64,000 nt of DNA from Streptomyces sp. 11x1 (lineage in GTDB: Bacteria; Actinomycetota; Actinomycetes; Streptomycetales; Streptomycetaceae): positions 5,667,001 through 5,731,000 of the forward strand of contig NZ_CP122458.1 of the NCBI RefSeq assembly GCF_032598905.1. Direction: 5' to 3'. A model generated the notes under the pieces. The model did no database searches. It saw only the letters and a list, made by a program, of their open reading frames with translations, and was not told the DNA's origin. Positions 1 through 64,000 of this stretch are shown piece by piece. The first letter of the stretch is position 1. Each line of letters opens with the position of its first letter. A program made the translations under genes and the position numbers.

Positions 1-483
1 GAGGTACTTGAGGAGCTCGAACTCCTTGAAGGTGAGGTCGAGGACGCGCCCCTTGAGCTTGGCGCTGTAGGTCGCCTCGTCCACCGAGAGGTCGCCGTTG
101 CGGATCTCCATGGGGGAGTCGTCGTTGACGATCTGCTGCCTGCCCATGGCCAGCCGCAGGCGCGCCTCGACCTCGGCCGGGCCGGCCGTGTCGAGGAGCA
201 CGTCGTCGATGCCCCAGTCGGCGGTGACGGCGGCGAGACCGCCCTCGGTCACGACGAGGATGAGGGGGCAGCCGGGCCCGGTGGAGCGCAGCAGCTGACA
301 CAGGCTGCGGACCTGCGGCAGGTCACGGCGCCCGTCGATGAGGATGACGTCGGCACCGGGGGTGTCGACGAGAGCGGGGCCTTCCGCCGGGGCCACGCGC
401 ACGTTGTGCAGCAGCAGGCCGAGGGCCGGAAGCACCTCCGTGGAAGGCTGGAGGGCGTTGGTCAGGAGCAGCAGAGAACTCAT
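1..483 (-). CDS. glnR: GlnR, orphan OmpR-type nitrogen response regulator (3' end outside window)
   Basis: The reverse strand encodes 161 codons that start [14 protein letters not shown] and run into the window edge at ELLKYL, just inside the winged-helix DNA-binding domain. The N-terminal receiver (about residues 1-120) includes [14 protein letters not shown]; the sequence matches Streptomyces GlnR (SCO4159) as I remember it. GlnR activates glnA, amtB and other nitrogen assimilation genes under limitation and is an atypical receiver that does not depend on a partner kinase. The start at 483 is preceded by GAGGAGG at good spacing. It is transcribed divergently from the hydrolase at 643. The C-terminal half is not visible. 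Confidence 0.93.
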
Positions 484-642
484 ACGTCTGGTTCCTCCTC
501 GGTCCCTGCGAGGACGCGTGTGGCGGGCGCTCGTACAGCTGCGGTCACCTGGCGTTTTTCCGCTCGTATACAAGCTTGCCTAAAGCACGAAAGGACCCGG
601 GGGCGACATTGCCCGAGTCCTCTGTCCAGCAGAATAGCCCAC

Positions 643-1599
643 ATGAGTGCTGGTCCGGCAGGCCATGTGACGCGATCTTTCGACATTCCGAACTCTGAGA
701 CGGCCGATCGAACCCTTTCGGGGCCGCCGCGAACCCCTTTGCGCAGGTTTCTACGGACTGACGACGGGGTGAATATCGAGGCCGTATACGATCCAAAATC
801 CGTTGTATACAACGGCCCGGAAGACACCGGAACTCCACCTTCCGGCCACCTGGCCGACCGCTGCGGCGACCGCTTCGACCGCGCCGACCACCCGGAGGAC
901 CGGGCCGGCGGCCGCCCCCTCGCCCTCGTCGTCGCGCACGGCTTCACGGGGGACGCGGATCGTCCGTATGTTCGAAGAGTGGTGGAGGCGTTCGCCCGCC
1001 ACGCCTCCGTCGTCACCTTCTCCTTCCGGGGCCACGGAAGATCCGGCGGCCGTTCCACGGTCGGCGACCGCGAGGTGCTCGACCTCGCGGCGGCGGTCCG
1101 CTGGGCCCGTGAACTCGGCCACACACGCGTCGCCACCGTCGGCTTCTCCATGGGCGGCTCGGTCGTCCTGCGCCACGCGGCCCACCCCGACGCGGGCACC
1201 GACGCCGTCGTCTCGGTCAGCGCCCCCGCCCGCTGGTACTACCGGGGCACGGCACCCATGCGCCGGGTCCACTGGCTCATCACCCGCCCTGAGGGCCGCC
1301 TCCTCGGCCGCTACGGCTTCCGCACCCGTATCCACCACCGCGACTGGGACCCCGTTCCCCTCTCCCCGGTGGAATCCGTGCCCCTCATCGCCCCGACCCC
1401 CCTGCTGATAGTCCACGGCGACCGCGACGGCTATTTCCCGCTCGACCACCCGGAGATGCTGGCCGCGGCGGCGGGCGACGACGGTGAACTCTGGCTGGAA
1501 CGGGGCATGGGCCACGCGGAGAACGCGGCGAGCCCGGAATTGCTGGGGAGGATCGGCGAGTGGGTGGTGAAGGGGGTCGCGGTCAGGGGCGTAGCCTGA
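643..1599 (+). CDS. Alpha/beta hydrolase
   Basis: A 318-residue alpha/beta hydrolase, substrate unknown. The oxyanion/nucleophile elements VVAHGFTG and GFSMGG (Ser nucleophile in GxSxG), the acid region IVHGDRDGYFP and the catalytic His in GMGHAEN are all present, so it should be active. The reading frame is open further upstream, but ATG 643 is chosen because the residues before it have no family character and because glnR starts divergently at 483. A hexamer CAGAAT ends 7 nt before this ATG, so transcription may be leaderless, though the hexamer lacks the usual first T. It is conserved next to glnR in Streptomyces; no role in nitrogen metabolism can be inferred. Confidence 0.85.
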   Translation: MSAGPAGHVTRSFDIPNSETADRTLSGPPRTPLRRFLRTDDGVNIEAVYDPKSVVYNGPEDTGTPPSGHLADRCGDRFDRADHPEDRAGGRPLALVVAHGFTGDADRPYVRRVVEAFARHASVVTFSFRGHGRSGGRSTVGDREVLDLAAAVRWARELGHTRVATVGFSMGGSVVLRHAAHPDAGTDAVVSVSAPARWYYRGTAPMRRVHWLITRPEGRLLGRYGFRTRIHHRDWDPVPLSPVESVPLIAPTPLLIVHGDRDGYFPLDHPEMLAAAAGDDGELWLERGMGHAENAASPELLGRIGEWVVKGVAVRGVA

Positions 1600-1630
1600 C
1601 CCCGTCACGACTCATACAAGAGGAAAGCAG

Positions 1631-1885
1631 ATGCCAAAGGGCACCGTCCGCTACTGGGCCGCAGCCAAGTCCGCAGCCGGCGTCGCCGAGGAGCCCTACG
1701 ACGCGGCCACCCTCGCGGACGCCCTGGATGCGGCCCGCGACCGCCACCCCGGCGAACTCGTCCGCGTGCTGCGGCGCTGCTCGTTCCTCGTCGACGGAAA
1801 CCCCGTGGGTACCCGTGCGCATGAGACGGTACGTCTGGCCGAGGGCGGCACGGTCGAGGTGCTCCCGCCGTTCGCAGGAGGGTGA
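1631..1885 (+). CDS. MoaD/ThiS-family ubiquitin-like sulfur carrier
   Basis: An 84-residue protein that ends in PPFAGG, the C-terminal Gly-Gly that is adenylated and thiocarboxylated in MoaD, ThiS and CysO-type carriers. The beta-grasp pattern and length fit the family. AGAGGAAA lies just ahead of ATG 1631. Which pathway it serves (molybdopterin, thiamine or cysteine) cannot be told from sequence, but a thiosulfate sulfurtransferase lies 2.8 kb downstream. Its stop codon overlaps the ribosome-binding site of the next gene, so the two are probably co-transcribed. Confidence 0.85.
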   Translation: MPKGTVRYWAAAKSAAGVAEEPYDAATLADALDAARDRHPGELVRVLRRCSFLVDGNPVGTRAHETVRLAEGGTVEVLPPFAGG

Positions 1886-1895
1886 CCCCCACATC

Positions 1896-3128
1896 ATGAG
1901 CAACCAGCCGTACGGGTACGAGGGCCACCAGGGGCAGCAGGGTCACCAGGGCCAGCAGGGGCACCAGGGTTACGAGGCGTACCAGCAGCCGCATGCGCAT
2001 CCCCACGCGCAGCCGCAGCCGCAGTCGCACTGGCAGGGGTACGACGAGAGCCAGGGCGCCCACGCACAGCAGTACACCCAGCAGTGGGAGGGCCAGACCT
2101 GGGAGACCCAGATCCAGCCCCAGACCCCTCCCGACGCCGCCAACCTGACGGAGACGGCGTACCTGCCCCAGCAGTCGGCCGCCCCGAGCGGGCAGTACGG
2201 CGGCGGCCAGTACGCCCCTCAGGCCCAGGCGCAACACCGTGCCCAGGTCCCCCATGCCCAGGCCCAACACCGACACCAGCCTCAGGCGGAGCCCCGGGGG
2301 CAGGCCGGTCCGGAGGTCGGTGCGGAACCCGCGGCCGGTTACGGTCCGCCCACCCTCACCGGCAACGCCCGGATCACCGACGCCCAGCGGGCGCGGGCCG
2401 AGGGCCGGTCGCCGATCATCGAGCCCGGGATGCAGCCGGCGCTGATCACGGCCGTCCTGGGTCTGCTGCTGGCCGGGGCCGCCGCGGTGGGGGAGTTCGC
2501 CCTCGCCGTACCCCTCGTCGTCCTCCAGGCCGTGACCGCGGCGGGCTGGTTCCGGCTGAACGGCATGTGGCCGGCCCGGCAGGGCATCGTGCTGGCCTTC
2601 GCGGGCGCCCTCGCTGCGGACGCGGCCCTCTTCGCGGCCGGCCGGGAGCACGCGCCCGCCGCGATCCTCGGGACGCTCGGTGTGTGGGTGCTGCTCGGCA
2701 TCGTGCTGGGGCTGCGCAGCCACGCGGACCCGGACGAGCGGATGTACGGACTGATGGCGACGGTGGCCTCGTCGGCACTGGCGATCATCGCGACCGGCTA
2801 TCTGGCGGCCGTGGCGGACGCGGTGACGGTGGGTGGGGTCGCGGTCGCGGTGGCCGTCCTGGCGCGGGCGTTGCCGCTGCCGACGCCGGCCTCGGTGGTG
2901 GTGTCGCTGCTGGCGGCGGCGGGGGCGGGGATCGCGGTCGGGAGTGCGACCGGGTTGGGGGCGGCTGGGGCGTTGCTCGGGGGTGGGGCCGCGTTGTGTG
3001 CGCTCATCGGCCACCGGGTCGCCAGCTATGACTACCCCTCCCGTTTCGTGCACTTCACCGCGGGTGTGGCCCTGCCGCTGACGGCGGCGGCCCCGGCGGT
3101 CTATCTGCTGGGCCGCGCCCTCGTCTGA
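1896..3128 (+). CDS. Integral membrane protein with Gln/His/Tyr-rich N-terminal tail
   Basis: A 410-residue protein. Residues 1 to about 150 are low complexity, rich in Gln, His, Tyr and Gly (repeats of GHQGQQ), and should be disordered and cytoplasmic. From about residue 165 the chain consists of roughly eight hydrophobic helices of Ala/Val/Leu with very short loops. AGGAGGGTGA around 1876-1885 is the ribosome-binding site and includes the stop codon of the sulfur carrier gene, which decides ATG 1896. No catalytic motif is recognisable. The tandem CAG/CAC-rich codons could vary in number between strains. Confidence 0.8.
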   Translation: MSNQPYGYEGHQGQQGHQGQQGHQGYEAYQQPHAHPHAQPQPQSHWQGYDESQGAHAQQYTQQWEGQTWETQIQPQTPPDAANLTETAYLPQQSAAPSGQYGGGQYAPQAQAQHRAQVPHAQAQHRHQPQAEPRGQAGPEVGAEPAAGYGPPTLTGNARITDAQRARAEGRSPIIEPGMQPALITAVLGLLLAGAAAVGEFALAVPLVVLQAVTAAGWFRLNGMWPARQGIVLAFAGALAADAALFAAGREHAPAAILGTLGVWVLLGIVLGLRSHADPDERMYGLMATVASSALAIIATGYLAAVADAVTVGGVAVAVAVLARALPLPTPASVVVSLLAAAGAGIAVGSATGLGAAGALLGGGAALCALIGHRVASYDYPSRFVHFTAGVALPLTAAAPAVYLLGRALV

Positions 3129-3140
3129 CCCGGCGTTTTT

Positions 3141-3371
3141 TCGCCCCCGCCGCCCCTACCCGTTCCCGTCCCCAGGGGCTGCGCCCCTTCGACCCGCTCG
3201 GTCGTCGGTCGTCCGCGGGCCCGGTGGGGCTTCTCGCGCAGTTCCCCGCGCCCCTATCAGGGGCGCGGGGAACTGCGCGAACGGGGTCCGGGGCGGAGCC
3301 CCGAGTCTTTGACGCGGGTCGAAGGGGCGCGCAGCCCCTGGGGACGGGACGGGTAGGGGCGGCGGGGGCGA
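3141..3371. repeat. Nested inverted repeat, Streptomyces intergenic element copy 1
   Basis: This fills most of the 393-bp gap between 3128 and 3522. A perfect 21-bp hairpin has arms 3235-3255 and 3259-3279 around ATC (core GCGCAGTTCCCCGCGCCCC). It is flanked by longer imperfect arms, 3141-3197 against 3314-3371, so the whole element is a nested palindrome of about 230 bp. Partial copies occur at 11268, 55735 and 60540 in this window. Both flanking genes point right, so it may act as a terminator or mRNA-stability element. Confidence 0.85.
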
Positions 3372-3521
3372 GGAAAGCCGGGAGGCGCGCCGGGGGCTCC
3401 TGTCACAGGTGATCAACAACGCGCACGAACCCACCCCTCCCCGACAGCCCCACGATTACCCTCGGGTAGAACGGCCACCGGCCCGCGGCCGTCAAGCGGA
3501 CAACGTGGGGAACACCGAGAC

Positions 3522-4256
3522 ATGCGCGCACTGCGAATACTTGTCATCGTCGCCGTGATCCTGGGCGGCCTCTTCGTCGCCGCGGACCGCCTGGCCGTCG
3601 GTTTCGCCGAGGACGAGGCGGCCCAGCAGCTGAAGGCCAGTGAGGGCCTGACGACCACCCCGGACGTGTCCATCAAGGGCTTCCCCTTCCTCACCCAGGT
3701 CGCGGGCGGCGAACTCGACGACGTCGAGGTCGGCATCGAGAACGTCGAGGCGAGCACCGGCAAGCCCGGCGAGAGCATCCGCATCGCCGACCTGCAGGCG
3801 AACATGCGCGGCGTCGCCTTCTCCAGCGACTACAGCTCCGCCACGGCCGACAGCGCCACCGGCACCGCGACCATCGGATACGACGAACTCCTCAAGGCCG
3901 CCAAGTCGGAGCCCACCGACGTCGGCCTCGGCTTCACCGCCCGCGTCGTCGGCCTCTCCGACGGCGGCAAGGGCAAGATCAAGGTCAACGTCGAGATCGA
4001 CCCGCCTGCCCTCGCCCCCCAGACCGTCTCCGTCCTCAGCACCGTCAGCGTCAAGGGCGACAAGGTCGAGGTGCAGGCCGACTCCCTGCCCAGCCTGGGC
4101 GGCGCCGACCTCGCCGAGAACGTCGTCCGTTCCATCACCGACTTCCAACAGGCCATCGACGACCTCCCCGGCGGCATCAAGCTCGACAAGGTCGAGGCCG
4201 CGCCGGACGGCGTGGAGATCACGGTGAAGGGTTCGAACGTCAAGCTGGCGGGGTAG
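3522..4256 (+). CDS. DUF2993 (LmeA-like) lipid-binding envelope protein
   Basis: A 244-residue protein that begins with a short basic N-terminus and a hydrophobic segment (residues 3-22), which is a signal anchor or uncleaved signal peptide. The rest is a beta-rich domain with IKGFPFLTQVAGG and repeated Asp/Val segments typical of DUF2993, the family that includes mycobacterial LmeA, a periplasmic phospholipid-binding protein involved in mannan maturation. It probably sits on the outer face of the membrane. ATG 3522 is the first in-frame start and places the hydrophobic segment at the N-terminus. The role in Streptomyces is unknown. Confidence 0.82.
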   Translation: MRALRILVIVAVILGGLFVAADRLAVGFAEDEAAQQLKASEGLTTTPDVSIKGFPFLTQVAGGELDDVEVGIENVEASTGKPGESIRIADLQANMRGVAFSSDYSSATADSATGTATIGYDELLKAAKSEPTDVGLGFTARVVGLSDGGKGKIKVNVEIDPPALAPQTVSVLSTVSVKGDKVEVQADSLPSLGGADLAENVVRSITDFQQAIDDLPGGIKLDKVEAAPDGVEITVKGSNVKLAG

Positions 4257-4496
4257 GACGAGGATCGGCTCATCCCCGGCAGCCTGCGGCGGGACGCGCT
4301 TGTCGGCGGCGTCCGCGGCCGCGTCCGAAAGGCGAGACGCCGCCGTCCGTACCGTAGATGTGACGACGGCTACAGGGGCCGGTCGCCCCGTCACCGCAGC
4401 CCCGACAGTCACTTCATCCCACATTCCGGACGATCGCGTCTCAGAATACGACATGCCGGTGACACGCCCGCCTGTCCGTCCCTACGATCGACACTC
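4257..4496. other. Non-coding stretch ahead of the sulfur leader peptide
   Basis: The gap from 4257 to the sulfurtransferase gene at 4706 is 449 bp. Apart from the leader peptide at 4497-4577 I see no gene. The segment presumably holds the promoter of the leader-cysA transcript; no convincing -35/-10 pair could be fixed by eye. Confidence 0.5.
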
Positions 4497-4577
4497 ATGA
4501 AGCGACAGGCGGATCTCACGAAGCGGCGGGCAGTAGACCTGTGCCGCGTCGCCGCCATGCTCTGTCGCACCTTCTGA
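4497..4577 (+). CDS. 26-residue Cys-containing leader peptide of the sulfurtransferase operon
   Basis: A short frame starts at ATG 4497 and ends at TGA 4575-4577. It is basic at the N-terminus (MKRQADLTKRR), contains VDLCRV and then LCRTF at its end, with two cysteines each followed by Arg. Streptomyces genomes carry many such putative leader peptides ahead of sulfur and cysteine genes; in mycobacteria Cys-rich small frames act as cysteine-responsive attenuators. Here it lies 128 nt before cysA. Inference: ribosome stalling at the Cys codons under cysteine shortage controls cysA expression. Confidence 0.75.
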   Translation: MKRQADLTKRRAVDLCRVAAMLCRTF

Positions 4578-4705
4578 GCGACGGAATCTGCCGCCGCGTT
4601 CCCCGATGCCCGCCCTGTTCCAGCCAGGGCCCACCCCTGCGCGCCCCCGGCCGAACCGCCGGAGGCACCCGCACACCGCCGCAACTGCCCCGGAGGAGAA
4701 AGAGC

Positions 4706-5545
4706 ATGAGCCGCAGCGACGTCCTGGTCGACGCCGACTGGGTCGAGGCCAACCTCGACGACCCGAACATCGCCATCGTCGAGGTCGACGAGGACACCAC
4801 CGCGTACGAGAAGAACCACATCAAGAACGCGATCCGGATCGACTGGACCAAGGACCTCCAGGACCCGGTCCGCCGTGACTTCGTCGACCAGGAGGGCTTC
4901 GAGAAGCTCCTGTCGGAGAAGGGCATCGGCAACGACACCCTCGTCGTCCTCTACGGCGGCAACAACAACTGGTTCGCGTCCTACGCCTACTGGTACTTCA
5001 AGCTGTACGGCCACGAGAACGTCAAGCTGCTCGACGGTGGCCGCAAGAAGTGGGAGCTCGACGCCCGCGAGCTGACCGACGAGGTGCCGGTGCGCCCCGC
5101 CACCGAGTACAAGGCCAAGCCGCAGAACACCGCGATCCGCGCCTTCCGTGACGACGTCGTCGCCGCGATCGGCTCGCAGAACCTGGTCGACGTGCGCTCG
5201 CCCGACGAGTTCTCCGGCAAGCTGCTCGCCCCGGCCCACCTGCCGCAGGAGCAGTCGCAGCGTCCGGGCCACGTCCCGTCCGCCCGCAACATCCCGTGGT
5301 CGAAGAACGCCAACGACGACGGCACCTTCAAGTCGGACGACGAGCTCAAGGAGCTCTACGCCGAGGAGCAGGTGGACCTGGCGAAGGACACCATCGCCTA
5401 CTGCCGCATCGGTGAGCGTTCCGCGCTGACCTGGTTCGTCCTGCACGAGCTGCTCGGTGTCGAGAACGTCAAGAACTACGACGGCTCCTGGACCGAGTAC
5501 GGCAGCCTCGTCGGCGTCCCGATCGAGCTCGGCGCCAACAAGTAA
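4706..5545 (+). CDS. cysA: Thiosulfate sulfurtransferase (rhodanese)
   Basis: A 279-residue two-domain rhodanese. The N-terminal inactive domain covers about residues 1-140 and the C-terminal domain carries CRIGERS, with the persulfide-forming Cys at the start of the active-site loop, after DVRSPDEF. It transfers sulfane sulfur from thiosulfate to acceptors such as cyanide or thiols. GGAGGAGAAA precedes ATG 4706. It follows a Cys leader peptide and is followed by the DUF1416 gene, the usual actinobacterial cysA-DUF1416 pair (SCO4164-SCO4165 by recall). The name cysA here is the actinobacterial usage for sulfurtransferase, not the sulfate ABC ATPase. Confidence 0.92.
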   Translation: MSRSDVLVDADWVEANLDDPNIAIVEVDEDTTAYEKNHIKNAIRIDWTKDLQDPVRRDFVDQEGFEKLLSEKGIGNDTLVVLYGGNNNWFASYAYWYFKLYGHENVKLLDGGRKKWELDARELTDEVPVRPATEYKAKPQNTAIRAFRDDVVAAIGSQNLVDVRSPDEFSGKLLAPAHLPQEQSQRPGHVPSARNIPWSKNANDDGTFKSDDELKELYAEEQVDLAKDTIAYCRIGERSALTWFVLHELLGVENVKNYDGSWTEYGSLVGVPIELGANK

Positions 5546-5641
5546 GCACCACCAGCACCACCAGCACCACCAGCGGTACCCGCACACCCCCGTTCGTCCC
5601 GACCGGCCTTCCTTCCGGTCAGACCCCTTATGGAGAAAGAC

Positions 5642-5932
5642 ATGTGTGGAGCGAAGGCCGGCGGCCCGGACGCCTCGACGATCAAGCCCGGTGAGACCAC
5701 GATCCAGGGTCAGGTGACCCGCGACGGCGAGCCGGTGACGGGCTACGTCCGTCTGCTGGACTCGACCGGCGAGTTCACGGCGGAGGTGCCGACCTCCGCG
5801 ACGGGCCAGTTCCGCTTCTACGCGGCCGAGGGCACCTGGACCGTCCGCGCGCTGGTCCCCGGCGGCACCGCCGACCGGACCGTCGTCGTCGCCGAGAAGG
5901 GCGGCCTGGCGGAGGTCGCGATCGCCGTCTGA
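5642..5932 (+). CDS. DUF1416 protein, partner of CysA sulfurtransferase
   Basis: A 96-residue protein that begins MCGAKAGG, with a Cys at position 2, followed by an all-beta domain resembling a transthyretin or SdrD-like fold (ITIQGQV-like strands, GYVRLLD). GGAG at 5633 sets ATG 5642 as the start rather than the in-frame ATG at 5630. DUF1416 genes almost always follow actinobacterial thiosulfate sulfurtransferases, and the spacing of 96 nt with no promoter evident suggests co-transcription. The N-terminal Cys may accept sulfur; that is inference. A strong hairpin follows at 5984. Confidence 0.88.
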   Translation: MCGAKAGGPDASTIKPGETTIQGQVTRDGEPVTGYVRLLDSTGEFTAEVPTSATGQFRFYAAEGTWTVRALVPGGTADRTVVVAEKGGLAEVAIAV

Positions 5933-5983
5933 GACGGTCTCGCCGAACAGGCGAAACGGCCATCAGGCGAACAGACCAACAGT

Positions 5984-6015
5984 TGAGGGCCGCACTTCCC
6001 GGAGTGCGGCCCTCA
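5984..6015 (+). terminator. Terminator after the cysA-DUF1416 operon
   Basis: A 13-bp perfect stem, TGAGGGCCGCACT paired with its complement at 6003-6015, encloses a 6-nt loop. It follows the stop of DUF1416 by 52 nt and lies just before the promoter of the next gene. Confidence 0.8.
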
Positions 6016-6041
6016 GCCGTGCGCGGACCTACGCTGGAGAC

Positions 6042-6302
6042 ATGTACGCGCGCAGGCGCCACCAGTACTTCGCCATGATGGGCACGTGCCTGGCCCTCTT
6101 CGTCCTGGCCTGGGGCGTCGTACGCCTCTGGTCGGTCCCGGTGGCGGTCGGCATGTGCGTGGTCGCCATGGTCATCCCGCCGCTCGCCGCCGTCGTCGCC
6201 AACCGGCGCGGCCCCGACGACCGCTGGTGGGACGATCCCTCCGGCGACCCGAAGTCCGACGAGTGGTGGGACGAACTGGACGGCAAGAGACGCCGACAGT
6301 GA
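6042..6302 (+). CDS. DUF3099 small membrane protein
   Basis: An 86-residue protein. A basic N-terminus (MYARRRHQYF) leads into two hydrophobic helices at about residues 10-28 and 31-50, followed by a hydrophilic tail with WWDDPSGDPKSDEWWDEL, the hallmark of DUF3099. Function unknown; it should lie in the cytoplasmic membrane with the acidic/Trp-rich tail in the cytoplasm. TACGCT at 6030-6035 is placed so that transcription would begin at or next to ATG 6042, so the mRNA is probably leaderless. Confidence 0.85.
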   Translation: MYARRRHQYFAMMGTCLALFVLAWGVVRLWSVPVAVGMCVVAMVIPPLAAVVANRRGPDDRWWDDPSGDPKSDEWWDELDGKRRRQ

Positions 6303-6338
6303 TGCCGACCGAGATCCGGGCCCGGTCGACGAGCGCCC

Positions 6339-6701
6339 TCAGTAGACGAGCGCCTGGGTGTCGTCCGCCATGGCCTCCTGCACGAACACCTGGGCGCCGG
6401 CGATCCGTACGCCCTCGATGACGTCCTTCTCGGTGATGTCCCGGCGAGCGGCGCACTGGGTGCACAGGGTGATCCGGCCGCCCGCGAGCAGCGAGTCGAT
6501 CAGATCGGGCAGCGGAGCGGCGTGCGGCAGCTCGAACTCGGCGGCGCGGCCGGGCAGCGCGAACCACGCGGACTCGCCGGTCAGCCACAGGGACACCTCG
6601 ACGCCGCTGGCGACGGCCACGGCCGCCACCGTGAACGCCTGCGAGCACCGCTCAGGGGCATCGGCCCCCGCCGTCACCTTGATCACGAGCTTCTTCGCCA
6701 T
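6339..6701 (-). CDS. DsrE-family protein
   Basis: A 120-residue DsrE/DsrF-like protein starting MAKKLVIKVTAGADAPERC. The family fold is an alpha/beta sandwich used for sulfur-atom shuttling in TusBCD and DsrEFH. Visible features are a Cys at residue 19 and CTQC at about 88-91, the latter in the position where active-site Cys residues are found in relatives. It sits convergent to the DUF3099 gene and close to the sulfurtransferase cluster, which suggests but does not prove a sulfur-transfer role. Confidence 0.82.
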   Translation of the reverse strand: MAKKLVIKVTAGADAPERCSQAFTVAAVAVASGVEVSLWLTGESAWFALPGRAAEFELPHAAPLPDLIDSLLAGGRITLCTQCAARRDITEKDVIEGVRIAGAQVFVQEAMADDTQALVY

Positions 6702-6809
6702 GGGGCGAATGGTAGTCCGAATCGTGATCATCCTCGGTGCAACCCGATGGGTGGTCCATGGGTCCCCTGCGCGCGGATATGGAGTCCGCGCTTCGCGTTC
6801 TGTGGGGGA

Positions 6810-7617
6810 GTGCCTTGGAAGTGCCGGAAGACGCCCTCTGCCGCCCTGCCCCGCCGTGACCGTCGGGTCCTGCGGGCCCTGCTCCGGTGGACCGCCGCCG
6901 TTGTCGTCTTCGCCTCGGTGGGGACGGCCACGGCGTACGGGATCGCCGCGGCCGAGCGCACGGACGTACCCGGTCTGGCCACGGAGTCGGACGGGCGCTG
7001 GGTCTTCCCCCGGCTCGTCAGGCCGCCGCTGCCGTCCGGAAGCCCGGAGCCGTTCGCCGAGGACAACCCGGCCGGAGCCCATCACGCCGATCTGCGCGCC
7101 CTCGTCCTGCCGGCGCCCGAGGGGGCGAAGGAGGACAAGGCGCTGCGGGGCTCGGACGGCTGGCTGCCGGTGAAGGAGTATCTGGCGGAGTTCGAGGCGG
7201 AGGACCGCGAGGAACTGGGACAGAAACTCGTCGACACCGGCCTGCGGCACATCGCCGCCCGGGGCTGGACCACCCCGGACGGCACCCGGACGCGGGTCTA
7301 CCTGCTCCGGTTCAACACGACGAACGTCGTGGACGCCGAGCTGGCGAGCCACGCCCCTGGCCCACGTCAGCCCGACCTACCGGGTACGCGGTGCGGGCGA
7401 GGTGGAGTACGACGAGGACTTCCCGGAGGAGGCCGCCGTGACGGGGACCGCCCGGACCGCCTATGCCGAGGCGAAGCCGTACGGCGCCGAGCAGGTCCGC
7501 CAGGCCTACGTCTCGGCGGGGGACGTGTACGCGGTGATCCTGCAGTCCCGCGAGGCGGGGGCTCCGGCGGTCCCCTTCTGGCAGACCGTGGTCCTGCAGA
7601 GCCAGCTGCTGGGCTGA
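6810..7617 (+). pseudogene. Single-membrane-segment hypothetical protein interrupted by a +1 frameshift
   Basis: From GTG 6810 the frame encodes a basic N-terminus, a transmembrane segment (RWTAAVVVFASVGTATAYGI) and an extracytoplasmic domain, and reads normally to about 7353 (VDAELASHA). From there the coding signal continues in the next frame (LAHVSPTYRVRGAGEVEYD) to the stop at 7617. One extra C in the run 7354-7357 explains the shift; removing it restores a protein of about 268 residues. This may be a true inactivation or a sequencing error in a homopolymer. The start codon is uncertain, since the GGGGGA before it is too close to be a good ribosome-binding site. Family not recognised. Confidence 0.65.
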
Positions 7618-7655
7618 CGGCCCCCGGGAGGCAAGGACCGACCTCACGCCGGAGC

Positions 7656-7686
7656 CCGGACCCCAGCCGCGTAAGCTGGGGTCCGG
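7656..7686. terminator. Hairpin terminator
   Basis: A perfect 12-bp stem, CCGGACCCCAGC against 7675-7686 with a 7-nt loop, lies between the frameshifted gene and the 32-residue membrane peptide gene. Confidence 0.7.
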
Positions 7687-7732
7687 CCCTGTGTGCGTAC
7701 CGCACGTCTCCCGCTCAATCGAGGAGCACCTC

Positions 7733-7831
7733 GTGATCATCTTCTTCGAGATCCTGCTGGTTCTGGTCGCCGTCGGCGTTCTCGCCTTCACCGGCCTGGC
7801 AGTGAAGAAGCTGTACCAGGGCCAGCGCTGA
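7733..7831 (+). CDS. 32-residue single-pass membrane peptide
   Basis: GTG 7733 opens a 32-codon frame: a hydrophobic helix (IIFFEILLVLVAVGVLAF) followed by a short basic tail (VKKLYQGQR). GAGGAG at 7721-7726 is a good ribosome-binding site, and base composition is coding-like. It lies 52 nt ahead of the nitrobindin-like gene and could be co-transcribed. Small peptides of this kind are conserved but uncharacterised in Streptomyces; the function is unknown. Confidence 0.65.
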   Translation: MIIFFEILLVLVAVGVLAFTGLAVKKLYQGQR

Positions 7832-7883
7832 CCCGCGTCCGACCGACGCCCAGGACCTCCAGGACTCCCAGGAACCGCCACTC

Positions 7884-8459
7884 ATGATCGAGATCCCGTC
7901 CGACCTCCACAAGGACCTTGTCCCCCTCGCCTTCCTGCTCGGCGACTGGGCCGGCGCGGGCGTCCATGACTTCCCCGGCTCAGAGAAGTGCAACTTCGGC
8001 CAGGAGGTCACCTTCACGCACGACGGCCGGGACTTCCTGGAGTACCGCTCCCACACCTGGGTGCTGGACAAGGACGGCAACAAGGTCCGTCCGCTGGAGA
8101 CCGAGTCCGGGTTCTGGCGGGTGGACGCCGACCGCAAGGTCGAGATCGTCATGACCCGTGACGACGGTGTCGTCGAGGTCTGGTACGGCGAGCTGGCCAA
8201 GCAGAAGCCGCAGATCGACCTGGTCACGGACGCGGTCGCCCGCACGGCGGCCTCCGGCCCCTACAGCGGCGGCAAGCGGCTCTACGGCTATGTGAACAGC
8301 GACCTGATGTGGGTCGGCGAGAAGGCCACCCCCGACGTCGAGCTGCGCCCCTACATGTCCGCGCACCTGAAGAAGGTCGTCACCCCCGAGGACGTCGAAC
8401 GCTGGGCCAAGGCCCTCCCGGACGACATGCCGGACGACGGCATCGCGTTCTTCAAGTAG
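7884..8459 (+). CDS. Nitrobindin-like (FABP-fold) heme-binding protein
   Basis: A 191-residue beta-barrel protein with the nitrobindin signature FLLGDWAGAG near residue 17-26 and a His in MSAHLKKV near the C-terminal end, the proximal heme ligand position. Family members bind ferric heme and isomerise peroxynitrite or bind NO. The length is slightly above the family usual. It lies immediately upstream of nur, with only 15 nt between, though nur has its own promoter in that gap and inside the end of this gene. Confidence 0.85.
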   Translation: MIEIPSDLHKDLVPLAFLLGDWAGAGVHDFPGSEKCNFGQEVTFTHDGRDFLEYRSHTWVLDKDGNKVRPLETESGFWRVDADRKVEIVMTRDDGVVEVWYGELAKQKPQIDLVTDAVARTAASGPYSGGKRLYGYVNSDLMWVGEKATPDVELRPYMSAHLKKVVTPEDVERWAKALPDDMPDDGIAFFK

Positions 8460-8474
8460 TTCTAGACTCGTGGT

Positions 8475-8912
8475 GTGGTGAGCACCGACTGGAAGAGTGA
8501 TCTCAGGCAGCGTGGCTATCGGCTGACGCCGCAGCGGCAGCTCGTGCTCGAAGCCGTGGACACCCTGGAGCACGCGACCCCCGACGACATCCTCGTGGAA
8601 GTGCGGAAGACCGCGTCGGGGGTCAACATCTCCACGGTCTACCGGACCCTTGAGCTCCTGGAGGAGCTCGGGCTGGTCAGCCACGCGCACCTGGGGCACG
8701 GGGCGCCGACGTACCACCTGGCCGACCGGCACCACCACATCCATCTGGTCTGCCGGGACTGCGAGAACGTCATCGAGGCGGACGTGGACGTGGCGGCCGC
8801 GTTCACGGCCCAGCTCCGCGAGTCCTTCGGGTTCGACACCGACCTGAAGCACTTCGCGATCTTCGGCCGGTGCGAGAACTGCACACTCAAGGCCTCAAAT
8901 ACCAAGTCGTAG
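8475..8912 (+). CDS. nur: Nur, nickel-responsive Fur-family repressor
   Basis: A 145-residue Fur-family regulator nearly identical, as I recall it, to S. coelicolor Nur (SCO4180, crystal structure known). Winged helix: YRLTPQRQLVLEAV to INISTVYRTL-type recognition helix; dimer and metal region: ADRHHHIHLVCRDC and a C-terminal CENC. Nur represses nickel uptake and the Fe-SOD switch (sodF off, sodN on) when Ni is present. TAGACT at 8463-8468 places transcription start on GTG 8475, so the mRNA is probably leaderless. The stop codon TAG is also the first three bases of the next gene's -10 box. Confidence 0.95.
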   Translation: MVSTDWKSDLRQRGYRLTPQRQLVLEAVDTLEHATPDDILVEVRKTASGVNISTVYRTLELLEELGLVSHAHLGHGAPTYHLADRHHHIHLVCRDCENVIEADVDVAAAFTAQLRESFGFDTDLKHFAIFGRCENCTLKASNTKS

Positions 8913-8915
8913 GCT
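8910..8915 (+). promoter_or_regulatory. -10 box of ygfZ overlapping the nur stop codon
   Basis: TAGGCT starts with the stop codon of nur (8910-8912) and ends 8 nt before ATG 8923. The same arrangement recurs at 21860-21865. Confidence 0.6.
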
Positions 8916-8922
8916 TAGGCAT

Positions 8923-9888
8923 ATGAAAAGCCCTCTGCTGTCCCTGCCCGGCGCCGTCCCCGCCGAGGGCGTGGACGAAGGCGTCGCCGCCCACTACGGC
9001 GACCTGTTCCGTGAACAGCGCGCCCTCGCCGACGGCACCGGATTCGTCGACCTCTCCCACCGGGGCGTGATCACCGTCTCCGGTGAGGACCGGCTCAGCT
9101 GGCTGCACCTGCTGCTCACCCAGCACGTCAGCGAGCTGCCCACCGGCGAGGCCACCGAGGCGCTGATCCTCTCCGCCAACGGTCACATCGAGCACGCGCT
9201 GTACCTGGTCGACGACGGCACGACCGTCTGGGCGCACATCGAGCCCGGCACCCAGGAGGCGCTGCTCGCCTACCTGGAGTCGATGAAGTTCTTCTACCGG
9301 GTCGAAGTGGCCGACCGTACGGGCGACTTCGCGGTCGTCCACCTCCCGGCCGGTTCGATCGCCGAGGTCCCGGAGGGCACGGTCGTCCGCGAGACGCCGT
9401 ACGGCCGTGATCTGTTCCTCCCGCGCGCGGACCTGGAGGCGTACGCGGAGAAGGCCGGGCCCGCCGCCGGTCTGCTCGCGTACGAGGCGCTGCGGGTCGA
9501 GCACCACCGGCCCCGCCTCGGCTTCGAGACCGACCACCGCACGATCCCGCACGAGCTGGGCTGGATCGGCACGGCCGTGCACCTGCAGAAGGGCTGCTAC
9601 CGGGGCCAGGAGACCGTCGCCCGGGTCCAGAACCTCGGCAAGCCCCCGCGCCGCCTCGTCTTCCTCCATCTGGACGGCAGCGAGGTGCACCTCCCGCCGC
9701 GCGGCGCGGAGATCCGGCTCGCGGACGACGGCCCCGACGGCCGCAAGCTCGGCTTCATCACCACGTCCGTACGCCACCACGAACTGGGGCCGGTGGCGCT
9801 GGCCCTGGTCAAGCGCAGCCTCCCGGTCGACGCGAGGTTGATGGCCGACACCACGGCGGCGGCACAGGAGGTCGTGGTCGAGCCGTAG
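8923..9888 (+). CDS. ygfZ: YgfZ/GcvT-like folate-binding protein (Fe-S cluster repair)
   Basis: A 321-residue protein with the diagnostic KGCYRGQE motif of the YgfZ (IBA57-like) family, derived from the glycine-cleavage T protein. YgfZ uses tetrahydrofolate to help assemble or repair Fe-S clusters in enzymes such as MiaB. The Cys of the motif is intact. Transcription probably starts at the ATG (leaderless) from a -10 inside the nur stop. It is convergent with dtd, with 58 bp between stops. Confidence 0.9.
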   Translation: MKSPLLSLPGAVPAEGVDEGVAAHYGDLFREQRALADGTGFVDLSHRGVITVSGEDRLSWLHLLLTQHVSELPTGEATEALILSANGHIEHALYLVDDGTTVWAHIEPGTQEALLAYLESMKFFYRVEVADRTGDFAVVHLPAGSIAEVPEGTVVRETPYGRDLFLPRADLEAYAEKAGPAAGLLAYEALRVEHHRPRLGFETDHRTIPHELGWIGTAVHLQKGCYRGQETVARVQNLGKPPRRLVFLHLDGSEVHLPPRGAEIRLADDGPDGRKLGFITTSVRHHELGPVALALVKRSLPVDARLMADTTAAAQEVVVEP

Positions 9889-9899
9889 GCGCCCCCCGG

Positions 9900-9962
9900 A
9901 CGCCTCACATCTCCACCGGCGCGCGTCAGATTTCCACCAGCGCGCGTCACATTTCCAACAGC
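9900..9962. repeat. Three 21-bp tandem repeats at the dtd 3' end
   Basis: Units start at about 9900, 9921 and 9942 (pattern CGCGTCAGATTTCCACCAGCG with substitutions, each 21 nt). Read on the minus strand each unit encodes an EM/EI-stop sequence like the natural end of dtd, so the end of the gene has been tandemly copied behind its own stop codon. Confidence 0.7.
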
Positions 9963-10372
9963 ACCGTGAACGGACCGTCGTTCGTCAGGGACACCCGCAT
10001 GGATGCGCCGAACCGTCCCGTGGCCACCGTCGCCCCCAGCGCCCGCAGCTGTGCGACGACCTCGTCCACCAGCGGTTCGGCGACGTCACCGGGCGCCGCC
10101 GCGTTCCACGTCGGCCGCCGGCCCTTGCGCGCGTCCCCGTACAGCGTGAACTGGCTGATCACCAGGAGGGGTGCGTCCACGTCGCTGCACGACTTCTCGT
10201 CGTGCAGCATCCGCACGGACCACAGTTTGCGCGCCAGCTGCGCCGCCTTCTCCTTGGTGTCGTCGTGTGTCACCCCGACCAGGACGCACAGCCCCTCGCC
10301 CTCGATCGCACCGACCGTCTCACCGTCCACGACGACGCTCGCGCCGTCGACCCTCTGCACCACCGCACGCAT
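9947..10372 (-). CDS. dtd: D-aminoacyl-tRNA deacylase
   Basis: A 141-residue Dtd with SQFTLYG and the C-terminal NDGPFT, the two motifs that build the cross-subunit active site (with the Gly-cisPro-like element). It hydrolyses D-aminoacyl-tRNA and glycyl-tRNA-Ala mischarging products. The start MRAVVQRV at 10372 matches the family; the in-frame codons further upstream (to 10399) look like extension. It is monocistronic and convergent with ygfZ. Confidence 0.93.
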
Positions 10373-10588
10373 GCCGACCATGATGCCGCCGCCGTCCATC
10401 AGCCGTACGCGAGGGGGTCCCCCTTACGGGGGGTTTGTGATCACGGGGGTTTGAAGAGCGCTTTGCCCGGTCTTTCTCATTGATCCATTACCGGCCATCT
10501 GGGGTGGATCGCGGGGACTCGGTCACAAAGCGGCCACGGAGAGTGGCACGATGCTCACACACACCGGTCGAGGGGACGGTTGAGGCGC

Positions 10589-11230
10589 ATGAGCACATCG
10601 AGTACCGGGCAGCCCCCGGGCACTGCGACGTTTACCCGTACGACGCCGGGGCCCGGCCCCGGAGTCCGTCGGCCACCGGTTCAGCGTACGGACAGCGGAC
10701 CACTGCCGCCGCCGGACCCGGCCGAGCCCGAACTGTCCCGGCTGCGGCTGCCCGAACTGCGCACCCTGCGCCGGGACGCCCAGCGGGACGAGGCCGACCT
10801 CAGCTATCTGCGGCGGCTGCTCCAGGGTCGTATCGACATCCTGCGCGCCGAACTGGCCCGCAGGGGCGGTGCGGCCGACGCCGGGGCCCCGGGCTCGGCG
10901 GAGCCCTCGGCACTCGTCGACCGGCTTTCGGCGATCCTCACGGATGCGCCCGCCCGGCAGCGTTCCTCGGCCCGCCATGTCACCGTGGGCACGCCGCGCG
11001 GTGAGGAGTACCGGCGGCTGGCCGCCGAGATGCTGGACGAGGTGGAGCTCTCCGACCTCCAGGCCCGCACCGACGAGGAACTCACGGCGGGCCTCGCCCG
11101 CCTGGTCCACCACGAGCAGCAGATCTCCGGCCGGCGCCAGCAGCTGCAGCGCACGGCCGACGACTGCAGCGCGGAGATCGCCCGCCGCTACCGGGAGGGC
11201 GAGGCCCAGGTGGACGATCTGCTGACGTAG
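10589..11230 (+). CDS. rsiG: RsiG, c-di-GMP-dependent anti-sigma factor for WhiG
   Basis: A 213-residue protein. Residues about 45-85 and 160-205 form two long helices, and each carries the E-x3-S-x2-R-x3-Q-x3-D signature: E68, S72, R75, Q79, D83 and E176, S180, R183, Q187, D191. In S. venezuelae RsiG these twin motifs in an antiparallel coiled coil bind two intercalated c-di-GMP and hold the sporulation sigma factor WhiG inactive. The N-terminal 45 residues are Pro/Thr-rich. ATG 10589 follows GAGG closely; an in-frame TTG at 10580 is an alternative. Confidence 0.93.
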   Translation: MSTSSTGQPPGTATFTRTTPGPGPGVRRPPVQRTDSGPLPPPDPAEPELSRLRLPELRTLRRDAQRDEADLSYLRRLLQGRIDILRAELARRGGAADAGAPGSAEPSALVDRLSAILTDAPARQRSSARHVTVGTPRGEEYRRLAAEMLDEVELSDLQARTDEELTAGLARLVHHEQQISGRRQQLQRTADDCSAEIARRYREGEAQVDDLLT

Positions 11231-11267
11231 AGGGGACGTGCGGGTGCGATGTCGGGTGCGGGTGCGG

Positions 11268-11360
11268 GTGCGTGGGGGCTGGTCGCACAGTTCCCCGCGC
11301 CCCTGAAAAGCAGGGGCTGCGCCCCGTGCTTTTCGTAGGGGCGGCGGGGGCGAAAAACCC
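11268..11360. repeat. Streptomyces intergenic element copy 2 (partial)
   Basis: This contains CACAGTTCCCCGCGCCCC followed by a short hairpin (GAAAAGCAGGGGC and GTGCTTTTCG) and GTAGGGGCGGCGGGGGCGA, matching the left and outer arms of the element at 3141. It lies between rsiG and the acetyltransferase gene, both on the plus strand. Confidence 0.75.
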
Positions 11361-11396
11361 CGAGACAACGCGCCGGCACCCCCCTAGCGTGACCCC

Positions 11397-12662
11397 ATGA
11401 GCCCCTCCCACGACACAGCCGTACGCCCCGTCACCGAGGACGAGATCCCGGCCTGGCTGAACGCTCTGAACACAGGTTTCCTCCGAGCCCCGGAAACCCT
11501 GACCCCCCAGGAGCTCAAGGACCGCTCGTTCCACATAGACCCGTCCCGAACGCTGGCCGCGTTCGACCCCACCGCCCCCGCCGCCCAGCCCGTGGCGACC
11601 TTCCGCTCCTTCCCCCAGGAGCTCACCGCCGTCGGCGGCCGCACCGTCCCCGCCGACGCCATCACGAACGTCACCGTCAGCCCCACCCACCGCCGCCGAG
11701 GCCTGCTCACCTGGATGATGGCCCACGACCTCGCCGCCGCGAGGGACCGCGGTGACGTCGTCGCCACCCTGATCGCCGCCGAGTACCCCATCTACGGCCG
11801 CTACGGCTTCGGCCCAGCCACCTGGACCACCGAGTGGACCGTCGACGTCCCCCGCACCGGCCTGGACCCCCGCTGGTCCGGCCCGGCGGACGGCGGCCGG
11901 GTCGACCTCGTCGACGGCGCCGCCGTACGCGCCCTCGGCCCCGCCCTCCACGACCGCCTGCGCGCCGCGCAACCCGGCGCGGTGAGCCGCGACGAGCGCT
12001 GGTGGCGGATCAATACCGGCGACCTGCGTTTGTCCGGCTCCTGGAGAGAGCCGTTCTACGCGGTGTACCGCTCGGCGGCCGGCGAGGTCGAGGGCATGGT
12101 CTCGTACGAGGCGGACGACACCTGGCGGATGAAGCAGCCGCAGAACACGGCCGACGTCAACTGGCTGATCGCGACGAGCCCGGCCGCCGAGCGCGCCCTG
12201 TGGCACTACCTCTGCTCGATCGACTGGATCACCAAGGTCAAGTGCGGTTGGCGGGCCCCCGACGACCTTCTGCCGCACTTCTTCCCCGACCCGCGCGCCG
12301 TGAGCGTCACCACCCACGCGGACTGGCTGTGGGTACGGATCCTGGACGTCGTACGGGCGCTGGAGGCGCGGACGTACGCCGGGACCGGGACGCTGGTGCT
12401 GGAGGTCGTGGACCGGGGAGGCTTCGCGGACGGGCGGTACCGGCTGGACGCGGGCCCGGACGGGGCGAGTTGTGTGCCGACGAGCGAGGACGGCGACCTC
12501 GTCCTGGAGGTCGCGGACCTGGCGACGCTGTGGCTGGGCGACGAGTCGGCCGTACGGCTCACCGCGCTGGGCCGGGCCCGGGAACAGCGGAAGGGCGCCG
12601 CCGCCATGGCCGACGCCCTGCTGCGGACGTCCAGGCGCCCGTGGTGCCCGGACATCTTCTGA
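11397..12662 (+). CDS. Eis-like GNAT N-acetyltransferase
   Basis: A 421-residue protein with the Eis architecture: an N-terminal GNAT domain ([20 protein letters not shown], acetyl-CoA loop RRRG), a second GNAT-like domain and a C-terminal SCP2-like domain ending in VVPGHLL-like IF (…CPDIF), the terminal carboxylate being part of the active site in mycobacterial Eis. Members acetylate amines on aminoglycosides or proteins; the substrate here is unknown. TAGCGT at 11385-11390 ends 7 nt before ATG 11397, so the transcript is probably leaderless. Confidence 0.88.
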
Positions 12663-12720
12663 GGCCACCGGGGCTCCGGGGCCTCTGGAGACCTTTCCTG
12701 GTGTGTGCGGTTATCCGTAG

Positions 12721-12825
12721 CCGTTCAGTTCACTTCAGTTCACTTCATTCGATGCTGAGCTGTTCAGTTGTGGTTGTGGCTGCGCATTCAGTTGTGGCTG
12801 AGCCATTCAGTTGTGACGGTGCGGA
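12721..12825. repeat. Short direct repeats upstream of devE
   Basis: This segment holds CAGTTCACTT twice and TTCAGTTGTG three times (12763, 12787, 12806), in the 395-bp gap between the acetyltransferase gene and devE. No gene is seen. It could hold extra regulator sites or be decayed sequence. Confidence 0.6.
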
Positions 12826-12954
12826 CCGGTCGAACTCCCGGCTCCCCTCCGGAAGGGAGGTCGATCGGTCGGTCTGAGTGATCGCTTGGTCTGGGTGATG
12901 GTCGGCGGCAGTTGCCAGAGTCACCAACCATTCGAAAGTTTGACCATGTTGCGA

Positions 12955-13057
12955 AAGTTGGCGACCAACTTCACCTTACTTATCTCCGCTTGGAGTCGTC
13001 TCATAACCACCTTCCCGCGAACTGCCCAAAGATGGCGAGAAGTTGTAGTGTTTGTGC
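12955..13057 (+). promoter_or_regulatory. devE promoter with AAGTTGG-N3-CCAACTT operator
   Basis: A perfect 7-bp dyad at 12955-12971 (AAGTTGGCGACCAACTT) lies 75 nt from a -10 hexamer TAGTGT at 13046-13051, which ends 7 nt before GTG 13058. The block CATAACCACCTTC at 13002 through GATGG at 13035 is repeated almost base for base in the devA promoter at the same distance. Inference: autoregulation and cross-regulation by DevA/DevE. Confidence 0.75.
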
Positions 13058-13969
13058 GTGGAGCGGGAACGCACGGCCGTCGATGGGCGGAAGTCGTCAC
13101 AGCGGCCCCAGAGGTCACACCACGAGGTGGCCGACGTGTTGCGCGGCCGGATCAGGTCCGGCGAGCTGCGACCGGGACAGCGCATGCCCACGCAGGCGAA
13201 GCTGGCCGACGAGTTCGGCGTCGAGCGCGGCGCCGTGCGCCAGGCCCTGCGCATCCTGCAGTCGGAGCACCTGCTCACCAATGTTTCCAAGGGCAGTCCG
13301 GCGACTGTCGCCCCGCGCCTGGGCACGGCGGCCGTCGGCGGTCCGGGAGCGGCCCCGCGGCCGACGATGGTGGAGCTTGCCCCTCGCATATCCGCCGCCT
13401 TCGCGGCCCCGCACGTGAAGATCGACGCCCTCTGCCTGACCTCCGTGTCCCTCACGCTCGCCGTGAGTGAGGCGTTGCGCGAGATTCACGCGGGGCGCAT
13501 AAAACCGGCCAGGGTCGATGTCCGGGTGATGCTGCCCAGCCGGGACATCCCGCTCGCCTTCCCGGCCCCGGTCGACGCGACGGTCGACGGTCGGCTGCAG
13601 CGCCGCTGGCTGGCCCAGCGCAACGCCCAGGGCCAGGTCCTCAAGCACAACCTGCTGGCCCTGCGGTCCACGCACGGCGTGGACGTCCATGTGTCCTTCC
13701 GCGCCCTGCCCTTCACGCCGCCCGTGAAGCTGTACCTCCTCAACGGTCGGGAGGCGCTGTTCGCGTATTACACGGTGCAGCGGAAGGAGGCGGAAGTGGA
13801 CAGTGAGCAGCTGGAGATGTACGACGCCGAGGGCACTCAGTCCACGCTGTTCGCGTTCGAGCGGAGCGCGGTCGCCGAGCCCCGGGACACGACCTTCGTG
13901 GAGCAGTCCCGCCTCTGGTTCGACGCGCTCTGGGACACCATCAGCTCGGACCTGCTGCTCACGAGCTGA
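13058..13969 (+). CDS. devE: DevE, GntR-family developmental regulator (DevA paralogue)
   Basis: A 303-residue GntR regulator of the DevA subfamily. The winged HTH spans about residues 15-85 (HEVADVLRGRIRSGELRPGQ … VERGAVRQALRIL). The C-terminal domain (about 110-300) has ALPFTPPVKLYLLNG and SRLWFDALWDTI, shared with devA downstream; it resembles no standard FadR or UTRA domain that I recognise. In S. coelicolor devE (SCO4188) and devA are paralogues with separate roles in aerial growth and sporulation. GTG 13058 is chosen because the -10 predicts transcription starting there. Confidence 0.85.
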   Translation: MERERTAVDGRKSSQRPQRSHHEVADVLRGRIRSGELRPGQRMPTQAKLADEFGVERGAVRQALRILQSEHLLTNVSKGSPATVAPRLGTAAVGGPGAAPRPTMVELAPRISAAFAAPHVKIDALCLTSVSLTLAVSEALREIHAGRIKPARVDVRVMLPSRDIPLAFPAPVDATVDGRLQRRWLAQRNAQGQVLKHNLLALRSTHGVDVHVSFRALPFTPPVKLYLLNGREALFAYYTVQRKEAEVDSEQLEMYDAEGTQSTLFAFERSAVAEPRDTTFVEQSRLWFDALWDTISSDLLLTS

Positions 13970-14033
13970 CGGTCCCCGGCCACCGGCTGACGGCCGCCGG
14001 CACCGGCTTCCTCCTGTTCGAGAGCGCGTCGCC

Positions 14034-14225
14034 TCACATCGCCGGTCCGGCGAACATCACCGCGAGGATGACCGCTCCGATCGAGCTGCACGTGTGGTTG
14101 TTGGCCTTCAGTCCGATGGTGAGGAACAGCAGGCCGACGATTCCCAGGGTGCCGTAGCGCCACTCGACGAAGCGCTGGAAGGCGACGACGGCGAGAGCGG
14201 AGACGAGGGCGATGGCAGCGGGCAT
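14034..14225 (-). CDS. 63-residue two-helix membrane protein between devE and devA
   Basis: The minus strand encodes MPAAIALVSALAVVAFQRF, then VEWRYGTLGIVGLLFLTIGL and a last hydrophobic stretch, about two or three short membrane helices. GGAGGAGG lies 8 nt before the ATG. It is antisense in the space between devE and devA; a similar small membrane gene lies antisense after devB, so each dev unit has one. Function unknown. Confidence 0.7.
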   Translation of the reverse strand: MPAAIALVSALAVVAFQRFVEWRYGTLGIVGLLFLTIGLKANNHTCSSIGAVILAVMFAGPAM

Positions 14226-14291
14226 GGTGGTACCTCCTCCGAGGGGCCGGCACGGGCGGGGCGGTGCGAAGCGGTGTGGGGGAGAACTCTG

Positions 14292-14405
14292 CCAACTTGA
14301 CCAAGTTGGCAACCAACTTTGTTTAAATGGTTCCCACTTGGTCTATGTTCATAACCACCTTCTCGTGAACTCCCCAAAGATGGGTGAGAGTTGTAGCGTT
14401 TGGTC
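14292..14405 (+). promoter_or_regulatory. devA promoter with three alternating operator half-sites
   Basis: CCAACTT (14292), AAGTTGG (14303) and CCAACTT (14313) alternate, giving CCAACTT-N4-AAGTTGG and AAGTTGG-N3-CCAACTT dyads. The second dyad ends at 14319, exactly 75 nt before the -10 TAGCGT at 14394-14399, as in devE. GTG 14406 lies at +1 or close to it. DevA is reported to autoregulate in S. coelicolor, which fits an operator here. Confidence 0.75.
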
Positions 14406-15290
14406 GTGACCCAGGAGAACGTTGCAGTGAACGGCAGCAGAAAGCTCTCGTCCCAGGAGATCGCCGCCACCCTGCGGGACCGCATCCGCAGCGGCGACCT
14501 CAGGCCCGGCGAGCGCCTGCCCACCCAGGCCGAACTGGCGGAGGAGTTCGGCGTGGAGCGCGGCACGGTCCGTCAGGCCCTGCGCGCGTTGCAGGACGAC
14601 GGGCTGCTGAGCAACGTGAGCAAGGGGAGCCCGCCCCGGGTCGCCGAGGTCGGCCACAGCGCGGGCAACGAGCCCCAGCCGACGATGGTGGGCCTCGGCC
14701 CGCGTCTGGCCGAGGCATTCTCCGCACCGCACGTACGCGTGGACGCGGCCTGTCTCACCGCCGAGACCCTGATGCTGGCCCTCGGCGAACCGGTCCGACG
14801 TATCCACGAGGGGACGATCCGCCCGGAGTCCATCGACGTCCGGATCCTCCTGCCCTCCCGGAAGATCAACCTGGCGTTCCCGGTGCCGGTCGAGGGGCGC
14901 GGCGAGGACGACGAGGAGGATCCCGTCCACAAGCGCTGGCTCGACCAGCGCAACGCCCAGATCCGCGTCCTGCGCCACAACCTCCAGGCCCTGCGCACCT
15001 CGCACAAGCTCGACGTCCGAGTGACGTTCCGAGCCCTGCCCTTCACGCCGCCCGTCAAGCTCTACCTCCTCAACGGCCAGGAGGCCCTGATCGCCTACTA
15101 CATGCTCATGAAGCGCGAGGAGCAGATGGCGGACGGCCCCCTGGAGATGTACGACGCCTTCGGCACCCAGTCCCTCCTCTTCTCCTTCGAGAAGGAGACC
15201 GGCCCCCGGGACGCCGCCTTCGTCGAGCAGTCGCAGCAATGGTTCGACGCCCTCTGGGAAACCATCACGACGGACCTGACACTCTCCTAG
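14406..15290 (+). CDS. devA: DevA, GntR-family regulator of aerial development
   Basis: A 294-residue GntR-type protein: winged HTH in residues about 10-85 (ATLRDRIRSGDLRPGERLPT, VERGTVRQALRAL) and the DevA-type C-terminal domain with ALPFTPPVKLYLLNG and SQQWFDALWETI. It is required for proper aerial hyphae and spores in S. coelicolor (SCO4190). GTG 14406 is favoured by the -10 position; an alternative GTG at 14427 has AGGAG 9 nt upstream. Its stop TAG shares its G with the GTG of devB (TAGTG), so the two genes are translationally coupled. Confidence 0.88.
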   Translation: MTQENVAVNGSRKLSSQEIAATLRDRIRSGDLRPGERLPTQAELAEEFGVERGTVRQALRALQDDGLLSNVSKGSPPRVAEVGHSAGNEPQPTMVGLGPRLAEAFSAPHVRVDAACLTAETLMLALGEPVRRIHEGTIRPESIDVRILLPSRKINLAFPVPVEGRGEDDEEDPVHKRWLDQRNAQIRVLRHNLQALRTSHKLDVRVTFRALPFTPPVKLYLLNGQEALIAYYMLMKREEQMADGPLEMYDAFGTQSLLFSFEKETGPRDAAFVEQSQQWFDALWETITTDLTLS

Positions 15291-16057
15291 TGACTCCTGA
15301 CACGGCTGATACGGCGCAGACTGAACCGGTGACGGAAGAGACAGAGGCCACGGAGGCCCTTCGAGAACTGATCACACCCGTCCGCTTCGTGCTCTGGGAC
15401 CTGGACGGGCCGATCTGTCGACTGTTCTCCGGGCACCCCGCGCACCAAGTGGCCCGAGATCTGGTGGAGTTGATCGACAGGCGTGGGCTGGGCGGTCTGC
15501 TGACGGAGCGGGAGCGGAGCACGGCCGACCCGCAGGTGGTCCTCCTGGGGCTGGGCCGGCGCCATCCGAGCAGCGACCTGATCATCGACGTGGAGAAGTG
15601 GCTCACCCAGCAGGAGCTGACCGCCGCGCCCAAGGCGTACCCCACCACCTGGGCCGATCCGCTCATCCGGACCTGGTCCCGGCGGGCCAGGTTCGCCATC
15701 ACCACCAACAACTCGGCGCTGGCGGCGTCCCGTTACATCGCGACCCGGGGCCTCGCCGACTGCTTCCCGTACATCTACGGCCGTACGCGCGACCTCGACC
15801 GGATGAAACCGCACCCCCACACCCTGCGCCTGGCCCTCAACGCGATGGGCGCCGAGCCGTCCCGCGCTCTGATGCTCGGCGACGCCCCCACCGATTTCGA
15901 GGCCGCCCGCGACGCCGGCGTCCCCTTCCTGGGCTACGCGCGTACCGAGGCCAAGCTCAAGGCCCTCCTGGAGGTGGGCGTCCCCCTGGCCCACACGGTG
16001 AACTCGCTGAAGCCGGTCCTGGACGTCCTGCGCACCCAACTGCCGGATCAGGCCTGA
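15290..16057 (+). CDS. devB: DevB, HAD-superfamily hydrolase co-transcribed with devA
   Basis: A 255-residue HAD hydrolase. Motif I is DLDGP (nucleophile Asp and general acid Asp), motif II TTNNSA, motif III the Lys of RMKPHP and motif IV GDAPTD, so the catalytic set is complete for a phosphatase. The first 30 residues are Thr/Glu-rich and likely disordered. The gene overlaps devA by one base. The natural substrate is unknown; in S. coelicolor devB (SCO4191) forms an operon with devA and also affects development. Confidence 0.85.
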   Translation: MTPDTADTAQTEPVTEETEATEALRELITPVRFVLWDLDGPICRLFSGHPAHQVARDLVELIDRRGLGGLLTERERSTADPQVVLLGLGRRHPSSDLIIDVEKWLTQQELTAAPKAYPTTWADPLIRTWSRRARFAITTNNSALAASRYIATRGLADCFPYIYGRTRDLDRMKPHPHTLRLALNAMGAEPSRALMLGDAPTDFEAARDAGVPFLGYARTEAKLKALLEVGVPLAHTVNSLKPVLDVLRTQLPDQA

Positions 16058-16236
16058 ACCATGAGGAGCACGAAGACGAGCGCGGCCCACCAGCGCCAGG
16101 ACAACCGCTCCCGGCCTACTCGCACGGCCACGAGCACGGTGACGAGCAGTGCCAGGCCGAGAGGGCCGAAGGCTTTCCCTATCAGATGCCCCGCCGTGAA
16201 TTGGACTGCTGCGCGCACCACTTCCCATACCACCAT
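16048..16236 (-). CDS. 62-residue membrane protein antisense to the devB end
   Basis: ATG 16236 on the minus strand encodes MVVWEVVRAAVQFTAGHLIG, then two hydrophobic helices separated by a basic turn (VRVGRERLSWRWW). Its last 10 bp overlap the end of devB. A GTG three codons upstream is an alternative start. It parallels the membrane peptide gene at 14034 in position and orientation but shows little similarity to it. Function unknown. Confidence 0.65.
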   Translation of the reverse strand: MVVWEVVRAAVQFTAGHLIGKAFGPLGLALLVTVLVAVRVGRERLSWRWWAALVFVLLMVQA

Positions 16237-16270
16237 GCTTCCCACCCCGTCTCTGTCGACCCTCCATCAA

Positions 16271-16405
16271 CCAGTCCAATTGGCCTGCTAGTTGACTTGT
16301 CTGCTGTATGCCCGCCGCCCCTGATCCCTTAACTGTCAGTCCAGTTGGCTGGTTCACTTGACTGGAACTGGTTTGCCCGGCGTCCGGAAGCGGTACGGTC
16401 GAGGG
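16271..16405 (+). promoter_or_regulatory. Promoter of the third GntR gene with repeated CAGTCCARTTGG
   Basis: CAGTCCAATTGG (16272) and CAGTCCAGTTGG (16337) are direct repeats 65 bp apart, and CCAGTT at 16341 pairs with AACTGG at 16366 as a wide dyad. A -10 TACGGT at 16394-16399 ends 7 nt before GTG 16406, the same spacing as devE and devA. The motif differs from the AAGTTGG dyad of devA and devE, in keeping with a different specificity. Confidence 0.55.
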
Positions 16406-17287
16406 GTGGGTGAGGCGCGAACCGGCGAGGGTGGCGGCAGCAAGTTCGAGCGTGTCCTGGAGACGCTGCGGGCTGGGATTGCTGACGGCACGTATCCGGT
16501 GGGCAGCTCCCTGCCGCCGCAGCGGAAGTTGGTCGAGGAACTCGATGTCTCCCGCGCCACCGTCCAGAAGGTTCTGACCAGGTTGAAAGAGGAAGGGGCG
16601 ATCGCGTCCAGGCAGGGCAGCGGGACCTGGGTGCTGGGTGCGCAGCGGGTGCGATCCGGTGGATCGGCGGGAGGCGGGCCAGAAGGCCGGGTGACACTGC
16701 GCTCCTTTTTCGACCGGGCCTTCGAGCGGCCTGAAGTGTTGCTGGACATCCATACGCTGACGTCCGAATCTCTGAATACGCACATTCGGCTGCAGGCCGA
16801 GCGGATCCGTGACCGAGAGATCGCGCCTGAGCGTGTACTCCTGCGCCTGCTGCTGCCGGATCCCTCGACGCCCCTGCCGTACATCACGGTCAAAGGCCAT
16901 TCCGAGGACGGGCGTCTCCGGGAACGCCTTTGTGCGATCACGCGCACCCATACGGATCTGCTGGTGAGCGCACTGGACGAACTACGGCGCGAAAGGCTCG
17001 TCCCACGCGTCGAAGTCGAGATCCGCCACGCCAAGCTGGCCCCGACCTTCAAGGTCTACCTGCGCAACCGGTGCGAGGTTCTGCACGGCTTCTATGAAGT
17101 GATCGAGCGGACGATCGTGGACGGAGGGGAAGAAGTCGAGGCCCTCGACGTGCTCGGACTGGGCGCCACGATGACCCACCATGGGAAGGACGACGGCGAT
17201 GCTTCCTCGTCGGTAGCTGTCTTCGTGGACAACGCTCAGACCTGGTTCGACTCGGTCTGGAAGCTGCTCACGGTCGAGGGTGGTTGA
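16406..17287 (+). CDS. GntR-family regulator, third dev-like paralogue
   Basis: A 293-residue protein. The winged HTH lies in residues about 12-80 (ERVLETLRAGIADGTYPVGS, VSRATVQKVLTRL). The C-terminal domain has the same outline as DevA/DevE, including KVYLRN in place of KLYLLN and AQTWFDSVWKLL near the end, but is clearly diverged. The start GTG 16406 follows the -10 spacing. The last 20 bp overlap the 3' end of the convergent HAD gene. Inference: it controls the neighbouring HAD and kinase genes. I know of no described function. Confidence 0.8.
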   Translation: MGEARTGEGGGSKFERVLETLRAGIADGTYPVGSSLPPQRKLVEELDVSRATVQKVLTRLKEEGAIASRQGSGTWVLGAQRVRSGGSAGGGPEGRVTLRSFFDRAFERPEVLLDIHTLTSESLNTHIRLQAERIRDREIAPERVLLRLLLPDPSTPLPYITVKGHSEDGRLRERLCAITRTHTDLLVSALDELRRERLVPRVEVEIRHAKLAPTFKVYLRNRCEVLHGFYEVIERTIVDGGEEVEALDVLGLGATMTHHGKDDGDASSSVAVFVDNAQTWFDSVWKLLTVEGG

Positions 17288-18023
17288 CCGGCGGAAAGGC
17301 GCAGGCGTCCACGAGCTGACGGTGCTCGTGGACCACACAGTGCGCGCCCTGCCGACGTAGTCTCCCGGCGCACTCGGCATCTTTCGAGTAGCCCAGGAAC
17401 CCGACCCCGGCGGATCTGGCCGCCTGCAGATCGCTGAGCTGGTCGCCGACCATGACGGCGTCTTCCGGGCTTATGTCCCCCAGGTGCCGCAGGGCGCTGC
17501 GCAGCGAACTCGGGTGCGGTTTCATGAGGTGCGGTTCCCGCGGATCGCGGCCGAAGATCTCCTCGAACTTGTGGGACATGCCGTGCAGTTCGAGGAAGTT
17601 CCGTACAGGATCCGCGGCGTTGTTGGTCACGATCACCAGTCGCTTGCCGAGCCCGAGGAGGGTGTCGAGAAGGGTGTGGATCTCCGGCGCCGGGACCGCC
17701 GAGGCCACGGCGTCGTTCTCGTACCGTGTGACCATCTCGTCCGCCCTGCCCAGCGTCTCCGGGTCAAGGGCACCCACCCCGCTCCGCTCCAGCATGGCGC
17801 CCAGGAGTCGAAGGAGGCTGTGCGAGTCCTCGCACGCCTCGGCCGCGGGGTCCAGTACCTGCCAGGTCCGCCTGGCCATGGCCTTGATCTCCTGGGCGAC
17901 CGGTTTGGTCGACCGGTCGGCGAAAAGATCGCAGACGGGGCCGTCGAAGTCGAAGAGAACCGCTCGTGTTCTGCTGAGGAGCGTCGGTAAGCACATACGA
18001 GTGTCGACCGGGGGTCTCGTCAT
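17268..18023 (-). CDS. HAD-superfamily hydrolase (DevB-like)
   Basis: A 251-residue HAD hydrolase with DFDGPVC (motif I), VTNNAA (motif II), the Lys of LMKPHP (motif III) and GDQLSD (motif IV), all catalytic residues present. It has the same motif forms as DevB (DGP, TNN, MKPHP), so the two are likely paralogues. It is convergent with the third GntR gene and divergent from the kinase gene at 18146. MTRPP at 18023 is the longest start; an in-frame ATG at 17996 is an alternative. Probable small phosphomonoesterase; the substrate is unknown. Confidence 0.82.
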   Translation of the reverse strand: MTRPPVDTRMCLPTLLSRTRAVLFDFDGPVCDLFADRSTKPVAQEIKAMARRTWQVLDPAAEACEDSHSLLRLLGAMLERSGVGALDPETLGRADEMVTRYENDAVASAVPAPEIHTLLDTLLGLGKRLVIVTNNAADPVRNFLELHGMSHKFEEIFGRDPREPHLMKPHPSSLRSALRHLGDISPEDAVMVGDQLSDLQAARSAGVGFLGYSKDAECAGRLRRQGAHCVVHEHRQLVDACAFPPVNHPRP

Positions 18024-18145
18024 GGGAGCCAGTGTGGCCCAGCGGCTCGTCGGATCCGAGAGACGGAACAGTCACCGACGACCCGGGAGACGGGAACCTG
18101 CGATTGAGTCACTTCTGGCACGATGCGGCACCACGGGGGAGTAAC

Positions 18146-19282
18146 GTGCCTCCACTTCTTGATTTCACCACTGGTGCGACCTCGGCGAGAGAACAAGCAA
18201 TGCCAGCTGATTCGGAGTCCATGGGGCGGCGCCGCGCCGGTGAGATGAGCGCCGCCCCGGACGAGGTGGAGGGACCGCTCAGCGGCTACCACCATGAGAC
18301 GTACGTCTTCCGTCTGCCCGCCGAGGCGAAGGTCGGCGAGGGCGGACGCTGGAAGTGCCGCGAGCCGCGCGAGAGCCTGCTGTGGTTCGACCGGCGCTGT
18401 TTCGACTCGGAGGAGCGCCTCCTCACCGAACTGCAAGGACGCATCGACAACATCCCCGAGCTCATCGAGGTCGAGGGCACCGTCCTTCAGCGATTCATCG
18501 AGGGCGACACACTCGGGACTCACCACGCGTCCGACACGGCTGTCCCGGAGGAGGCGTTCGAGCAGATCCTTGACCTGTTCGGGCAACTGGTCGCCGTAAG
18601 GCCCCGGACCCTTCTGGTGAAGCGGAGGTGCGAGCGGCGGGACCGCGCGGTGGAGGGCGACAGCGCAGGCTTCCTCGACCGGCTGATCTGCTTCACCGAA
18701 GAACGCGTGTACGGGGAGAATTTCCCGGAGTACGGCGGACTGTTCGCGGACCTGGAGCTGGATCCCGACTCCTTCAAGCAGCTCCGAAAGCACGTGGCCG
18801 GCCTGCGGGAGCGCCCCTTCTGTCTCCTCCACGCCGACCTCCACCGCGAGAACCTCATCGTCGACCACGAGCGCCGCCTGTGGGCCATCGACTGGGAACT
18901 CGCGATGTTCGGCGATCCGCTCTACGACCTGGCCACCCACCTCTACCTGATGCACTACCCGTCGGATCAGGAACGGCGGATGACGGAACGCTGGTGTGCG
19001 CTCGTCGAGGGCGTCAGACCGGGAAGTTCGCGAGGCTGGCGGGAGGACCTGCCGAAGCTGCTCGACTTCAAGAAGGCGCAGTCGGTGTTCACCGACGTGA
19101 TCCGCACCTCCCAGGCCCTGCGTCTGGAGCAGAACGCCGACCCAAAGCTGATTCGCAAAGCCGGCTGGACGGTGTGGGACGTCCTGAGCAGGGGAGCACA
19201 GCCCCTGGGGGTCGAGCGGGTACCGAGCGTGTCGACTATCGAAGCCGCTCTGACTCGCTGGCTTCGCGATGGCGGGGGATGA
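18146..19282 (+). CDS. APH-fold phosphotransferase (single kinase domain)
   Basis: A 378-residue protein of the aminoglycoside phosphotransferase/choline kinase fold. The catalytic loop is HADLHREN at residue 229 (Asp base and metal-binding Asn) and the metal-binding Asp lies in AIDWELA; the N-lobe is short and atypical (WKCREPRESLLWFDRRCF). GTG 18146 is preceded by GGGGGAG 4 nt away; ATG 18200 is the alternative start. It is divergent from the HAD gene, sharing a 122-bp intergenic region. Substrate unknown: an antibiotic, a sugar or a choline-like alcohol are all possible. Confidence 0.78.
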   Translation: MPPLLDFTTGATSAREQAMPADSESMGRRRAGEMSAAPDEVEGPLSGYHHETYVFRLPAEAKVGEGGRWKCREPRESLLWFDRRCFDSEERLLTELQGRIDNIPELIEVEGTVLQRFIEGDTLGTHHASDTAVPEEAFEQILDLFGQLVAVRPRTLLVKRRCERRDRAVEGDSAGFLDRLICFTEERVYGENFPEYGGLFADLELDPDSFKQLRKHVAGLRERPFCLLHADLHRENLIVDHERRLWAIDWELAMFGDPLYDLATHLYLMHYPSDQERRMTERWCALVEGVRPGSSRGWREDLPKLLDFKKAQSVFTDVIRTSQALRLEQNADPKLIRKAGWTVWDVLSRGAQPLGVERVPSVSTIEAALTRWLRDGGG

Positions 19283-19310
19283 CACACGCCCAGGGCGCCA
19301 GGGGCGTGTG
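19283..19310 (+). terminator. Hairpin between the two kinase genes
   Basis: CACACGCCC (19283-19291) pairs with GGGCGTGTG (19302-19310) around a 10-nt loop, right after the kinase stop codon. Partial termination between the two genes is likely. Confidence 0.6.
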
Positions 19311-19423
19311 GGATCGTAGGCGCGCGTCGAGCGCCCATACACCCCTGCGGCATGCCGGCTGGCTCGTCGTTCCCTCTTCCTCGGGTGCTTCCGCCACCCG
19401 TGTCGACCGTCCAGGAGTGTTCA

Positions 19424-21862
19424 GTGCCCGCAGCATCCGTACCTTCCCCGGCTGAGCGGCGCGGCCGGGTGTCAGGGGCTGTCTGTGAGGCGTTCGTCGA
19501 GCGGGCGATCCGCGACGGCGAGATGACCAGCGGTCATCACAACAGGAACTTTCTTCTGCCTCTGGACGAGGCCATGGCGCGGGAAGTGGGGGGCGAGGCA
19601 GATACGCCCGTGACCGTACGGGTCCGCAAGCCGACGGACGAGGCACTGCCGGTCGTGATCCGCACCTGGCGCGACGAGGTACGTGTCCTGGACGCCGTCG
19701 GCAGTGTCCTGCCGCATGTGCCGACGTGCCTCGCCGAGTCCTGGGGGGCGGCTGTCCACAGCTATGTGGACGGGGTCCCGCTGTCCAGGCTTTGCCCGGA
19801 GGGCCGATCCGTGGACCGGACCCTCATCGAGAAGCTGACGGCTCTGCTGGCCGAGATGTCGCGCGTGCGCGAGGAGTCGTTGCCGCCGTTGCCCGACTAC
19901 TGGCCGTGTGAAGACGACGGTGGCCAGGCGTTCCTGCACACGCTGGCGAAACTGGTCCACCATGACGTCTGCCTGCCCAACTGGCACAGGTTCGGCAACC
20001 TCTTCGCGTCCCTGCGCATCCCCAGGGACGCGATGCTCCAGTACGCCGAGCACGTACCGGAGCTGACGAGACGTCCGTACAGCCTGCTCCACGGGGATCT
20101 CCACCGGGACAACGTGATCCTGACCTACTCCGGTGAGCCGCCGCTCTTCTGCGTCGACTGGGAGCTGGCGACCTACGGCGACCCGGTACACGACCTGGCC
20201 GTCCACCTGGTCAGGATGGGGTATCCGAACGCGCAGCGGGACGACGTGATCACGGCCTGGGAGCGGGCGGTCCGGGCCGTCACACCCGCTGCGACCGAGG
20301 GTCTGGAAGCGGACCTCGACCACTACGTCGAGTTCGAGCGCGCACAGTCGGTCTACCCCGATGTGATGCGTGCGGCTCAGTCCCTGGACGGTTCGTTCGA
20401 GCAGCACGACCTGGACCGGGCGACCGGATCGATTCGTCGGGCGTTGGAGGCCGCCGCACGCCCCCTACGGCTCGTCGACATGCCCTCCGGGCCGGAGATC
20501 GAGGACGCGCTCGTCGCATGGCAGAAGCTGAGAGACAGCAGACACATGAAGCTGCGTCCGCTGATCGCGATCGACTGGACTCGGCGCACACGGCTGCCCC
20601 GAGCCGAAGGTGAACCCTCCGACGTCGTCCTGGACGAGGCGCTGGCGGCGGAGCGGCGTGCCTCAGCGGACCAGGTGCTGACCGGAACCACTCACCGCAA
20701 CACGGTCGTGTGCGTCGAGGCCGCACCGCATCCGGTCGTGGTGCGCCGCAGGCGCGAGGGGGTCCACGGGAACCGGCGGAGCTTCCTGCACGAGCACGTC
20801 GTGCTGGAGGCCATCGCGCGGTCGGACATCAAGGTGTCGGCCCCGAAGGCGCTCGGGCTGGGGATGAGTGAGGGGGGCTTCCTCTTCGCCCTGCACTCGT
20901 ACGTCGGCACGCCCACGTATCCGGGCCGGCTCGACCATCCGGTGGACGGGCTGCGACCGGACGAGGCGGACGCCCTCGTGGACCAGTTGTGCGAACTGAC
21001 CAAGGTCGACAAGGGCTTGCTCGGATCGTTCGGGACGTGCCCCGACGGCGCCGATTTCTATCGTTCACTCAGCGATCAACTGGTGGAACAGGTGGTCGAG
21101 TTGTCCCCGCAGACCCGGGAACTGGCACACCAACTCGGCCTCCCGGAAGCGGGTCGACTGCGAGAGATCCTGCACTCGTACCAGGTGACCCCCAGGAGTC
21201 AGGCACTGCTGCACGGTGACCTGAACCCGTGGAACCTCGTACGCCGCGAGGGCGAGGCAGCGCCGCTGGCGGTGGTCGACTGGGAAGCCGCCATGCTGGG
21301 AGACCCGCTGTACGACCTGGTACGCCACATGCATCTGACACCGACCCCGTGGCGGATCCGTAAGCAGATGTTCGATCGGTGGCAGGAGCGGCTGGACGAG
21401 GAGTACACCTGGCGCTGGCGGAGCGACGAGCGTGTCTACCTGAGGCTGGAGAGGGTGAGGTCCGCCTATGTGGACCTCGACCGCCTGGTCACCCGCTCCA
21501 GCCTCGACGCGCCCGGTGTGAGCAGGGCCGTGGACTCGTACGCCGCAACACTGGCTCGGGCCAAGGCCGCGCTCGGACTGCGGGGGTGGCGCCGGGGAGG
21601 GGACGTCCAACCCCTGCTGCTGCGGGCCCTTCCGTACGCCGGGCGTGGCAGGCCCCTGGCTCAGGAGGCGATGCGGTGCCTCGTCCAGCGGTTCATGGAA
21701 ACGGACTGGGAGCTGCCACGCAGGACGCTGCGGACCGAACTGCGGCGGATCGGTTCCGCAGGGTCGCACGCCCTGCGCGCCGTGCTGCCCTCCGCACCGC
21801 GCGGCTCGACGAGCCTTTCCGGCCAGGCCATCAGTGCGAGCGACGCGCCTGATCGTGCCTAG
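19424..21862 (+). CDS. Double APH-fold phosphotransferase (two tandem kinase domains)
   Basis: An 812-residue protein from GTG 19424, chosen for AGGAG six nt upstream. It has two complete kinase cores: domain 1 has HGDLHRDN at about residue 223 and VDWELATYGDP; domain 2 has HGDLNPWN at about residue 597 and VDWEAAMLGDP. A linker of some 100 residues joins them and a Arg-rich tail of about 100 residues follows. Domain 1 resembles the single kinase just upstream (WELA.YGDP.HDLA.HL; ERAQSVYPDV versus KKAQSVFTDV), which suggests duplication. Family members are normally about 300 residues, so a double kinase is unusual. Its stop TAG lies inside the -10 box of the next gene. Confidence 0.8.
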   Translation: MPAASVPSPAERRGRVSGAVCEAFVERAIRDGEMTSGHHNRNFLLPLDEAMAREVGGEADTPVTVRVRKPTDEALPVVIRTWRDEVRVLDAVGSVLPHVPTCLAESWGAAVHSYVDGVPLSRLCPEGRSVDRTLIEKLTALLAEMSRVREESLPPLPDYWPCEDDGGQAFLHTLAKLVHHDVCLPNWHRFGNLFASLRIPRDAMLQYAEHVPELTRRPYSLLHGDLHRDNVILTYSGEPPLFCVDWELATYGDPVHDLAVHLVRMGYPNAQRDDVITAWERAVRAVTPAATEGLEADLDHYVEFERAQSVYPDVMRAAQSLDGSFEQHDLDRATGSIRRALEAAARPLRLVDMPSGPEIEDALVAWQKLRDSRHMKLRPLIAIDWTRRTRLPRAEGEPSDVVLDEALAAERRASADQVLTGTTHRNTVVCVEAAPHPVVVRRRREGVHGNRRSFLHEHVVLEAIARSDIKVSAPKALGLGMSEGGFLFALHSYVGTPTYPGRLDHPVDGLRPDEADALVDQLCELTKVDKGLLGSFGTCPDGADFYRSLSDQLVEQVVELSPQTRELAHQLGLPEAGRLREILHSYQVTPRSQALLHGDLNPWNLVRREGEAAPLAVVDWEAAMLGDPLYDLVRHMHLTPTPWRIRKQMFDRWQERLDEEYTWRWRSDERVYLRLERVRSAYVDLDRLVTRSSLDAPGVSRAVDSYAATLARAKAALGLRGWRRGGDVQPLLLRALPYAGRGRPLAQEAMRCLVQRFMETDWELPRRTLRTELRRIGSAGSHALRAVLPSAPRGSTSLSGQAISASDAPDRA

Positions 21863-21865
21863 GCT
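21860..21865 (+). promoter_or_regulatory. -10 box of the TetR gene overlapping a stop codon
   Basis: TAGGCT begins with the stop codon of the double kinase (21860-21862) and ends 8 nt before ATG 21873, as for nur/ygfZ at 8910. Confidence 0.6.
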
Positions 21866-21872
21866 CGACGGC

Positions 21873-22487
21873 ATGAGTGAGAGTGGGCTGCGGGAACGCA
21901 AGAAGCGACGGATGTACGAGAACGTGTCGGAGGTCGCGATCCGGCTGTTCCTGGAGAAGGGGTTCGACGCGGTGTCCGTGGCCGAGGTGGCCGCGGCGGC
22001 GGAGATCTCCAAGCCGACGCTCTTCCGGTACTTCCCGGCCAAGGAGGACCTCGTCCTGTACCGGATCGCCGATCACGAGGACGAGACGGCGCGGGTGGTC
22101 GCGGGGCGGGCCGAGGGGGAGTCCGTGGTGGGGGCGGTGCGGGCGCACTTCCTGGAGGGACTGGCCCGGCGCGACCCGGTGACCGGGCTCAACGACCATC
22201 CGCAGGTGCTCGCGTTCCACCGGCTGCTCTACGGGACGCCGTCGCTGGTGGCGCGGGCCTACGGCCATCTGGAGCGGGCCGAGGCCGCGCTGGCCGAGGT
22301 GCTCGGGGGCGGGCTCGACGCGAGGGTCGCCGCCGGGCAGATCGTGACCGTACGGCGGGTGCTGGCGGAGGAGAACCGGCGGCGGGTGGAGCGGGGGGAG
22401 CCGGTCGAGGAGGTCGAGCGGGACGCGGTCGCCGCTGCCGAGCGGGTGTTCGGACGGTTGGAGGAGGCCCTGCCGCTCGGGGTGTGA
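21873..22487 (+). CDS. TetR-family regulator
   Basis: A 204-residue TetR regulator with the N-terminal HTH (AIRLFLEKGFDAVSVAEVAA, then ISKPTLFRYFPAKEDLV) and a helical ligand domain with many Arg/Glu/Val residues. Transcription is probably leaderless from the -10 overlapping the upstream stop. It lies 78 bp before the HelD-like helicase gene, whose promoter region carries two dyads, so local control is plausible. No ligand can be inferred. Confidence 0.88.
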   Translation: MSESGLRERKKRRMYENVSEVAIRLFLEKGFDAVSVAEVAAAAEISKPTLFRYFPAKEDLVLYRIADHEDETARVVAGRAEGESVVGAVRAHFLEGLARRDPVTGLNDHPQVLAFHRLLYGTPSLVARAYGHLERAEAALAEVLGGGLDARVAAGQIVTVRRVLAEENRRRVERGEPVEEVERDAVAAAERVFGRLEEALPLGV

Positions 22488-22501
22488 CGAAGGGATGCGC
22501 C

Positions 22502-22558
22502 CCGAGGGATTACGATCCTCGGTAATAAATGTAACTCGGTTACGTTTTTCGCTACGCT
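22502..22558 (+). promoter_or_regulatory. helD promoter with candidate TetR operators
   Basis: CCGAGG (22502) pairs with CCTCGG (22517), and GTAAC (22531) with GTTAC (22539) around TCG. A -10 TACGCT at 22553-22558 ends 8 nt before ATG 22566, so the second dyad covers the -35 position. A protein bound there would repress. Confidence 0.6.
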
Positions 22559-22565
22559 CGGCGGA

Positions 22566-24737
22566 ATGACGCCTCCTCGCGCATCCGCCCACCCTGCCGA
22601 CCCCGCTGACCCTGCCGCCGATGCCGCCCTCCTCCAGGACGCCCTGGCCCGTGAACGCGCGTACCACGACACCTGCCGTGCCGCTCTCGCCGCCATGGTC
22701 GAGAGGGCAGGCGAGCAGGTCGTCGTCGGTGAGGACGTCTCCGCCTCGGGCGCCGACGCGGAGGTGCTCGGGTACCGGCTGCGCAGCCGGGCCAAGGAGA
22801 TGCGCGAGCTGCCGGAGGGGCCGTTGTTCTTCGGGCGGCTCGACTTCGCCGCTCGGGCCCCCGGTGACCACGCCGGGCAGAGCTATCACCTGGGGCGGCT
22901 GCGGATCAGCGAGGACCCGGCCGTACCGCCGCTCGTGGTGGACTGGCGGGCCTCGGTTTCGCGGGCCTTCTACCAGGCGAGTTCCCGTGATCCCCAAGGC
23001 GTCGCCGTCCGACGCCGCTTCGGGTGGGTGCCGGGCAGCCTGGGGGATTCGGCCGACCTGACGGGGCTGGAGGACGAGCATCTGGAACGCCGGGCGCCCG
23101 CTCCGGACGGCCCAGGCCCCGCCTCTGCTGCGGCTTCCCCGGGCAGCCTCCTCGCCGCCGAGATCGAGCGGCCCCGGCTCGGTCCGATGCGGGACATCGC
23201 CGCCACCATCCAGCCGGAGCAGGACGATCTGGTGCGGGCGGACCTCGCGACCTCCGTCTGTGTGCAGGGCGCCCCCGGCACCGGCAAGACGGCCGTCGGG
23301 CTGCACCGCGCCGCGTACCTGCTCTACACCCACCCCCAGCGCATCCGCCGCGGCGGACTGCTGATCCTCGGCCCCAACCGCACGTTCCTCTCGTACATCG
23401 CGGAGGTGCTGCCCGCGCTGGGCGAGACGGGCGTACGGCAGTCGACGGTCACGGACGAGATCGCCCGGCATGAGGTGAGGGCGCGGGACGAGGAGCGGGC
23501 GGCGGTGGTGAAGCATGACGCGCGGATGGCGGAGGTGCTCCGGCGTGCGCTGTACGCCGGGGTCGCGGGCGGCGGCGGATCCGGGAAGGGGTTGGATCGG
23601 TCGGAGGTGTTCGACTCCCTCGTCCTGGCGGAGGGCTCGTACCGCTGGCGGGTGGCCGGGGACGAGCTGCGGCGGATCGTGACGGACGTACGGGCCGAGC
23701 AACTGCCGTACGACGTAGGGCGGGAGCGTGTCCGGGCGCGGGTGGTCCGGCTGCTGCAGGAGCAGGCGGAGCGGCGGGCCGGGCCCCGCCCGAACGCGTG
23801 GCTGTACCGGGTCTCGCGGTCGCGGCCGGTCGGCGCGTACGTGGACGCCGTATGGCCGAAGGTGCGGCCGGAGGAGGTCGTGGCCCGGCTGCTCGGTGAC
23901 CCGGACGTGCTCGCGGACGCGGCGGAGGGGCTGCTCGACGCGGACGAGCAGAAGGCCCTCAGCTGGGCGAAGCCGCCGCGTACCTGGCGGTCGGCTCGCT
24001 GGTCGGCCGCCGATCTCGTCCTCCTCGACGAGGTCGCGGGGCTCCTCGCCCACCCCGACGGCTACGGCCATGTCGTCGTCGACGAGGCTCAGGACCTCTC
24101 CCCGATGGAGTGCCGCGCGATCGCCCGCCGGGCGGCCTACGGGTCGGTGACCGTCCTGGGAGACCTGGCCCAGGGGACGACGCCGTGGGCCGCCCGCGAC
24201 TGGCCCGGACTCCTCGCCCACCTGGGCAAGCCGGACGCCCGTGTCGTCCCTCTGACCACCGGGTTCCGGGTGCCGCAGGCCGTCGTGGGACTGGCGAACG
24301 GGTTGCTGGGGAGGCTGGGGGTGGAGGTGCCGGCCGCCCGGTCTCTGCGGAGGGACGGGGAGCTGCGGATCAGGAGTGTTCGCGGAGAGGACGTCGTCGC
24401 TGAGGGTGTCGTGGCCGAGGTCGTGGACGCCGTGCGGGACGCGCTCGGGTGTGAGGGGTCCGTCGGGGTCATCGTGGCCGATGGGCCCGACGTCGTACGG
24501 CTGCGTCAGGCGCTCGACGAGGCCGGGATCTCGACGGGTGGGCCGGACGAACTCCGTTCGCGGGTGGCTGTGTTGGGGGCTGGTGTCGCGAAGGGTCTGG
24601 AGTACGACCATGTCGTGGTCGTCGAACCGGCGGCGATCGCGGAGGCCGAGGAACGGGGGCTGCACCGCCTGTACGTCGTCCTCACCCGGGCGGTGTCGCG
24701 CCTGGACGTGGTGCACGCCCGTGCGTTGCCGTGGTGA
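22566..24737 (+). CDS. HelD/UvrD-like RNA polymerase-associated helicase
   Basis: A 723-residue superfamily I helicase-like ATPase of the actinobacterial HelD class. The N-terminal coiled arm spans about residues 15-120. Walker A is GAPGTGKT at about 235-242, the DEAQD box (motif II) is in VVVDEAQDLSP, TTGFRVP is motif IV-like, and the C-terminal motif VI region is HRLYVVLTRAV. HelD proteins pull stalled RNA polymerase off DNA and recycle it; a subset (HelR) protects it from rifamycins. No rifamycin-associated element was seen upstream, so this is called HelD-like only. Predicted leaderless. Confidence 0.85.
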   Translation: MTPPRASAHPADPADPAADAALLQDALARERAYHDTCRAALAAMVERAGEQVVVGEDVSASGADAEVLGYRLRSRAKEMRELPEGPLFFGRLDFAARAPGDHAGQSYHLGRLRISEDPAVPPLVVDWRASVSRAFYQASSRDPQGVAVRRRFGWVPGSLGDSADLTGLEDEHLERRAPAPDGPGPASAAASPGSLLAAEIERPRLGPMRDIAATIQPEQDDLVRADLATSVCVQGAPGTGKTAVGLHRAAYLLYTHPQRIRRGGLLILGPNRTFLSYIAEVLPALGETGVRQSTVTDEIARHEVRARDEERAAVVKHDARMAEVLRRALYAGVAGGGGSGKGLDRSEVFDSLVLAEGSYRWRVAGDELRRIVTDVRAEQLPYDVGRERVRARVVRLLQEQAERRAGPRPNAWLYRVSRSRPVGAYVDAVWPKVRPEEVVARLLGDPDVLADAAEGLLDADEQKALSWAKPPRTWRSARWSAADLVLLDEVAGLLAHPDGYGHVVVDEAQDLSPMECRAIARRAAYGSVTVLGDLAQGTTPWAARDWPGLLAHLGKPDARVVPLTTGFRVPQAVVGLANGLLGRLGVEVPAARSLRRDGELRIRSVRGEDVVAEGVVAEVVDAVRDALGCEGSVGVIVADGPDVVRLRQALDEAGISTGGPDELRSRVAVLGAGVAKGLEYDHVVVVEPAAIAEAEERGLHRLYVVLTRAVSRLDVVHARALPW

Positions 24738-24843
24738 CGTACGGGCGTGCGTCGCGGGCGACGTGCCGAGATGTGCGCCGCGTCGGTGCTTCACGCGGTT
24801 CGACGGGCCCGCCTCCGCGCCGGCGCTCTCACGAGTCCACGGT

Positions 24844-25731
24844 CTAGCCCTCGCCCTCCCGCTCCGCCGCCCACGCCTCGGGCTTCGCCGCCGCCTCAAG
24901 GACCGGGATCAACTGCTCCTCCTCGTAGACGAGATGGGCTTCGAGTTCGTCGATGAGGCGTTCCACCTCGGGGAGTACGGCGGCGGGGTCGGCGTCCTCG
25001 GCCGTCACCACCCGGCGCAGGTTCTCGACGAGGACGGTGATGCGCTCGTGCTCCTTGTGGAGGCGGCTCAGGGCCGGGGCCAGCTCGGGGTGGCGTTCCC
25101 CCAGGAAGGGGAACAGGCCCATGGCCTCGCCGTTGTGGTGGTTGTGCAGACCCTGGCAGAAGGTGAGGCAGTTGACGCGGAGCTGGGCACCGAGGCCCAC
25201 CCTGCCGCCACTGGCGGTCAACTCCTTCTTGATCAGTCCGAGTTCGCGCCGGAAGGCGTCATGGACGACCTTGAGGGCCTCGCCCATGGAGTCGGCGTTG
25301 ACGTTCGGCGGGCCGGCCACGGGGACCTCGCGCAGGGCGACGACCGGGATCGTACGGTCCGTCTTCGCCTGGTACTCGGCCCACCCCGGCTCGTCCTCGA
25401 CGGCTCGCGCGAAGGCCCGGTCCCGCTCTTCGCCGCCCAGTACGACGGCTTCGGCCTCGTAGGTGAAGGCCCCGGTCTCCACGGTCACCCGAGGGTCGGC
25501 CGTGATGTTCCGGTACCAGTCGGGGTGCTTGGGCGAGCCCCCGGCCGACGCGATGACCAGGATCGTGCCGTCGCCGTCGGGGAGGTAGCCGAGGGGAGTG
25601 GTGTGCCGCTTGCCGGTACGCGCGCCGGTGGTGGTCAGGAGGACCAGACGGGCGCCTTCGAAATAGCCGCCGACCTCGCCGTGACGGGCGCGGAATTCGT
25701 CGATGACTTGCTGGTTGAAGGGGTTGGGCAT
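24844..25731 (-). CDS. Deazaflavin (F420)-dependent reductase fused to a hemerythrin domain
   Basis: A 295-residue two-domain protein. Residues 1 to about 140 are a Ddn/DUF385-type split beta-barrel (VLLTTTGARTGKRHTTPLGY, SPKHPDWYRNI) that binds F420H2. Residues about 150-290 form a hemerythrin-like HHE four-helix bundle with metal ligands in HDAF, HNHHNGE, HKEHE and HLVYEEE. The fusion would link hydride transfer from F420 to a di-iron O2/NO-sensing centre. The gene is monocistronic, convergent with helD. The reductase substrate is unknown. Confidence 0.85.
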   Translation of the reverse strand: MPNPFNQQVIDEFRARHGEVGGYFEGARLVLLTTTGARTGKRHTTPLGYLPDGDGTILVIASAGGSPKHPDWYRNITADPRVTVETGAFTYEAEAVVLGGEERDRAFARAVEDEPGWAEYQAKTDRTIPVVALREVPVAGPPNVNADSMGEALKVVHDAFRRELGLIKKELTASGGRVGLGAQLRVNCLTFCQGLHNHHNGEAMGLFPFLGERHPELAPALSRLHKEHERITVLVENLRRVVTAEDADPAAVLPEVERLIDELEAHLVYEEEQLIPVLEAAAKPEAWAAEREGEG

Positions 25732-26190
25732 TCTCTGCTTTCAGGGGTGATGGCGACACGGTTCGTTGGTCGCGGAATGTGAGCAGGGGTGATTGCCGCG
25801 GGGCGCGGTCCAGCACGTTGCCGACGGAATGCGTGCGGACTGAATGCACGCCGAAGAGATTCGTGTCGACGGAATGCATGGCTGAAGGAATGTTCGCCGA
25901 CGGAATATGTGCAGACAGAACGTGCGGCGAAAAGGGCGCGCAGCGGTGTGGTGGTGTGGTGAGGCGCAGACGGTGCAGGGGGGCGACGCGCGCGGCAACA
26001 ACACCGAGGTATGAGAACGGTGTTGGAGAGCAGTATCAGCGCGCGGAATTCAACGGGCGGGCTCCTGGCCCGCCCCGGCCTCACTCGGAGGCCGGGTAAC
26101 CCATCCGCTCACGGCACAAGGCCGACCCGGCAGTCATGCGCCCACGATAAGAGGTGGGGGCAGGGTGGGGCAATATGCATTCCGCCGGAA
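25732..26190. repeat. 459-bp gap with degenerate GACGGAATGC repeats
   Basis: Between about 25810 and 25930 the motif GACGGAATGCRTGC recurs in four to five imperfect copies roughly 20-25 bp apart (for example at 25818, 25868 and 25898). No gene is recognisable here on either strand, and short frames that span it only reflect the repeats. It contains the upstream region of the reductase-hemerythrin gene on the minus strand. Confidence 0.55.
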
Positions 26191-26793
26191 TTACGGAGCC
26201 TTTGTGCCGGCCTCCTCGGCCGCGCGTTCCACCCGGTTTCGGTACTCCTCCCACCACGCCGGGTCGTTGGACGGGAGGCTGGAGTTGCCCTCGTTGATGC
26301 CCGCCGCACCGTCGATGAGTTCTCGGATGATGTCGGCCTGCCCGGCGTGCCGGTGGGTGTCGGCGATCACGCGGACGACGGCGTGGCGCAGCGTCACCTC
26401 GTCCCGGTCGTCGGGCCACCACGGCACCCGGCCGACGGTGTCCAGCGGCAGCGCGTCGATGGTGGCGTCCGCGTGGGCCCAGGCCCGGCGGTAGAGGCCC
26501 ACGATGTCCTCGCGGGACTCGGCGGCGGTGGCCCACATGTCCGAGTTGAGCTCGGCGGCATCGGCGAGCCAGGGCAACGCCTCGCCCGACGGCCGCGCGA
26601 AGGTGTCGCCGAGATAGCCCAGTTCGACACCGGCGGCGTGCTTCAGCAACCCCAGGAGGTTGGTGCCGGTCGGTGTCATCGGGCGGCGGGCGTCGTATTC
26701 CGACAGTCCGTCGAGCTTCCACACCAGGGCATCGCGGGCGGACTGCAGATAGCGGAGGAGGTCGGCCTTGGCTTCAGTGTCGGCGGCGGTCAT
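26191..26793 (-). CDS. DinB/DUF664-family protein
   Basis: A 200-residue DinB-like four-helix bundle with the three histidine positions expected for a metal site: LLKHAAGVE, VIADTHRHAGQ. Members include mycothiol- and bacillithiol-dependent S-transferases and maleylpyruvate isomerases, and mycothiol is made in this organism (mshA at 43045). The start MTAADTEA at 26793 fits the fold; the in-frame codons upstream lack family character. Substrate not known. Confidence 0.85.
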   Translation of the reverse strand: MTAADTEAKADLLRYLQSARDALVWKLDGLSEYDARRPMTPTGTNLLGLLKHAAGVELGYLGDTFARPSGEALPWLADAAELNSDMWATAAESREDIVGLYRRAWAHADATIDALPLDTVGRVPWWPDDRDEVTLRHAVVRVIADTHRHAGQADIIRELIDGAAGINEGNSSLPSNDPAWWEEYRNRVERAAEEAGTKAP

Positions 26794-27063
26794 GACCCCA
26801 GTCTCCCGCCCACACGATCTTTGTCCACCGTCCCTCAACGCTCCCGGCCCGCTTCCGTTCACGTTCCCCGCTTCGTGTTCCGCGCTCCACTGCCCCGGCT
26901 ACCCGCCGCTCACCGCTCACCGCTCAGTAGGCTGATGGCCATGGACGCGTTCTTATCTCCCCGCGTACGCCGAGCACCGCGCCGCTGGTTCGCCCGGCCG
27001 AGGGCGGGGCGCTGATCCATGGACACCGTGCGTTGATCGCCGAAAGCCCCGTAGCGCGCGGCC

Positions 27064-27957
27064 TCAGGCAGCGGCCTCGGGTGCGGCGGACGGGAACTCG
27101 TACACCGTGAAGTCGGTGAGGCGGACGTATCCGAGGCGCTGGTAGAGGGCGTTGCTGGTGGGGTTGCCGGGATCCGTGAAGAGCACGATGTCCTTCGCGC
27201 CCGCGGCCAGCGCGGCGCGGCTCGCCTCGACCGTGACGGCCCCCGCGTAGCCGCGACCCCGGAGGTGGGCCGGGGTGTAGACGGGGTCCACCCTGACCAT
27301 GCCGCCGACGATCGAGGTCGCGGCCGCCATGGAGACGGGCGTGCCGTCCGGGGTCTGCCAGAACGTGAAGTTCCTGTCGCCGAAACGCGAGTCGCCCCAG
27401 GCGCCCGCGTCGATCAGGTCGATGGAGTACTGCTCCCCGACCTCGACACAGAACTCGCGGCACCACCGGACGACTTGCTCACGGTCCTGCTCTCCCGCGA
27501 GGTGGCCCCGGCCCTCCGGGAAGGGGTCCTGCGGTGTGAGCGTGCCGAGGCGGTAGAGGTGCAGCCGCGTGGTGACCACCGGCTCCGCGCCCGTCCGCCG
27601 CTGCCAGGCCTCGGCGAAAGCGGTCGACGCGTCGTGGTCCGCGCTGACGCCGGCCACGGGGCGTCCGAGGTCGGCCAGGCGGGCGGCGAGCGCGTCGGCC
27701 TGGTCGGGGGCCATGGAGGTGAGGCTCAGGTAGCCGGTCGGGGTGCGCTGGTAGAAGCCGGCGTGGACCTCGCCGTCGCGCTCCAACCGGCCGAACACGG
27801 GTGTTTCGGCGGGGTTCGCGGACACCCCGTTCACCCGGTGCTTCTCGGTCGCCGTCAGGTGCATGGTGTGCAGGGCGGGGCGCGAGCGCAGGAAGTCCCC
27901 GGCTCGGGAGAGGAACTCGTGGACGTCTTCGGTGAGGTGCCAGTCATCCGGGCGCAT
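27064..27957 (-). CDS. GNAT-family N-acetyltransferase
   Basis: A 297-residue protein whose C-terminal half is a GNAT domain: VDPVYTPAHLRGRGYAGAV carries the acetyl-CoA pyrophosphate loop and LFTDPGNPTSNALYQRLGY the C-terminal signature. The N-terminal half is a second, degenerate GNAT-like region. Substrate unknown. It is divergent from the ribbon-helix-helix operon across the 700-bp repeat region. Confidence 0.85.
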   Translation of the reverse strand: MRPDDWHLTEDVHEFLSRAGDFLRSRPALHTMHLTATEKHRVNGVSANPAETPVFGRLERDGEVHAGFYQRTPTGYLSLTSMAPDQADALAARLADLGRPVAGVSADHDASTAFAEAWQRRTGAEPVVTTRLHLYRLGTLTPQDPFPEGRGHLAGEQDREQVVRWCREFCVEVGEQYSIDLIDAGAWGDSRFGDRNFTFWQTPDGTPVSMAAATSIVGGMVRVDPVYTPAHLRGRGYAGAVTVEASRAALAAGAKDIVLFTDPGNPTSNALYQRLGYVRLTDFTVYEFPSAAPEAAA

Positions 27958-28153
27958 GCCTCATGATTTCGCGCGCCGCCCGGGTGCCTCGCGCTTTTCC
28001 GCCAGGACGAGGCAGCGGGGCCGCCCGTGGCAGGCGGGGCCCGGCGCGGCCTTCGGCGGTGCGGGGGACGGGAGTGCGGGGGAGGCCCCTGCCGAGATCC
28101 TTGTCCGGAAGACGTCGGCGCGGCCCGCGGTGGTGACAACTCGTGCGGCACCC

Positions 28154-28658
28154 TGGCGACCTGCACCATGTTGGCGCCTCGTGACACCCTGGCGTCTCGC
28201 AGCGCTCAGCTCCCTGGCGTCTCGCAGTAGCCGGCTCACTGGCGTCTCGCCGTACCCGGCTACGTGGAGTCTCGCCGTACCCGGCTGCTCCCTGTCGGCT
28301 CGTGGTGCCACGTCGGTGTTCTGTGACGCCATCGAGAGTCACGTGCCGCCACGCCGCGCCACGTGCTGCCACGCCGCGCCATGTGGCGCCATGTGGCGCC
28401 GCACTGGCGTCGCATGCGGCGTCACACCGTGCCGCGCGGTGCCATGTGGCATCACGCGGCGCCGCACGGTGCCATCCTGTATCGCCCGCAACGGCTGGTG
28501 TCTCGCTCACGGCCTGCTGGCGCCATCTCTGGCGTACGTCTCGAAAGAGTGCCTGACCTGGGAAAGCTTGTTCAATGGAGTCCGAGTCGCCCACCCGCGA
28601 GCGCCGACTTGCGCCAACCCGGCTTCACGTGGCGCCATTGATGTGCCATGATGGCGTC
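28154..28658. repeat. Array of TGGCGNC-type repeats upstream of the ribbon-helix-helix operon
   Basis: The 701-bp gap 27958-28658 contains no recognisable gene. From 28154 it is filled with short related words: TGGCGTCTCGC at 28190, 28215, 28240 and (one change) 28265, exactly 25 bp apart; then alternating GCCACGCCGCGCCA units of 20 bp near 28347-28385; then TGGCGCCATG, TGGCGTCGCA, TGGCATCACG and TGGCGCCATC further on. The last copies, TGGCGCCA at 28630 and TGGCGTCA at 28653, flank the predicted -10 and start of the downstream gene. This looks like a multi-site operator or regulatory array. Confidence 0.75.
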
Positions 28659-29195
28659 ATGGACCTCACCCCGTATGTCGACCGCCTCCGCCAGGAGCTC
28701 GTCGTCGCCGCCGAGGCCGGCGGCGACGAGGCCCGCGCGCTGGCCGAGCGGCTCGTCGCACCTCTGGACTCCGCCACCCGCCTCACCCTCCTCACCGCCC
28801 TCTCGGCGGCGATGAGCGAGGTCACCCGGGAGCTGGCACCCGGCTCGGTCGACGTACGACTCCGTGGCGCCGATCCGGAGTTCGTGGTGACCCTGCCGGC
28901 CACCCCGGTCCAGGACGTGACCGCGCCCTGGACCGAGGCGCCCGCCCCGCCCCTCGCGCCGGAGGGCGACGACGGCGCCTCGGCCCGCATCAACTTCCGC
29001 CTCCCGGCCCACCTCAAGGCCCGTCTGGAGGAGGCAGCCGGCAGCGAAGGGCTCTCGGTCAACGCCTGGCTGGTCCGCGCCACCTCCGCCGCGCTCACCC
29101 CGGGACCCGGACCCGGCACCCGTCCGGGCCCGCCCCCCGCCTCCGCGCCGAACCGCGCGACCGGCGACCGGAACTTCACCGGCTGGGTCCGCTGA
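28659..29195 (+). CDS. HicB/Arc-type ribbon-helix-helix regulator
   Basis: A 178-residue protein. The N-terminal 100 residues form an alpha/beta domain rich in Leu and Ala (LTPYVDRLRQELVVAAEAG), and residues about 110-150 are a ribbon-helix-helix motif: INFRLPAHLKARLEEAA then LSVNAWLVRATSAAL. The tail is Pro-rich. Such proteins are often annotated as HicB-like antitoxins, but no toxin gene is nearby. It heads a row with DUF4097 and an ABC exporter. ATG 28659 lies 7 nt after CATGAT, a weak -10, between two TGGCG-type palindromes, so autoregulation is likely. Confidence 0.78.
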   Translation: MDLTPYVDRLRQELVVAAEAGGDEARALAERLVAPLDSATRLTLLTALSAAMSEVTRELAPGSVDVRLRGADPEFVVTLPATPVQDVTAPWTEAPAPPLAPEGDDGASARINFRLPAHLKARLEEAAGSEGLSVNAWLVRATSAALTPGPGPGTRPGPPPASAPNRATGDRNFTGWVR

Positions 29196-29288
29196 ACCAC
29201 CGGGTTGGAGCCCTGTCTCCGCCCGCCCGCGCGCCCGTGGCCCCACACCACCGTCACCCACCCCTCCAGAGAGGACGGGAGATCCGTC

Positions 29289-30125
29289 ATGCCTTCCTAC
29301 GAAACCCCCGAGGCGATCACCGCCATCGTCGAGTACGCGATCGGCAACGCCCGGATCATCGCCACCGACGGCACCGAGACCTTCGTCGACGTCCAGCCCT
29401 CCAACCCCTCCTCCGAAGCGGACCTCAAGGCCGTCAAGCAGACGAAGGTGAACTGCTCCGGCGGTGTCCTCACCGTGAAGGGCCCGCGCAAGAGCACGCC
29501 CTTCGGGAAGATCGGCGGCATCGACATCACCGTCTCCCTGCCGACCGGCTCCACCCTGGAGGGCACCACCCAGGTCGGCGACTTCCACTGCTCCGGACGC
29601 CTCGGCGAGACCCGGCTGAAGACCTCGGTCGGCGACCTCCACGTCGAGGAGACCACCACCGCCCGGCTGAAGAGCGAGCTCGGCATGGTCCACCTGGACC
29701 GCGCCACCGCCTCGGTCGAGATCATCGCGGCCGGCCGCGTCACCGTCGGCACGGTGGAGGGCGGCCTGATCGCCAAGAACGGCAACGGGGACACCGAACT
29801 CGCCGAGATCACCGGCACGTTGGAGGCCTCCGCCGCGAACGGGCGTATCGATGTCGGCACCGCCCACTCCGATGTGGAGGCCAAGTCGGCCAACGGAGGT
29901 ATCCGACTGGGCCGGGTCACTCGGGGCCGGGTCACCCTCCGCGGCTCCGTCGGCGACCTGGAGGTCGGCATCCCGGAGACCACCGCCGCCTGGCTCGACG
30001 TCCACACCGACGTAGGTGTCCTGCGCAGCGCCCTCGGCACCGCCGAAGGCCCCGGCGACGCCACGGACACGGTGGAGGTCACCGCCCGCACCGCCGTCGG
30101 CGACATCCACATCCGCCGCGCCTGA
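29289..30125 (+). CDS. DUF4097 beta-helix protein
   Basis: A 278-residue protein composed of repeated short beta strands (TSVGDLHVEETTTARLKSE, SANGRIDVGTAHSDVEAKSA, TAVGDIHIRRA) as in the DUF4097 right-handed beta-helix family, related to bactofilin-like and adhesin-like scaffolds. There is no signal peptide, so it probably stays in the cytoplasm or binds the membrane through partners. GGGAG 7 nt before ATG 29289. It sits between the ribbon-helix-helix regulator and an ABC exporter, a row often seen in actinomycetes. Confidence 0.83.
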   Translation: MPSYETPEAITAIVEYAIGNARIIATDGTETFVDVQPSNPSSEADLKAVKQTKVNCSGGVLTVKGPRKSTPFGKIGGIDITVSLPTGSTLEGTTQVGDFHCSGRLGETRLKTSVGDLHVEETTTARLKSELGMVHLDRATASVEIIAAGRVTVGTVEGGLIAKNGNGDTELAEITGTLEASAANGRIDVGTAHSDVEAKSANGGIRLGRVTRGRVTLRGSVGDLEVGIPETTAAWLDVHTDVGVLRSALGTAEGPGDATDTVEVTARTAVGDIHIRRA

Positions 30126-30180
30126 CCGCCGGGGGCATACGCCCACAGCCCCCGCCACGCCCCACCCCCACCCCACGCTG

Positions 30181-30375
30181 TCCCGCCGCATCTCTCCGCC
30201 GGAGCCCAGCACTTGTTCCGCAGGGCCCCGCCCCTCCTTCTCCGCCGGGCCGGTTTCAAAGCCCACGCTCGTTTCTCCGCTGCGGCTCGTCTCCCGGTCG
30301 GCGCTCATCTCTCTGCTGAGGCGCGGCTCTCCGTCGGCGCTCAACGCTCAGCCCGCGCTCGTATCCCCGTAGAGC
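30181..30375. repeat. Imperfect CTCCGNCGGCGCTC repeats before the ABC exporter genes
   Basis: The 312-bp gap 30126-30437 has six or more degenerate units of about 20 bp of the form TCTCTCCGTCGGCGCTCA (30187, 30237, 30276, 30294, 30326 and others). No gene is seen. It separates the DUF4097 gene from the ABC ATPase gene and may hold a second promoter or regulator sites. Confidence 0.5.
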
Positions 30376-30437
30376 GGCCCCTCTTCCCCTCCTCCCGCAG
30401 GCCTTGCCCTTCTCCCTCCGCCAAGGAGCTAGCTGTC

Positions 30438-31514
30438 ATGCCCGCATCAAATTCACCCATGTCGAAGTCACCCATGTCGAAGTCACCCATGTCGAAGTCG
30501 TCGCCCACACCAAAGTTGTCAGGCGCGTCAGGCGCCACCAGTACCCCGCGCCCCCACCGCACCTCGGCCGCCACCGCCGGTCTCACCGCCACCGGCCTCA
30601 CCAAGTCGTACGGCGACAAGCAGGTCCTGCGGGGTATCGACCTCGACATCAAGGGCGGCACCGTCTTCGCCCTGCTCGGCCCCAACGGCGCGGGCAAGAC
30701 CACGACCGTCCAGATCCTGTCGACTCTCATCGCCGCCGACTCCGGCACCGCCCGCCTCGCCGGTCACGACCTGGACCGCGAAGCCGACGCCGTACGCAAA
30801 CTCATCGGTGTCACCGGCCAGTTCGCGGCTGTCGACAACCTCCTCAATGCCGAGGAGAACCTGATGCTCATGGCGGACCTGCACCATCTGTCCCGCCGCG
30901 AGGGCCGACGCCGCGCCGCCGACCTGCTCGCCCGCTTCGACCTCACCGAGGCCGCCCGCAAGCCCGTCGCCACCTACTCCGGCGGGATGCGCCGCAAGCT
31001 CGACCTGGCGATGACGCTGGTCGGCGACCCGCGGATCATCTTCCTCGACGAGCCCACGACCGGCCTGGACCCGCGCTCCCGCCGCACCATGTGGGAGATC
31101 ATCCGCTCCCTCGTCGACGAGGACGGCGTGACGATCTTCCTCACCACCCAGTACCTGGAGGAGGCCGACCAGCTCGCCGACCGTATCGCCGTGCTCGACG
31201 GCGGAAAGCTGGTCGCCGAAGGTACGGCGGAGGAGCTGAAGCGGCTGATCCCGGGCGGTCACATCTCGCTCAGGTTCGCCGGTCCCGAGGCCCTGGAAGC
31301 GGCCGCCTCGCACTTCGCCGCGACCGCCCGCGACGACGAGGAACTCACCCTCCAGATCCCCTCCGACGGCACCGTCCCCACCCTCCGCGCGGTCCTGGAC
31401 ATCCTCGACGGCGCCGGCGTCACCCCCGAGGCGCTCTCGCAGCACACCCCGGACCTCGACGACGTCTTCCTCACCCTGACCGGCGACAAGCAGCAGCAGG
31501 AGATCTCCCGATGA
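30438..31514 (+). CDS. DrrA-like ABC transporter ATP-binding protein
   Basis: A 358-residue ABC ATPase: Walker A GPNGAGKTT, signature YSGGMRRKLDLA, Walker B IIFLDEPTTGLD, and the H-loop variant LTTQYLEEADQ typical of DrrA daunorubicin-resistance exporters. The C-terminal DrrA-type extension follows (ISLRFAGPEAL). Residues 7-21 hold three SPMSK repeats from a 15-bp tandem repeat (30455-30500). AAGGAG precedes ATG 30438. The stop overlaps the start of the permease gene (ATGA). Confidence 0.9.
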   Translation: MPASNSPMSKSPMSKSPMSKSSPTPKLSGASGATSTPRPHRTSAATAGLTATGLTKSYGDKQVLRGIDLDIKGGTVFALLGPNGAGKTTTVQILSTLIAADSGTARLAGHDLDREADAVRKLIGVTGQFAAVDNLLNAEENLMLMADLHHLSRREGRRRAADLLARFDLTEAARKPVATYSGGMRRKLDLAMTLVGDPRIIFLDEPTTGLDPRSRRTMWEIIRSLVDEDGVTIFLTTQYLEEADQLADRIAVLDGGKLVAEGTAEELKRLIPGGHISLRFAGPEALEAAASHFAATARDDEELTLQIPSDGTVPTLRAVLDILDGAGVTPEALSQHTPDLDDVFLTLTGDKQQQEISR

Positions 31515-32320
31515 GCAGCATCAGCTACGCGGCCCGTGACTCCGTCACCATGTTCCGCCGCAACATGAAGCGGGCGATCCGCTATCCGTCCATCGTCATC
31601 ACCATCGTGATGATGCCGGTGCTCTTCCTGCTCCTGTTCAACTACGCCTTCGGCGGCGCGCTCGGCGCCGGTATCCAGGGCTCGCAGGCGGCACAAGGCG
31701 GGCAGGGTGGCGACATCGACTACATCGACTACGTCGCACCCGGCGTCATCCTGATGACCGTCGCCACCGGCTGCATCGGAGCCGCCCTCAGCGTGTGCAT
31801 GGACATGACCGAGGGCATCGTGAACCGCTTCCGCACCATGTCGATCTCCCGGGCCTCGTTCCTCACCGGGCACGTCCTGGGCAATCTGGTCCAGACCGTC
31901 GTCGGCACCGTCGCCGTCACCGGTGTGGCCCTGGCCATCGGCTTCCGGCCGAACGCCACCGCCGTGGAGTGGCTCGCCGCCGCCGGCCTGCTGACCGTGC
32001 TGGCGCTCGCCCTGACCTGGCTCTCGGCCGGCATGGGCCTGGTCGCCAAGACCGTCGAGTCCGCCAGCAACATGCCGATGCCCATCACCTTCCTCCCGTT
32101 CCTGGGCAGCGCCATCGTCCCCACCGACTCCATGCCGACCGGCTTGCGCTGGTTCGCCGAGCACCAGCCCTTCACCCCCATCAACGAAACCCTGCGTGGC
32201 CTGCTGATGGGCACCGAGATCGGCAACAGCGGCTGGACAGCCCTGACCTGGTGCGCGGTCATCGGCCTCACCGGCTACCTCTGGTCCAAGTCCGCCTTCA
32301 GGCGGGGCGTCCGCAACTGA
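31511..32320 (+). CDS. DrrB-like ABC-2 type permease
   Basis: A 269-residue permease with six predicted membrane helices and the ABC-2 element (GIVNRFRTMSISRASFLTGH). It overlaps the ATPase gene by 4 bp, so the pair is translationally coupled. Together they should export a hydrophobic compound or lipid; the cargo is unknown. The regulator and DUF4097 gene upstream suggest a stress-induced export unit. Confidence 0.9.
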   Translation: MSSISYAARDSVTMFRRNMKRAIRYPSIVITIVMMPVLFLLLFNYAFGGALGAGIQGSQAAQGGQGGDIDYIDYVAPGVILMTVATGCIGAALSVCMDMTEGIVNRFRTMSISRASFLTGHVLGNLVQTVVGTVAVTGVALAIGFRPNATAVEWLAAAGLLTVLALALTWLSAGMGLVAKTVESASNMPMPITFLPFLGSAIVPTDSMPTGLRWFAEHQPFTPINETLRGLLMGTEIGNSGWTALTWCAVIGLTGYLWSKSAFRRGVRN

Positions 32321-32358
32321 CCCGACGGCCCGCTCCGCCTCCGCCGAGGTGGAGCGGG

Positions 32359-32913
32359 TCAATCGTGGTCGGCCCGGCACCCCTGGCCAGGCGATTTCTG
32401 GATCGCCGAGCCGGACTGCGCGGTCCGGAATGCGAGATACCGACGGAAGGCCTCGTGACTGTCAGGGGTGAAGCGCCACTCCTGAAGGGCCGACCGCAGC
32501 TCAGGCTCCGTCAGCCGGCCATGCCAGGCGACCTCATCGGGATCGGGGACCACGGCATCCGGCACCACGGCTTCGTGCACACCAAGCCAGTGAGGGCTCA
32601 AACCACTGCGATTGATGAACGTGAACAGCAAGCGCGGCCGCGCGCGGGTGCCCAGCTCCTCGGCCAGCTCCCGCGCGGCGGCCTGTTCATAGGACTCACC
32701 GGCACCCACGGCGCCACCGACCACGACCTCGTGGAGCCCGGGGAAGCGCGACAGCTGTTCCGACCGCCGGTGGACGAGGATCCGCCCACGCTCATCACGA
32801 CACACCGTCACGGCGACCCGGTGCAGCCAACCCTCCCGGATGGCCTGTCGGCGGCTGACCACCACCCCCAGCACACGATCTTGATCGTCGACACGCTCCA
32901 CCAATTCATCCAC
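32359..32913 (-). CDS. NUDIX hydrolase (isopentenyl-diphosphate isomerase-like)
   Basis: About 184 residues with a full Nudix box: GAVGAGESYEQAAARELAEE followed by LG (Gx5Ex7REUxEExGU). The domain is close to the IDI/YfcD subgroup (LHRVAVTVCRDERGRILVHR). Several in-frame GTG codons allow starts at 32922, 32913 or 32946; 32913 (VDELVERV) is used because the conserved region begins there. The C-terminal tail GCRADHD is short and charged. Convergent with the ABC permease, only 38 bp apart. Confidence 0.78.
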   Translation of the reverse strand: MDELVERVDDQDRVLGVVVSRRQAIREGWLHRVAVTVCRDERGRILVHRRSEQLSRFPGLHEVVVGGAVGAGESYEQAAARELAEELGTRARPRLLFTFINRSGLSPHWLGVHEAVVPDAVVPDPDEVAWHGRLTEPELRSALQEWRFTPDSHEAFRRYLAFRTAQSGSAIQKSPGQGCRADHD

Positions 32914-33329
32914 GACGCACACCCTGGCAGAGCCCACCGACAACACCGCTGTCCGACGACACCCATCGTGCCCAGGCTCCGCCCCCGTTGAGACTGAGCA
33001 CGATAGGTGTCGTCATCCTTCCGTCCCGACCTGCCCTTTTGTGAAGCTCTGAGCGCGACGTCTGTCGCCGAATTCGCATCGTGCCTGACGTGATCCGCAC
33101 TCTTCGCAGGCAAGCCGTCGTCCGGACCGTGCTGCCGGTAGGCGACGCCCACGCCGTGCACGGACACGGCGCGGGTCGGCGCGTTCTTGTACGACGACGG
33201 GGTGGGCGTGGGAGAGCTGGACGGTGCGTTCGTGATCGGGTCCTGGTGTGGGAGAAAGGAGCGTGGGGCGGGTTCTTCTCGTTGTGGCGGGCGGCGTTCT
33301 CGGCGTCCGGCAGGGCTGTTGCCCTGGGT
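32914..33329. other. Gap without recognisable gene
   Basis: The 416 bp between the NUDIX and oxidoreductase genes have frames with poor codon bias on both strands. I recognise no domain; it may contain decayed coding sequence. Confidence 0.45.
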
Positions 33330-34334
33330 TCACGTCATGGAGACGACGACCTTGCCGGCTTTTGCGCGGCCTTTCTCGACGTACTCCATGGCCTGAAGGG
33401 TCTCGTCGAAGGGGAAGACCCGGTCGACGACGGGGCGGATCTTCCCGGCGTCGATGAGGGGGGTGAGTTCGCGCAGCTGGTCGCCGCTGGCCCTCATGAA
33501 CAGGAAGGAGTAGCTGACGCCGAGGCGCTTGGCCTGGCGCCGGATCTTGGCACTGAGGACGGCGATGCCCAGGCGCATGACCGCGTTCGAGCCGAGTTCG
33601 AGGGCGGTGGCCGGGTCGGGCGGGCCCGCGACGGAGATGGCCAGGCCGCCGGGCTTGAGGATGCGCAGGGACTTGGCGAGGTTCTCGCCGCCGAGGGAGT
33701 CCAGGACGAGGTCGTAGCCGGTTTGGAGTTCGGAGAAGTCCTGGGTGCGGTAGTCGATGACCTCGTCCGCGCCGAGATCCTTGACGAGGTCGACCTTGGC
33801 GGTGCTCGCGGTGGCGGCCACGTGCGCGCCCAGTGCCTTGGCCAGTTGGATGGTGATGGATCCCAGGCCGCCGGCGCCCGCGTGGATGAGGACCTTCCGG
33901 CCCGGCTGGACGTTCGCCCGCTCGACCAGGGCCTGCCAGGCGGTCAGCGCGACCAGGGGAAGGGAGGCGGCCTCGGTCATGGTGAGCGTGGCGGGCTTGG
34001 CCGCCAGGTCGTCCTGGTGGACGGCGAGGAGTTCGGCGAAGGTGCCGATGCGGTCCTTGTCGGGCCGCGCCCAGACCTCGTCGCCCACCGCGAAGCGGGT
34101 GACGGACGATCCGACGCGGACGACGGTCCCGGCGAGGTCGTTGCCCAGGACGAGCGGGAGACGGTAGGGCAGGATCTGCTTGAGGTCACCGTCGCGGATC
34201 TTCATGTCCAGCGGGTTGACACTCGCCGCGTCGATCCTTACCAGGACGTCGTCGGCGCCCACCCGGGGGTCGGGTATCTCGGCGGCACGCATGTTGGACG
34301 CGTCACCGTACTTCTCGACCATGAAGGCCTTCAT
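33330..34334 (-). CDS. NADPH:quinone reductase-like MDR oxidoreductase
   Basis: A 334-residue member of the medium-chain dehydrogenase family without zinc ligands. The substrate domain comes first (VNPLDMKIRDG, LPLVLGNDLAG), followed by the Rossmann motif HAGAGGLGSITIQLAKALGA, then the C-terminal catalytic half ending VEKGRAKAGKVVVSM. Typical substrates are quinones or enones. GGAG lies 6 nt before ATG 34334, which decides it over the ATG two codons upstream. It is the distal gene of a minus-strand group with the AKR remnant and the SDR gene, and all may be under the TetR regulator at 35712. Confidence 0.88.
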   Translation of the reverse strand: MKAFMVEKYGDASNMRAAEIPDPRVGADDVLVRIDAASVNPLDMKIRDGDLKQILPYRLPLVLGNDLAGTVVRVGSSVTRFAVGDEVWARPDKDRIGTFAELLAVHQDDLAAKPATLTMTEAASLPLVALTAWQALVERANVQPGRKVLIHAGAGGLGSITIQLAKALGAHVAATASTAKVDLVKDLGADEVIDYRTQDFSELQTGYDLVLDSLGGENLAKSLRILKPGGLAISVAGPPDPATALELGSNAVMRLGIAVLSAKIRRQAKRLGVSYSFLFMRASGDQLRELTPLIDAGKIRPVVDRVFPFDETLQAMEYVEKGRAKAGKVVVSMT

Positions 34335-34505
34335 CGTCATCTCCGCTCGTGTGGTCTCCCGTCCAAGCGGGAGGGGTGTTCTGTCCGTGACGGGTTTGTC
34401 TCGTTGCGAGATGGTTTGTGGTGTCTTCTGGTCCGCGCGCTCCGCGTCGGCACGGCAGTGGCCAGTGCCTGCGCGGAGAGCTCTACGTCGGCCGTGTTTG
34501 CGGGC

Positions 34506-34844
34506 TCAGGCCACCGGCACGACCGGGGCGATGACGCTGCCCGCGTCGCCGCCCTGGAGGCGGCCCAGCGAGCCTGCGACGCCCTCGTGCGGTACGCCGA
34601 GCGGCATGGCGCTGACCTTGTCGAGGTGCGCGTACTGCTCGCCGGTGAGCTGGACGTCGAGGGCTGCGAGGTAGCTGTCGGCGCTGTCGAGGAAGGTGCC
34701 GCCGGCCTCGGCGAACCGGTCGAAAATCCGGCGGGCCTCGTCGGGCTCGGCGCCGGCGCCCCAGCCGGTGCCGAAGCTCGCGGTGCCGAGCGCGTACTCG
34801 GAGACGCGCAGTCCGGTCTTGCGGCCGAAGGCCGTGTAACGCAT
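34506..34844 (-). pseudogene. Aldo/keto reductase remnant with a large internal deletion
   Basis: The frame is intact (112 residues) but is not a complete enzyme. Residues 1-56 are the N-terminus of an aldo/keto reductase (MRYTAFGRKTGLRVSEYALG … FLDSADSY), and residues about 57-112 are a C-terminal portion (LTGEQYAHLDKVS, GSVIAPVVPVA). The roughly 230 residues between, with the catalytic Lys and His and most of the TIM barrel, are missing. The deletion kept the reading frame. A good ribosome-binding site AAGGAC precedes the ATG, so it may still be translated. Confidence 0.75.
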
Positions 34845-34903
34845 GAGAAGTCCTTGCGTAAGGGGGCCTGGAAGGCGGTCGCGTCGGGGTGGCGGGGTGA
34901 GCG

Positions 34904-35596
34904 TCAACCCGCGGTCGGCTGGGGCGCCGCGGACAGGCTCTGCTTGACGTACCGGCTGGTCTCGTCGGCGAGGATCTCGGGCAGGCCGGTCTCGATGCCG
35001 TACAGGGCCTGGGCCGCGACGTCGGCGGCGGCGACCTTCTGATCGGCGGGCACGCCGGCGGCCATGTCGGTGTCCATGTAGCCGACGTGCAGCGCCGAGA
35101 CAGTGATCCCGCGGGGCGCCAGTTCCTCGCGGCTCGCGTCGCTCAGCGCCCAGGCGGCGGCCTTGGAAGCCGCGTAGGAGCCGAGGGCGGCCGGGTGGAA
35201 CCAGGACAGGGCGGACAGGACGTTGAGTACGGCGCCGCCGCCGTTGCCCTCGATGACGGGAGCGAAGGCCCGTGTGGCGACGAGCGGGCCGAAGAAGTTG
35301 GTCTCCATCTCGCGACGTACCTCGTCCAGGTCGTCGCCGACCAGCGTCGCGCCGGTGGAGACGCCCGCGTTGTTGATCAGCAGCGTCGCGTCGGAGGCGA
35401 TGCGGGCGGCCTCCCGTATCGACTCCTGGTCCGTCACGTCGAGGCGCAACGGGTGGACGCCCGGCAGGTCGACCGTCTCGGGACGGCGGGCCGCCGCGTA
35501 GACCTTCGCGCCATGCTCCACGAGCTGGGCGGCCAGGTGCCGCCCGAGGCCCCGGTTGGCGCCGGTGACCACCGCGACCGCGTTCTTGAGTTCCAT
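34904..35596 (-). CDS. Short-chain dehydrogenase/reductase
   Basis: A 230-residue classical SDR: TGANRGLG (NAD(P)H loop), NNAG, catalytic Ser in LSALSWF, and YAASK (Tyr and Lys). ATG 35596 follows AGGAG at good spacing. It is transcribed divergently from a TetR gene over a 115-bp region with two dyad operators, the typical arrangement of a repressor and its target. The substrate is unknown. Confidence 0.9.
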   Translation of the reverse strand: MELKNAVAVVTGANRGLGRHLAAQLVEHGAKVYAAARRPETVDLPGVHPLRLDVTDQESIREAARIASDATLLINNAGVSTGATLVGDDLDEVRREMETNFFGPLVATRAFAPVIEGNGGGAVLNVLSALSWFHPAALGSYAASKAAAWALSDASREELAPRGITVSALHVGYMDTDMAAGVPADQKVAAADVAAQALYGIETGLPEILADETSRYVKQSLSAAPQPTAG

Positions 35597-35641
35597 GCTC
35601 GCTCCTGTCCTTCGCAGGCGCCGTCGGAGCACCCGCGTCAA

Positions 35642-35697
35642 TTAGATTGCAAACATAATCTAAACACAGGGCTATGATAGATGCCAGTCGACATCTA
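35642..35697. promoter_or_regulatory. Twin TetR operators between SDR and tetR
   Basis: Two dyads of the same design: TTAGATT-N8-AATCTAA (35642-35663) and TAGATG-N8-CATCTA (35678-35697). Their centres are about 35 bp apart. The region is strikingly AT-rich for this genome. Likely bound by the adjacent TetR protein. Confidence 0.75.
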
Positions 35698-35711
35698 AAC
35701 GGGAGGTGGCC

Positions 35712-36305
35712 ATGGGCCGCGTATCGCAGGCGCAGGCGGAGGAAAATCGCAGGCGGGTGGTGGGCACCGCGTCGCGGCTGTTCCGGGAGCAGGGCACCCA
35801 CGTCAGCGTCGCCGATCTCATGAAGGCGGCCGGCCTCACCCACGGTGCCTTCTACAAGCAGTTCGCCTCCAAGGAAGCGCTCGTCGATGAGGTCACCGTC
35901 CACGTCTTCGATGAGATCGCACGGCGTAATGCGGCCGGGCTCGAGCGGCACGACGGGCAGCGGCATGCCGCTCAGCGGGCCCTGATCGACGCCTACCTCT
36001 CCGTCGAACACCGTGACAGCGCGGCGGACGGCTGCCCGGTCGCGGCTCTCGCCATCGATATCGCGCGCGGACCCGAAGGCCGCGAGGCGCGCCGTACCTA
36101 CGCGGAGGGCGTGGCCGACTTCGCCGCGTTCCTCGCCCCCGCCGAGGCTGTCGCGGACGGTGAGGGCGTCGGTGGCGGCGAGGGCGGCCTCGCCCGGCTG
36201 TGCACCCTGGTCGGTGCTCTGGTCCTGTCCCGGGCCACCCAGGGCTCCCCGCTCTCCGAGGAGATCCTCGCCGCCGCGCACGCGGCCCTGACGGAAGCCG
36301 ACTGA
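35712..36305 (+). CDS. TetR-family regulator of the SDR operon
   Basis: A 197-residue TetR protein with HTH ASRLFREQGTHVSVADLMKA, LTHGAFYKQFASKEALV and a ligand domain resembling the AcrR/YcdC-like group (DGCPVAALAIDIARGPE). GGAGG lies 6 nt before ATG 35712; a GTG two codons upstream is unlikely. It probably represses the divergent SDR and the reductases behind it through the dyads at 35642-35697. Confidence 0.88.
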   Translation: MGRVSQAQAEENRRRVVGTASRLFREQGTHVSVADLMKAAGLTHGAFYKQFASKEALVDEVTVHVFDEIARRNAAGLERHDGQRHAAQRALIDAYLSVEHRDSAADGCPVAALAIDIARGPEGREARRTYAEGVADFAAFLAPAEAVADGEGVGGGEGGLARLCTLVGALVLSRATQGSPLSEEILAAAHAALTEAD

Positions 36306-36499
36306 CCGGGGGCCCGGCGTCGGGCGCCGCGCGGAGTGTGCGCCCCGGCCGCACTCGCGAGGTGACGCGGGGCCCGAGGCTTCCGTGCTCGCGGCCTGAT
36401 CGATCTGGCGTAGTTCCGTGCTCCCTACGGCAGTTGTCGTGCAAATGCGACACCTCTCGTGCTCAGGCTCACCGCCCCGCGCAGTGGTGTAGCGCACTT

Positions 36500-36519
36500 T
36501 TGCAAGCGGGTGCTTGCAA
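36500..36519 (+). promoter_or_regulatory. Perfect dyad TTGCAAGC-N4-GCTTGCAA at the XRE promoter
   Basis: The 8-bp perfect arms lie at 36500-36507 and 36512-36519, about 30 bp before the start of the XRE gene, and touch a likely -10 (TAGTTA, 36520-36525). Probable autoregulatory operator. Confidence 0.75.
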
Positions 36520-36549
36520 TAGTTAGCGGAAGTGAGGCATGGTGGAGGC

Positions 36550-37104
<555 letters not shown>

Positions 37105-37208
37105 CCACGTCTACCGCGAAGCCGAAGTCGCAGCCCAGGCCGAAGCCGTCGAAGCGGACCGGAACGACTACCAACCCTCAGCAGTAAGCAACCCGGAGGA
37201 CCTTCACC

Positions 37209-37826
37209 ATGGCCATCACCGACGACATCCGCAAGGCCGTCACCGACCCGACCCCCCTCTACTTCGCCGCCGGCACCGCCGACCTCGCCCTCCAGCAGGC
37301 GAAGAAGGTCCCCGGCCTCGTCGAGCAGCTGCGCGCCGAGGCGCCGGCCAAGATCGACGCCGTGCGCCAGACGGACCCGAAGGCCGTGCAGGAGAAGGCG
37401 ACCGCCCGCGTCAAGGAGACCCAGGAGAACCTCCAGACCAAGGTCACCGAGATCATCGGCACCCTCGACACCGACCTGAAGAAGCTCGGCGAGAGCGCTC
37501 AGGACCTCGCGCTGCGCAGCGTCGGCGTCGCCGCCGAGTACGCGGTCAAGGCCCGCGAGGCGTACGAGCGCGTCGCCGAGCACGGTGAGCATGCCGTGCG
37601 CACCTGGCGCGGTGAGGCCGCGGAGGAGATCGAGGAGCTCGCGATCGCCGTCGAGCCGAAGTCCCAGCCGGTCGAGGTCAAGGACGAGCCGGCGGCCGCG
37701 AAGCCGGTCCCGGCCCAGGCCGCGCCCGCGCCCGCCCCCGCCGCCAAGAAGCCCGCACCGAAGAAGGCTCCGGCGCGCAAGACCACGGCCACGGCCGCGA
37801 AGAAGACCACCCCGCCCGCCAAGTAA
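37209..37826 (+). CDS. HbhA-like heparin-binding hemagglutinin family protein
   Basis: A 205-residue protein with a long amphipathic coiled-coil domain (residues about 20-135) and a Lys/Ala/Pro-rich C-terminal tail with repeats of KKAPARK, like mycobacterial heparin-binding hemagglutinin and related membrane-shaping proteins. No signal peptide is visible. In mycobacteria HbhA-type proteins bind lipid droplets and host heparan sulfate; in Streptomyces the role is unclear. It follows the XRE regulator and could be its target. Confidence 0.8.
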   Translation: MAITDDIRKAVTDPTPLYFAAGTADLALQQAKKVPGLVEQLRAEAPAKIDAVRQTDPKAVQEKATARVKETQENLQTKVTEIIGTLDTDLKKLGESAQDLALRSVGVAAEYAVKAREAYERVAEHGEHAVRTWRGEAAEEIEELAIAVEPKSQPVEVKDEPAAAKPVPAQAAPAPAPAAKKPAPKKAPARKTTATAAKKTTPPAK

Positions 37827-38052
37827 GCGGCAGGGCGAGCCGCCGAGTGGGCGACATAGCCGACGACGGAGTCGGCGACAGAGCGAGGGGTACGCGTGCA
37901 GGTACGTGCGTAGTGCCTCTCAGTACCTCGCGGTACGGAGACGGGCCGGGCACCTTTGGGGTGGCCGGCCCGTTCTACGGGTACGGTGGCCGCGTGGGAG
38001 AGACGGTCGGTATTCGGATGCGTGAAGAACGGAACGGGCGGTGGTGGGCACC

Positions 38053-38397
38053 ATGCTGATGAACGGCTTCGCGGGGTTCATGGGGCTGTTGCAGCTCGCT
38101 GTGATCGCACTCGCCGCGTTCGCGCTGATCGACGCCACCTTCCGGCGGGAGGACGCGTTCCGCGCGACGGACAAGCAGACCAAGGTCTTCTGGCTGATCA
38201 TCCTCGGGATCGCGTTCGTCGTCAGCCTGCTCTTCCCGCTGCTGTCGTTCCTCCCGATCATCGGCCTCATCGCCAGCATCGTGTACATCGTCGACGTACG
38301 CCCCGCGGTGCGGCAGATCTCCGGCGGCGGTGGCCGCGGCGGCAACCGGGGCTCCAGCAGCGACGGCCCGTACGGCCCCTACAACGGCGGCCGGTGA
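38053..38397 (+). CDS. DUF2516 small membrane protein
   Basis: A 114-residue protein with two or three membrane helices (residues 5-25, 47-64, 66-82), a short loop FRREDAFRATDKQTK, and a Gly/Ser/Pro-rich tail ending YGPYNGGR. The pattern fits DUF2516. ATG 38053 is used; an in-frame GTG at 38041 is an alternative. Function unknown. Confidence 0.82.
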   Translation: MLMNGFAGFMGLLQLAVIALAAFALIDATFRREDAFRATDKQTKVFWLIILGIAFVVSLLFPLLSFLPIIGLIASIVYIVDVRPAVRQISGGGGRGGNRGSSSDGPYGPYNGGR

Positions 38398-38436
38398 CCT
38401 CCTTCGAGGTCGGGCCTCGTCCGAGCCCGAGCCTGC

Positions 38437-39855
38437 TCAGGCCTCCCGGTCCAGCAGGAGGACCGCCACGTCGTCGGTCAGTTCGCCGCCGTTGAGGTCG
38501 CGGACCTCGTTCACGGCGGCGCGCAGCAGCTCCTCGCCGCGCAGACCCTCGGCGAGCTGGCGGCGGACCATCTCCACCATGCCGTCCTGGCCCAGCCGTT
38601 CCTTGCCCTGGCCGATCCGGCCCTCGATCAGGCCGTCGGTGTAGAGCATCAGACTCCACGCGGCGCCCAGTTCGATCTGCGTGCGCGGCCAGCGGGCGTT
38701 CGGCAGCAGACCGAGGGCCGGGCCGCCGTTGTCGTACGGCAGCAGCTCCGCCGGCGGGGTCAGTCGGCCGCCCTGGCCGTGGCGGACGATCAGCGGTGCC
38801 GGGTGCCCCGCGAGGCAGAGGCCCGCGCGGCGGCCGTCGGGGGCGATGTCGACCGTGCAGAGCGTCGCGAAGATCTCGTCGCTCTCGCGCTCGTGCTCCA
38901 GGACGCGCTGGAGCGTGGACAGCAGCTCGTCGCCGCAGAGCCCCGCGAAGGTCAGCGCCCGCCAGGCGATGCGCAGCTCCACGCCGAGCGCCGCCTCGTC
39001 CGGGCCGTGCCCGCAGACGTCGCCGATCATCACGTGCACGGTGCCGTCCGGGGTGCGGACGGTGTCGTAGAAGTCACCGCCGAGCAGTGCGCGGGAACGG
39101 CCCGGCCGGTAGCGGGCGGCGAACCGCAGGGACGAGCCCTCCAGGAGGGGGGTCGGCAGCAGGCCGCGTTCCAGGCGGGCGTTCTCCTGGGCGCGCAGCT
39201 TGGACTCGGTGAGTCGGCGCTCGGCCGTGTCGGACCGCTTGCGCTCCACCGCGTAACGGATCGCGCGGCTCAGCAGCCGGCCGTCCACTTCGTCCCGGAA
39301 CAGGTAGTCCTGTGCGCCCACCCGAACCGCCTCCGTGCCGCGTTCGGCGTCGCCGGAGTCGGTGAGGGCCAGGACGGCGTGGCGGGGGGCCAGGTCCAGG
39401 ACGTATTTGAGGACGGCGAGTTCGTCGTCGGGGGCGTCGGCCGACTCGGTGTCCGGGTCGGTGGGGCGGGACGGGGTCGGGAGTGCCAGGTCCAGGAGGA
39501 TGCAGTTGACGTCGTCGGTCAGCAGCCGCTGGGCCTCGGTCAGGTTGCGGGCGGTGCGGACACGGATCGGCTTGCCCGCCGAGTCGAGCAGTTCGGGCAC
39601 GTTGAGGGAACCTGCAGGGTCGTCCTCTATGAGGAGGACCGTGAGGTTGGTGGGGCCGGGCTGGAGGGCCGGGCCCGTGACACCGGGGCCGGCGGCGTGG
39701 GGGCCGGGCTGGTTTGTGGAGTTGTCTGTAGGGGCCAGGGCCGAGGCGTTCATGGCAGCCCCCTCTCCGGACGGTCCGCCGGCCGCGGACGTGGCGTGCG
39801 CCTGACCACTCTCCGCGGCCGGGATCGCTCTCTGCCGCGGTACGGGTACGGGCAT
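38437..39855 (-). CDS. PP2C/SpoIIE-type serine phosphatase with N-terminal receiver
   Basis: A 472-residue protein. After a low-complexity N-terminus of 70 residues comes a receiver domain (LTVLLIEDDPAG, CILLDLALP with the phosphoacceptor Asp), a helical linker (about 215-255) and a SpoIIE-type PP2C domain with LLGGDFYD, GDVCGHG, LMLYTDGL and LTDDVAVLLL, the metal-binding Asp residues. Such proteins act as phosphorylation-controlled phosphatases for anti-sigma antagonists in Streptomyces stress and development. Start uncertain: ATG 39855 or ATG 39753. No cognate kinase lies alongside. Confidence 0.85.
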   Translation of the reverse strand: MPVPVPRQRAIPAAESGQAHATSAAGGPSGEGAAMNASALAPTDNSTNQPGPHAAGPGVTGPALQPGPTNLTVLLIEDDPAGSLNVPELLDSAGKPIRVRTARNLTEAQRLLTDDVNCILLDLALPTPSRPTDPDTESADAPDDELAVLKYVLDLAPRHAVLALTDSGDAERGTEAVRVGAQDYLFRDEVDGRLLSRAIRYAVERKRSDTAERRLTESKLRAQENARLERGLLPTPLLEGSSLRFAARYRPGRSRALLGGDFYDTVRTPDGTVHVMIGDVCGHGPDEAALGVELRIAWRALTFAGLCGDELLSTLQRVLEHERESDEIFATLCTVDIAPDGRRAGLCLAGHPAPLIVRHGQGGRLTPPAELLPYDNGGPALGLLPNARWPRTQIELGAAWSLMLYTDGLIEGRIGQGKERLGQDGMVEMVRRQLAEGLRGEELLRAAVNEVRDLNGGELTDDVAVLLLDREA

Positions 39856-40339
39856 CGTGTTGGGTTCCTTCCCTCCCCCCGAGGGCACGGCGGGCGAGGG
39901 ACCTCGACCCACCGACGGGGACCTTAGCGCCAGGCGCCGTCGCAACGGAATGGGAGACGGGGCGTCGGGTGGTAAACAGCCGACGTCATATGCCGCATCC
40001 CGTACCGCACTTGGACATGGCAGGGCTTTCCCCTGGGATGACGAATGTCACGCGACGGAGGTTGAGCCGGGTGACGAAGGTGTCGAGAGTCACGTGGGGT
40101 GGCTCACGGCGGGGGTGTGGTGGGCGTGGGTGGGCGGTGCTGCGTGGGTGGGGTGCGGGGGGTGTTGGAGACCGGGGTGTTGAGGTGCGGTGTGACGCGG
40201 GGTGGTGGCGGGGCCGGTTCGGTGCGGTGTGACGCGGGGCGTCGCCGGGTGCGGTGCGGTTCGGGTGCGACCGTCGGGGTCACGCCCTCAGCCTCCGACC
40301 CCAGCCCGTCGGCTCAGCCCTCCTCGTCAGCCCGTCGGC
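39856..40339. repeat. G-rich gap with a 19-bp direct repeat
   Basis: The 484-bp gap between the PP2C and NlpC/P60 genes has strong G-strand bias from about 40086 to 40275 (runs such as GGGTGGGCGG and GCGGGGGG on the plus strand), with GGTGCGGTGTGACGCGGGG at about 40183 and again at 40222. No gene recognised. G-quadruplex formation in the plus strand is possible. Confidence 0.55.
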
Positions 40340-41455
40340 TCACGCGTCCGGGCGTACGACGCCCAGGATCCGCATCGTGCCCGCGCCCGCGATCGACACC
40401 TTCCGGTTCGGACGGGGCGCGTGGACGATGGAGCCGTCGCCCAGGTACATGGCGACGTGGCTGGCATCGGCGTTGTAGATGATGAGGTCGCCGGGCCGCA
40501 TGTCCTGGATGTCGATGTGCTTGAGCTGACGCCACTGCTCCTGGGAGGTGCGGGGGATGGTCAGCCCGGCGGCGGCCCACGCCTCGCTGGTGAGACCGGA
40601 GCAGTCGTAGGTGTCGGGCCCTTCGGCGCCCCATTCGTACCACTTGCCTATTTGGTTCGTGGCGAACTCGACGGCCTTCTTCCCCTGCGGCGTCGCCTTG
40701 CCGTTGATCTCGGCGAGTATCCCGGAGTCCAGCCACGCCGCCTGTGACTTCTGCGCGGCCTCCTCCTCCAACTGCGCCAACCGCTCCCGCTCGTCGTCCT
40801 CCAGCTGGTCTTCCAGCTCCTCGGCGGCGGCGATCTGCTTCTTGATCTTCTTCTTGGCCTTCTCCTTGGCCTTGCGGTTGGTCTCCAACTTCTCCCAGCG
40901 CGCGGAGGCGTCCTTGGAGTACTGCTCCAAGTCCTGCTGGGTCCGGGTCATTTCGGCGAGCAGCCCCTTGGTCGCGAGCTGACCCTGACGCAGGCGGTCC
41001 GCCCCCTCCAGGAAGTCCTGGGGGTTCTCGCTCAGCCACAGCCGCACCTCGGCCGGGAGGCCGGCGCCCCGGTACTGGGCGCGGGCCGCGGCGCCGATGA
41101 GGTCCTGCAACTTGTCCAGCTTCTGCTGGCCCTTGACGACCTCGTGGGCCAGATCGACGAGCTCCTCGGACTGCTTGTCGGCCTTCTCCTCGGCCGCGTT
41201 GTACGCGTCCGTGGCGACCGCGGCGTCGTGGTAGAGGCCCTCCAGCTTGGTGCGGACGCGCTCCAACTCCTCGTTCGTCACCGGAGTCGAGCCGGGCGAA
41301 GGCGAGGACGAGGACGAGGGTGTCGGCGTCGGACTCGGGGTCGGCTCGGCCGGTTTCGTCTGGCTCGCGTACGCGGTGACCGGCGCGCCCAGGACGGTCA
41401 TCGCGCAGACCACGGCCACGGCCGCCACGGTCAGCTTCCGCTTGCCGACTCCCAT
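40340..41455 (-). CDS. Secreted NlpC/P60 peptidoglycan hydrolase with coiled-coil
   Basis: A 371-residue secreted protein. A signal peptide (GKRKLTVAAVAVVCAMTVLG … AYA) is followed by a Ser/Pro linker, a long charged coiled coil (about residues 55-230) that probably docks on FtsEX-like partners, and an NlpC/P60 domain with catalytic Cys in DTYDCSGLT, His in ASHVAMYLG and the third residue in HAPR. It should cleave D-Glu-mDAP/LL-DAP stem peptide bonds. ATG 41455 is used; a TTG 21 bases upstream is possible. No c-di-AMP riboswitch was recognised in the leader. Confidence 0.88.
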   Translation of the reverse strand: MGVGKRKLTVAAVAVVCAMTVLGAPVTAYASQTKPAEPTPSPTPTPSSSSSPSPGSTPVTNEELERVRTKLEGLYHDAAVATDAYNAAEEKADKQSEELVDLAHEVVKGQQKLDKLQDLIGAAARAQYRGAGLPAEVRLWLSENPQDFLEGADRLRQGQLATKGLLAEMTRTQQDLEQYSKDASARWEKLETNRKAKEKAKKKIKKQIAAAEELEDQLEDDERERLAQLEEEAAQKSQAAWLDSGILAEINGKATPQGKKAVEFATNQIGKWYEWGAEGPDTYDCSGLTSEAWAAAGLTIPRTSQEQWRQLKHIDIQDMRPGDLIIYNADASHVAMYLGDGSIVHAPRPNRKVSIAGAGTMRILGVVRPDA

Positions 41456-41726
41456 ACCTCTTGCCCCCAACCCCAATGGATACAGAACTGATTAACCGTC
41501 AGTAACTTGCCGGTGCCCGGGTGATCGTGTCACGACGTCGCGGAATGCGACAGAGGCGGGCAAGAACTCACTTCTGCCCGCAGCCTCTTCCTCCCTCCCC
41601 TGCTCCCACCTGCGTGACACCGCTCCCGACTGTCCGACGAACGGCCCGTGGCGTTCGTTCCCGTGCGTCACGAAAATGTTGCTCTGTGTAATCAAGAGTA
41701 TGGGCGCCGGGCGCGCGGCCACGAGG
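41456..41726. other. Upstream region of the NlpC/P60 gene, no gene seen
   Basis: The gap 41456-41873 is 418 bp. This part holds the NlpC/P60 promoter on the minus strand, within an AT-richer patch at 41675-41700. I could not fix a -35/-10 pair. The remainder is the tandem repeat listed next. Confidence 0.45.
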
Positions 41727-41856
41727 ATGCGCGGAGGCGAGGGCGTACGGGGGCGAGGGCGTGCGGAGACAAGAGCGTGCGGAGACAAGAACGTGCGAAG
41801 ACAAGAACGTGCGAAGACAAGAACGTGCGAAGACGAGGGCGTACGAAGATGAGGAG
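41727..41856. repeat. 16-bp tandem repeat (VNTR)
   Basis: At least seven units of 16 bp, consensus GTGCGAAGACAAGAAC, at 41745, 41761, 41777, 41793, 41809, 41825 and 41841, with an irregular first unit at 41727. The two central units are identical. It lies 17 bp beyond the stop of the convergent-side methyltransferase and is not translated in any likely gene. Copy number may differ between strains. Confidence 0.88.
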
Positions 41857-41873
41857 GCGGGCGGGGCTCTCGG

Positions 41874-42776
41874 CTAATGGCGGGGCCGCGGCGCCAACGC
41901 CTCCCACGCCACCGTGACTTCGCCCTGGCGCCAGCGCGAGACCCCGTCCCGTACCGGCCAGTCCGCGCTCAGCGTGCGGATCGTGCGGATCCAGCGCTGC
42001 CGGGCGCCGTACGAGGCGTAGGGCGCCGCGGCCGCCCAGGCGCGGTCGAAATCGCGGAGGAACGCGTGCACCGGCTCGCCGGGGACGTTGCGGTGGATGA
42101 GTGCCTTGGGGAGGCGTTCGGCGAGGTCGGAGGGGCGGTCCAGGGAGCCGAGCCGGGTGGCGAAGGTGACCGTACGGGGGCCCTCCGGGCCGAGGGCGAC
42201 CCAGACGTGCCGGCGGCCGATCTCGTCGCAGGTGCCCTCGACGAGCAGACCGCCGGAGGGGTACGAGGCGGTGGGGGAGTGGGGGCTCGCGGAGCGGAGG
42301 TCCGTGGTGCGAGGGCCTGGGGTGTGCGCGCCTGGAGTGGGATGGGGCGGGCGGGGAGGGGGCGGTGCGGCCTGTTCGAGGCGGGCGCACAGGCGTTCCC
42401 ATACGGCGGCGACCTCGTCCTCGTCGTACTGCCGGAGCACGTTCGCCGCCCGGATGAGGGTGGGGCGGCCCGGCACCGGTACCTCGAAGCCGCCGTGCCG
42501 GAAGGTCAGACCCTCGCACGCGTAGGGCTGGGCCGCGGTGACCCTGGCCGGGTCGATCTCGACGCCGACGACCTGGGTGCGGGGTGCCGCCGCGCGGAGG
42601 CGGCGGAGCAGTTCGACGGCGGTCCAAGGGGCGGCGCCGTAGCCGAGGTCGACGGCGAGGGGGGTGGTGGCGCGGCGGAGTGCGGCACCGTGCGTCGCCG
42701 CGATCCAGCGGTCCATGCGACGCAGCCGGTTGGGGTTGGTGGTGCCACGCGTCACGGTGCCGACTGGTCTGGCCAT
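41874..42776 (-). CDS. Class I SAM-dependent methyltransferase
   Basis: A 300-residue protein with a Rossmann-type methyltransferase core: motif I LAVDLGYGAAPWT, VVGVEIDPARV (acidic ribose-binding residue), and IRAANVLRQYDEDEV. About residues 140-165 is a Pro/Ser/Thr-rich linker that looks lineage-specific. The C-terminal half has no known domain. The target is unknown. It is divergent from mshA, and its downstream end faces the tandem repeat. Confidence 0.8.
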   Translation of the reverse strand: MARPVGTVTRGTTNPNRLRRMDRWIAATHGAALRRATTPLAVDLGYGAAPWTAVELLRRLRAAAPRTQVVGVEIDPARVTAAQPYACEGLTFRHGGFEVPVPGRPTLIRAANVLRQYDEDEVAAVWERLCARLEQAAPPPPRPPHPTPGAHTPGPRTTDLRSASPHSPTASYPSGGLLVEGTCDEIGRRHVWVALGPEGPRTVTFATRLGSLDRPSDLAERLPKALIHRNVPGEPVHAFLRDFDRAWAAAAPYASYGARQRWIRTIRTLSADWPVRDGVSRWRQGEVTVAWEALAPRPRH

Positions 42777-43044
42777 GAGGTGAGCGTATGTCCGCCTCCC
42801 GGGGGACGTGCCCCCACTCCCAGCGAGCTCAGTTCATGCCACCACGCTCCCGCGCCCCCCGGCCCCCAGGCCGCCACACCCCCCGGCCGCCACGCCCCCA
42901 CGCACTCAGGCACTCGAACGGTTGAGCGAAGCTCGGTAATAATTACGCAAAGAGGAAATGGAACTGCCTCCTCCGGTGTTCCCCCTCCCGAGAGGGACCC
43001 CACGCCCTCCCGAACGGCATGCCCGGAGCGAGGAGGAACGCCAC

Positions 43045-44385
43045 GTGAGCCACTACGTCAGCAGGCTCGGGCGACGTTCCCCGGCCGGCGCGGGGCGGCT
43101 TCGGCTGCACCGCAGGCCCCGCCGGGTAGCGATGCTCTCGGTGCACACGTCACCGCTGCACCAGCCCGGCACGGGCGACGCGGGCGGGATGAACGTCTAC
43201 ATCGTGGAGCTGGCGCAGCGGCTGGCCGCCCAGGGCATCGAGGTGGAGATCTTCACCCGGGCCACCACCGGCGCCATGCCCCCCGCGGTCGAGCTGGCGC
43301 CCGGCGTCCTGGTCCGGCACGTCGACGCGGGCCCGTACGAGGGGCTGGCCAAGGAGGAGCTGCCGGCCCAGCTCTGCGCCTTCACGCACGGCGTGATGCA
43401 GGCGTGGGCGGGTCACCGCCCCGGCCACTACGACCTGGTCCACTCGCACTACTGGCTCTCCGGCCACGTCGGCTGGCTCGCCGCCCAGCGCTGGGGCGTC
43501 CCCCTGGTGCACGCCATGCACACGATGGCCAAGGTCAAGAACGCCGCGCTCGCCGCCGGCGACACCCCCGAACCCGCCGCACGCGTCATCGGCGAGACCC
43601 AGATCGTGCGCGCCGCCGACCGCCTCATAGCCAACACGGCCGAGGAGGCCGACGAACTCGTACGCCACTACGAGGCCGACCCGGCCAAGGTCGCCGTCGT
43701 CCACCCGGGCGTCAACCTCGACCGTTTCCGTCCCGCCGACGGCCGCGCCGCGGCCCGGGCCCGCCTCGGTCTGCCCCAGGACGCCCTGATCCCGCTCTTC
43801 GCCGGCCGTATCCAGCCCCTGAAGGCCCCCGACGTCCTGCTCCGCGCCGTCGCCGTCCTCCTCGCCGAGCGCCCCGAGCTGCGGTCGAGGATCGTCGTAC
43901 CGGTGGTCGGCGGGCCGAGCGGCAGCGGGCTCGCCAAGCCGGAGGGCTTGCAGAAGCTGGCCGCGCGGCTCGGCATCGCCGATGTCGTACGGTTCCGGCC
44001 GCCTGTCGGGCAGGAGCAGCTCGCGGACTGGTTCCGGGCGGCGTCCGTGCTGGTCATGCCGTCGTACAGCGAGTCCTTCGGGCTGGTCGCCATCGAGGCG
44101 CAGGCGGCCGGTACGCCGGTCCTGGCGGCCTCGGTCGGCGGTCTGCCGGTCGCCGTGCGGGACACGGAGACGGGCTTCCTGGTCCAGGGCCACGATCCCG
44201 CCGCGTACGCGCGCGTGCTCCGCGATTTCGCCGACGCCCCCGAGCTGACCGCCCGCATGGGCGCGGCCGCCGCCCGCCACGCCGAGTCCTTCGGCTGGGA
44301 CACCTCGGCCGCCGCCACCGCGGACGTGTACACGGCGGCCATGCACGACTACCGCCGCCCCCGGGCCAGGGGCCACCACGGGTGA
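43045..44385 (+). CDS. mshA: D-inositol-3-phosphate glycosyltransferase, first step of mycothiol synthesis
   Basis: A 446-residue GT4-family glycosyltransferase that closely matches Streptomyces MshA (SCO4204): [19 protein letters not shown] near the N-terminus, [13 protein letters not shown], and the C-terminal [19 protein letters not shown]. It joins UDP-GlcNAc to 1L-myo-inositol 3-phosphate. GTG 43045 is set by GAGGAGGAA 8 nt upstream and by the shared N-terminus [14 protein letters not shown]. It makes the precursor of mycothiol, the main thiol buffer in actinobacteria. Confidence 0.95.
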
Positions 44386-44447
44386 GCCCCGGGGCCCTGC
44401 CGCGGCTCCGCAGTCGACCTCCGCGTACCGGCGGGTACCCTCGCCCC

Positions 44448-44963
44448 ATGGCTGACGAAGCGTCGATCATCGAGCAGGTCCTCAACGAGGCCGAGCTGGA
44501 GTGGGAGAGCCCCGACCCGGGTTCCTACGTCGTGAAACTCCCCGGCACCCGCAAGCTCTCCACGACCGTCTCCCTGATCGTCGGCCGGCACTCCCTCTCC
44601 CTCAACGCCTTCGTGATCCGCCACCCCGACGAGAACGAGGCGGGCGTCCACCGCTGGCTCCTGGAGCGCAACCTCAAGCTGTACGGCGTGAGTTACGCCG
44701 TCGACCCGCTCGGCGACATCTACGTCACCGCCCGGCTGCCGCTCGCCGCCGTCACCCCCGAGGGCATCGACGGCCTCCTCGGCCAGGTCCTGGAAGCGGC
44801 CGACGGCGCCTTCAACACCCTCCTGGAGCTGGGCTTCGCCTCCGCGATCCGCAGGGAGTACGCCTGGCGCGTCTCCCGGGGCGAACCGACCCGCAATCTG
44901 GACGCGTTCAGCCATCTGACCCGGGACGTGGCGGGCGACCGTTCCGATAGCGACCAGGGGTGA
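44448..44963 (+). CDS. YbjN-domain protein
   Basis: A 171-residue YbjN-like protein (type III secretion chaperone-like fold), with ELEWESPDPGSYVVKLPGTR and HRWLLERNLKLYGV. Conserved directly after mshA in Streptomyces; function unknown. TACCCT at 44436-44441 ends 7 nt before ATG 44448, so the mRNA is probably leaderless. Its last 56 bp overlap the end of the convergent AraC gene, which forces both sequences at the shared end. Confidence 0.88.
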   Translation: MADEASIIEQVLNEAELEWESPDPGSYVVKLPGTRKLSTTVSLIVGRHSLSLNAFVIRHPDENEAGVHRWLLERNLKLYGVSYAVDPLGDIYVTARLPLAAVTPEGIDGLLGQVLEAADGAFNTLLELGFASAIRREYAWRVSRGEPTRNLDAFSHLTRDVAGDRSDSDQG

Positions 44964-45768
44964 CCCCCACCCACCGCCTGAAGTGCCGCGTCAGGTGCGC
45001 CTGGTCGTAGAACCCGGCCACCGCCGCCGCCTCGCCCGGCCGCACACCCTGCAACAGCAGCCGCCTGGCCCGCTCGACCCGCCGGGACATCAGGTACTGG
45101 TGCGGCGCGATCCCGAAGGCCGCGCCGAACGTCCGTACGAGATGCGTGGGGTGGGCCTGGACCGTCCCCGCGGCCTCCTCCAGCGTGATCCCGTCCGTGA
45201 TCCGCTCGTCGAGAAGCTCACGGAGGCGATGGGCGACGGCACGCCCGGCGGGAGCGGTCACCGCCCCACCCCCCGACGGAGCCGCCGACCGCAGATGCCC
45301 CCGCAACCGCTCCCCGACCAGCGCCAGCCGGCTCTCCGCCTCCAACTCGTCGCCGGGCCGCGCGAGCGCCGCGTGCAACTGCCCCACCCGCCGCCGCAGT
45401 AGGGGATCCCGCAGATCCGGCCCGTCCACCGCCGCCCCGACGAGGCTCGCGTCCAGCGCGGCCAGGGGCGCGTCCGGATCCAGGTACAGCACCCGCTTGC
45501 GGAACCCCCGCTCCGTCACCGGCGCGCCGTTGTGCGGCACGAACGGCGGCAACAACGACACCGTGTCGTGGGGCGTCCCGTGTTCATGCCGGTCCAACTC
45601 GTAGCGCACGGCCCCGTCGTCCACGATCAACAGCGTCCACACGTCGTGCACATGCATGGGGTACGCGTACTCGGTGTAGTGCGCATGGAAGACCTCGACG
45701 ACACCGGGCACGCGCGGCCGCCAGGCGGTGACGTCACGCCGGGGAGAACCGGGCCGCTGGGTACCCAT
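44908..45768 (-). CDS. AraC-family regulator
   Basis: A 286-residue regulator with an N-terminal AraC-type cupin (HYTEYAYPMHVHDVWTLLIV, VSLLPPFVPHNG) and a C-terminal double HTH (ITLEEAAGTVQAHPTHLVRTF; FYDQAHLTRHFRRWVGVTPG). TACGTT on the minus strand, plus-strand positions 45775-45780, ends 7 nt before ATG 45768, so it is probably leaderless. It is divergent from the DUF2000 gene 50 bp away, a plausible target. Confidence 0.9.
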   Translation of the reverse strand: MGTQRPGSPRRDVTAWRPRVPGVVEVFHAHYTEYAYPMHVHDVWTLLIVDDGAVRYELDRHEHGTPHDTVSLLPPFVPHNGAPVTERGFRKRVLYLDPDAPLAALDASLVGAAVDGPDLRDPLLRRRVGQLHAALARPGDELEAESRLALVGERLRGHLRSAAPSGGGAVTAPAGRAVAHRLRELLDERITDGITLEEAAGTVQAHPTHLVRTFGAAFGIAPHQYLMSRRVERARRLLLQGVRPGEAAAVAGFYDQAHLTRHFRRWVGVTPGRYRNGRPPRPGSDG

Positions 45769-45817
45769 GCAAAGAACGTACAAGACGGGGTCGCCCGGCG
45801 ATCGGCAGTCTCATCCC

Positions 45818-46318
45818 ATGAACAGCGAGCCCTTTGACGAGCCTTTCGACGAGCCCCTTGACGCGCCCTCCGTGTCGGCCGCGACCTCCGCGAGTACGCC
45901 GCCGCCCACCCGCTTCGACACCAAGATCGCCGTCCTCCTCCGCGACGACCTCGCGACCTGGCAGCGCCTGAACGTCACGTCCTTCCTGGTCAGCGGCATC
46001 GGCCCGGCCATCCCGGAGGTGATCGGCGAGCCGTACGAGGACGCCGACAAGGTGGCCTACCTCCCGATGTTCCGGCAGCCGGTCCTCGTTTTCGAGGCGA
46101 CGAAGGAGGTCCTGAAGGCGGCGCACGCGCGCGTACTGTCCCGCGCCCTCCCCCGCGCGCTCTTCACGTCCGACCTGTTCGCCACCGGCAACGACCACGA
46201 CAACCGGGCGGCCGTACGGTCGGTGGCGACGGGGGAGCTGGACCTGGTGGGGTTGGCGGTGTATGGCCCGCGCAACGGGGTGGACAAGGTGGTGAAGGGG
46301 GCGCGGATGCACCCGTGA
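45818..46318 (+). CDS. DUF2000-family protein
   Basis: A 166-residue protein. The first 30 residues are acidic and low complexity with EPFD repeats; from residue 32 it has the DUF2000 core (FDTKIAVLLRDDLATWQRLN, then FRQPVLVF and GLAVYGPRNGVDKVVKGAR). This family has a PTH2-like alpha/beta fold with unknown function. Divergent from an AraC regulator that probably controls it. Confidence 0.85.
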   Translation: MNSEPFDEPFDEPLDAPSVSAATSASTPPPTRFDTKIAVLLRDDLATWQRLNVTSFLVSGIGPAIPEVIGEPYEDADKVAYLPMFRQPVLVFEATKEVLKAAHARVLSRALPRALFTSDLFATGNDHDNRAAVRSVATGELDLVGLAVYGPRNGVDKVVKGARMHP

Positions 46319-46387
46319 GACCGTGCCGGAGGTCCTCGGACCGCGTCGGCGACCTCCCCCACGGCGGCTCGCCCGCCGCCCGGCTTC

Positions 46388-46759
46388 TCACCGCCCGGTT
46401 ATCTGACCGACGGGCTGCCCAGGGACCGGCTCCCCGCCGCAGGGCTGCTCCACCGGTACGGCGGTAGGCGCCGCGGCTCCGTCCTCCGATGCCGGCATCC
46501 GACGCATGAGCGCCCAGTACCCGACCCCCGCCACGGTCCCGATCACCGCGCACAGCCCCCACAGCCACGCCGCTCCCCACCGGTCGATGACGAGGCCGGA
46601 CATGAGCGGAGCGACCAGCGCGGCGACGGACCACGACATCGTGTACATGCCCTGGTAACGGCCACGCCCCTGTGCGGGCGAGAGGCGGACGACGACCCCG
46701 GTCTGGGTCGGTGCGTTGACGATCTCGGCGAGGGCCAACGCGAACGAGAGACGAGCCAC
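46388..46759 (-). pseudogene. C-terminal remnant of an MFS transporter
   Basis: About 120 residues match only the last third of a major facilitator: [59 protein letters not shown]. The usual protein is about 400 residues, and the eight or so upstream helices are absent. Recognisable sequence stops abruptly near 46760 at a short AT-richer word (CAATTAACAACC), and unrelated sequence up to the gpm promoter follows. No start codon with ribosome-binding site is seen. Confidence 0.72.
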
Positions 46760-46930
46760 CCAATTAACAACCCCAGTCAACTGTCGGGGCGGTGGGCGAG
46801 GCGGACCCGAGACCGGCGGCGCAGCGAACGGGGAATGGCGAGACCGGGGCCCCGCCTGCCCACCCGTCGGCCCTGTCCGCCTGTCGGCCACCCGTGTGGT
46901 GGTTCCCGGCCGTCGATTACGCTCGGGGCC

Positions 46931-47692
46931 ATGGCCGACGCACCGTACAAGCTGATCCTCCTCCGCCACGGCGAGAGCGAGTGGAACGAGAAGAACCTGT
47001 TCACCGGCTGGGTGGACGTCAACCTCACTCCGAAGGGCGAGAAGGAGGCGACGCGCGGCGGTGAGCTGCTGAAGGACGCCGGCCTGCTCCCGGACGTGCT
47101 GCACACCTCCCTCCAGCGACGCGCCATCCGCACCGCGCAGCTGGCCCTCGAGTCCGCCGACCGCCACTGGATCCCGGTCCACCGCAGCTGGCGCCTGAAC
47201 GAGCGCCACTACGGCGCCCTCCAGGGCAAGGACAAGGCGCAGACCCTGGCCGAGTTCGGCGAGGAGCAGTTCATGCTGTGGCGCCGCTCGTACGACACCC
47301 CGCCGCCGCCGCTCGCGGACGACTCGGAGTTCTCCCAGGCGTCGGACGCGCGCTACGCGACCATCCCGCCGGAGCTGCGCCCCCGCACGGAGTGCCTGAA
47401 GGACGTCGTCACCCGCATGCTGCCGTACTGGTACGACGGCATCGTCCCCGACCTCCTGGCTGGCCGTACGGTCCTCGTCGCCGCCCACGGCAACAGCCTC
47501 CGCGCCCTGGTCAAGCACCTCGACGGCATCTCGGACGCCGACATCGCGGGCCTCAACATCCCGACCGGCATCCCCCTCGCCTACGAACTCGACGCCGACT
47601 TCAAGCCCCTGAACCCCGGCGGCACCTACCTCGACCCGGAAGCAGCAGCAGCCGCAATCGAGGCAGTCAAGAACCAGGGCAAGAAGAAGTAA
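46931..47692 (+). CDS. gpmA: 2,3-bisphosphoglycerate-dependent phosphoglycerate mutase
   Basis: A 253-residue mutase with the phosphohistidine motif [21 protein letters not shown], and [13 protein letters not shown] (second His). It interconverts 3- and 2-phosphoglycerate in glycolysis. TACGCT at 46918-46923 ends 8 nt before ATG 46931, so a leaderless transcript is likely. A strong terminator follows. Confidence 0.95.
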
Positions 47693-47724
47693 GCAGAGCG
47701 GAGAAGTAACCCGAGCAGACAGGC

Positions 47725-47755
47725 CCCCTACCTGCGGCTTCTTCGCAGGTGGGGG
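47725..47755 (+). terminator. Terminator of gpmA
   Basis: A 12-bp stem (CCCCTACCTGCG with one T-G wobble against 47744-47755) and a 7-nt loop, followed by CATTT. It is 33 nt beyond the stop and faces a convergent gene, so it may work in both directions. Confidence 0.8.
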
Positions 47756-47781
47756 CATTTGTCGTCGTGGAGCGTGTCGGG

Positions 47782-48081
47782 TTATGCCGCTCCGTCGATT
47801 GTCGGTGCGACGAAGCGGCGGTGGAGGGGGCTGAAGGTGGTGTGGGGGGTGCCCTGGAGGCCCGCTTTTTCGAGTACGGGGGCCAGGCGCTCGGCGAAGA
47901 ACGCTTCGAACGCCTGCTGGGACTCCCACACGTCGACGACATGCATCCCCTGGTCGTCGAACCAGGCCACGTGGATCTGGCCCCCAGCCGCCGGTACCCC
48001 CTCCCAGTCGACCGCGTCCCGCACGGTGTCGTACTGCTCCGGGGTCACCTCTGGCCAGTGCATCGACATCACTACGGACAT
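47782..48081 (-). CDS. Small ferredoxin-like alpha/beta-barrel protein (ABM-type)
   Basis: A 99-residue protein starting MSVVMSMHWPEVTPEQYD with strand-helix-strand spacing like dimeric alpha/beta barrels (antibiotic biosynthesis monooxygenase/EthD-like): IHVAWFDDQGMHVVDVWES, QAFEAFFAERLAPVLEKAG. GGGGG precedes ATG 48081 by about 8 nt. No catalytic residues can be claimed. Minus strand, convergent with gpmA. Confidence 0.7.
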   Translation of the reverse strand: MSVVMSMHWPEVTPEQYDTVRDAVDWEGVPAAGGQIHVAWFDDQGMHVVDVWESQQAFEAFFAERLAPVLEKAGLQGTPHTTFSPLHRRFVAPTIDGAA

Positions 48082-48235
48082 GTGCAGAACCCCCTTGTTC
48101 CCGCCGGTCCCGGCCGGTTCCGGCATGGGGATGGTTCCACCCCGCGAGTGTCGTCGGACAGAGCGCGCGGAGGCGAACGCGGCCGACCCAGCGCTTGCGC
48201 GCGCTCGTTGCGCCGGGTCGTCCGCGCCGTACCGC

Positions 48236-48484
48236 CTAGATCATCAGGGGAACCGGATGGATCTCGTCCGCCTTGTGGCCCGCGCGTTCGTGGATGCGCT
48301 GGACCGCGTCGGCGGAGGGGGCCTCGGAGAGGCAGTACACGGTGCCCGACGTGGGGTCGGCCCAGGCGCGTTCGAAGTGGACGTTCTCGTCCTTCTCGAT
48401 GTCGAGGTCGGCCTTGTGCGCCGCACGCAGCTGGTTCTCCGTGATGCCCTTCATGTTGTGGTGGACGTCCATGAACTTGGTCAT
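48236..48484 (-). CDS. SCO4226-like nickel-binding ferredoxin-fold protein
   Basis: An 82-residue protein nearly identical to S. coelicolor SCO4226 as I recall it, a dimeric ferredoxin-like protein shown to bind nickel. Likely ligands are in MTKFMDVHHNMKG (two His), HKADLDIEKDENVHFERAW and the C-terminal HERAGHKADEIH. GAGGAGG precedes ATG 48484. Together with nur at 8475 and the Cys-rich peptide at 48713 it suggests a Ni/metal buffering theme. It also fits DUF4242. Confidence 0.88.
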   Translation of the reverse strand: MTKFMDVHHNMKGITENQLRAAHKADLDIEKDENVHFERAWADPTSGTVYCLSEAPSADAVQRIHERAGHKADEIHPVPLMI

Positions 48485-48595
48485 CACCCGCACCTCCTCA
48501 GTGCCTGGTGCCTTGTGCTCCCCCCTCCTCATGCTGCGCTCGTACGGCCGTACGGGCGACTCCGAAGCCGAAGCCGCAGCCGCAGCCGAATCGTC

Positions 48596-48635
48596 GACGT
48601 CGACGTCGACGTCGACATCGTCGCCGTCGACGGAC
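48596..48635. repeat. GTCGAC hexanucleotide repeat
   Basis: Six to seven GTCGAC units, some diverged (GTCGCC, GACATC), lie in the gap upstream of the SCO4226-like gene on its 5' side. A possible slippage-prone site. Confidence 0.6.
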
Positions 48636-48640
48636 ATGAG

Positions 48641-48674
48641 TGAAGGGGCCCGTCGTCAGAGACGGGCCCCTTCA
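48641..48674 (-). terminator. Terminator of the Cys-rich peptide gene
   Basis: A perfect 14-bp stem (TGAAGGGGCCCGTC against 48661-48674) with a 6-nt loop, 39 nt beyond the stop of the Cys-rich gene. Confidence 0.8.
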
Positions 48675-48712
48675 CTCGCCTACCGCGCAGACGAGCCCGC
48701 GGCTGGTCGGCG

Positions 48713-48874
48713 TCAGCCGCACTGGCACGGGTTGCCGGACTGGCACCCGCACCCGCATCCGGACCCGCATCCGCAGGCACCGAAGAGAGGCAGGATCTTG
48801 CGGTCGACGGGCTGATGGGTGTCCCGGACCTGTGTCGGGTCCGGCGTGCTGGGGCTGGCGGGGGATTCGGCCAT
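48713..48874 (-). CDS. 53-residue Cys-rich protein, probably metal-binding
   Basis: The first 30 residues (MAESPASPSTPDPTQVRDTH) are hydrophilic; the C-terminus, residues about 36-53, reads GACGCGSGCGCGC then QSGNPCQCG, with eight Cys in 18 residues. That pattern fits a thiolate metal cluster, as in small metallothioneins. GAGGAGGG lies 4-5 nt before ATG 48874 and a strong terminator follows, so it is a real gene. It neighbours the SCO4226-like nickel protein. Which metal it binds is unknown. Confidence 0.75.
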   Translation of the reverse strand: MAESPASPSTPDPTQVRDTHQPVDRKILPLFGACGCGSGCGCGCQSGNPCQCG

Positions 48875-49149
48875 GGTCCCTCCTCGAAGGGATGGAAGGC
48901 GAAGCACGGAAGGCGAGGCACGGAAGACAAGGAAGCGCAGGGAATGGGCTCCTTCTTGCCTGCCCTTTGCCTGCCCTATTCCAAGCCCGTTCAGCCGGGC
49001 GCATCAACGGCGCACAGAGGCGTCCACACGCCCTGCCCGATGTTCGAGCGCCGGAGCCCCGCTACCGCGGCGCGCCGGATACCGCGGCCCCGGCGCACCC
49101 GCTGCTCTCGGCGGCCTCCCCACGGCCACCACCGCAGCTCCGCCGCCCC

Positions 49150-49848
49150 TTACGCCCCCTCCACCCCCGCGACCGGCTGCACCGGCTGGATGTCCGCCTG
49201 GAGTTCGTCCGCGTGTTCGCCCGTCACCAGGTACACCACCCGCTTCGCGACCGACACCGCGTGGTCGGCGAAGCGCTCGTAGTACCGGCCGAGGAGGGTG
49301 ACGTCGACGGCGGTCTCGATGCCGTGCTTCCAGCGGTCGTCCATGAGGTGCTGGAAGAGAGTGCGGTGGAGCAGGTCCATCGCGTCGTCGTCGCTCTCCA
49401 ACTGGAGCGCCAGGTCGACGTCCTTGGTGATGATGACCTCGGCGGCCTTCGCCATCAGCCGCTGCGCGAGCTGGCCCATCTCCAGGATCGTGGCGTGCAG
49501 GTCGCGCGGGACAGCGCGCTCGGGGAAGCGCAGCCGGGTCAGCTTGGCCACGTGCTGGGCGAGGTCGCCCGAGCGCTCCAGGTCGGCCGACATCCGCAGC
49601 GACGTCACGACGATACGAAGATCCGTCGCCACCGGCTGCTGCCGGGCGAGCAGGGCTATCGCGCGGGCCTCCAGGTCGTGCTGGAGGTCGTCGACCTTCT
49701 TGTCGGCCTCGATCACGCTCTCGGCCAGCTTCAGGTCGGCGTCGAGCATCGCCGTCGTGGCGCGACCGATCGCCGACCCCACCAGTCGGGCCATCTCGAC
49801 CAGGCCCTCACCGATCGAGTCAAGTTCCTCGTGGTACGCGTCCCGCAT
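49150..49848 (-). CDS. phoU: PhoU, phosphate signalling modulator
   Basis: A 232-residue PhoU with two three-helix bundles; each has the metal-binding helix pattern (E/DxxxD): LVEMARLVGSAI, EADKKVDDLQHDLEARAI, and SADLERSGDLAQHVAKL; YYERFADHAVSVAKRVVYLV in the second half. It links the PstSCAB transporter to PhoR. In Streptomyces it is divergent from phoR-phoP and under PhoP control, as here (PHO box 50042-50074). Confidence 0.95.
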   Translation of the reverse strand: MRDAYHEELDSIGEGLVEMARLVGSAIGRATTAMLDADLKLAESVIEADKKVDDLQHDLEARAIALLARQQPVATDLRIVVTSLRMSADLERSGDLAQHVAKLTRLRFPERAVPRDLHATILEMGQLAQRLMAKAAEVIITKDVDLALQLESDDDAMDLLHRTLFQHLMDDRWKHGIETAVDVTLLGRYYERFADHAVSVAKRVVYLVTGEHADELQADIQPVQPVAGVEGA

Positions 49849-50041
49849 CAGGGTGTCCCTCTCTTACGTACGTCTGCTCGTGGGTAACCAGGAAAGCCGT
49901 TCCGGAAGCCGACCCGCCAGGCCGGGCCGGTACGGTCGTACCCCGACCACCGCGTGGAACGGCGACGGCGAACGGTGACCGGGAGTCCCGGACGATTCCC
50001 ACGCTCCCACGTTCCGGCCCTTACGCGTCCGTTTCCGCCAC

Positions 50042-50074
50042 CCCAAATGAACCAATACTGGCTCCAAGGTGAAC
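50042..50074 (-). promoter_or_regulatory. PHO box between phoU and phoR
   Basis: Read on the minus strand there are three direct 11-nt units in register: GTTCACCTTGG (50074-50064), AGCCAGTATTG (50063-50053) and GTTCATTTGGG (50052-50042). The first and third match the PhoP direct-repeat consensus GTTCACC, the second is degenerate. It is oriented to activate phoU and lies upstream of phoR. Confidence 0.85.
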
Positions 50075-50147
50075 TCTGGGCGACGAGTGTTCGAGGTCGC
50101 CCTCCGATCGCTGTGGGGATGTCCGACCTCGTGCCTAACCTGGATGC

Positions 50148-51464
50148 ATGGACGTGAACGCGGCGGTCGCCGCAGCGGCAGCGATCGCCGGAGTGCTCAC
50201 CGGTGTCATCGCCATGCTGGCGTTCCGCTTCAGCGAGCGCGAGCAGAAGCGTCCCACCAGAACCTCCCTGCACACCGACCCGGTGCTGCCGCCCGGCGTC
50301 GACACCGTGCTGTCCGTGCTCCGCTCCTCCGCCGTCGTGCTCGACGAGTCGGACGCCGTCGTCAAGGCCAGCTCCGCCGCGTACGCCCTCGGGCTGGTGC
50401 GGGGCGGCAAGCTCTCCATCGAGCCGATGCTCAAGATGGCCCGCGACACCCGCCGTGACGGCGAGATACGGCAGGTCGAGCTGGACCTGCCCCGGCGCGG
50501 CACGGGTCGCGGCGAGGCCCTCGCCGTCTCCGCGCGCGTCGCGCCGCTCGGCTCCCGGCTCGTACTGCTCCTGGTCGAGGACCTCACCGAGGCCCGCCGG
50601 ATAGAGGCCGTGCGGCGGGACTTCGTCGCGAACGTCAGCCATGAGCTGAAGACGCCCGTCGGCGCGCTCTCCCTCCTCTCCGAGGCCGTCATGGGGGCCT
50701 CGGACGATCCCGAGGCGGTGGAACGCTTCGCCGGGCGTATGCAGATCGAGGCCACCCGGCTCACCAACCTCGTGCAGGAGCTGATCGACCTCTCCCGGGT
50801 GCAGAACGACGACCCGCTGGAGGACGCCGAGCCCGTTCGGGTGGACGAGCTGGTCGCCGAGGCCGTCGACCGCTGCCGCCACCAGGCCGGCACCAAGCAG
50901 ATCACCATGGCCTCGAATACAGGGGCGCCCGAAGGGCTCGAACAGGGTGGTGGCGGGCGACGGGCGGGCGGCACGGCGGAGCTGCGCGTCTGGGGCAACC
51001 GCGGTCAGCTGGCCGCCGCCCTCGGCAACCTCGTGGAGAACGCCGTCAACTACTCCCCGGCCCGCACCCGCGTCGGCATAGCCGCGCGCCGGGTGACCGC
51101 CCCCGGTGGGGACCACATCGAGATCGCCGTGACCGACCAGGGCATCGGCATCTCGGACAAGGACAAGGAGCGCATCTTCGAGCGCTTCTACCGCGTGGAC
51201 CCGGCCCGCTCCCGCCAGACCGGCGGTACGGGCCTCGGTCTCGCGATCGTCAAGCACGTGGCCGCCTCGCACGGCGGGGAGGTCACGGTGTGGAGCTCGG
51301 AGGGACAGGGCTCCACGTTCACGCTGAGGCTGCCGGAGGCGGGCAAGTCCCGTGACCGCGCCGCCCAGCACCCGGACCTCGACGACGAGGACGGACAGCC
51401 TCACACCGACAGATCCCCGTACGAACCGTACGGACCGCTTCCCGCCCCGGAGGTCCTTCCGTGA
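50148..51464 (+). CDS. phoR: PhoR, phosphate sensor histidine kinase
   Basis: A 438-residue histidine kinase: one membrane segment at residues 5-26, a PAS-like/sensor stretch (about 55-145), the H-box FVANVSHELKTPVGAL with the phosphorylated His, the N box LVENAVNYSP and G boxes DQGIGIS and GGTGLGLAIV. A Gly/Arg-rich insert (LEQGGGGRRAGG, about residue 265) lies ahead of the N box. TAACCT at 50136-50141 ends 7 nt before ATG 50148, suggesting a leaderless transcript. It overlaps phoP by 4 bp. Confidence 0.95.
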   Translation: MDVNAAVAAAAAIAGVLTGVIAMLAFRFSEREQKRPTRTSLHTDPVLPPGVDTVLSVLRSSAVVLDESDAVVKASSAAYALGLVRGGKLSIEPMLKMARDTRRDGEIRQVELDLPRRGTGRGEALAVSARVAPLGSRLVLLLVEDLTEARRIEAVRRDFVANVSHELKTPVGALSLLSEAVMGASDDPEAVERFAGRMQIEATRLTNLVQELIDLSRVQNDDPLEDAEPVRVDELVAEAVDRCRHQAGTKQITMASNTGAPEGLEQGGGGRRAGGTAELRVWGNRGQLAAALGNLVENAVNYSPARTRVGIAARRVTAPGGDHIEIAVTDQGIGISDKDKERIFERFYRVDPARSRQTGGTGLGLAIVKHVAASHGGEVTVWSSEGQGSTFTLRLPEAGKSRDRAAQHPDLDDEDGQPHTDRSPYEPYGPLPAPEVLP

Positions 51465-52141
51465 CCCGAGTGCTCGTCGTCGAGGACGAGGAGTCCTTCT
51501 CCGACGCCCTGTCCTACATGCTCCGCAAAGAGGGCTTCGAGGTCGCCATCGCGACCACCGGGCCCGACGGCCTCGACGAGTTCGAGCGTAACGGAGCCGA
51601 CCTCGTCCTGCTCGACCTGATGCTGCCCGGGCTGCCGGGTACCGAGGTCTGCCGTCAGCTGCGCGGCCGTTCCAATGTCCCGGTGATCATGGTGACCGCC
51701 AAGGACAGCGAGATCGACAAGGTCGTGGGCCTGGAAATAGGAGCCGATGACTATGTCACCAAGCCCTTCTCCTCCCGCGAGCTCGTCGCCCGCATCCGGG
51801 CCGTACTGCGCCGCCGCGGCGAGCCCGAGGAGGTCACCCCGGCAGCGCTGGAGGCCGGTCCCGTCCGGATGGACGTCGACCGTCACGTGGTCACTGTCTC
51901 GGGCTCCAAGGTCGACCTCCCCCTCAAGGAGTTCGACCTGCTCGAAATGCTGCTGCGGAACGCCGGCCGCGTCCTGACCCGAATGCAGCTCATCGACCGC
52001 GTCTGGGGCGCCGACTACGTGGGCGACACCAAGACCCTCGACGTCCACGTCAAGCGCCTGCGCGCCAAGATCGAGCCGGACCCCGGCGCGCCGCGATACC
52101 TGGTGACGGTGCGCGGACTGGGGTACAAGTTCGAGCCGTAG
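51461..52141 (+). CDS. phoP: PhoP, phosphate response regulator
   Basis: A 226-residue OmpR-type regulator: receiver with the acidic pair VVEDEES and phosphoacceptor LVLLDLMLPG, Lys in VTKPFSS, then a winged-helix domain (LLRNAGRVLTRMQLIDRVWG, TLDVHVKRLRAKIE). It activates phosphate scavenging and represses many secondary-metabolite genes in Streptomyces. GTG 51461 lies in GTGA with the phoR stop and has CCGGAGG ahead, showing translational coupling. Confidence 0.96.
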   Translation: MTRVLVVEDEESFSDALSYMLRKEGFEVAIATTGPDGLDEFERNGADLVLLDLMLPGLPGTEVCRQLRGRSNVPVIMVTAKDSEIDKVVGLEIGADDYVTKPFSSRELVARIRAVLRRRGEPEEVTPAALEAGPVRMDVDRHVVTVSGSKVDLPLKEFDLLEMLLRNAGRVLTRMQLIDRVWGADYVGDTKTLDVHVKRLRAKIEPDPGAPRYLVTVRGLGYKFEP

Positions 52142-52199
52142 GCCGAGGGACGCACACGGAACCCCACGGCCCCGGGCTCCACGGACACCGAACGGACAC

Positions 52200-52251
52200 A
52201 CATATGCCGAAGGGCGGCATCCCTCCAGGGGTGCCGCCCTTCGGCATATGT
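52200..52251. terminator. Long bidirectional hairpin after phoP
   Basis: Left arm ACATATGCCGAAGGGCGGCA at 52200-52219 and its exact complement at 52232-52251, with the stem continuing through a T-G pair and CCC/GGG to a 4-nt loop: about 24 bp. It separates phoP from a convergent lipoprotein gene. Confidence 0.88.
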
Positions 52252-52274
52252 ACTCGGGGTGACCCCCGGCGGCC

Positions 52275-52943
52275 TCAGTGGCCCGCGGTCTCCTCGGAGG
52301 CCGAGGTGGACGGCGAGGCCGTCGAACCGGCGGCGGTGCCCTCCTCGGCGGCCGTGCCGTCAGGAGACGGGGAGCCGGTGGTCTCCTCCGACGGGGAGGC
52401 GCTGGCGGCGGGAGCCTCGGGGATGTCCGTCGGGCCCCACTTCTCGAAGTAGTGCTCGGCGGGGACCACGAAGGCGCGCAGGGCGACCTGGCCGGTCTCG
52501 CTGAACTCGAAGGTGACCTTCTGGGCGTTGCCGTCCTTGACCGCGTCGGTGACGTCCGACAGGACGGCGGAGGCGTTGCCCTCGCCGCCCAGGACCACGG
52601 AGCCGCCGGCCGGGACGACGACCTTGCCGCCCTTGCCCTTGCCCTTCGCCGGGGTGAGCTCGACGGTGCCGGCGCCCTCGACGGTGACGGAGTCCAGCGT
52701 CTGGTCGGTCGAGGCGGCGTTGAAGAGCGTCGCGGAGACGACGGCGGGGCCCTCGGTCTCGGTGCCGGGCTGGGTGACCACGATGGCATTCTGGATCTTG
52801 ATGTCGCCGACGCTGGTGGCGGCGTTGTCCGGCTTGATCTCCAGCGTCTGGGCGTTGCTGCCGGCGGCGCACGCGGCGAGTGAGGCGATCGAGAACGCGA
52901 TGGCGGCGGCGGCGAGGGCGCCGCGTCGAAGGCTGCTGCTCAC
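52275..52943 (-). CDS. Lipoprotein with a beta-rich domain and Ser/Thr/Glu-rich tail
   Basis: A 222-residue protein with a lipobox SLAAC and lipidation Cys at about residue 25. Residues about 30-165 form a beta-rich domain (IKIQNAIVVTQPG, LDSVTVEGAGTVEL, VVPAGGSVVLGG) whose spacing is reminiscent of PCu(A)C/DUF461 copper chaperones, but the usual Met/His ligands are not visible. The C-terminal 55 residues are low complexity. Conserved beside phoP in Streptomyces by recall. Function unknown. Confidence 0.82.
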   Translation of the reverse strand: MSSSLRRGALAAAAIAFSIASLAACAAGSNAQTLEIKPDNAATSVGDIKIQNAIVVTQPGTETEGPAVVSATLFNAASTDQTLDSVTVEGAGTVELTPAKGKGKGGKVVVPAGGSVVLGGEGNASAVLSDVTDAVKDGNAQKVTFEFSETGQVALRAFVVPAEHYFEKWGPTDIPEAPAASASPSEETTGSPSPDGTAAEEGTAAGSTASPSTSASEETAGH

Positions 52944-53051
52944 GGCGGCGGCAACTCCTAGAACGTGGGCGGTACGTGGTCTGTAGCGGCCTTAGGTTAC
53001 CGAGCCGTCCCGTCGCCGCCGCACCCGACCCTCCCCAAGTTCCCCGACATG

Positions 53052-53294
53052 TCACCGGAAGCAATTGACGGACACGTCACGGCCGTCCCGGTCGGCATTC
53101 GCAAAACCACCCTCGAACTCGTCGGCGCCGCGTCCTGGAAATCCGCCCAGGAATGTGTGCCGCCACGAAAAATCGATCAACTGCCAGAACACCGCCGGAA
53201 CGCGCAAGAACACGATCCGGTAACGGCGGAAGAGGGCCCGTGGATCGAACTCCTTGATCAATTCCGGATTCGTCTCGTACCCGACTCCATGCAT
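53052..53294 (-). CDS. Possible 80-residue protein
   Basis: A frame with ATG 53294 on the minus strand encodes YETNPELIKEFDPRALFRRY, then IVFLRVPAVFWQLIDFSWRH and an acidic/aromatic tail. Third codon positions are only moderately G/C-rich (about three quarters by eye), which is low for this genome but not random in a locally AT-richer patch. No ribosome-binding site is obvious. The 619-bp gap 52944-53562 contains nothing else I recognise apart from the carD promoter. A real gene is possible but uncertain. Confidence 0.35.
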   Translation of the reverse strand: MHGVGYETNPELIKEFDPRALFRRYRIVFLRVPAVFWQLIDFSWRHTFLGGFPGRGADEFEGGFANADRDGRDVSVNCFR

Positions 53295-53528
53295 CGAACG
53301 GAGTAGCGGAAGTCGCACATCTGGAGTCGGACAAAGCGGGACGTTAGGATGCTCCCGGCGCCCTCCGGATGCGTGTAACGTACGCGTTTCACTCCGCCCG
53401 GAGAGCCGCTCCCACCTGCGAATACCTTCTTCCGTTCGGGTCCCGCAGCACGTTCCTGTTGTAGTTGTCAAGCCCCGAGATATGCCCTGACCTGCGAAAA
53501 CGCCATTCAGAACCCGCCGTATCCGTGT

Positions 53529-53534
53529 TACCCT
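53529..53534 (+). promoter_or_regulatory. -10 hexamer of carD
   Basis: TACCCT lies 28 nt before ATG 53563, leaving a short leader with GGAAGGGG as ribosome-binding site. No clear -35 was seen. Confidence 0.45.
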
Positions 53535-53562
53535 GGATAGCCACGGAAGGGGTACCTGTCAC

Positions 53563-54045
53563 ATGACGTTCAAGGTTGGCGACACCGTGGTCTATCCCCA
53601 TCACGGGGCCGCGCTGATCGAGGCCATCGAAACTCGCCAGATCAAAGGCGTGGACAAGACCTACTTGGTGCTCAAGGTCGCTCAGGGCGACCTGACGGTG
53701 CGTGTGCCAGCGGACAATGCGGAGTTCGTCGGCGTACGTGATGTGGTCGGTCAGGACGGCCTGGACCGGGTCTTCGAGGTGCTGCGCGCGCCGTATGCCG
53801 AGGAGCCCACGAACTGGTCGCGTCGCTACAAGGCAAACCTGGAGAAGCTTGCCTCCGGCGATGTCATCAAGGTCGCGGAAGTCGTGCGTGACCTGTGGCG
53901 TCGCGAGCGCGAGCGCGGACTGTCCGCCGGTGAGAAGCGCATGCTCGCCAAGGCCCGCCAGATCCTGGTGAGCGAGCTCGCCCTCGCGGAGAACACCAAC
54001 GAGGACAAGGCCGAGGCTCTGCTCGACGAGGTCCTCGCGTCCTGA
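53563..54045 (+). CDS. carD: CarD, RNA polymerase-binding transcription factor
   Basis: A 160-residue CarD/CdnL protein: N-terminal Tudor-like RNAP-interaction domain ([20 protein letters not shown]) that binds the beta subunit, then a helical DNA-binding domain with the minor-groove Trp in [13 protein letters not shown]. It stabilises open complexes at rRNA and housekeeping promoters and is essential in mycobacteria. Conserved order carD-ispD-ispF-cysS is seen here. Confidence 0.96.
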
Positions 54046-54205
54046 ACTGACTGCGTTACCGAACTGACCTGAGGCAGGCAGCCAGCCCGCTCAGTCGTTC
54101 AGTGCAGCAGCACATCGAAATGCCGCGGTGCCCGATGACGTATGTGATGTCGCCGGGCGCTGCGGCATGTTCGTACCCGGATGCCGTACGCCTGAAGAGG
54201 TCCCT

Positions 54206-54266
54206 GATACTTGGCGATACTTGGCGTGCCCCGGTGCTCATGAGTACGCCGTACTCGTACTTGGCG
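54206..54266. repeat. TACTTGGCG repeats and a dyad upstream of ispD
   Basis: The 339-bp gap 54046-54384 has TACTTGGCG at 54208, 54218 and 54258, the last two as TACTTGGCGTGCC, with GAGTAC-GCC-GTACTC (54242-54256) between. No gene is seen. This may be the regulatory region of ispD-ispF. Confidence 0.5.
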
Positions 54267-54384
54267 TGCCGGGCCCGGGCAGCTGGCTCGACCAGATGTC
54301 ACGGAAGGGTCCGGTCAAGGTGTCGCGCCCGGCACGCTGTGGCCATACCCACGTAGGCCGAGCACACAAACCTGACAGGAACCG

Positions 54385-55161
54385 ATGTCTGACGATTCGC
54401 GCCCTTCGCCTTCCGGAACCGGTACCGCAGCCCGTGCGGCAACCCGTACGGCGGCTGTGATCCCGGCCGCCGGCCGGGGCGTACGCCTCGGCCCGGGCGC
54501 CCCCAAAGCGCTGCGTGCGCTGAACGGCACCCCGATGCTGATCCACGCGGTGCGGGCCATGGCCGCGTCCCGTGCCGTCTCCCTGGTCATCGTGGTGGCG
54601 CCGCCCGATGGCGCCCCCGAGGTCAAGACCCTCCTCGACGCGCACGCGCTGCCCGAGCGGACGGACTTCCTCGTCGTGCCCGGGGGTGAGTCGCGCCAGG
54701 AGTCGGTGAAGCTCGGCCTGGACGCGCTGCCGCCCGGCTACGACACCGTCCTCGTCCACGACGCGGCCCGTCCGCTGGTGCCCGTCGACACGGTCGACGC
54801 GGTCATCGAGGCCGTACGGGACGGGGCGCCGGCCGTCGTTCCCGCGCTGCCGCTCGCGGACACGGTCAAGGAGGTCGAGCCGGCGGACGCGCCGGGGGCG
54901 CCGGAGCCGGTCGTCGCCACGCCCGAGCGGGCGCGGCTGCGCGCCGTGCAGACGCCGCAGGGGTTCCACCGGGAGACCCTCGTGCGGGCGCACGAGACGG
55001 TCACCGGGGAGGTCACCGACGACGCGAGCATGGTGGAGCGGCTCGGGCTCGGCGTCGTGGTCGTGCCGGGGCACGAGGAGGCGTTCAAGGTGACCAGGCC
55101 GCTGGACCTGGTGCTCGCGGAGGCGGTTCTGGCGCGCAGGAGGCTCGACGGTGGTTTCTGA
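54385..55161 (+). CDS. ispD: 2-C-methyl-D-erythritol 4-phosphate cytidylyltransferase
   Basis: A 258-residue IspD: N-terminal nucleotide loop [34 protein letters not shown] and TDDASMVE, all active-site motifs of the MEP pathway enzyme. It makes CDP-methylerythritol for isoprenoids. The N-terminal 20 residues are Ser/Thr/Ala-rich. It overlaps ispF by 11 bp. Confidence 0.94.
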
Positions 55162-55726
55162 GGGTTCGACGGGTTCTACGGGTTCTACGGGTTCGTCGGT
55201 GACTGCTGAGGGTTCCGGGGCGGCGCCGGTGCCGTTGCCGGGTTCCGTGGTGTTGCCGCAGGTCGGGATCGGTACCGACATCCACGCCTTCGAGGAGGGG
55301 CGGGAGCTGTGGTGCGCCGGGCTGAAGTGGGAGGGGGAGGGGCCGGGGCTGGCCGGGCACTCCGACGCGGACGTCGTGGCGCACGCGGCGTGCAACGCGT
55401 TGTTCTCCGCGGCCGGGATGGGGGATCTGGGGCAGCATTTCGGGACCGGGCGGCCGGAGTGGTCCGGGGCGTCCGGGGTGACGTTGCTGGCGGAGGCGGC
55501 GCGGATCGTGCGGGCCGGGGGGTTCGTCATCGGGAACGTGGCGGTGCAGGTGGTGGGGGCCCGGCCGAAGATCGGGAAGCGGCGGGACGAGGCGCAGCGG
55601 GTGCTGTCGGCGGTTGTGGGGGCGCCGGTGTCGGTGTCGGGGGCTACGACGGACGGGCTGGGGTTTCCCGGGCGGGGGGAGGGGTTGATGGCGGTGGCCA
55701 CGGCGTTGGTCGTGCGGGTGGGGTGA
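55151..55726 (+). CDS. ispF: 2-C-methyl-D-erythritol 2,4-cyclodiphosphate synthase
   Basis: A 191-residue IspF. The first 35 residues are a low-complexity extension with [14 protein letters not shown] from a 9-bp tandem repeat (55163-55199); the enzyme begins at [10 protein letters not shown] (metal ligands Asp and His), with [14 protein letters not shown] and [16 protein letters not shown] following. The usual Asp after AAC in this loop is Asn here. The start GTG 55151 overlaps ispD; a start nearer the core is possible. Confidence 0.9.
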
Positions 55727-55734
55727 ACCCGGGG

Positions 55735-55890
55735 CTTTCTCGCCCCGCCGCCCCTGCCCGTCCCATCCCCAGGGGCCGCGCCCCTTCGACCCCCTTTCGC
55801 GCTCCGCGCGGGGGTGGGTGGGTACGCGCGGGTTCGGTGGGGGGCTGGTCGCGCAGTTCCCCACGCCCCTTTTTGGGCCTGCGGCCCATC
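55735..55890. repeat. Streptomyces intergenic element copy 3 (partial)
   Basis: The gap between ispF and cysS contains GCCGCCCCTGCCCGTCCC, then CCCAGGGGCCGCGCCCCTT and, at about 55847, TCGCGCAGTTCCCCACGCCC with a short hairpin GGGCCTGCGGCCC. These match the left arm and core of the element at 3141, with the right arm lost. Confidence 0.75.
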
Positions 55891-55985
55891 GAGGAGTGCC
55901 GGCGCCGGTGGGCATACGTCACGAATCTGTCGTCCTCGGGGTGAAGGGCTCGGGGCATGGGTGGTGGGCCACTACGCTTGGGTGC

Positions 55986-57389
<1,404 letters not shown>

Positions 57390-57529
57390 GCGGACGTCCG
57401 GTCACCTTGATCGATTGTGCCGCCCGGCCCTCCGGGCGGCACACTGCATTGAGCACACCGCATTGAGCACACACGCTCATACGCATACACATTCGTACAC
57501 ACGCACGCTTCTCGGGAGACGGGTAGGTC

Positions 57530-58471
57530 ATGGCCGCTAACAACCGCCGCATGTCCGGCAAGAAGGGCGCGCAGGTCGGCAGTGGCGGCCAGCGGCGCAA
57601 GGGTCTCGAGGGCAAGGGTCCGACGCCGCCCGCCGAGATGCGCAAGAAGCACAAGGCGAACCGCATCGCCAACGCCAAGGCGAAGCAGGCCGCGCGCCGC
57701 CCCGCGCCGCGTGGCCGGGGCGGCAAGGGCACGTCCGAGATGGTCGTGGGCCGCAACCCGGTCGTCGAGGCACTGCGCGAGGGCGTGCCCGCCTCGACGC
57801 TCTACGTCCAGCAGTTCATCGACAACGACGAGCGGGTGCGCGAGGCGCTCCAGCTCGCGGCCGAGCGCGGTGGCATCAACCTCATGGAGGCCCCCCGCCC
57901 CGAGCTGGACCGCATGACCAACGGGCTCAACCACCAGGGGCTCGTCCTCCAGGTGCCGCCCTACGAGTACGCGCACCCCGAGGACCTGGTGGCTGCCGCG
58001 TACGACGAGGGCGAGGACCCGCTGATCGTCGCCCTCGACGGGGTGACCGACCCGCGCAACCTCGGTGCCGTCGTCCGGTCCGTCTCCGCGTTCGGCGGCC
58101 ACGGCGTCGTCGTGCCCGAGCGGCGCGCGGCCGGGATGACCGCCGGTGCGTGGAAGACGTCCGCCGGTACGGCCGCCCGTACGCCCGTCGCGCGCGCCAC
58201 CAACCTCACTCGTGCCCTGGAGGCGTACAAGAAGGCCGGTGTCGTCGTGGTCGGGCTCGCCGCCGACGGCGAGGCCGAGGTGGGGGAGCTGGAGGCCCTG
58301 GAGGGGCCCGTCGTGATCGTGGTCGGCAGCGAGGGCAAGGGCCTGTCCCGCCTCGTCGGCGAGACGTGCGACTTCCGGGTGCGGATCCCCATGCCGGGTG
58401 GCGCCGAGTCGCTGAACGCCGGTGTGGCGGCGGGAGTTGTGCTGTACGAGGCGGCACGGCGCAGGGCCTGA
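57530..58471 (+). CDS. SpoU-family rRNA ribose methyltransferase (RlmB-like)
   Basis: A 313-residue TrmH/SpoU-type methyltransferase with a Lys/Arg/Gly-rich N-terminal extension (about 60 residues), the substrate-binding region [10 protein letters not shown], and the SPOUT motifs [24 protein letters not shown] and [15 protein letters not shown]. It should methylate a 23S rRNA ribose (Gm2251-type) or a resistance-related site. Starts at ATG 57530 after cysS, 140 bp with short ACACG-type repeats. Confidence 0.9.
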
Positions 58472-58497
58472 GCCAGGGCCCGAAACGGGCCCTGGCT
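58471..58497 (+). terminator. Terminator of the rRNA methyltransferase gene
   Basis: A perfect 12-bp stem (AGCCAGGGCCCG against its complement at 58486-58497) with an AAA loop starts on the last base of the stop codon. Confidence 0.85.
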
Positions 58498-58587
58498 GGG
58501 GGTTCGGGACGTTCTGGATCACCTTGACGGGGTCCGGACAGATCGGGGCGGTCAAAGCAGTGTCCTAACGACACGTCACTCGGTTAG

Positions 58588-60333
58588 ATGAGTGTGGACA
58601 CCAGAACACCCCGCACACCCACGGGGGAGCGTTCGTCGAAATTCGACTCGGGATTCGACGACGCTCCCGCGCTGAGCATGGTGAAGGTGCCGAGCGATCC
58701 GGCGCAGGTCATCGTCAACCACGTGAGCTTCCGCGTGCAGTTGGGCGCCTCCACGCGGGCGTCCCCGCGTATCGCACGGCACCTGAGCGTCACCGAGGAC
58801 ACCACGCGCATCCCCGTCGTGGGCACGGCGGGGCGTTCCGGCGCGCCCGCCGCCGGGCGCCGGCGCGCGCCGGTCGTCTGGAGCGGGAAGTCCGCGCCCG
58901 ACGACACCGGAGCCCACCGGCTCCTCCAGGCGGTGCGCGGCGCGGGCGTCGGCCTCCCCGACCCGCTGGGCGACACGGGCTCGACCCAGGTCATCCCCCG
59001 CGTCGACGGCACGGGCGGCGGTGGCTACGGCACCGAGGGCGGGCGCTACGGCTCCGAAAGTGGGCGGTACGGCGCCGACTTGACCGTGGAGACGGTGGAG
59101 ACGCCCATCGTCGGCAGCCAGCGCACGCACGGCGACCACGCCGCCGGCGACGGCACCCGGCTGCTCCCCGCGATGCGCACGGTCGACAGCGCCTACGACG
59201 AGGCCCGCTACGGCCAGGCGGGTCACGGGGCCTACGGGGACGACGACTTCACGGACGCGTACGACGACCGGGGGGACGACGAGGACGCGCGGGGTGGGCG
59301 CCGGACCGGCAACGAGCCCGTCCGGCACGCCTATTACCCCGGTCGCCGGATGAGCCTCGGCGTGGTGCTGCTGCCGCTGCGGGTCTTCCTCGGTTTCATC
59401 TCCATCTACGCCGGCATGGGCAAGCTCTGCGACCCGCACTACTTCGACGGCGGCAAGCGCGGTTCCATGGTGAAGTGGCTGAACACGCTGCACCCGTGGG
59501 AAGTCGCCGAGCCGCTGCGGCAGTTCGCCCTCGAACACCCGGTGGGCTCGGGGCTGGTCATCGCCTTCGCCCAGGTCATCGTCGGCGTGCTGACCGTCTT
59601 CGGACTGTGGCAGCGGGTCGCGGCCGGAGTCGGGGCGCTGCTGTCGGCCGCGCTGCTCGTCACCGTCAGCTGGAAGACCGTCCCTGTCTACGAGACGCCC
59701 GACATCATCTACCTCGCCGCCTGGTCCCCGCTGATCATCGCGGGTGCGCCGGTGTACTCGGTCGACGGACGGCTCGCGGGCGGCGCCTGGCGCACGCTCG
59801 GGCCGCGTGCCGACATCTGGGAGCTGCGGCGGTACGTACTGCGCCGGGGCGCGCTCGTGACCGCGATCGTCGTCGGACTGACGCTGCTCGTCGGGTCCCT
59901 GCTCGGCGGGGCCGTGCGGGACGCCGACCGGATCGTCGTTCCCGGGCCCGGGGAGGCGCCGCGCAACGAGCTGCCGGGGTTGCCGCTGCCGGGTGAGCCG
60001 AGTGCGCGGCGCGAGAACAGCCCGTCCGCGTCCGACTCGCCGAGCGCGGGCGCCACGTCCGCGAAGCCTTCGCAGGAAGCGACCACGCCGGCGGCCACGC
60101 GGTCCACCGGGGCGGTCACCGGGGGGCAGCCGAGCCAGACGCAGGGGATGGCCGGGCAGGCGCCGCCGCAGCAGTCGGCGCCGGTGGAGCAGGTGCCGAG
60201 TACGACGGCGGGGCCCAGTTCGAGCGGTGCCTCCGGCGGTGCGACCATTGGGGCGACGTCCTCCGGAGGGTCTACCGGGGGGAGCTCTTCCGGTGGGCAG
60301 AAGTCTGGGCTGGTCGGGGGGTTGCTCGGGTAG
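58588..60333 (+). CDS. DoxX-family membrane protein with long disordered tails
   Basis: A 581-residue protein. Residues 1 to about 250 are hydrophilic, Gly/Arg/Asp-rich and likely disordered (YGTEGGRYGSESGRYGAD); residues about 255-450 hold a DoxX domain with four or five membrane helices (SLGVVLLPLRVFLGFISIYA, GLVIAFAQVIVGVLTVFGL); the C-terminal 130 residues are Ser/Gly/Thr/Pro-rich. DoxX proteins belong to quinone-linked oxidoreductase systems; the function here is unknown. A weak candidate start is ATG 58588 with little ribosome-binding signal. Confidence 0.85.
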   Translation: MSVDTRTPRTPTGERSSKFDSGFDDAPALSMVKVPSDPAQVIVNHVSFRVQLGASTRASPRIARHLSVTEDTTRIPVVGTAGRSGAPAAGRRRAPVVWSGKSAPDDTGAHRLLQAVRGAGVGLPDPLGDTGSTQVIPRVDGTGGGGYGTEGGRYGSESGRYGADLTVETVETPIVGSQRTHGDHAAGDGTRLLPAMRTVDSAYDEARYGQAGHGAYGDDDFTDAYDDRGDDEDARGGRRTGNEPVRHAYYPGRRMSLGVVLLPLRVFLGFISIYAGMGKLCDPHYFDGGKRGSMVKWLNTLHPWEVAEPLRQFALEHPVGSGLVIAFAQVIVGVLTVFGLWQRVAAGVGALLSAALLVTVSWKTVPVYETPDIIYLAAWSPLIIAGAPVYSVDGRLAGGAWRTLGPRADIWELRRYVLRRGALVTAIVVGLTLLVGSLLGGAVRDADRIVVPGPGEAPRNELPGLPLPGEPSARRENSPSASDSPSAGATSAKPSQEATTPAATRSTGAVTGGQPSQTQGMAGQAPPQQSAPVEQVPSTTAGPSSSGASGGATIGATSSGGSTGGSSSGGQKSGLVGGLLG

Positions 60334-60376
60334 GTCGGCCGGGTCGGTCGGCTGTTGTGATGTGAATGATGTCGTG

Positions 60377-60410
60377 ATGGGCCCCGCGTGGAGTTCTGCG
60401 TGGGGCCCAT
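60377..60410 (+). terminator. Terminator after the DoxX gene
   Basis: A 12-bp stem with one G-T pair (ATGGGCCCCGCG against 60399-60410) and a 10-nt loop, 44 nt after the stop. Confidence 0.8.
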
Positions 60411-60498
60411 TGGCGTTGGCGTTGCGGTTGGCGTTGTCGGTTGTGTGTTTCGTGCGGGTCGTCTTCGGGGGCGCCTAGAGGCTCGGGGGGAGCGGTTT

Positions 60499-60803
60499 GG
60501 GGTGCGGGTGCGGGTGCGGGTGCGGGTTGGGTGGGGCTGGTCGCGCAGTTCCCCGCGCCCCTGACGGGCGCTGGGCCTGGGCCCCGGCTTTGCAAGCGGC
60601 CCTCACCGACCCGCACCGACCCGCGCCGCAGCTCAGTCTCAGCGCCGCTCACCGCCGTCACCGAGCCTCACGGCCGCTCAGCGCCCCGCACCGACCCTCA
60701 GCGCCCCTCATCGCCGCACCGACCCTCAGCACTGCTCAGCGCTCGGCACAGCTGCTCACCGGGCACGAACCCTCAGCGCGCCTCCCCGGCCCTCAGCGGC
60801 CGT
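60499..60803. repeat. Hexamer repeat, element copy 4 and CTCAGCGC repeats
   Basis: The gap 60334-60803 is 470 bp. It contains about four GGGTGC units (60499-60530), the core GCGCAGTTCCCCGCGCCCC at about 60543 (fourth copy of the intergenic element) and then many CTCAGCGC/CACCGACCC words up to about 60800. No gene seen. The next gene is convergent. Confidence 0.6.
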
Positions 60804-61535
60804 CTAGCGGGTCTGGGACGCCAGTTCCTTTGCTGCCTCCGTGAGGTCCTTTGCCGTGTCGATGGCTCGCCAGTAGGCGCCCTGGGGGAGGGGGAAGCCC
60901 GCGAGGCGGCGTTCTCGGGCGAGGCGGGGGAACGTGGTGCGTTCGTGATCGCCCCGGGCCGGGAGGAGGTCGGTGAACTCCGGGGAGAACACGTAGACGC
61001 CGGCATTGATCTCGTACGTGGTGGGCGGGGCCTCGATGAAGTCCGTGACGCGGCCGAAGCCGTCCGTCTTCACGGCGCCCCAGGGGATGCGTGGGCGGGC
61101 CAGGGCGAGCGTGGCGACGGCGTCGCGCTCGGTGTGGAAGTCCGCCATGTCGCGGAGCGAGAAGCGGGTCCAGATGTCGCCGTTCGTGGCGTACCAGGGC
61201 TGGTCGGGGTGCGGGAGGTGCGCGGCGGCGTACTTGAGGCCCCCGCCTCGGCCCAGGGGCTCCGTCTCGACGACCGTGGTGACGCGGACCGGCAGGTCGG
61301 CGGAGTCCAGCCACTTCTGCAGGACGTCGGCGAGATGGCCGCAGGAGACGACCACGTCGGTCACGCCCTCCTCGGCGAGCCAGGTGAGCTGATGGCCGAT
61401 GATCGGCGTGCCCGTACCGGGGATCTCGACCATGGGCTTGGGCCGGTCGTCGGTGTACGGACGCAGCCGGGAGCCCTGGCCACCGGCGAGGACCACGGCT
61501 TGAACGGGGCGCGACGCGGCGTTCGGATCGGTCAT
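60804..61535 (-). CDS. Sugar-1-phosphate nucleotidyltransferase
   Basis: A 243-residue RmlA/ManC-type nucleotidyltransferase: VLAGGQGSRLRPYTDDRPKP (nucleotide loop), TNGDIWTR (metal Asp), EINAGVYVFSP and AIDTAKDL. It makes an NDP-sugar, perhaps GDP-mannose or dTDP-glucose; the sequence does not decide. Minus strand, with the next gene in the same direction 102 bp upstream. Confidence 0.9.
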   Translation of the reverse strand: MTDPNAASRPVQAVVLAGGQGSRLRPYTDDRPKPMVEIPGTGTPIIGHQLTWLAEEGVTDVVVSCGHLADVLQKWLDSADLPVRVTTVVETEPLGRGGGLKYAAAHLPHPDQPWYATNGDIWTRFSLRDMADFHTERDAVATLALARPRIPWGAVKTDGFGRVTDFIEAPPTTYEINAGVYVFSPEFTDLLPARGDHERTTFPRLARERRLAGFPLPQGAYWRAIDTAKDLTEAAKELASQTR

Positions 61536-61637
61536 GACCCGAACTGTACGTGGCGCCCCGTTCGCGGGAGCACGGCCCTGGGATCGGCGCGGAGGGGGGT
61601 CACCGGGGTGGGGCGCCCCGGTGGATCGCCGGGGTGG

Positions 61638-62102
61638 TCAGGCGAACTGGGCGGCCACTCCGGTCGCGTACGAGGTGTCGCAGACGGGGCGGGCGAAGCC
61701 CTGGGCCCGGGTGGGGCCGTAGGCGCGGACGGCGGCGCGGCCGAGGGCACGGGCGATGGCGGTGCAGTGCTTCGCGAGCGACGGGCGCTCGTTCACCGCT
61801 TCCTGGAGGTGGGTGAGGGCGACGCCAGGGTCCTCGTCCTGGAGCTCCATCAGGAGTTTGTCCTGGAGCACCTCGTGCGGGGCGCGGGGCTTGGCGCGCT
61901 TGCCGGAGTTCAGCTCGGCCACGTCCGAGGCGGCGAGGACCGATTGGTCGGGGTCCGTGGTGGTCCATTGGACCTTGGTGACCGCGAGGGTGCCGGAGAG
62001 GACCAGGACGACGGGCAGGACCAGGGCCAGCGAGCGGCCGATCCGGCGGGCGGGGCCGGGGCCGCGCCGCGTCCGTTGGGTGTAGGTGTGGGTGTGCTTC
62101 AC
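61638..62102 (-). CDS. Single-pass membrane protein of unknown function
   Basis: A 154-residue protein: basic N-terminus (KHTHTYTQRTRRGPGPARR), one membrane segment (SLALVLPVVLVLSGTLAV), then an extracytoplasmic helical domain with two Cys (KHCTAIAR, PVCDTSY) that could form a disulfide. On the minus strand TACCCT (plus 62110-62115) ends 8 nt before GTG 62102, so it is probably leaderless. Conserved beside msiK by recall. Confidence 0.75.
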   Translation of the reverse strand: MKHTHTYTQRTRRGPGPARRIGRSLALVLPVVLVLSGTLAVTKVQWTTTDPDQSVLAASDVAELNSGKRAKPRAPHEVLQDKLLMELQDEDPGVALTHLQEAVNERPSLAKHCTAIARALGRAAVRAYGPTRAQGFARPVCDTSYATGVAAQFA

Positions 62103-62241
62103 GCGAGTGAGGGTAGCGCGGGGTAGTGATATGGCGACATTAGGTCACCGATACGGGGGATCTCGCAGCGCCGGTTCCAGGGTGGCGTGTTGACGCACGG
62201 AGGTCGAAAAGAGCCGATTTGCCGGGGTGGTTGTCGACGTG

Positions 62242-62277
62242 GAAGAGGGCCCCGCGGATTTCCGCGGGGCCCTCTTC
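62242..62277 (-). terminator. Terminator of msiK
   Basis: A perfect 17-bp stem (GAAGAGGGCCCCGCGGA against 62261-62277) with almost no loop lies 66 nt beyond the msiK stop; it can serve both strands. Confidence 0.85.
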
Positions 62278-62343
62278 GTCAACCTGGGTGATTTATCCCG
62301 GGCCGGTGGTTTCGCGAACGGTCGCGCCCACCCTGTCGGGCGA

Positions 62344-63480
<1,137 letters not shown>

Positions 63481-63560
63481 GGGTCGTAGGCCCCCTTCAC
63501 CGGCAGGAACGTGCCGGACGATCCGTTGTAAAGGTGGTGATCCACCACGGCCCTGCCGCG

Positions 63561-63574
63561 GTGGTGTAGTCCAC
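63561..63574. promoter_or_regulatory. dre-like DasR site upstream of msiK
   Basis: GTGGTGTAGTCCAC has ten of the twelve core bases of the DasR consensus TGGTCTAGACCA. MsiK energises chitobiose import, so DasR control is biologically sensible. The call rests on motif matching by eye. Confidence 0.55.
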
Positions 63575-63713
63575 GGGAGTGGATTGGGTCAGGACGGTAC
63601 CTGGCGTTCACCGGGTCTGTCAGTACCCGGGCCCCTGTGAACTTCGCGGAAATTTTCGACGATCACACCCTGCGACCTGGGTACACTGCACGGGCGTCCC
63701 CGCGAGGGACCAC

Positions 63714-63787
63714 GCCTCCTTAGCTCAGCTGGCCAGAGCAACGCACTTGTAATGCGTAGGTCGTCGGTTCGAATCCGACAGGGGGCT
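63714..63787 (+). tRNA. tRNA-Thr (anticodon TGT)
   Basis: A complete cloverleaf: acceptor GCCTCCT with AGGGGGC (one T-G pair), D arm GCTC...GAGC, anticodon arm ACGCA-CTTGTAA-TGCGT with anticodon TGT at the centre, and T arm GTCGG-TTCGAAT-CCGAC. CCA is not encoded. Confidence 0.96.
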
Positions 63788-63791
63788 CCGA

Positions 63792-63828
63792 GAACCCCCA
63801 GGACAGATAGCCGCTGACCTGGGGTTTC
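63792..63828 (+). terminator. Terminator after tRNA-Thr
   Basis: GAACCCCCAGG pairs with CCTGGGGTTTC (63818-63828) with one C-T mismatch and a 15-nt loop, immediately behind the tRNA. Confidence 0.7.
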
Positions 63829-63915
63829 CTGCTGTTCGGGGCGTGACGCGTCACACGGCTGGGGTGCCGCGAGATGGCTTGCGTGAGCGATGCGTGAGCG
63901 GAGCGGTCCAGTGCC

Positions 63916-64000
63916 CTACTTCTTGGGCTTTTTCCGCTTGCCCTTCTTCTCGGCCCTAGCCTTGGCTTTCGCCTTGTCCTTGGCCTTCTTGGCGGTCTTC
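63916..64000 (-). CDS. C-terminal fragment of a Lys/Ala-rich protein (5' end outside window)
   Basis: The minus strand ends with KTAKKAKDKAKAKARAEK, KGKRKKPKK and stop TAG (63916-63918). The basic tail could bind nucleic acid, but no domain is visible. It ends about 130 bp beyond the tRNA-Thr gene and is convergent to it. It may be an ordinary gene or the start of an integrated element; the rest lies outside. Confidence 0.6.
   Translation of the reverse strand, partial: KTAKKAKDKAKAKARAEKKGKRKKPKK

Follow-up and report, generated by a model that had tools for sequence, protein, structure and literature searches.

The closest described system is the dev locus of Streptomyces coelicolor, devA-devB-devC-devE, which, like the locus described here, combines a single GntR subfamily with a HAD partner (DevB) and a divergent small protein (DevC), and to which the extra copies DevF and DevG from S. 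sviceus have been added (PMC3187754). The same source reports that devA is autoregulated, that a devB mutant is conditionally bald, and, in its Table 2, values of 29-33% for DevF and DevG; its main text differs from our locus in containing no mention of a kinase (0 occurrences). In the open-licence PMC literature we found no report of a ligand for DevA-type regulators or of a substrate for DevB. In ACAD10, a HAD domain is joined to an APH domain. DasR and NagR/YvoA share a GntR helix-turn-helix (HTH) with the regulator considered here, GntR3, and like them it would, on our proposal, answer to a small molecule that is phosphorylated, although their sensor has the HutC/UTRA fold, which is not that of GntR3. 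NagR/YvoA has been solved in complex with glucosamine-6-phosphate (title of 4u0v).

We analysed a 64,000-nucleotide stretch of the Streptomyces sp. 11x1 chromosome (the window) and examined a block behind its devA and devB homologues. Open reading frames and Pfam matches bear out the gene content given in an earlier note, namely a third DevA-like GntR gene, a HAD gene tail to tail with it (the overlap is 20 bp), a single APH-fold kinase divergent from the HAD gene and a double APH-fold kinase. That list was incomplete, having overlooked a DevC-like gene (16048-16245, minus strand) and a palindromic putative operator (16273-16286), and the start assigned to the block, 16271, falls at this operator and in no gene. 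The features are as follows.

12955..12971, no strand: DEV box (AAGTTGG-N3-CCAACTT) before devE, 0 mismatches
13052..13969, plus: devE-like GntR regulator (open reading frame and Pfam; 92-96% to DevE of near relatives)
14034..14225, minus: devC-like small membrane protein before devA (DevC-like profile search)
14303..14319, no strand: DEV box before devA, 0 mismatches
14400..15290, plus: devA-like GntR regulator (open reading frame and Pfam, relatives' loci)
15290..16057, plus: devB-like HAD phosphatase (PF00702, E 2.8e-14)
16048..16245, minus: second DevC-like small membrane protein, divergent from GntR3 (E 1.5e-13 to an iterated DevC-like profile that by then contains this protein itself)
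16273..16286, no strand: G3 box (AGTCCAATTGGACT, one mismatch), a palindrome and likely operator of GntR3 (palindrome analysis)
16406..17287, plus: GntR3, GntR HTH and PLD-like sensor domain (PF00392, E 4.1e-17; frame open from 16358)
about 16691-17284, plus: PLD-like sensor domain of GntR3 (predicted structure)
17268..18023, minus: HAD2, HAD-type phosphatase antisense to GntR3 (PF00702, E 9.2e-21)
about 18200-19282, plus: APH1, single APH-fold kinase (PF01636, E 7.6e-16; start codon uncertain, open from 18032)
about 19424-21862, plus: APH2, double APH-fold kinase (PF01636, E 1.5e-39, two stretches; start uncertain, open from 19352)

A reversed-sequence control for the iterated DevC-like profile returned 0 matches, and an Rfam search of 11000-23000 gave no match.

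GntR3 aligns nearly end to end with DevE and DevA (29% and 30% identity, E 5.6e-24 and 6.3e-24), its N-terminal winged helix scores 62 bits against PF00392 (cut-off 27), and an alignment of the DevA subfamily that includes the C-terminal domain has 19 invariant columns across 17 members. By sequence, GntR3 thus has two traits of that subfamily, an N-terminal GntR HTH and a DevA-homologous C-terminal domain; for a third, negative autoregulation with a part in sporulation, the one observation for GntR3 is a palindrome located at itself. It sits at the corresponding place, and the 29-30% at which it matches DevE and DevA resembles in value the 29-33% printed for DevF and DevG; the putative operator of its own and the antisense HAD gene set it apart from the dev copies as that source describes them (PMC3187754).

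The C-terminal sensor is predicted to be a degenerate phospholipase D (PLD)-like fold that lacks the catalytic histidine. When the predicted model of the domain was submitted to VIA, all 50 of the matches listed belonged to families of PLD type, the TrmB sugar sensor being among them; with the model of the entire protein, matches to the HTH took up the list, which is therefore uninformative on the sensor, and Foldseek alone returned no match to the domain at E 0.001 or better (best E 1.1e-3). Among 391 sequences, the PLD catalytic His of HxKxxxxD, two positions before the Lys, occurs in none, the Lys is retained in 387, and the position five after it is Asp in one and Asn in 369. The archaeal sugar-sensing regulator TrmB (2f5t, 3qph) differs from GntR3, which has a GntR-type HTH and only 9-10% identity to it; the TrmB-type HTH model PF01978 reaches 19.6 bits in GntR3, below its cut-off of 25.6. 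PADLOC produced five weak matches to the HTH region of GntR3 (best E 0.0054) and none to HAD2 or either kinase, and phage records searched with GntR3 at 1e-8 gave no match. Among the matches listed in the open-licence PMC literature, there was no description of a PLD-like sensor domain in GntR regulators. TrmB is not known to have kinase or HAD partners.

The DEV box, which serves DevA and DevE, differs from the G3 box. At one mismatch neither operator was matched in shuffled controls (0 matches), and at the same tolerance the G3 box of GntR3 is the sole such site in the genome; among relatives it is found upstream of only 38 of 83 GntR3 genes. It is likely, judging from the sequence, to be a private operator of GntR3. 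The HAD2-APH1 promoter has no such box, and across 21 divergent HAD-APH intergenic stretches we found no shared operator palindrome, any 6-base inverted repeat recurring in two of them at most; only promoter-like words were found in common.

The enzymes appear intact, and every catalytic motif attributed to them in the earlier note is present in the sequence. Among fetched relatives, H, D and N of the kinase HxDxxxxN loop are conserved in 239 of the 243 domains apiece, and the DWE-type metal motif of APH-fold kinases in 233-242 of 243; for the HAD enzyme, the Asp, Lys-Pro and Gly-Asp residues are kept in 189 to 191 of 191 relatives and the motif Thr or Ser in 191/191. The presumed ATP-binding position of the N-lobe is Lys in 69/71 APH1-type domains; both halves of APH2 have Arg instead, as do 77/99 (N type) and 72/73 (C type) domains of the double kinases. 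Weak matches over short stretches connect the kinases to the ACAD10/11 kind (3dxp with APH2, 1.7e-5; ACAD11 with APH1, 4.6e-4, and with APH2, 5.3e-3), from which the present set differs in that no dehydrogenase is seen in it. HAD2 is nearest to models of the phosphoglycolate-phosphatase type, at scores below their cut-offs. These assignments count against the idea that the kinases and HAD2 act on a protein, GntR3 or a DevC-like protein, rather than on a small molecule: the kinase domains score as APH-type, and we consider this idea very improbable, for all that a GntR regulator of Streptococcus suis is reported to be phosphorylated by a protein kinase (PMC10010549).

The co-occurrence proposed as a check by the earlier note proved strongly positive. 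In a survey of 295 Streptomyces genomes, the kinase family accompanies a strong homologue of DevA in 168 of 174 cases and occurs in 8 of the 121 genomes that lack such a homologue (113/121 have none), counts that are not independent because the species are related; where only a weak DevA relative exists, 26/29 genomes have no kinase match. All three families, GntR, HAD and kinase, are neighbours in 148 of 160 loci, L177 being excluded from this count because it was picked by its kinase (it is counted in the 161 regions below), and 12/160 have no nearby kinase. Of 84 genomes with a GntR3 match we used the window's own and 80 others (G202, G214 and G261 were left out), and from another 61 DevA genomes 20 were retrieved, over a shorter length. 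A same-strand row of GntR, HAD and kinase occurs in 72/161 regions, and in 48/161 two kinase domains come immediately after a GntR gene, no second HAD intervening. APH1-type kinases adjoin a HAD gene in 64/71 cases: 44 follow it in the same orientation, and 20 stand back to back with it. Because 44 of the 71 stand directly behind a same-strand HAD and the devA-devB-kinase row is common, the kinase-phosphatase set is not separate from dev.

Protein distances co-vary beyond those of the flanking genes, both for HAD2 with APH1, at a partial r of 0.67 over 15 loci, and for GntR3 with the double kinase, at 0.56 over 40 loci, with 0/500 permutations in each case. Chance neighbourhood is rejected by the genome co-occurrence, the locus counts, the HAD adjacency and these distances, and it is well supported that regulator, kinase and phosphatase form a co-inherited functional module. 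The suggestion of one linked system stands in so far as co-occurrence, distances and the plasmids described below are concerned; the kinase is, however, not obligatory, GntR-HAD pairs without it being present at L194-L197, L222, L225 and L227, and the HAD2-APH1 promoter lacks the operator of GntR3. The claim that no such system had been described fared likewise: devA, devB, devC, devE, DevF and DevG were already published (PMC3187754), but no description of a kinase link to dev-type GntR/HAD was found in the open-licence PMC literature.

The regulator and kinase lie close together on seven Streptomyces plasmids, five of which are S. canus records with identical identities, and a HAD gene is also present on the three examined for it (H1, H6 and H7). 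The order is GntR-HAD-kinase in a row on NZ_CP109170 and HAD-GntR-kinase on NZ_CP114282. Two species with almost the same flanking sequence differ in GntR3 and the double kinase, which have diverged together as a block. Such plasmid copies and fast block divergence would suit a detoxification or resistance set, in which a kinase inactivates an antibiotic or toxic self-product, the HAD enzyme reverses or recycles this and the GntR protein merely induces the set, and among proteins of solved structure hygromycin-B kinase (2e-5) is one of the closest to APH1 in sequence, as viomycin kinase (0.01) is to APH2. These matches are weak and short, however; across the genus the set is linked to devA homologues at a single site on the chromosome, and all the kinases fall far below the curated cut-offs of NCBIfam resistance-kinase models (for example, 37.1 bits against 390 for capreomycin phosphotransferase). 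Identity with known aminoglycoside or macrolide resistance enzymes is thereby rejected, and we think the wider resistance explanation unlikely. It is similarly doubtful that these are separate metabolic genes in a common recombination hotspot between devB and a TetR gene, linked through shared ancestry and block transfer and not through function. The relatedness of the species, the exchange of the block at a single site and the co-variation of APH1 with DevA distances as well (0.45) speak for such a hotspot, whereas the three families keep company outside the dev flanks as well, on plasmids, and APH1-type kinases keep their HAD neighbour whether on the same strand or inverted.

We favour the reading that this block exemplifies a regulatory module that recurs in the genus, comprising a DevA-subfamily GntR protein with a degenerate PLD-like sensor, a HAD phosphatase and kinases of APH fold, and in many copies a small DevC-like membrane protein encoded divergently, and that it operates a small-molecule phosphorylation switch; we judge the case for it evenly balanced. 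Counting against it are the loci and weak-DevA genomes without a kinase, the 48 regions that have no second HAD between GntR gene and kinase domains, the G3 box being missing from the HAD2-APH1 promoter and from many GntR3 genes, the Arg in both halves of APH2, the Foldseek outcome for the sensor and the co-variation of APH1 with DevA. The kinases would phosphorylate a small molecule and the HAD enzyme would dephosphorylate their product; the PLD-like pocket of GntR3 would bind either the phosphorylated or the unphosphorylated form, the Lys that remains there lying at the presumed phosphate site. Ligand binding would alter the hold of GntR3 on its own operator, and GntR3 would in this way control its own expression and the expression of neighbours encoded on its strand. 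We infer that GntR3 reads a phosphorylated metabolite, which is made more plausible by a sensor predicted to have a degenerate PLD-like fold, and different alleles probably answer different ligands. Both the ligand of DevA-type regulators and the substrate of DevB become testable through the conserved kinase partner and the PLD-like fold predicted for the sensor, the kinase product being a candidate for the ligand and for the substrate of both DevB and HAD2. If correct, a small-molecule phosphorylation switch would couple metabolite state to sporulation.

An extension of this reading that we regard as quite improbable treats the dev locus as a polymorphic, exchangeable cassette, in which kinase and phosphatase would set the phosphorylation of a diffusible or internal signal, a dead-phospholipase sensor would gate development and the ligand would be private to each lineage. 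On this view strains would exchange regulator and kinase together (S. diastatochromogenes against S. olivochromogenes) or, where the window is set beside Streptomyces sp. MNU76, the larger part of the regulator by itself.

The HTH and sensor of GntR3 diverge alike in 29 close pairs, a set reduced from 37 by removing genomes present twice (among the 80 named loci and again under G handles), and divergence of the sensor only is rejected as a general rule: the medians are 0.78 for the HTH and 0.78 for the sensor, which is the lower of the two in 16/29.

The stretch 16271-21862 contains a GntR-type regulator gene (GntR3), an antisense HAD phosphatase gene (HAD2), a single APH-fold kinase gene (APH1) and a double one (APH2), flanked ahead by homologues of devE, devA and devB and afterwards by genes for a TetR protein and a UvrD-like helicase, within the 5.667-5.731 Mb portion of a 10.67 Mb genome. 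An earlier note had named all four genes correctly but overlooked two features:

16048-16245, reverse strand: DevC-like small hydrophobic protein, by profile comparison
16273-16286, no strand assigned: candidate operator (G3 box) before GntR3

DevC-like genes precede 135 of 150 devA, 68 of 131 devE and 54 of 84 GntR3 genes. Two proteins of this genome match GntR3 over nearly its whole length, the neighbouring DevE (29% identity) and DevA (30%); its other 22 matches (self excluded) cover the HTH part only. A tRNA-Thr (TGT) at 63714-63789 is the sole tRNA gene detected in the window.

That these genes form a module and are co-inherited is well supported. We searched 295 Streptomyces genomes separately with GntR3 (E <= 1e-40), APH2 (1e-40), APH1 (1e-30) and DevA (1e-30), which were present in 84, 129, 172 and 203 genomes respectively, the two kinase searches overlapping since the APH1 search also picks up APH2. 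A kinase match occurs in 168 of the 174 genomes whose DevA hit has E <= 1e-40; 113 of the 121 genomes without such a hit lack any, and of the 29 that have just a weak DevA relative, 3 have a kinase match. The joint occurrence in other genomes that the earlier idea implied was thus recovered. As the species are related, the Fisher p value for DevA-kinase linkage should not be read literally. Four genomes (G077, G092, G206 and G285) carry devA-like genes split into separate fragments, as if decaying.

Gene order was compared across 160 loci (the window, 80 picked by GntR3, 59 by DevA and 20 extra with lower DevA identity), of which 158 have a HAD gene no more than 2 kb from a DevA-like GntR gene and 148 an APH kinase within 3 kb. 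The same-strand row GntR-HAD-kinase appears in 72 of 161 regions, and 15 show the window's own arrangement of GntR, antisense HAD and kinase, with tail-to-tail overlap of the GntR and HAD ends in 11 of these 15; in 11 regions the recognised genes consist entirely of the row GNAT, GntR, HAD, kinase, with a single GntR gene. All three families occur in 71 of 80 named loci (those found by DevA alone), and six of 80 named loci, Streptomyces sp. MNU76 and S. adelaidensis among them, have devE, devA, devB, GntR3, antisense HAD and three kinase domains in that order.

Particular partners recur. APH1-type kinase domains (n=71) lie behind a same-strand HAD in 44 cases and stand back to back with one on the opposite strand in 20, while domains nearest the first half of APH2 (n=99) lie behind GntR3 in 51 and behind HAD in 30. 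Partial correlations of pairwise distances, with the flanking-gene signal taken out and 500 permutations, were 0.56 for GntR3-APH2 and 0.55 for GntR3-DevB (40 loci; 0/500 each), with little correlation for GntR3-DevA (0.13; 34/500). Across 15 loci, the values were 0.67 for HAD2-APH1 and 0.52 for GntR3-HAD2 (0/500 each), and 0.22 for GntR3-APH1 (32/500); APH1-DevA distances also correlate (0.45, 0/500), so the pairing is not exclusive. Distances of devB (15290-16057) track GntR3 more than DevA (0.18), and devB may therefore be part of the exchangeable set.

The DNA of S. diastatochromogenes and S. olivochromogenes, compared per 150-base step, is 93-100% identical as far as the end of devB. Over GntR3 and APH2 the identity is 71-89%, with a single step at 51%, and past APH2 it is 95-99%, bar one step at 64%. 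Per 100-base step from 15200 to 18400, the window and MNU76 share 92-100% identity up to 16500, 67-85% from 16550 to 17200, 86-94% over 17250-17500 (the HAD2 end) and 96-99% thereafter. Over 57 pairs with DevA/DevE 93-97% identical (duplicates included, some genes missing from some pairs), GntR3 has a median identity of 0.76, HAD2 0.70, APH2 0.79, APH1 0.85 and DevB 0.90, compared with medians of 0.90 (GNAT), 0.94 (TetR) and 0.90 (helicase); with duplicates removed, the sensor part of GntR3 is less similar than that of DevA in 29/29 pairs. Judged by substitution ratios, the module genes are under constraint: dN/dS is 0.15-0.41 against MNU76 and S. adelaidensis, 0.22-0.38 for GntR3, HAD2 and APH1 against S. 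caniscabiei (0.56 for the DevC-like gene), and 0.40-0.60, near saturation, against a more distant locus (L292).

The DEV box, AAGTTGGNNNCCAACTT, lies at <=1 mismatch upstream of devA in 99/150 and of devE in 109/129 regions, with none in shuffled upstream regions and none before 83 GntR3 genes; the G3 box, AGTCCAATTGGACT, lies upstream of 38/83 GntR3 genes and was absent from the devA and devE upstream regions scanned. Genome-wide, the DEV boxes at <=1 mismatch are just the two at this locus (20 at two mismatches, near the control count of 18), and there is a single G3 box. Such separate, locus-limited boxes make the DevA/DevE-type and GntR3 regulators look local and mutually insulated. In loci whose kinase gene directly follows GntR3 in the same orientation, the two genes could share a single operator. 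No G3 box was found at the HAD2-APH1 promoter. The G3 motif (<=2 mismatches) also occurs within the kinase gene in nine places (including L044:10813 and L047:5423), about 550 bases in for all three inspected, which may reflect either conserved codons or an internal site.

Of the linked regulator-kinase-phosphatase system proposed earlier, the co-inherited module stands; in the window's layout no operator supports GntR3 control of the kinases. The best explanation, albeit unproven, is that kinase and HAD enzyme would set the phosphorylation of a small molecule and that GntR3 would read that state. Clark and Hoskisson (2011; PMC3187754) described devA, devB, devC and devE, with further copies in S. 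sviceus named DevF and DevG, and their main text does not contain the word 'kinase'; a paper on PlmA (PMC5083789) calls DevA restricted to actinobacteria and does not contain 'phospholipase'. We found no report of the kinase link in the open-licence literature, nor any that gives DevA a PLD-like fold.

GntR3 relatives occur on nine plasmid records, seven of them from Streptomyces, and the same seven carry an APH1 relative. Gene order, inspected on three of the Streptomyces plasmids, is GntR, HAD, kinase on NZ_CP109170 and HAD, GntR, kinase on NZ_CP114282; NZ_CP107987 has all three with an SMI1/KNR4 gene in between. On the other two records, both Nocardia plasmids, no annotated HAD or kinase was found near the regulator; a glycosyltransferase gene adjoins and follows it, with excisionase or HTH and TraM-type genes close by. 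DevA-like GntR genes beyond Streptomyces (L222, L225, L227, L232 and L314) sit in apparent mobile elements, the first three being followed by an overlapping HAD gene. The sensor domain is also found outside GntR proteins, since a 787-residue, apparently SAV_2336-like open frame (L109:11600-13960, forward strand) ends in a DevA-like one (13535-13867, 58 bits).
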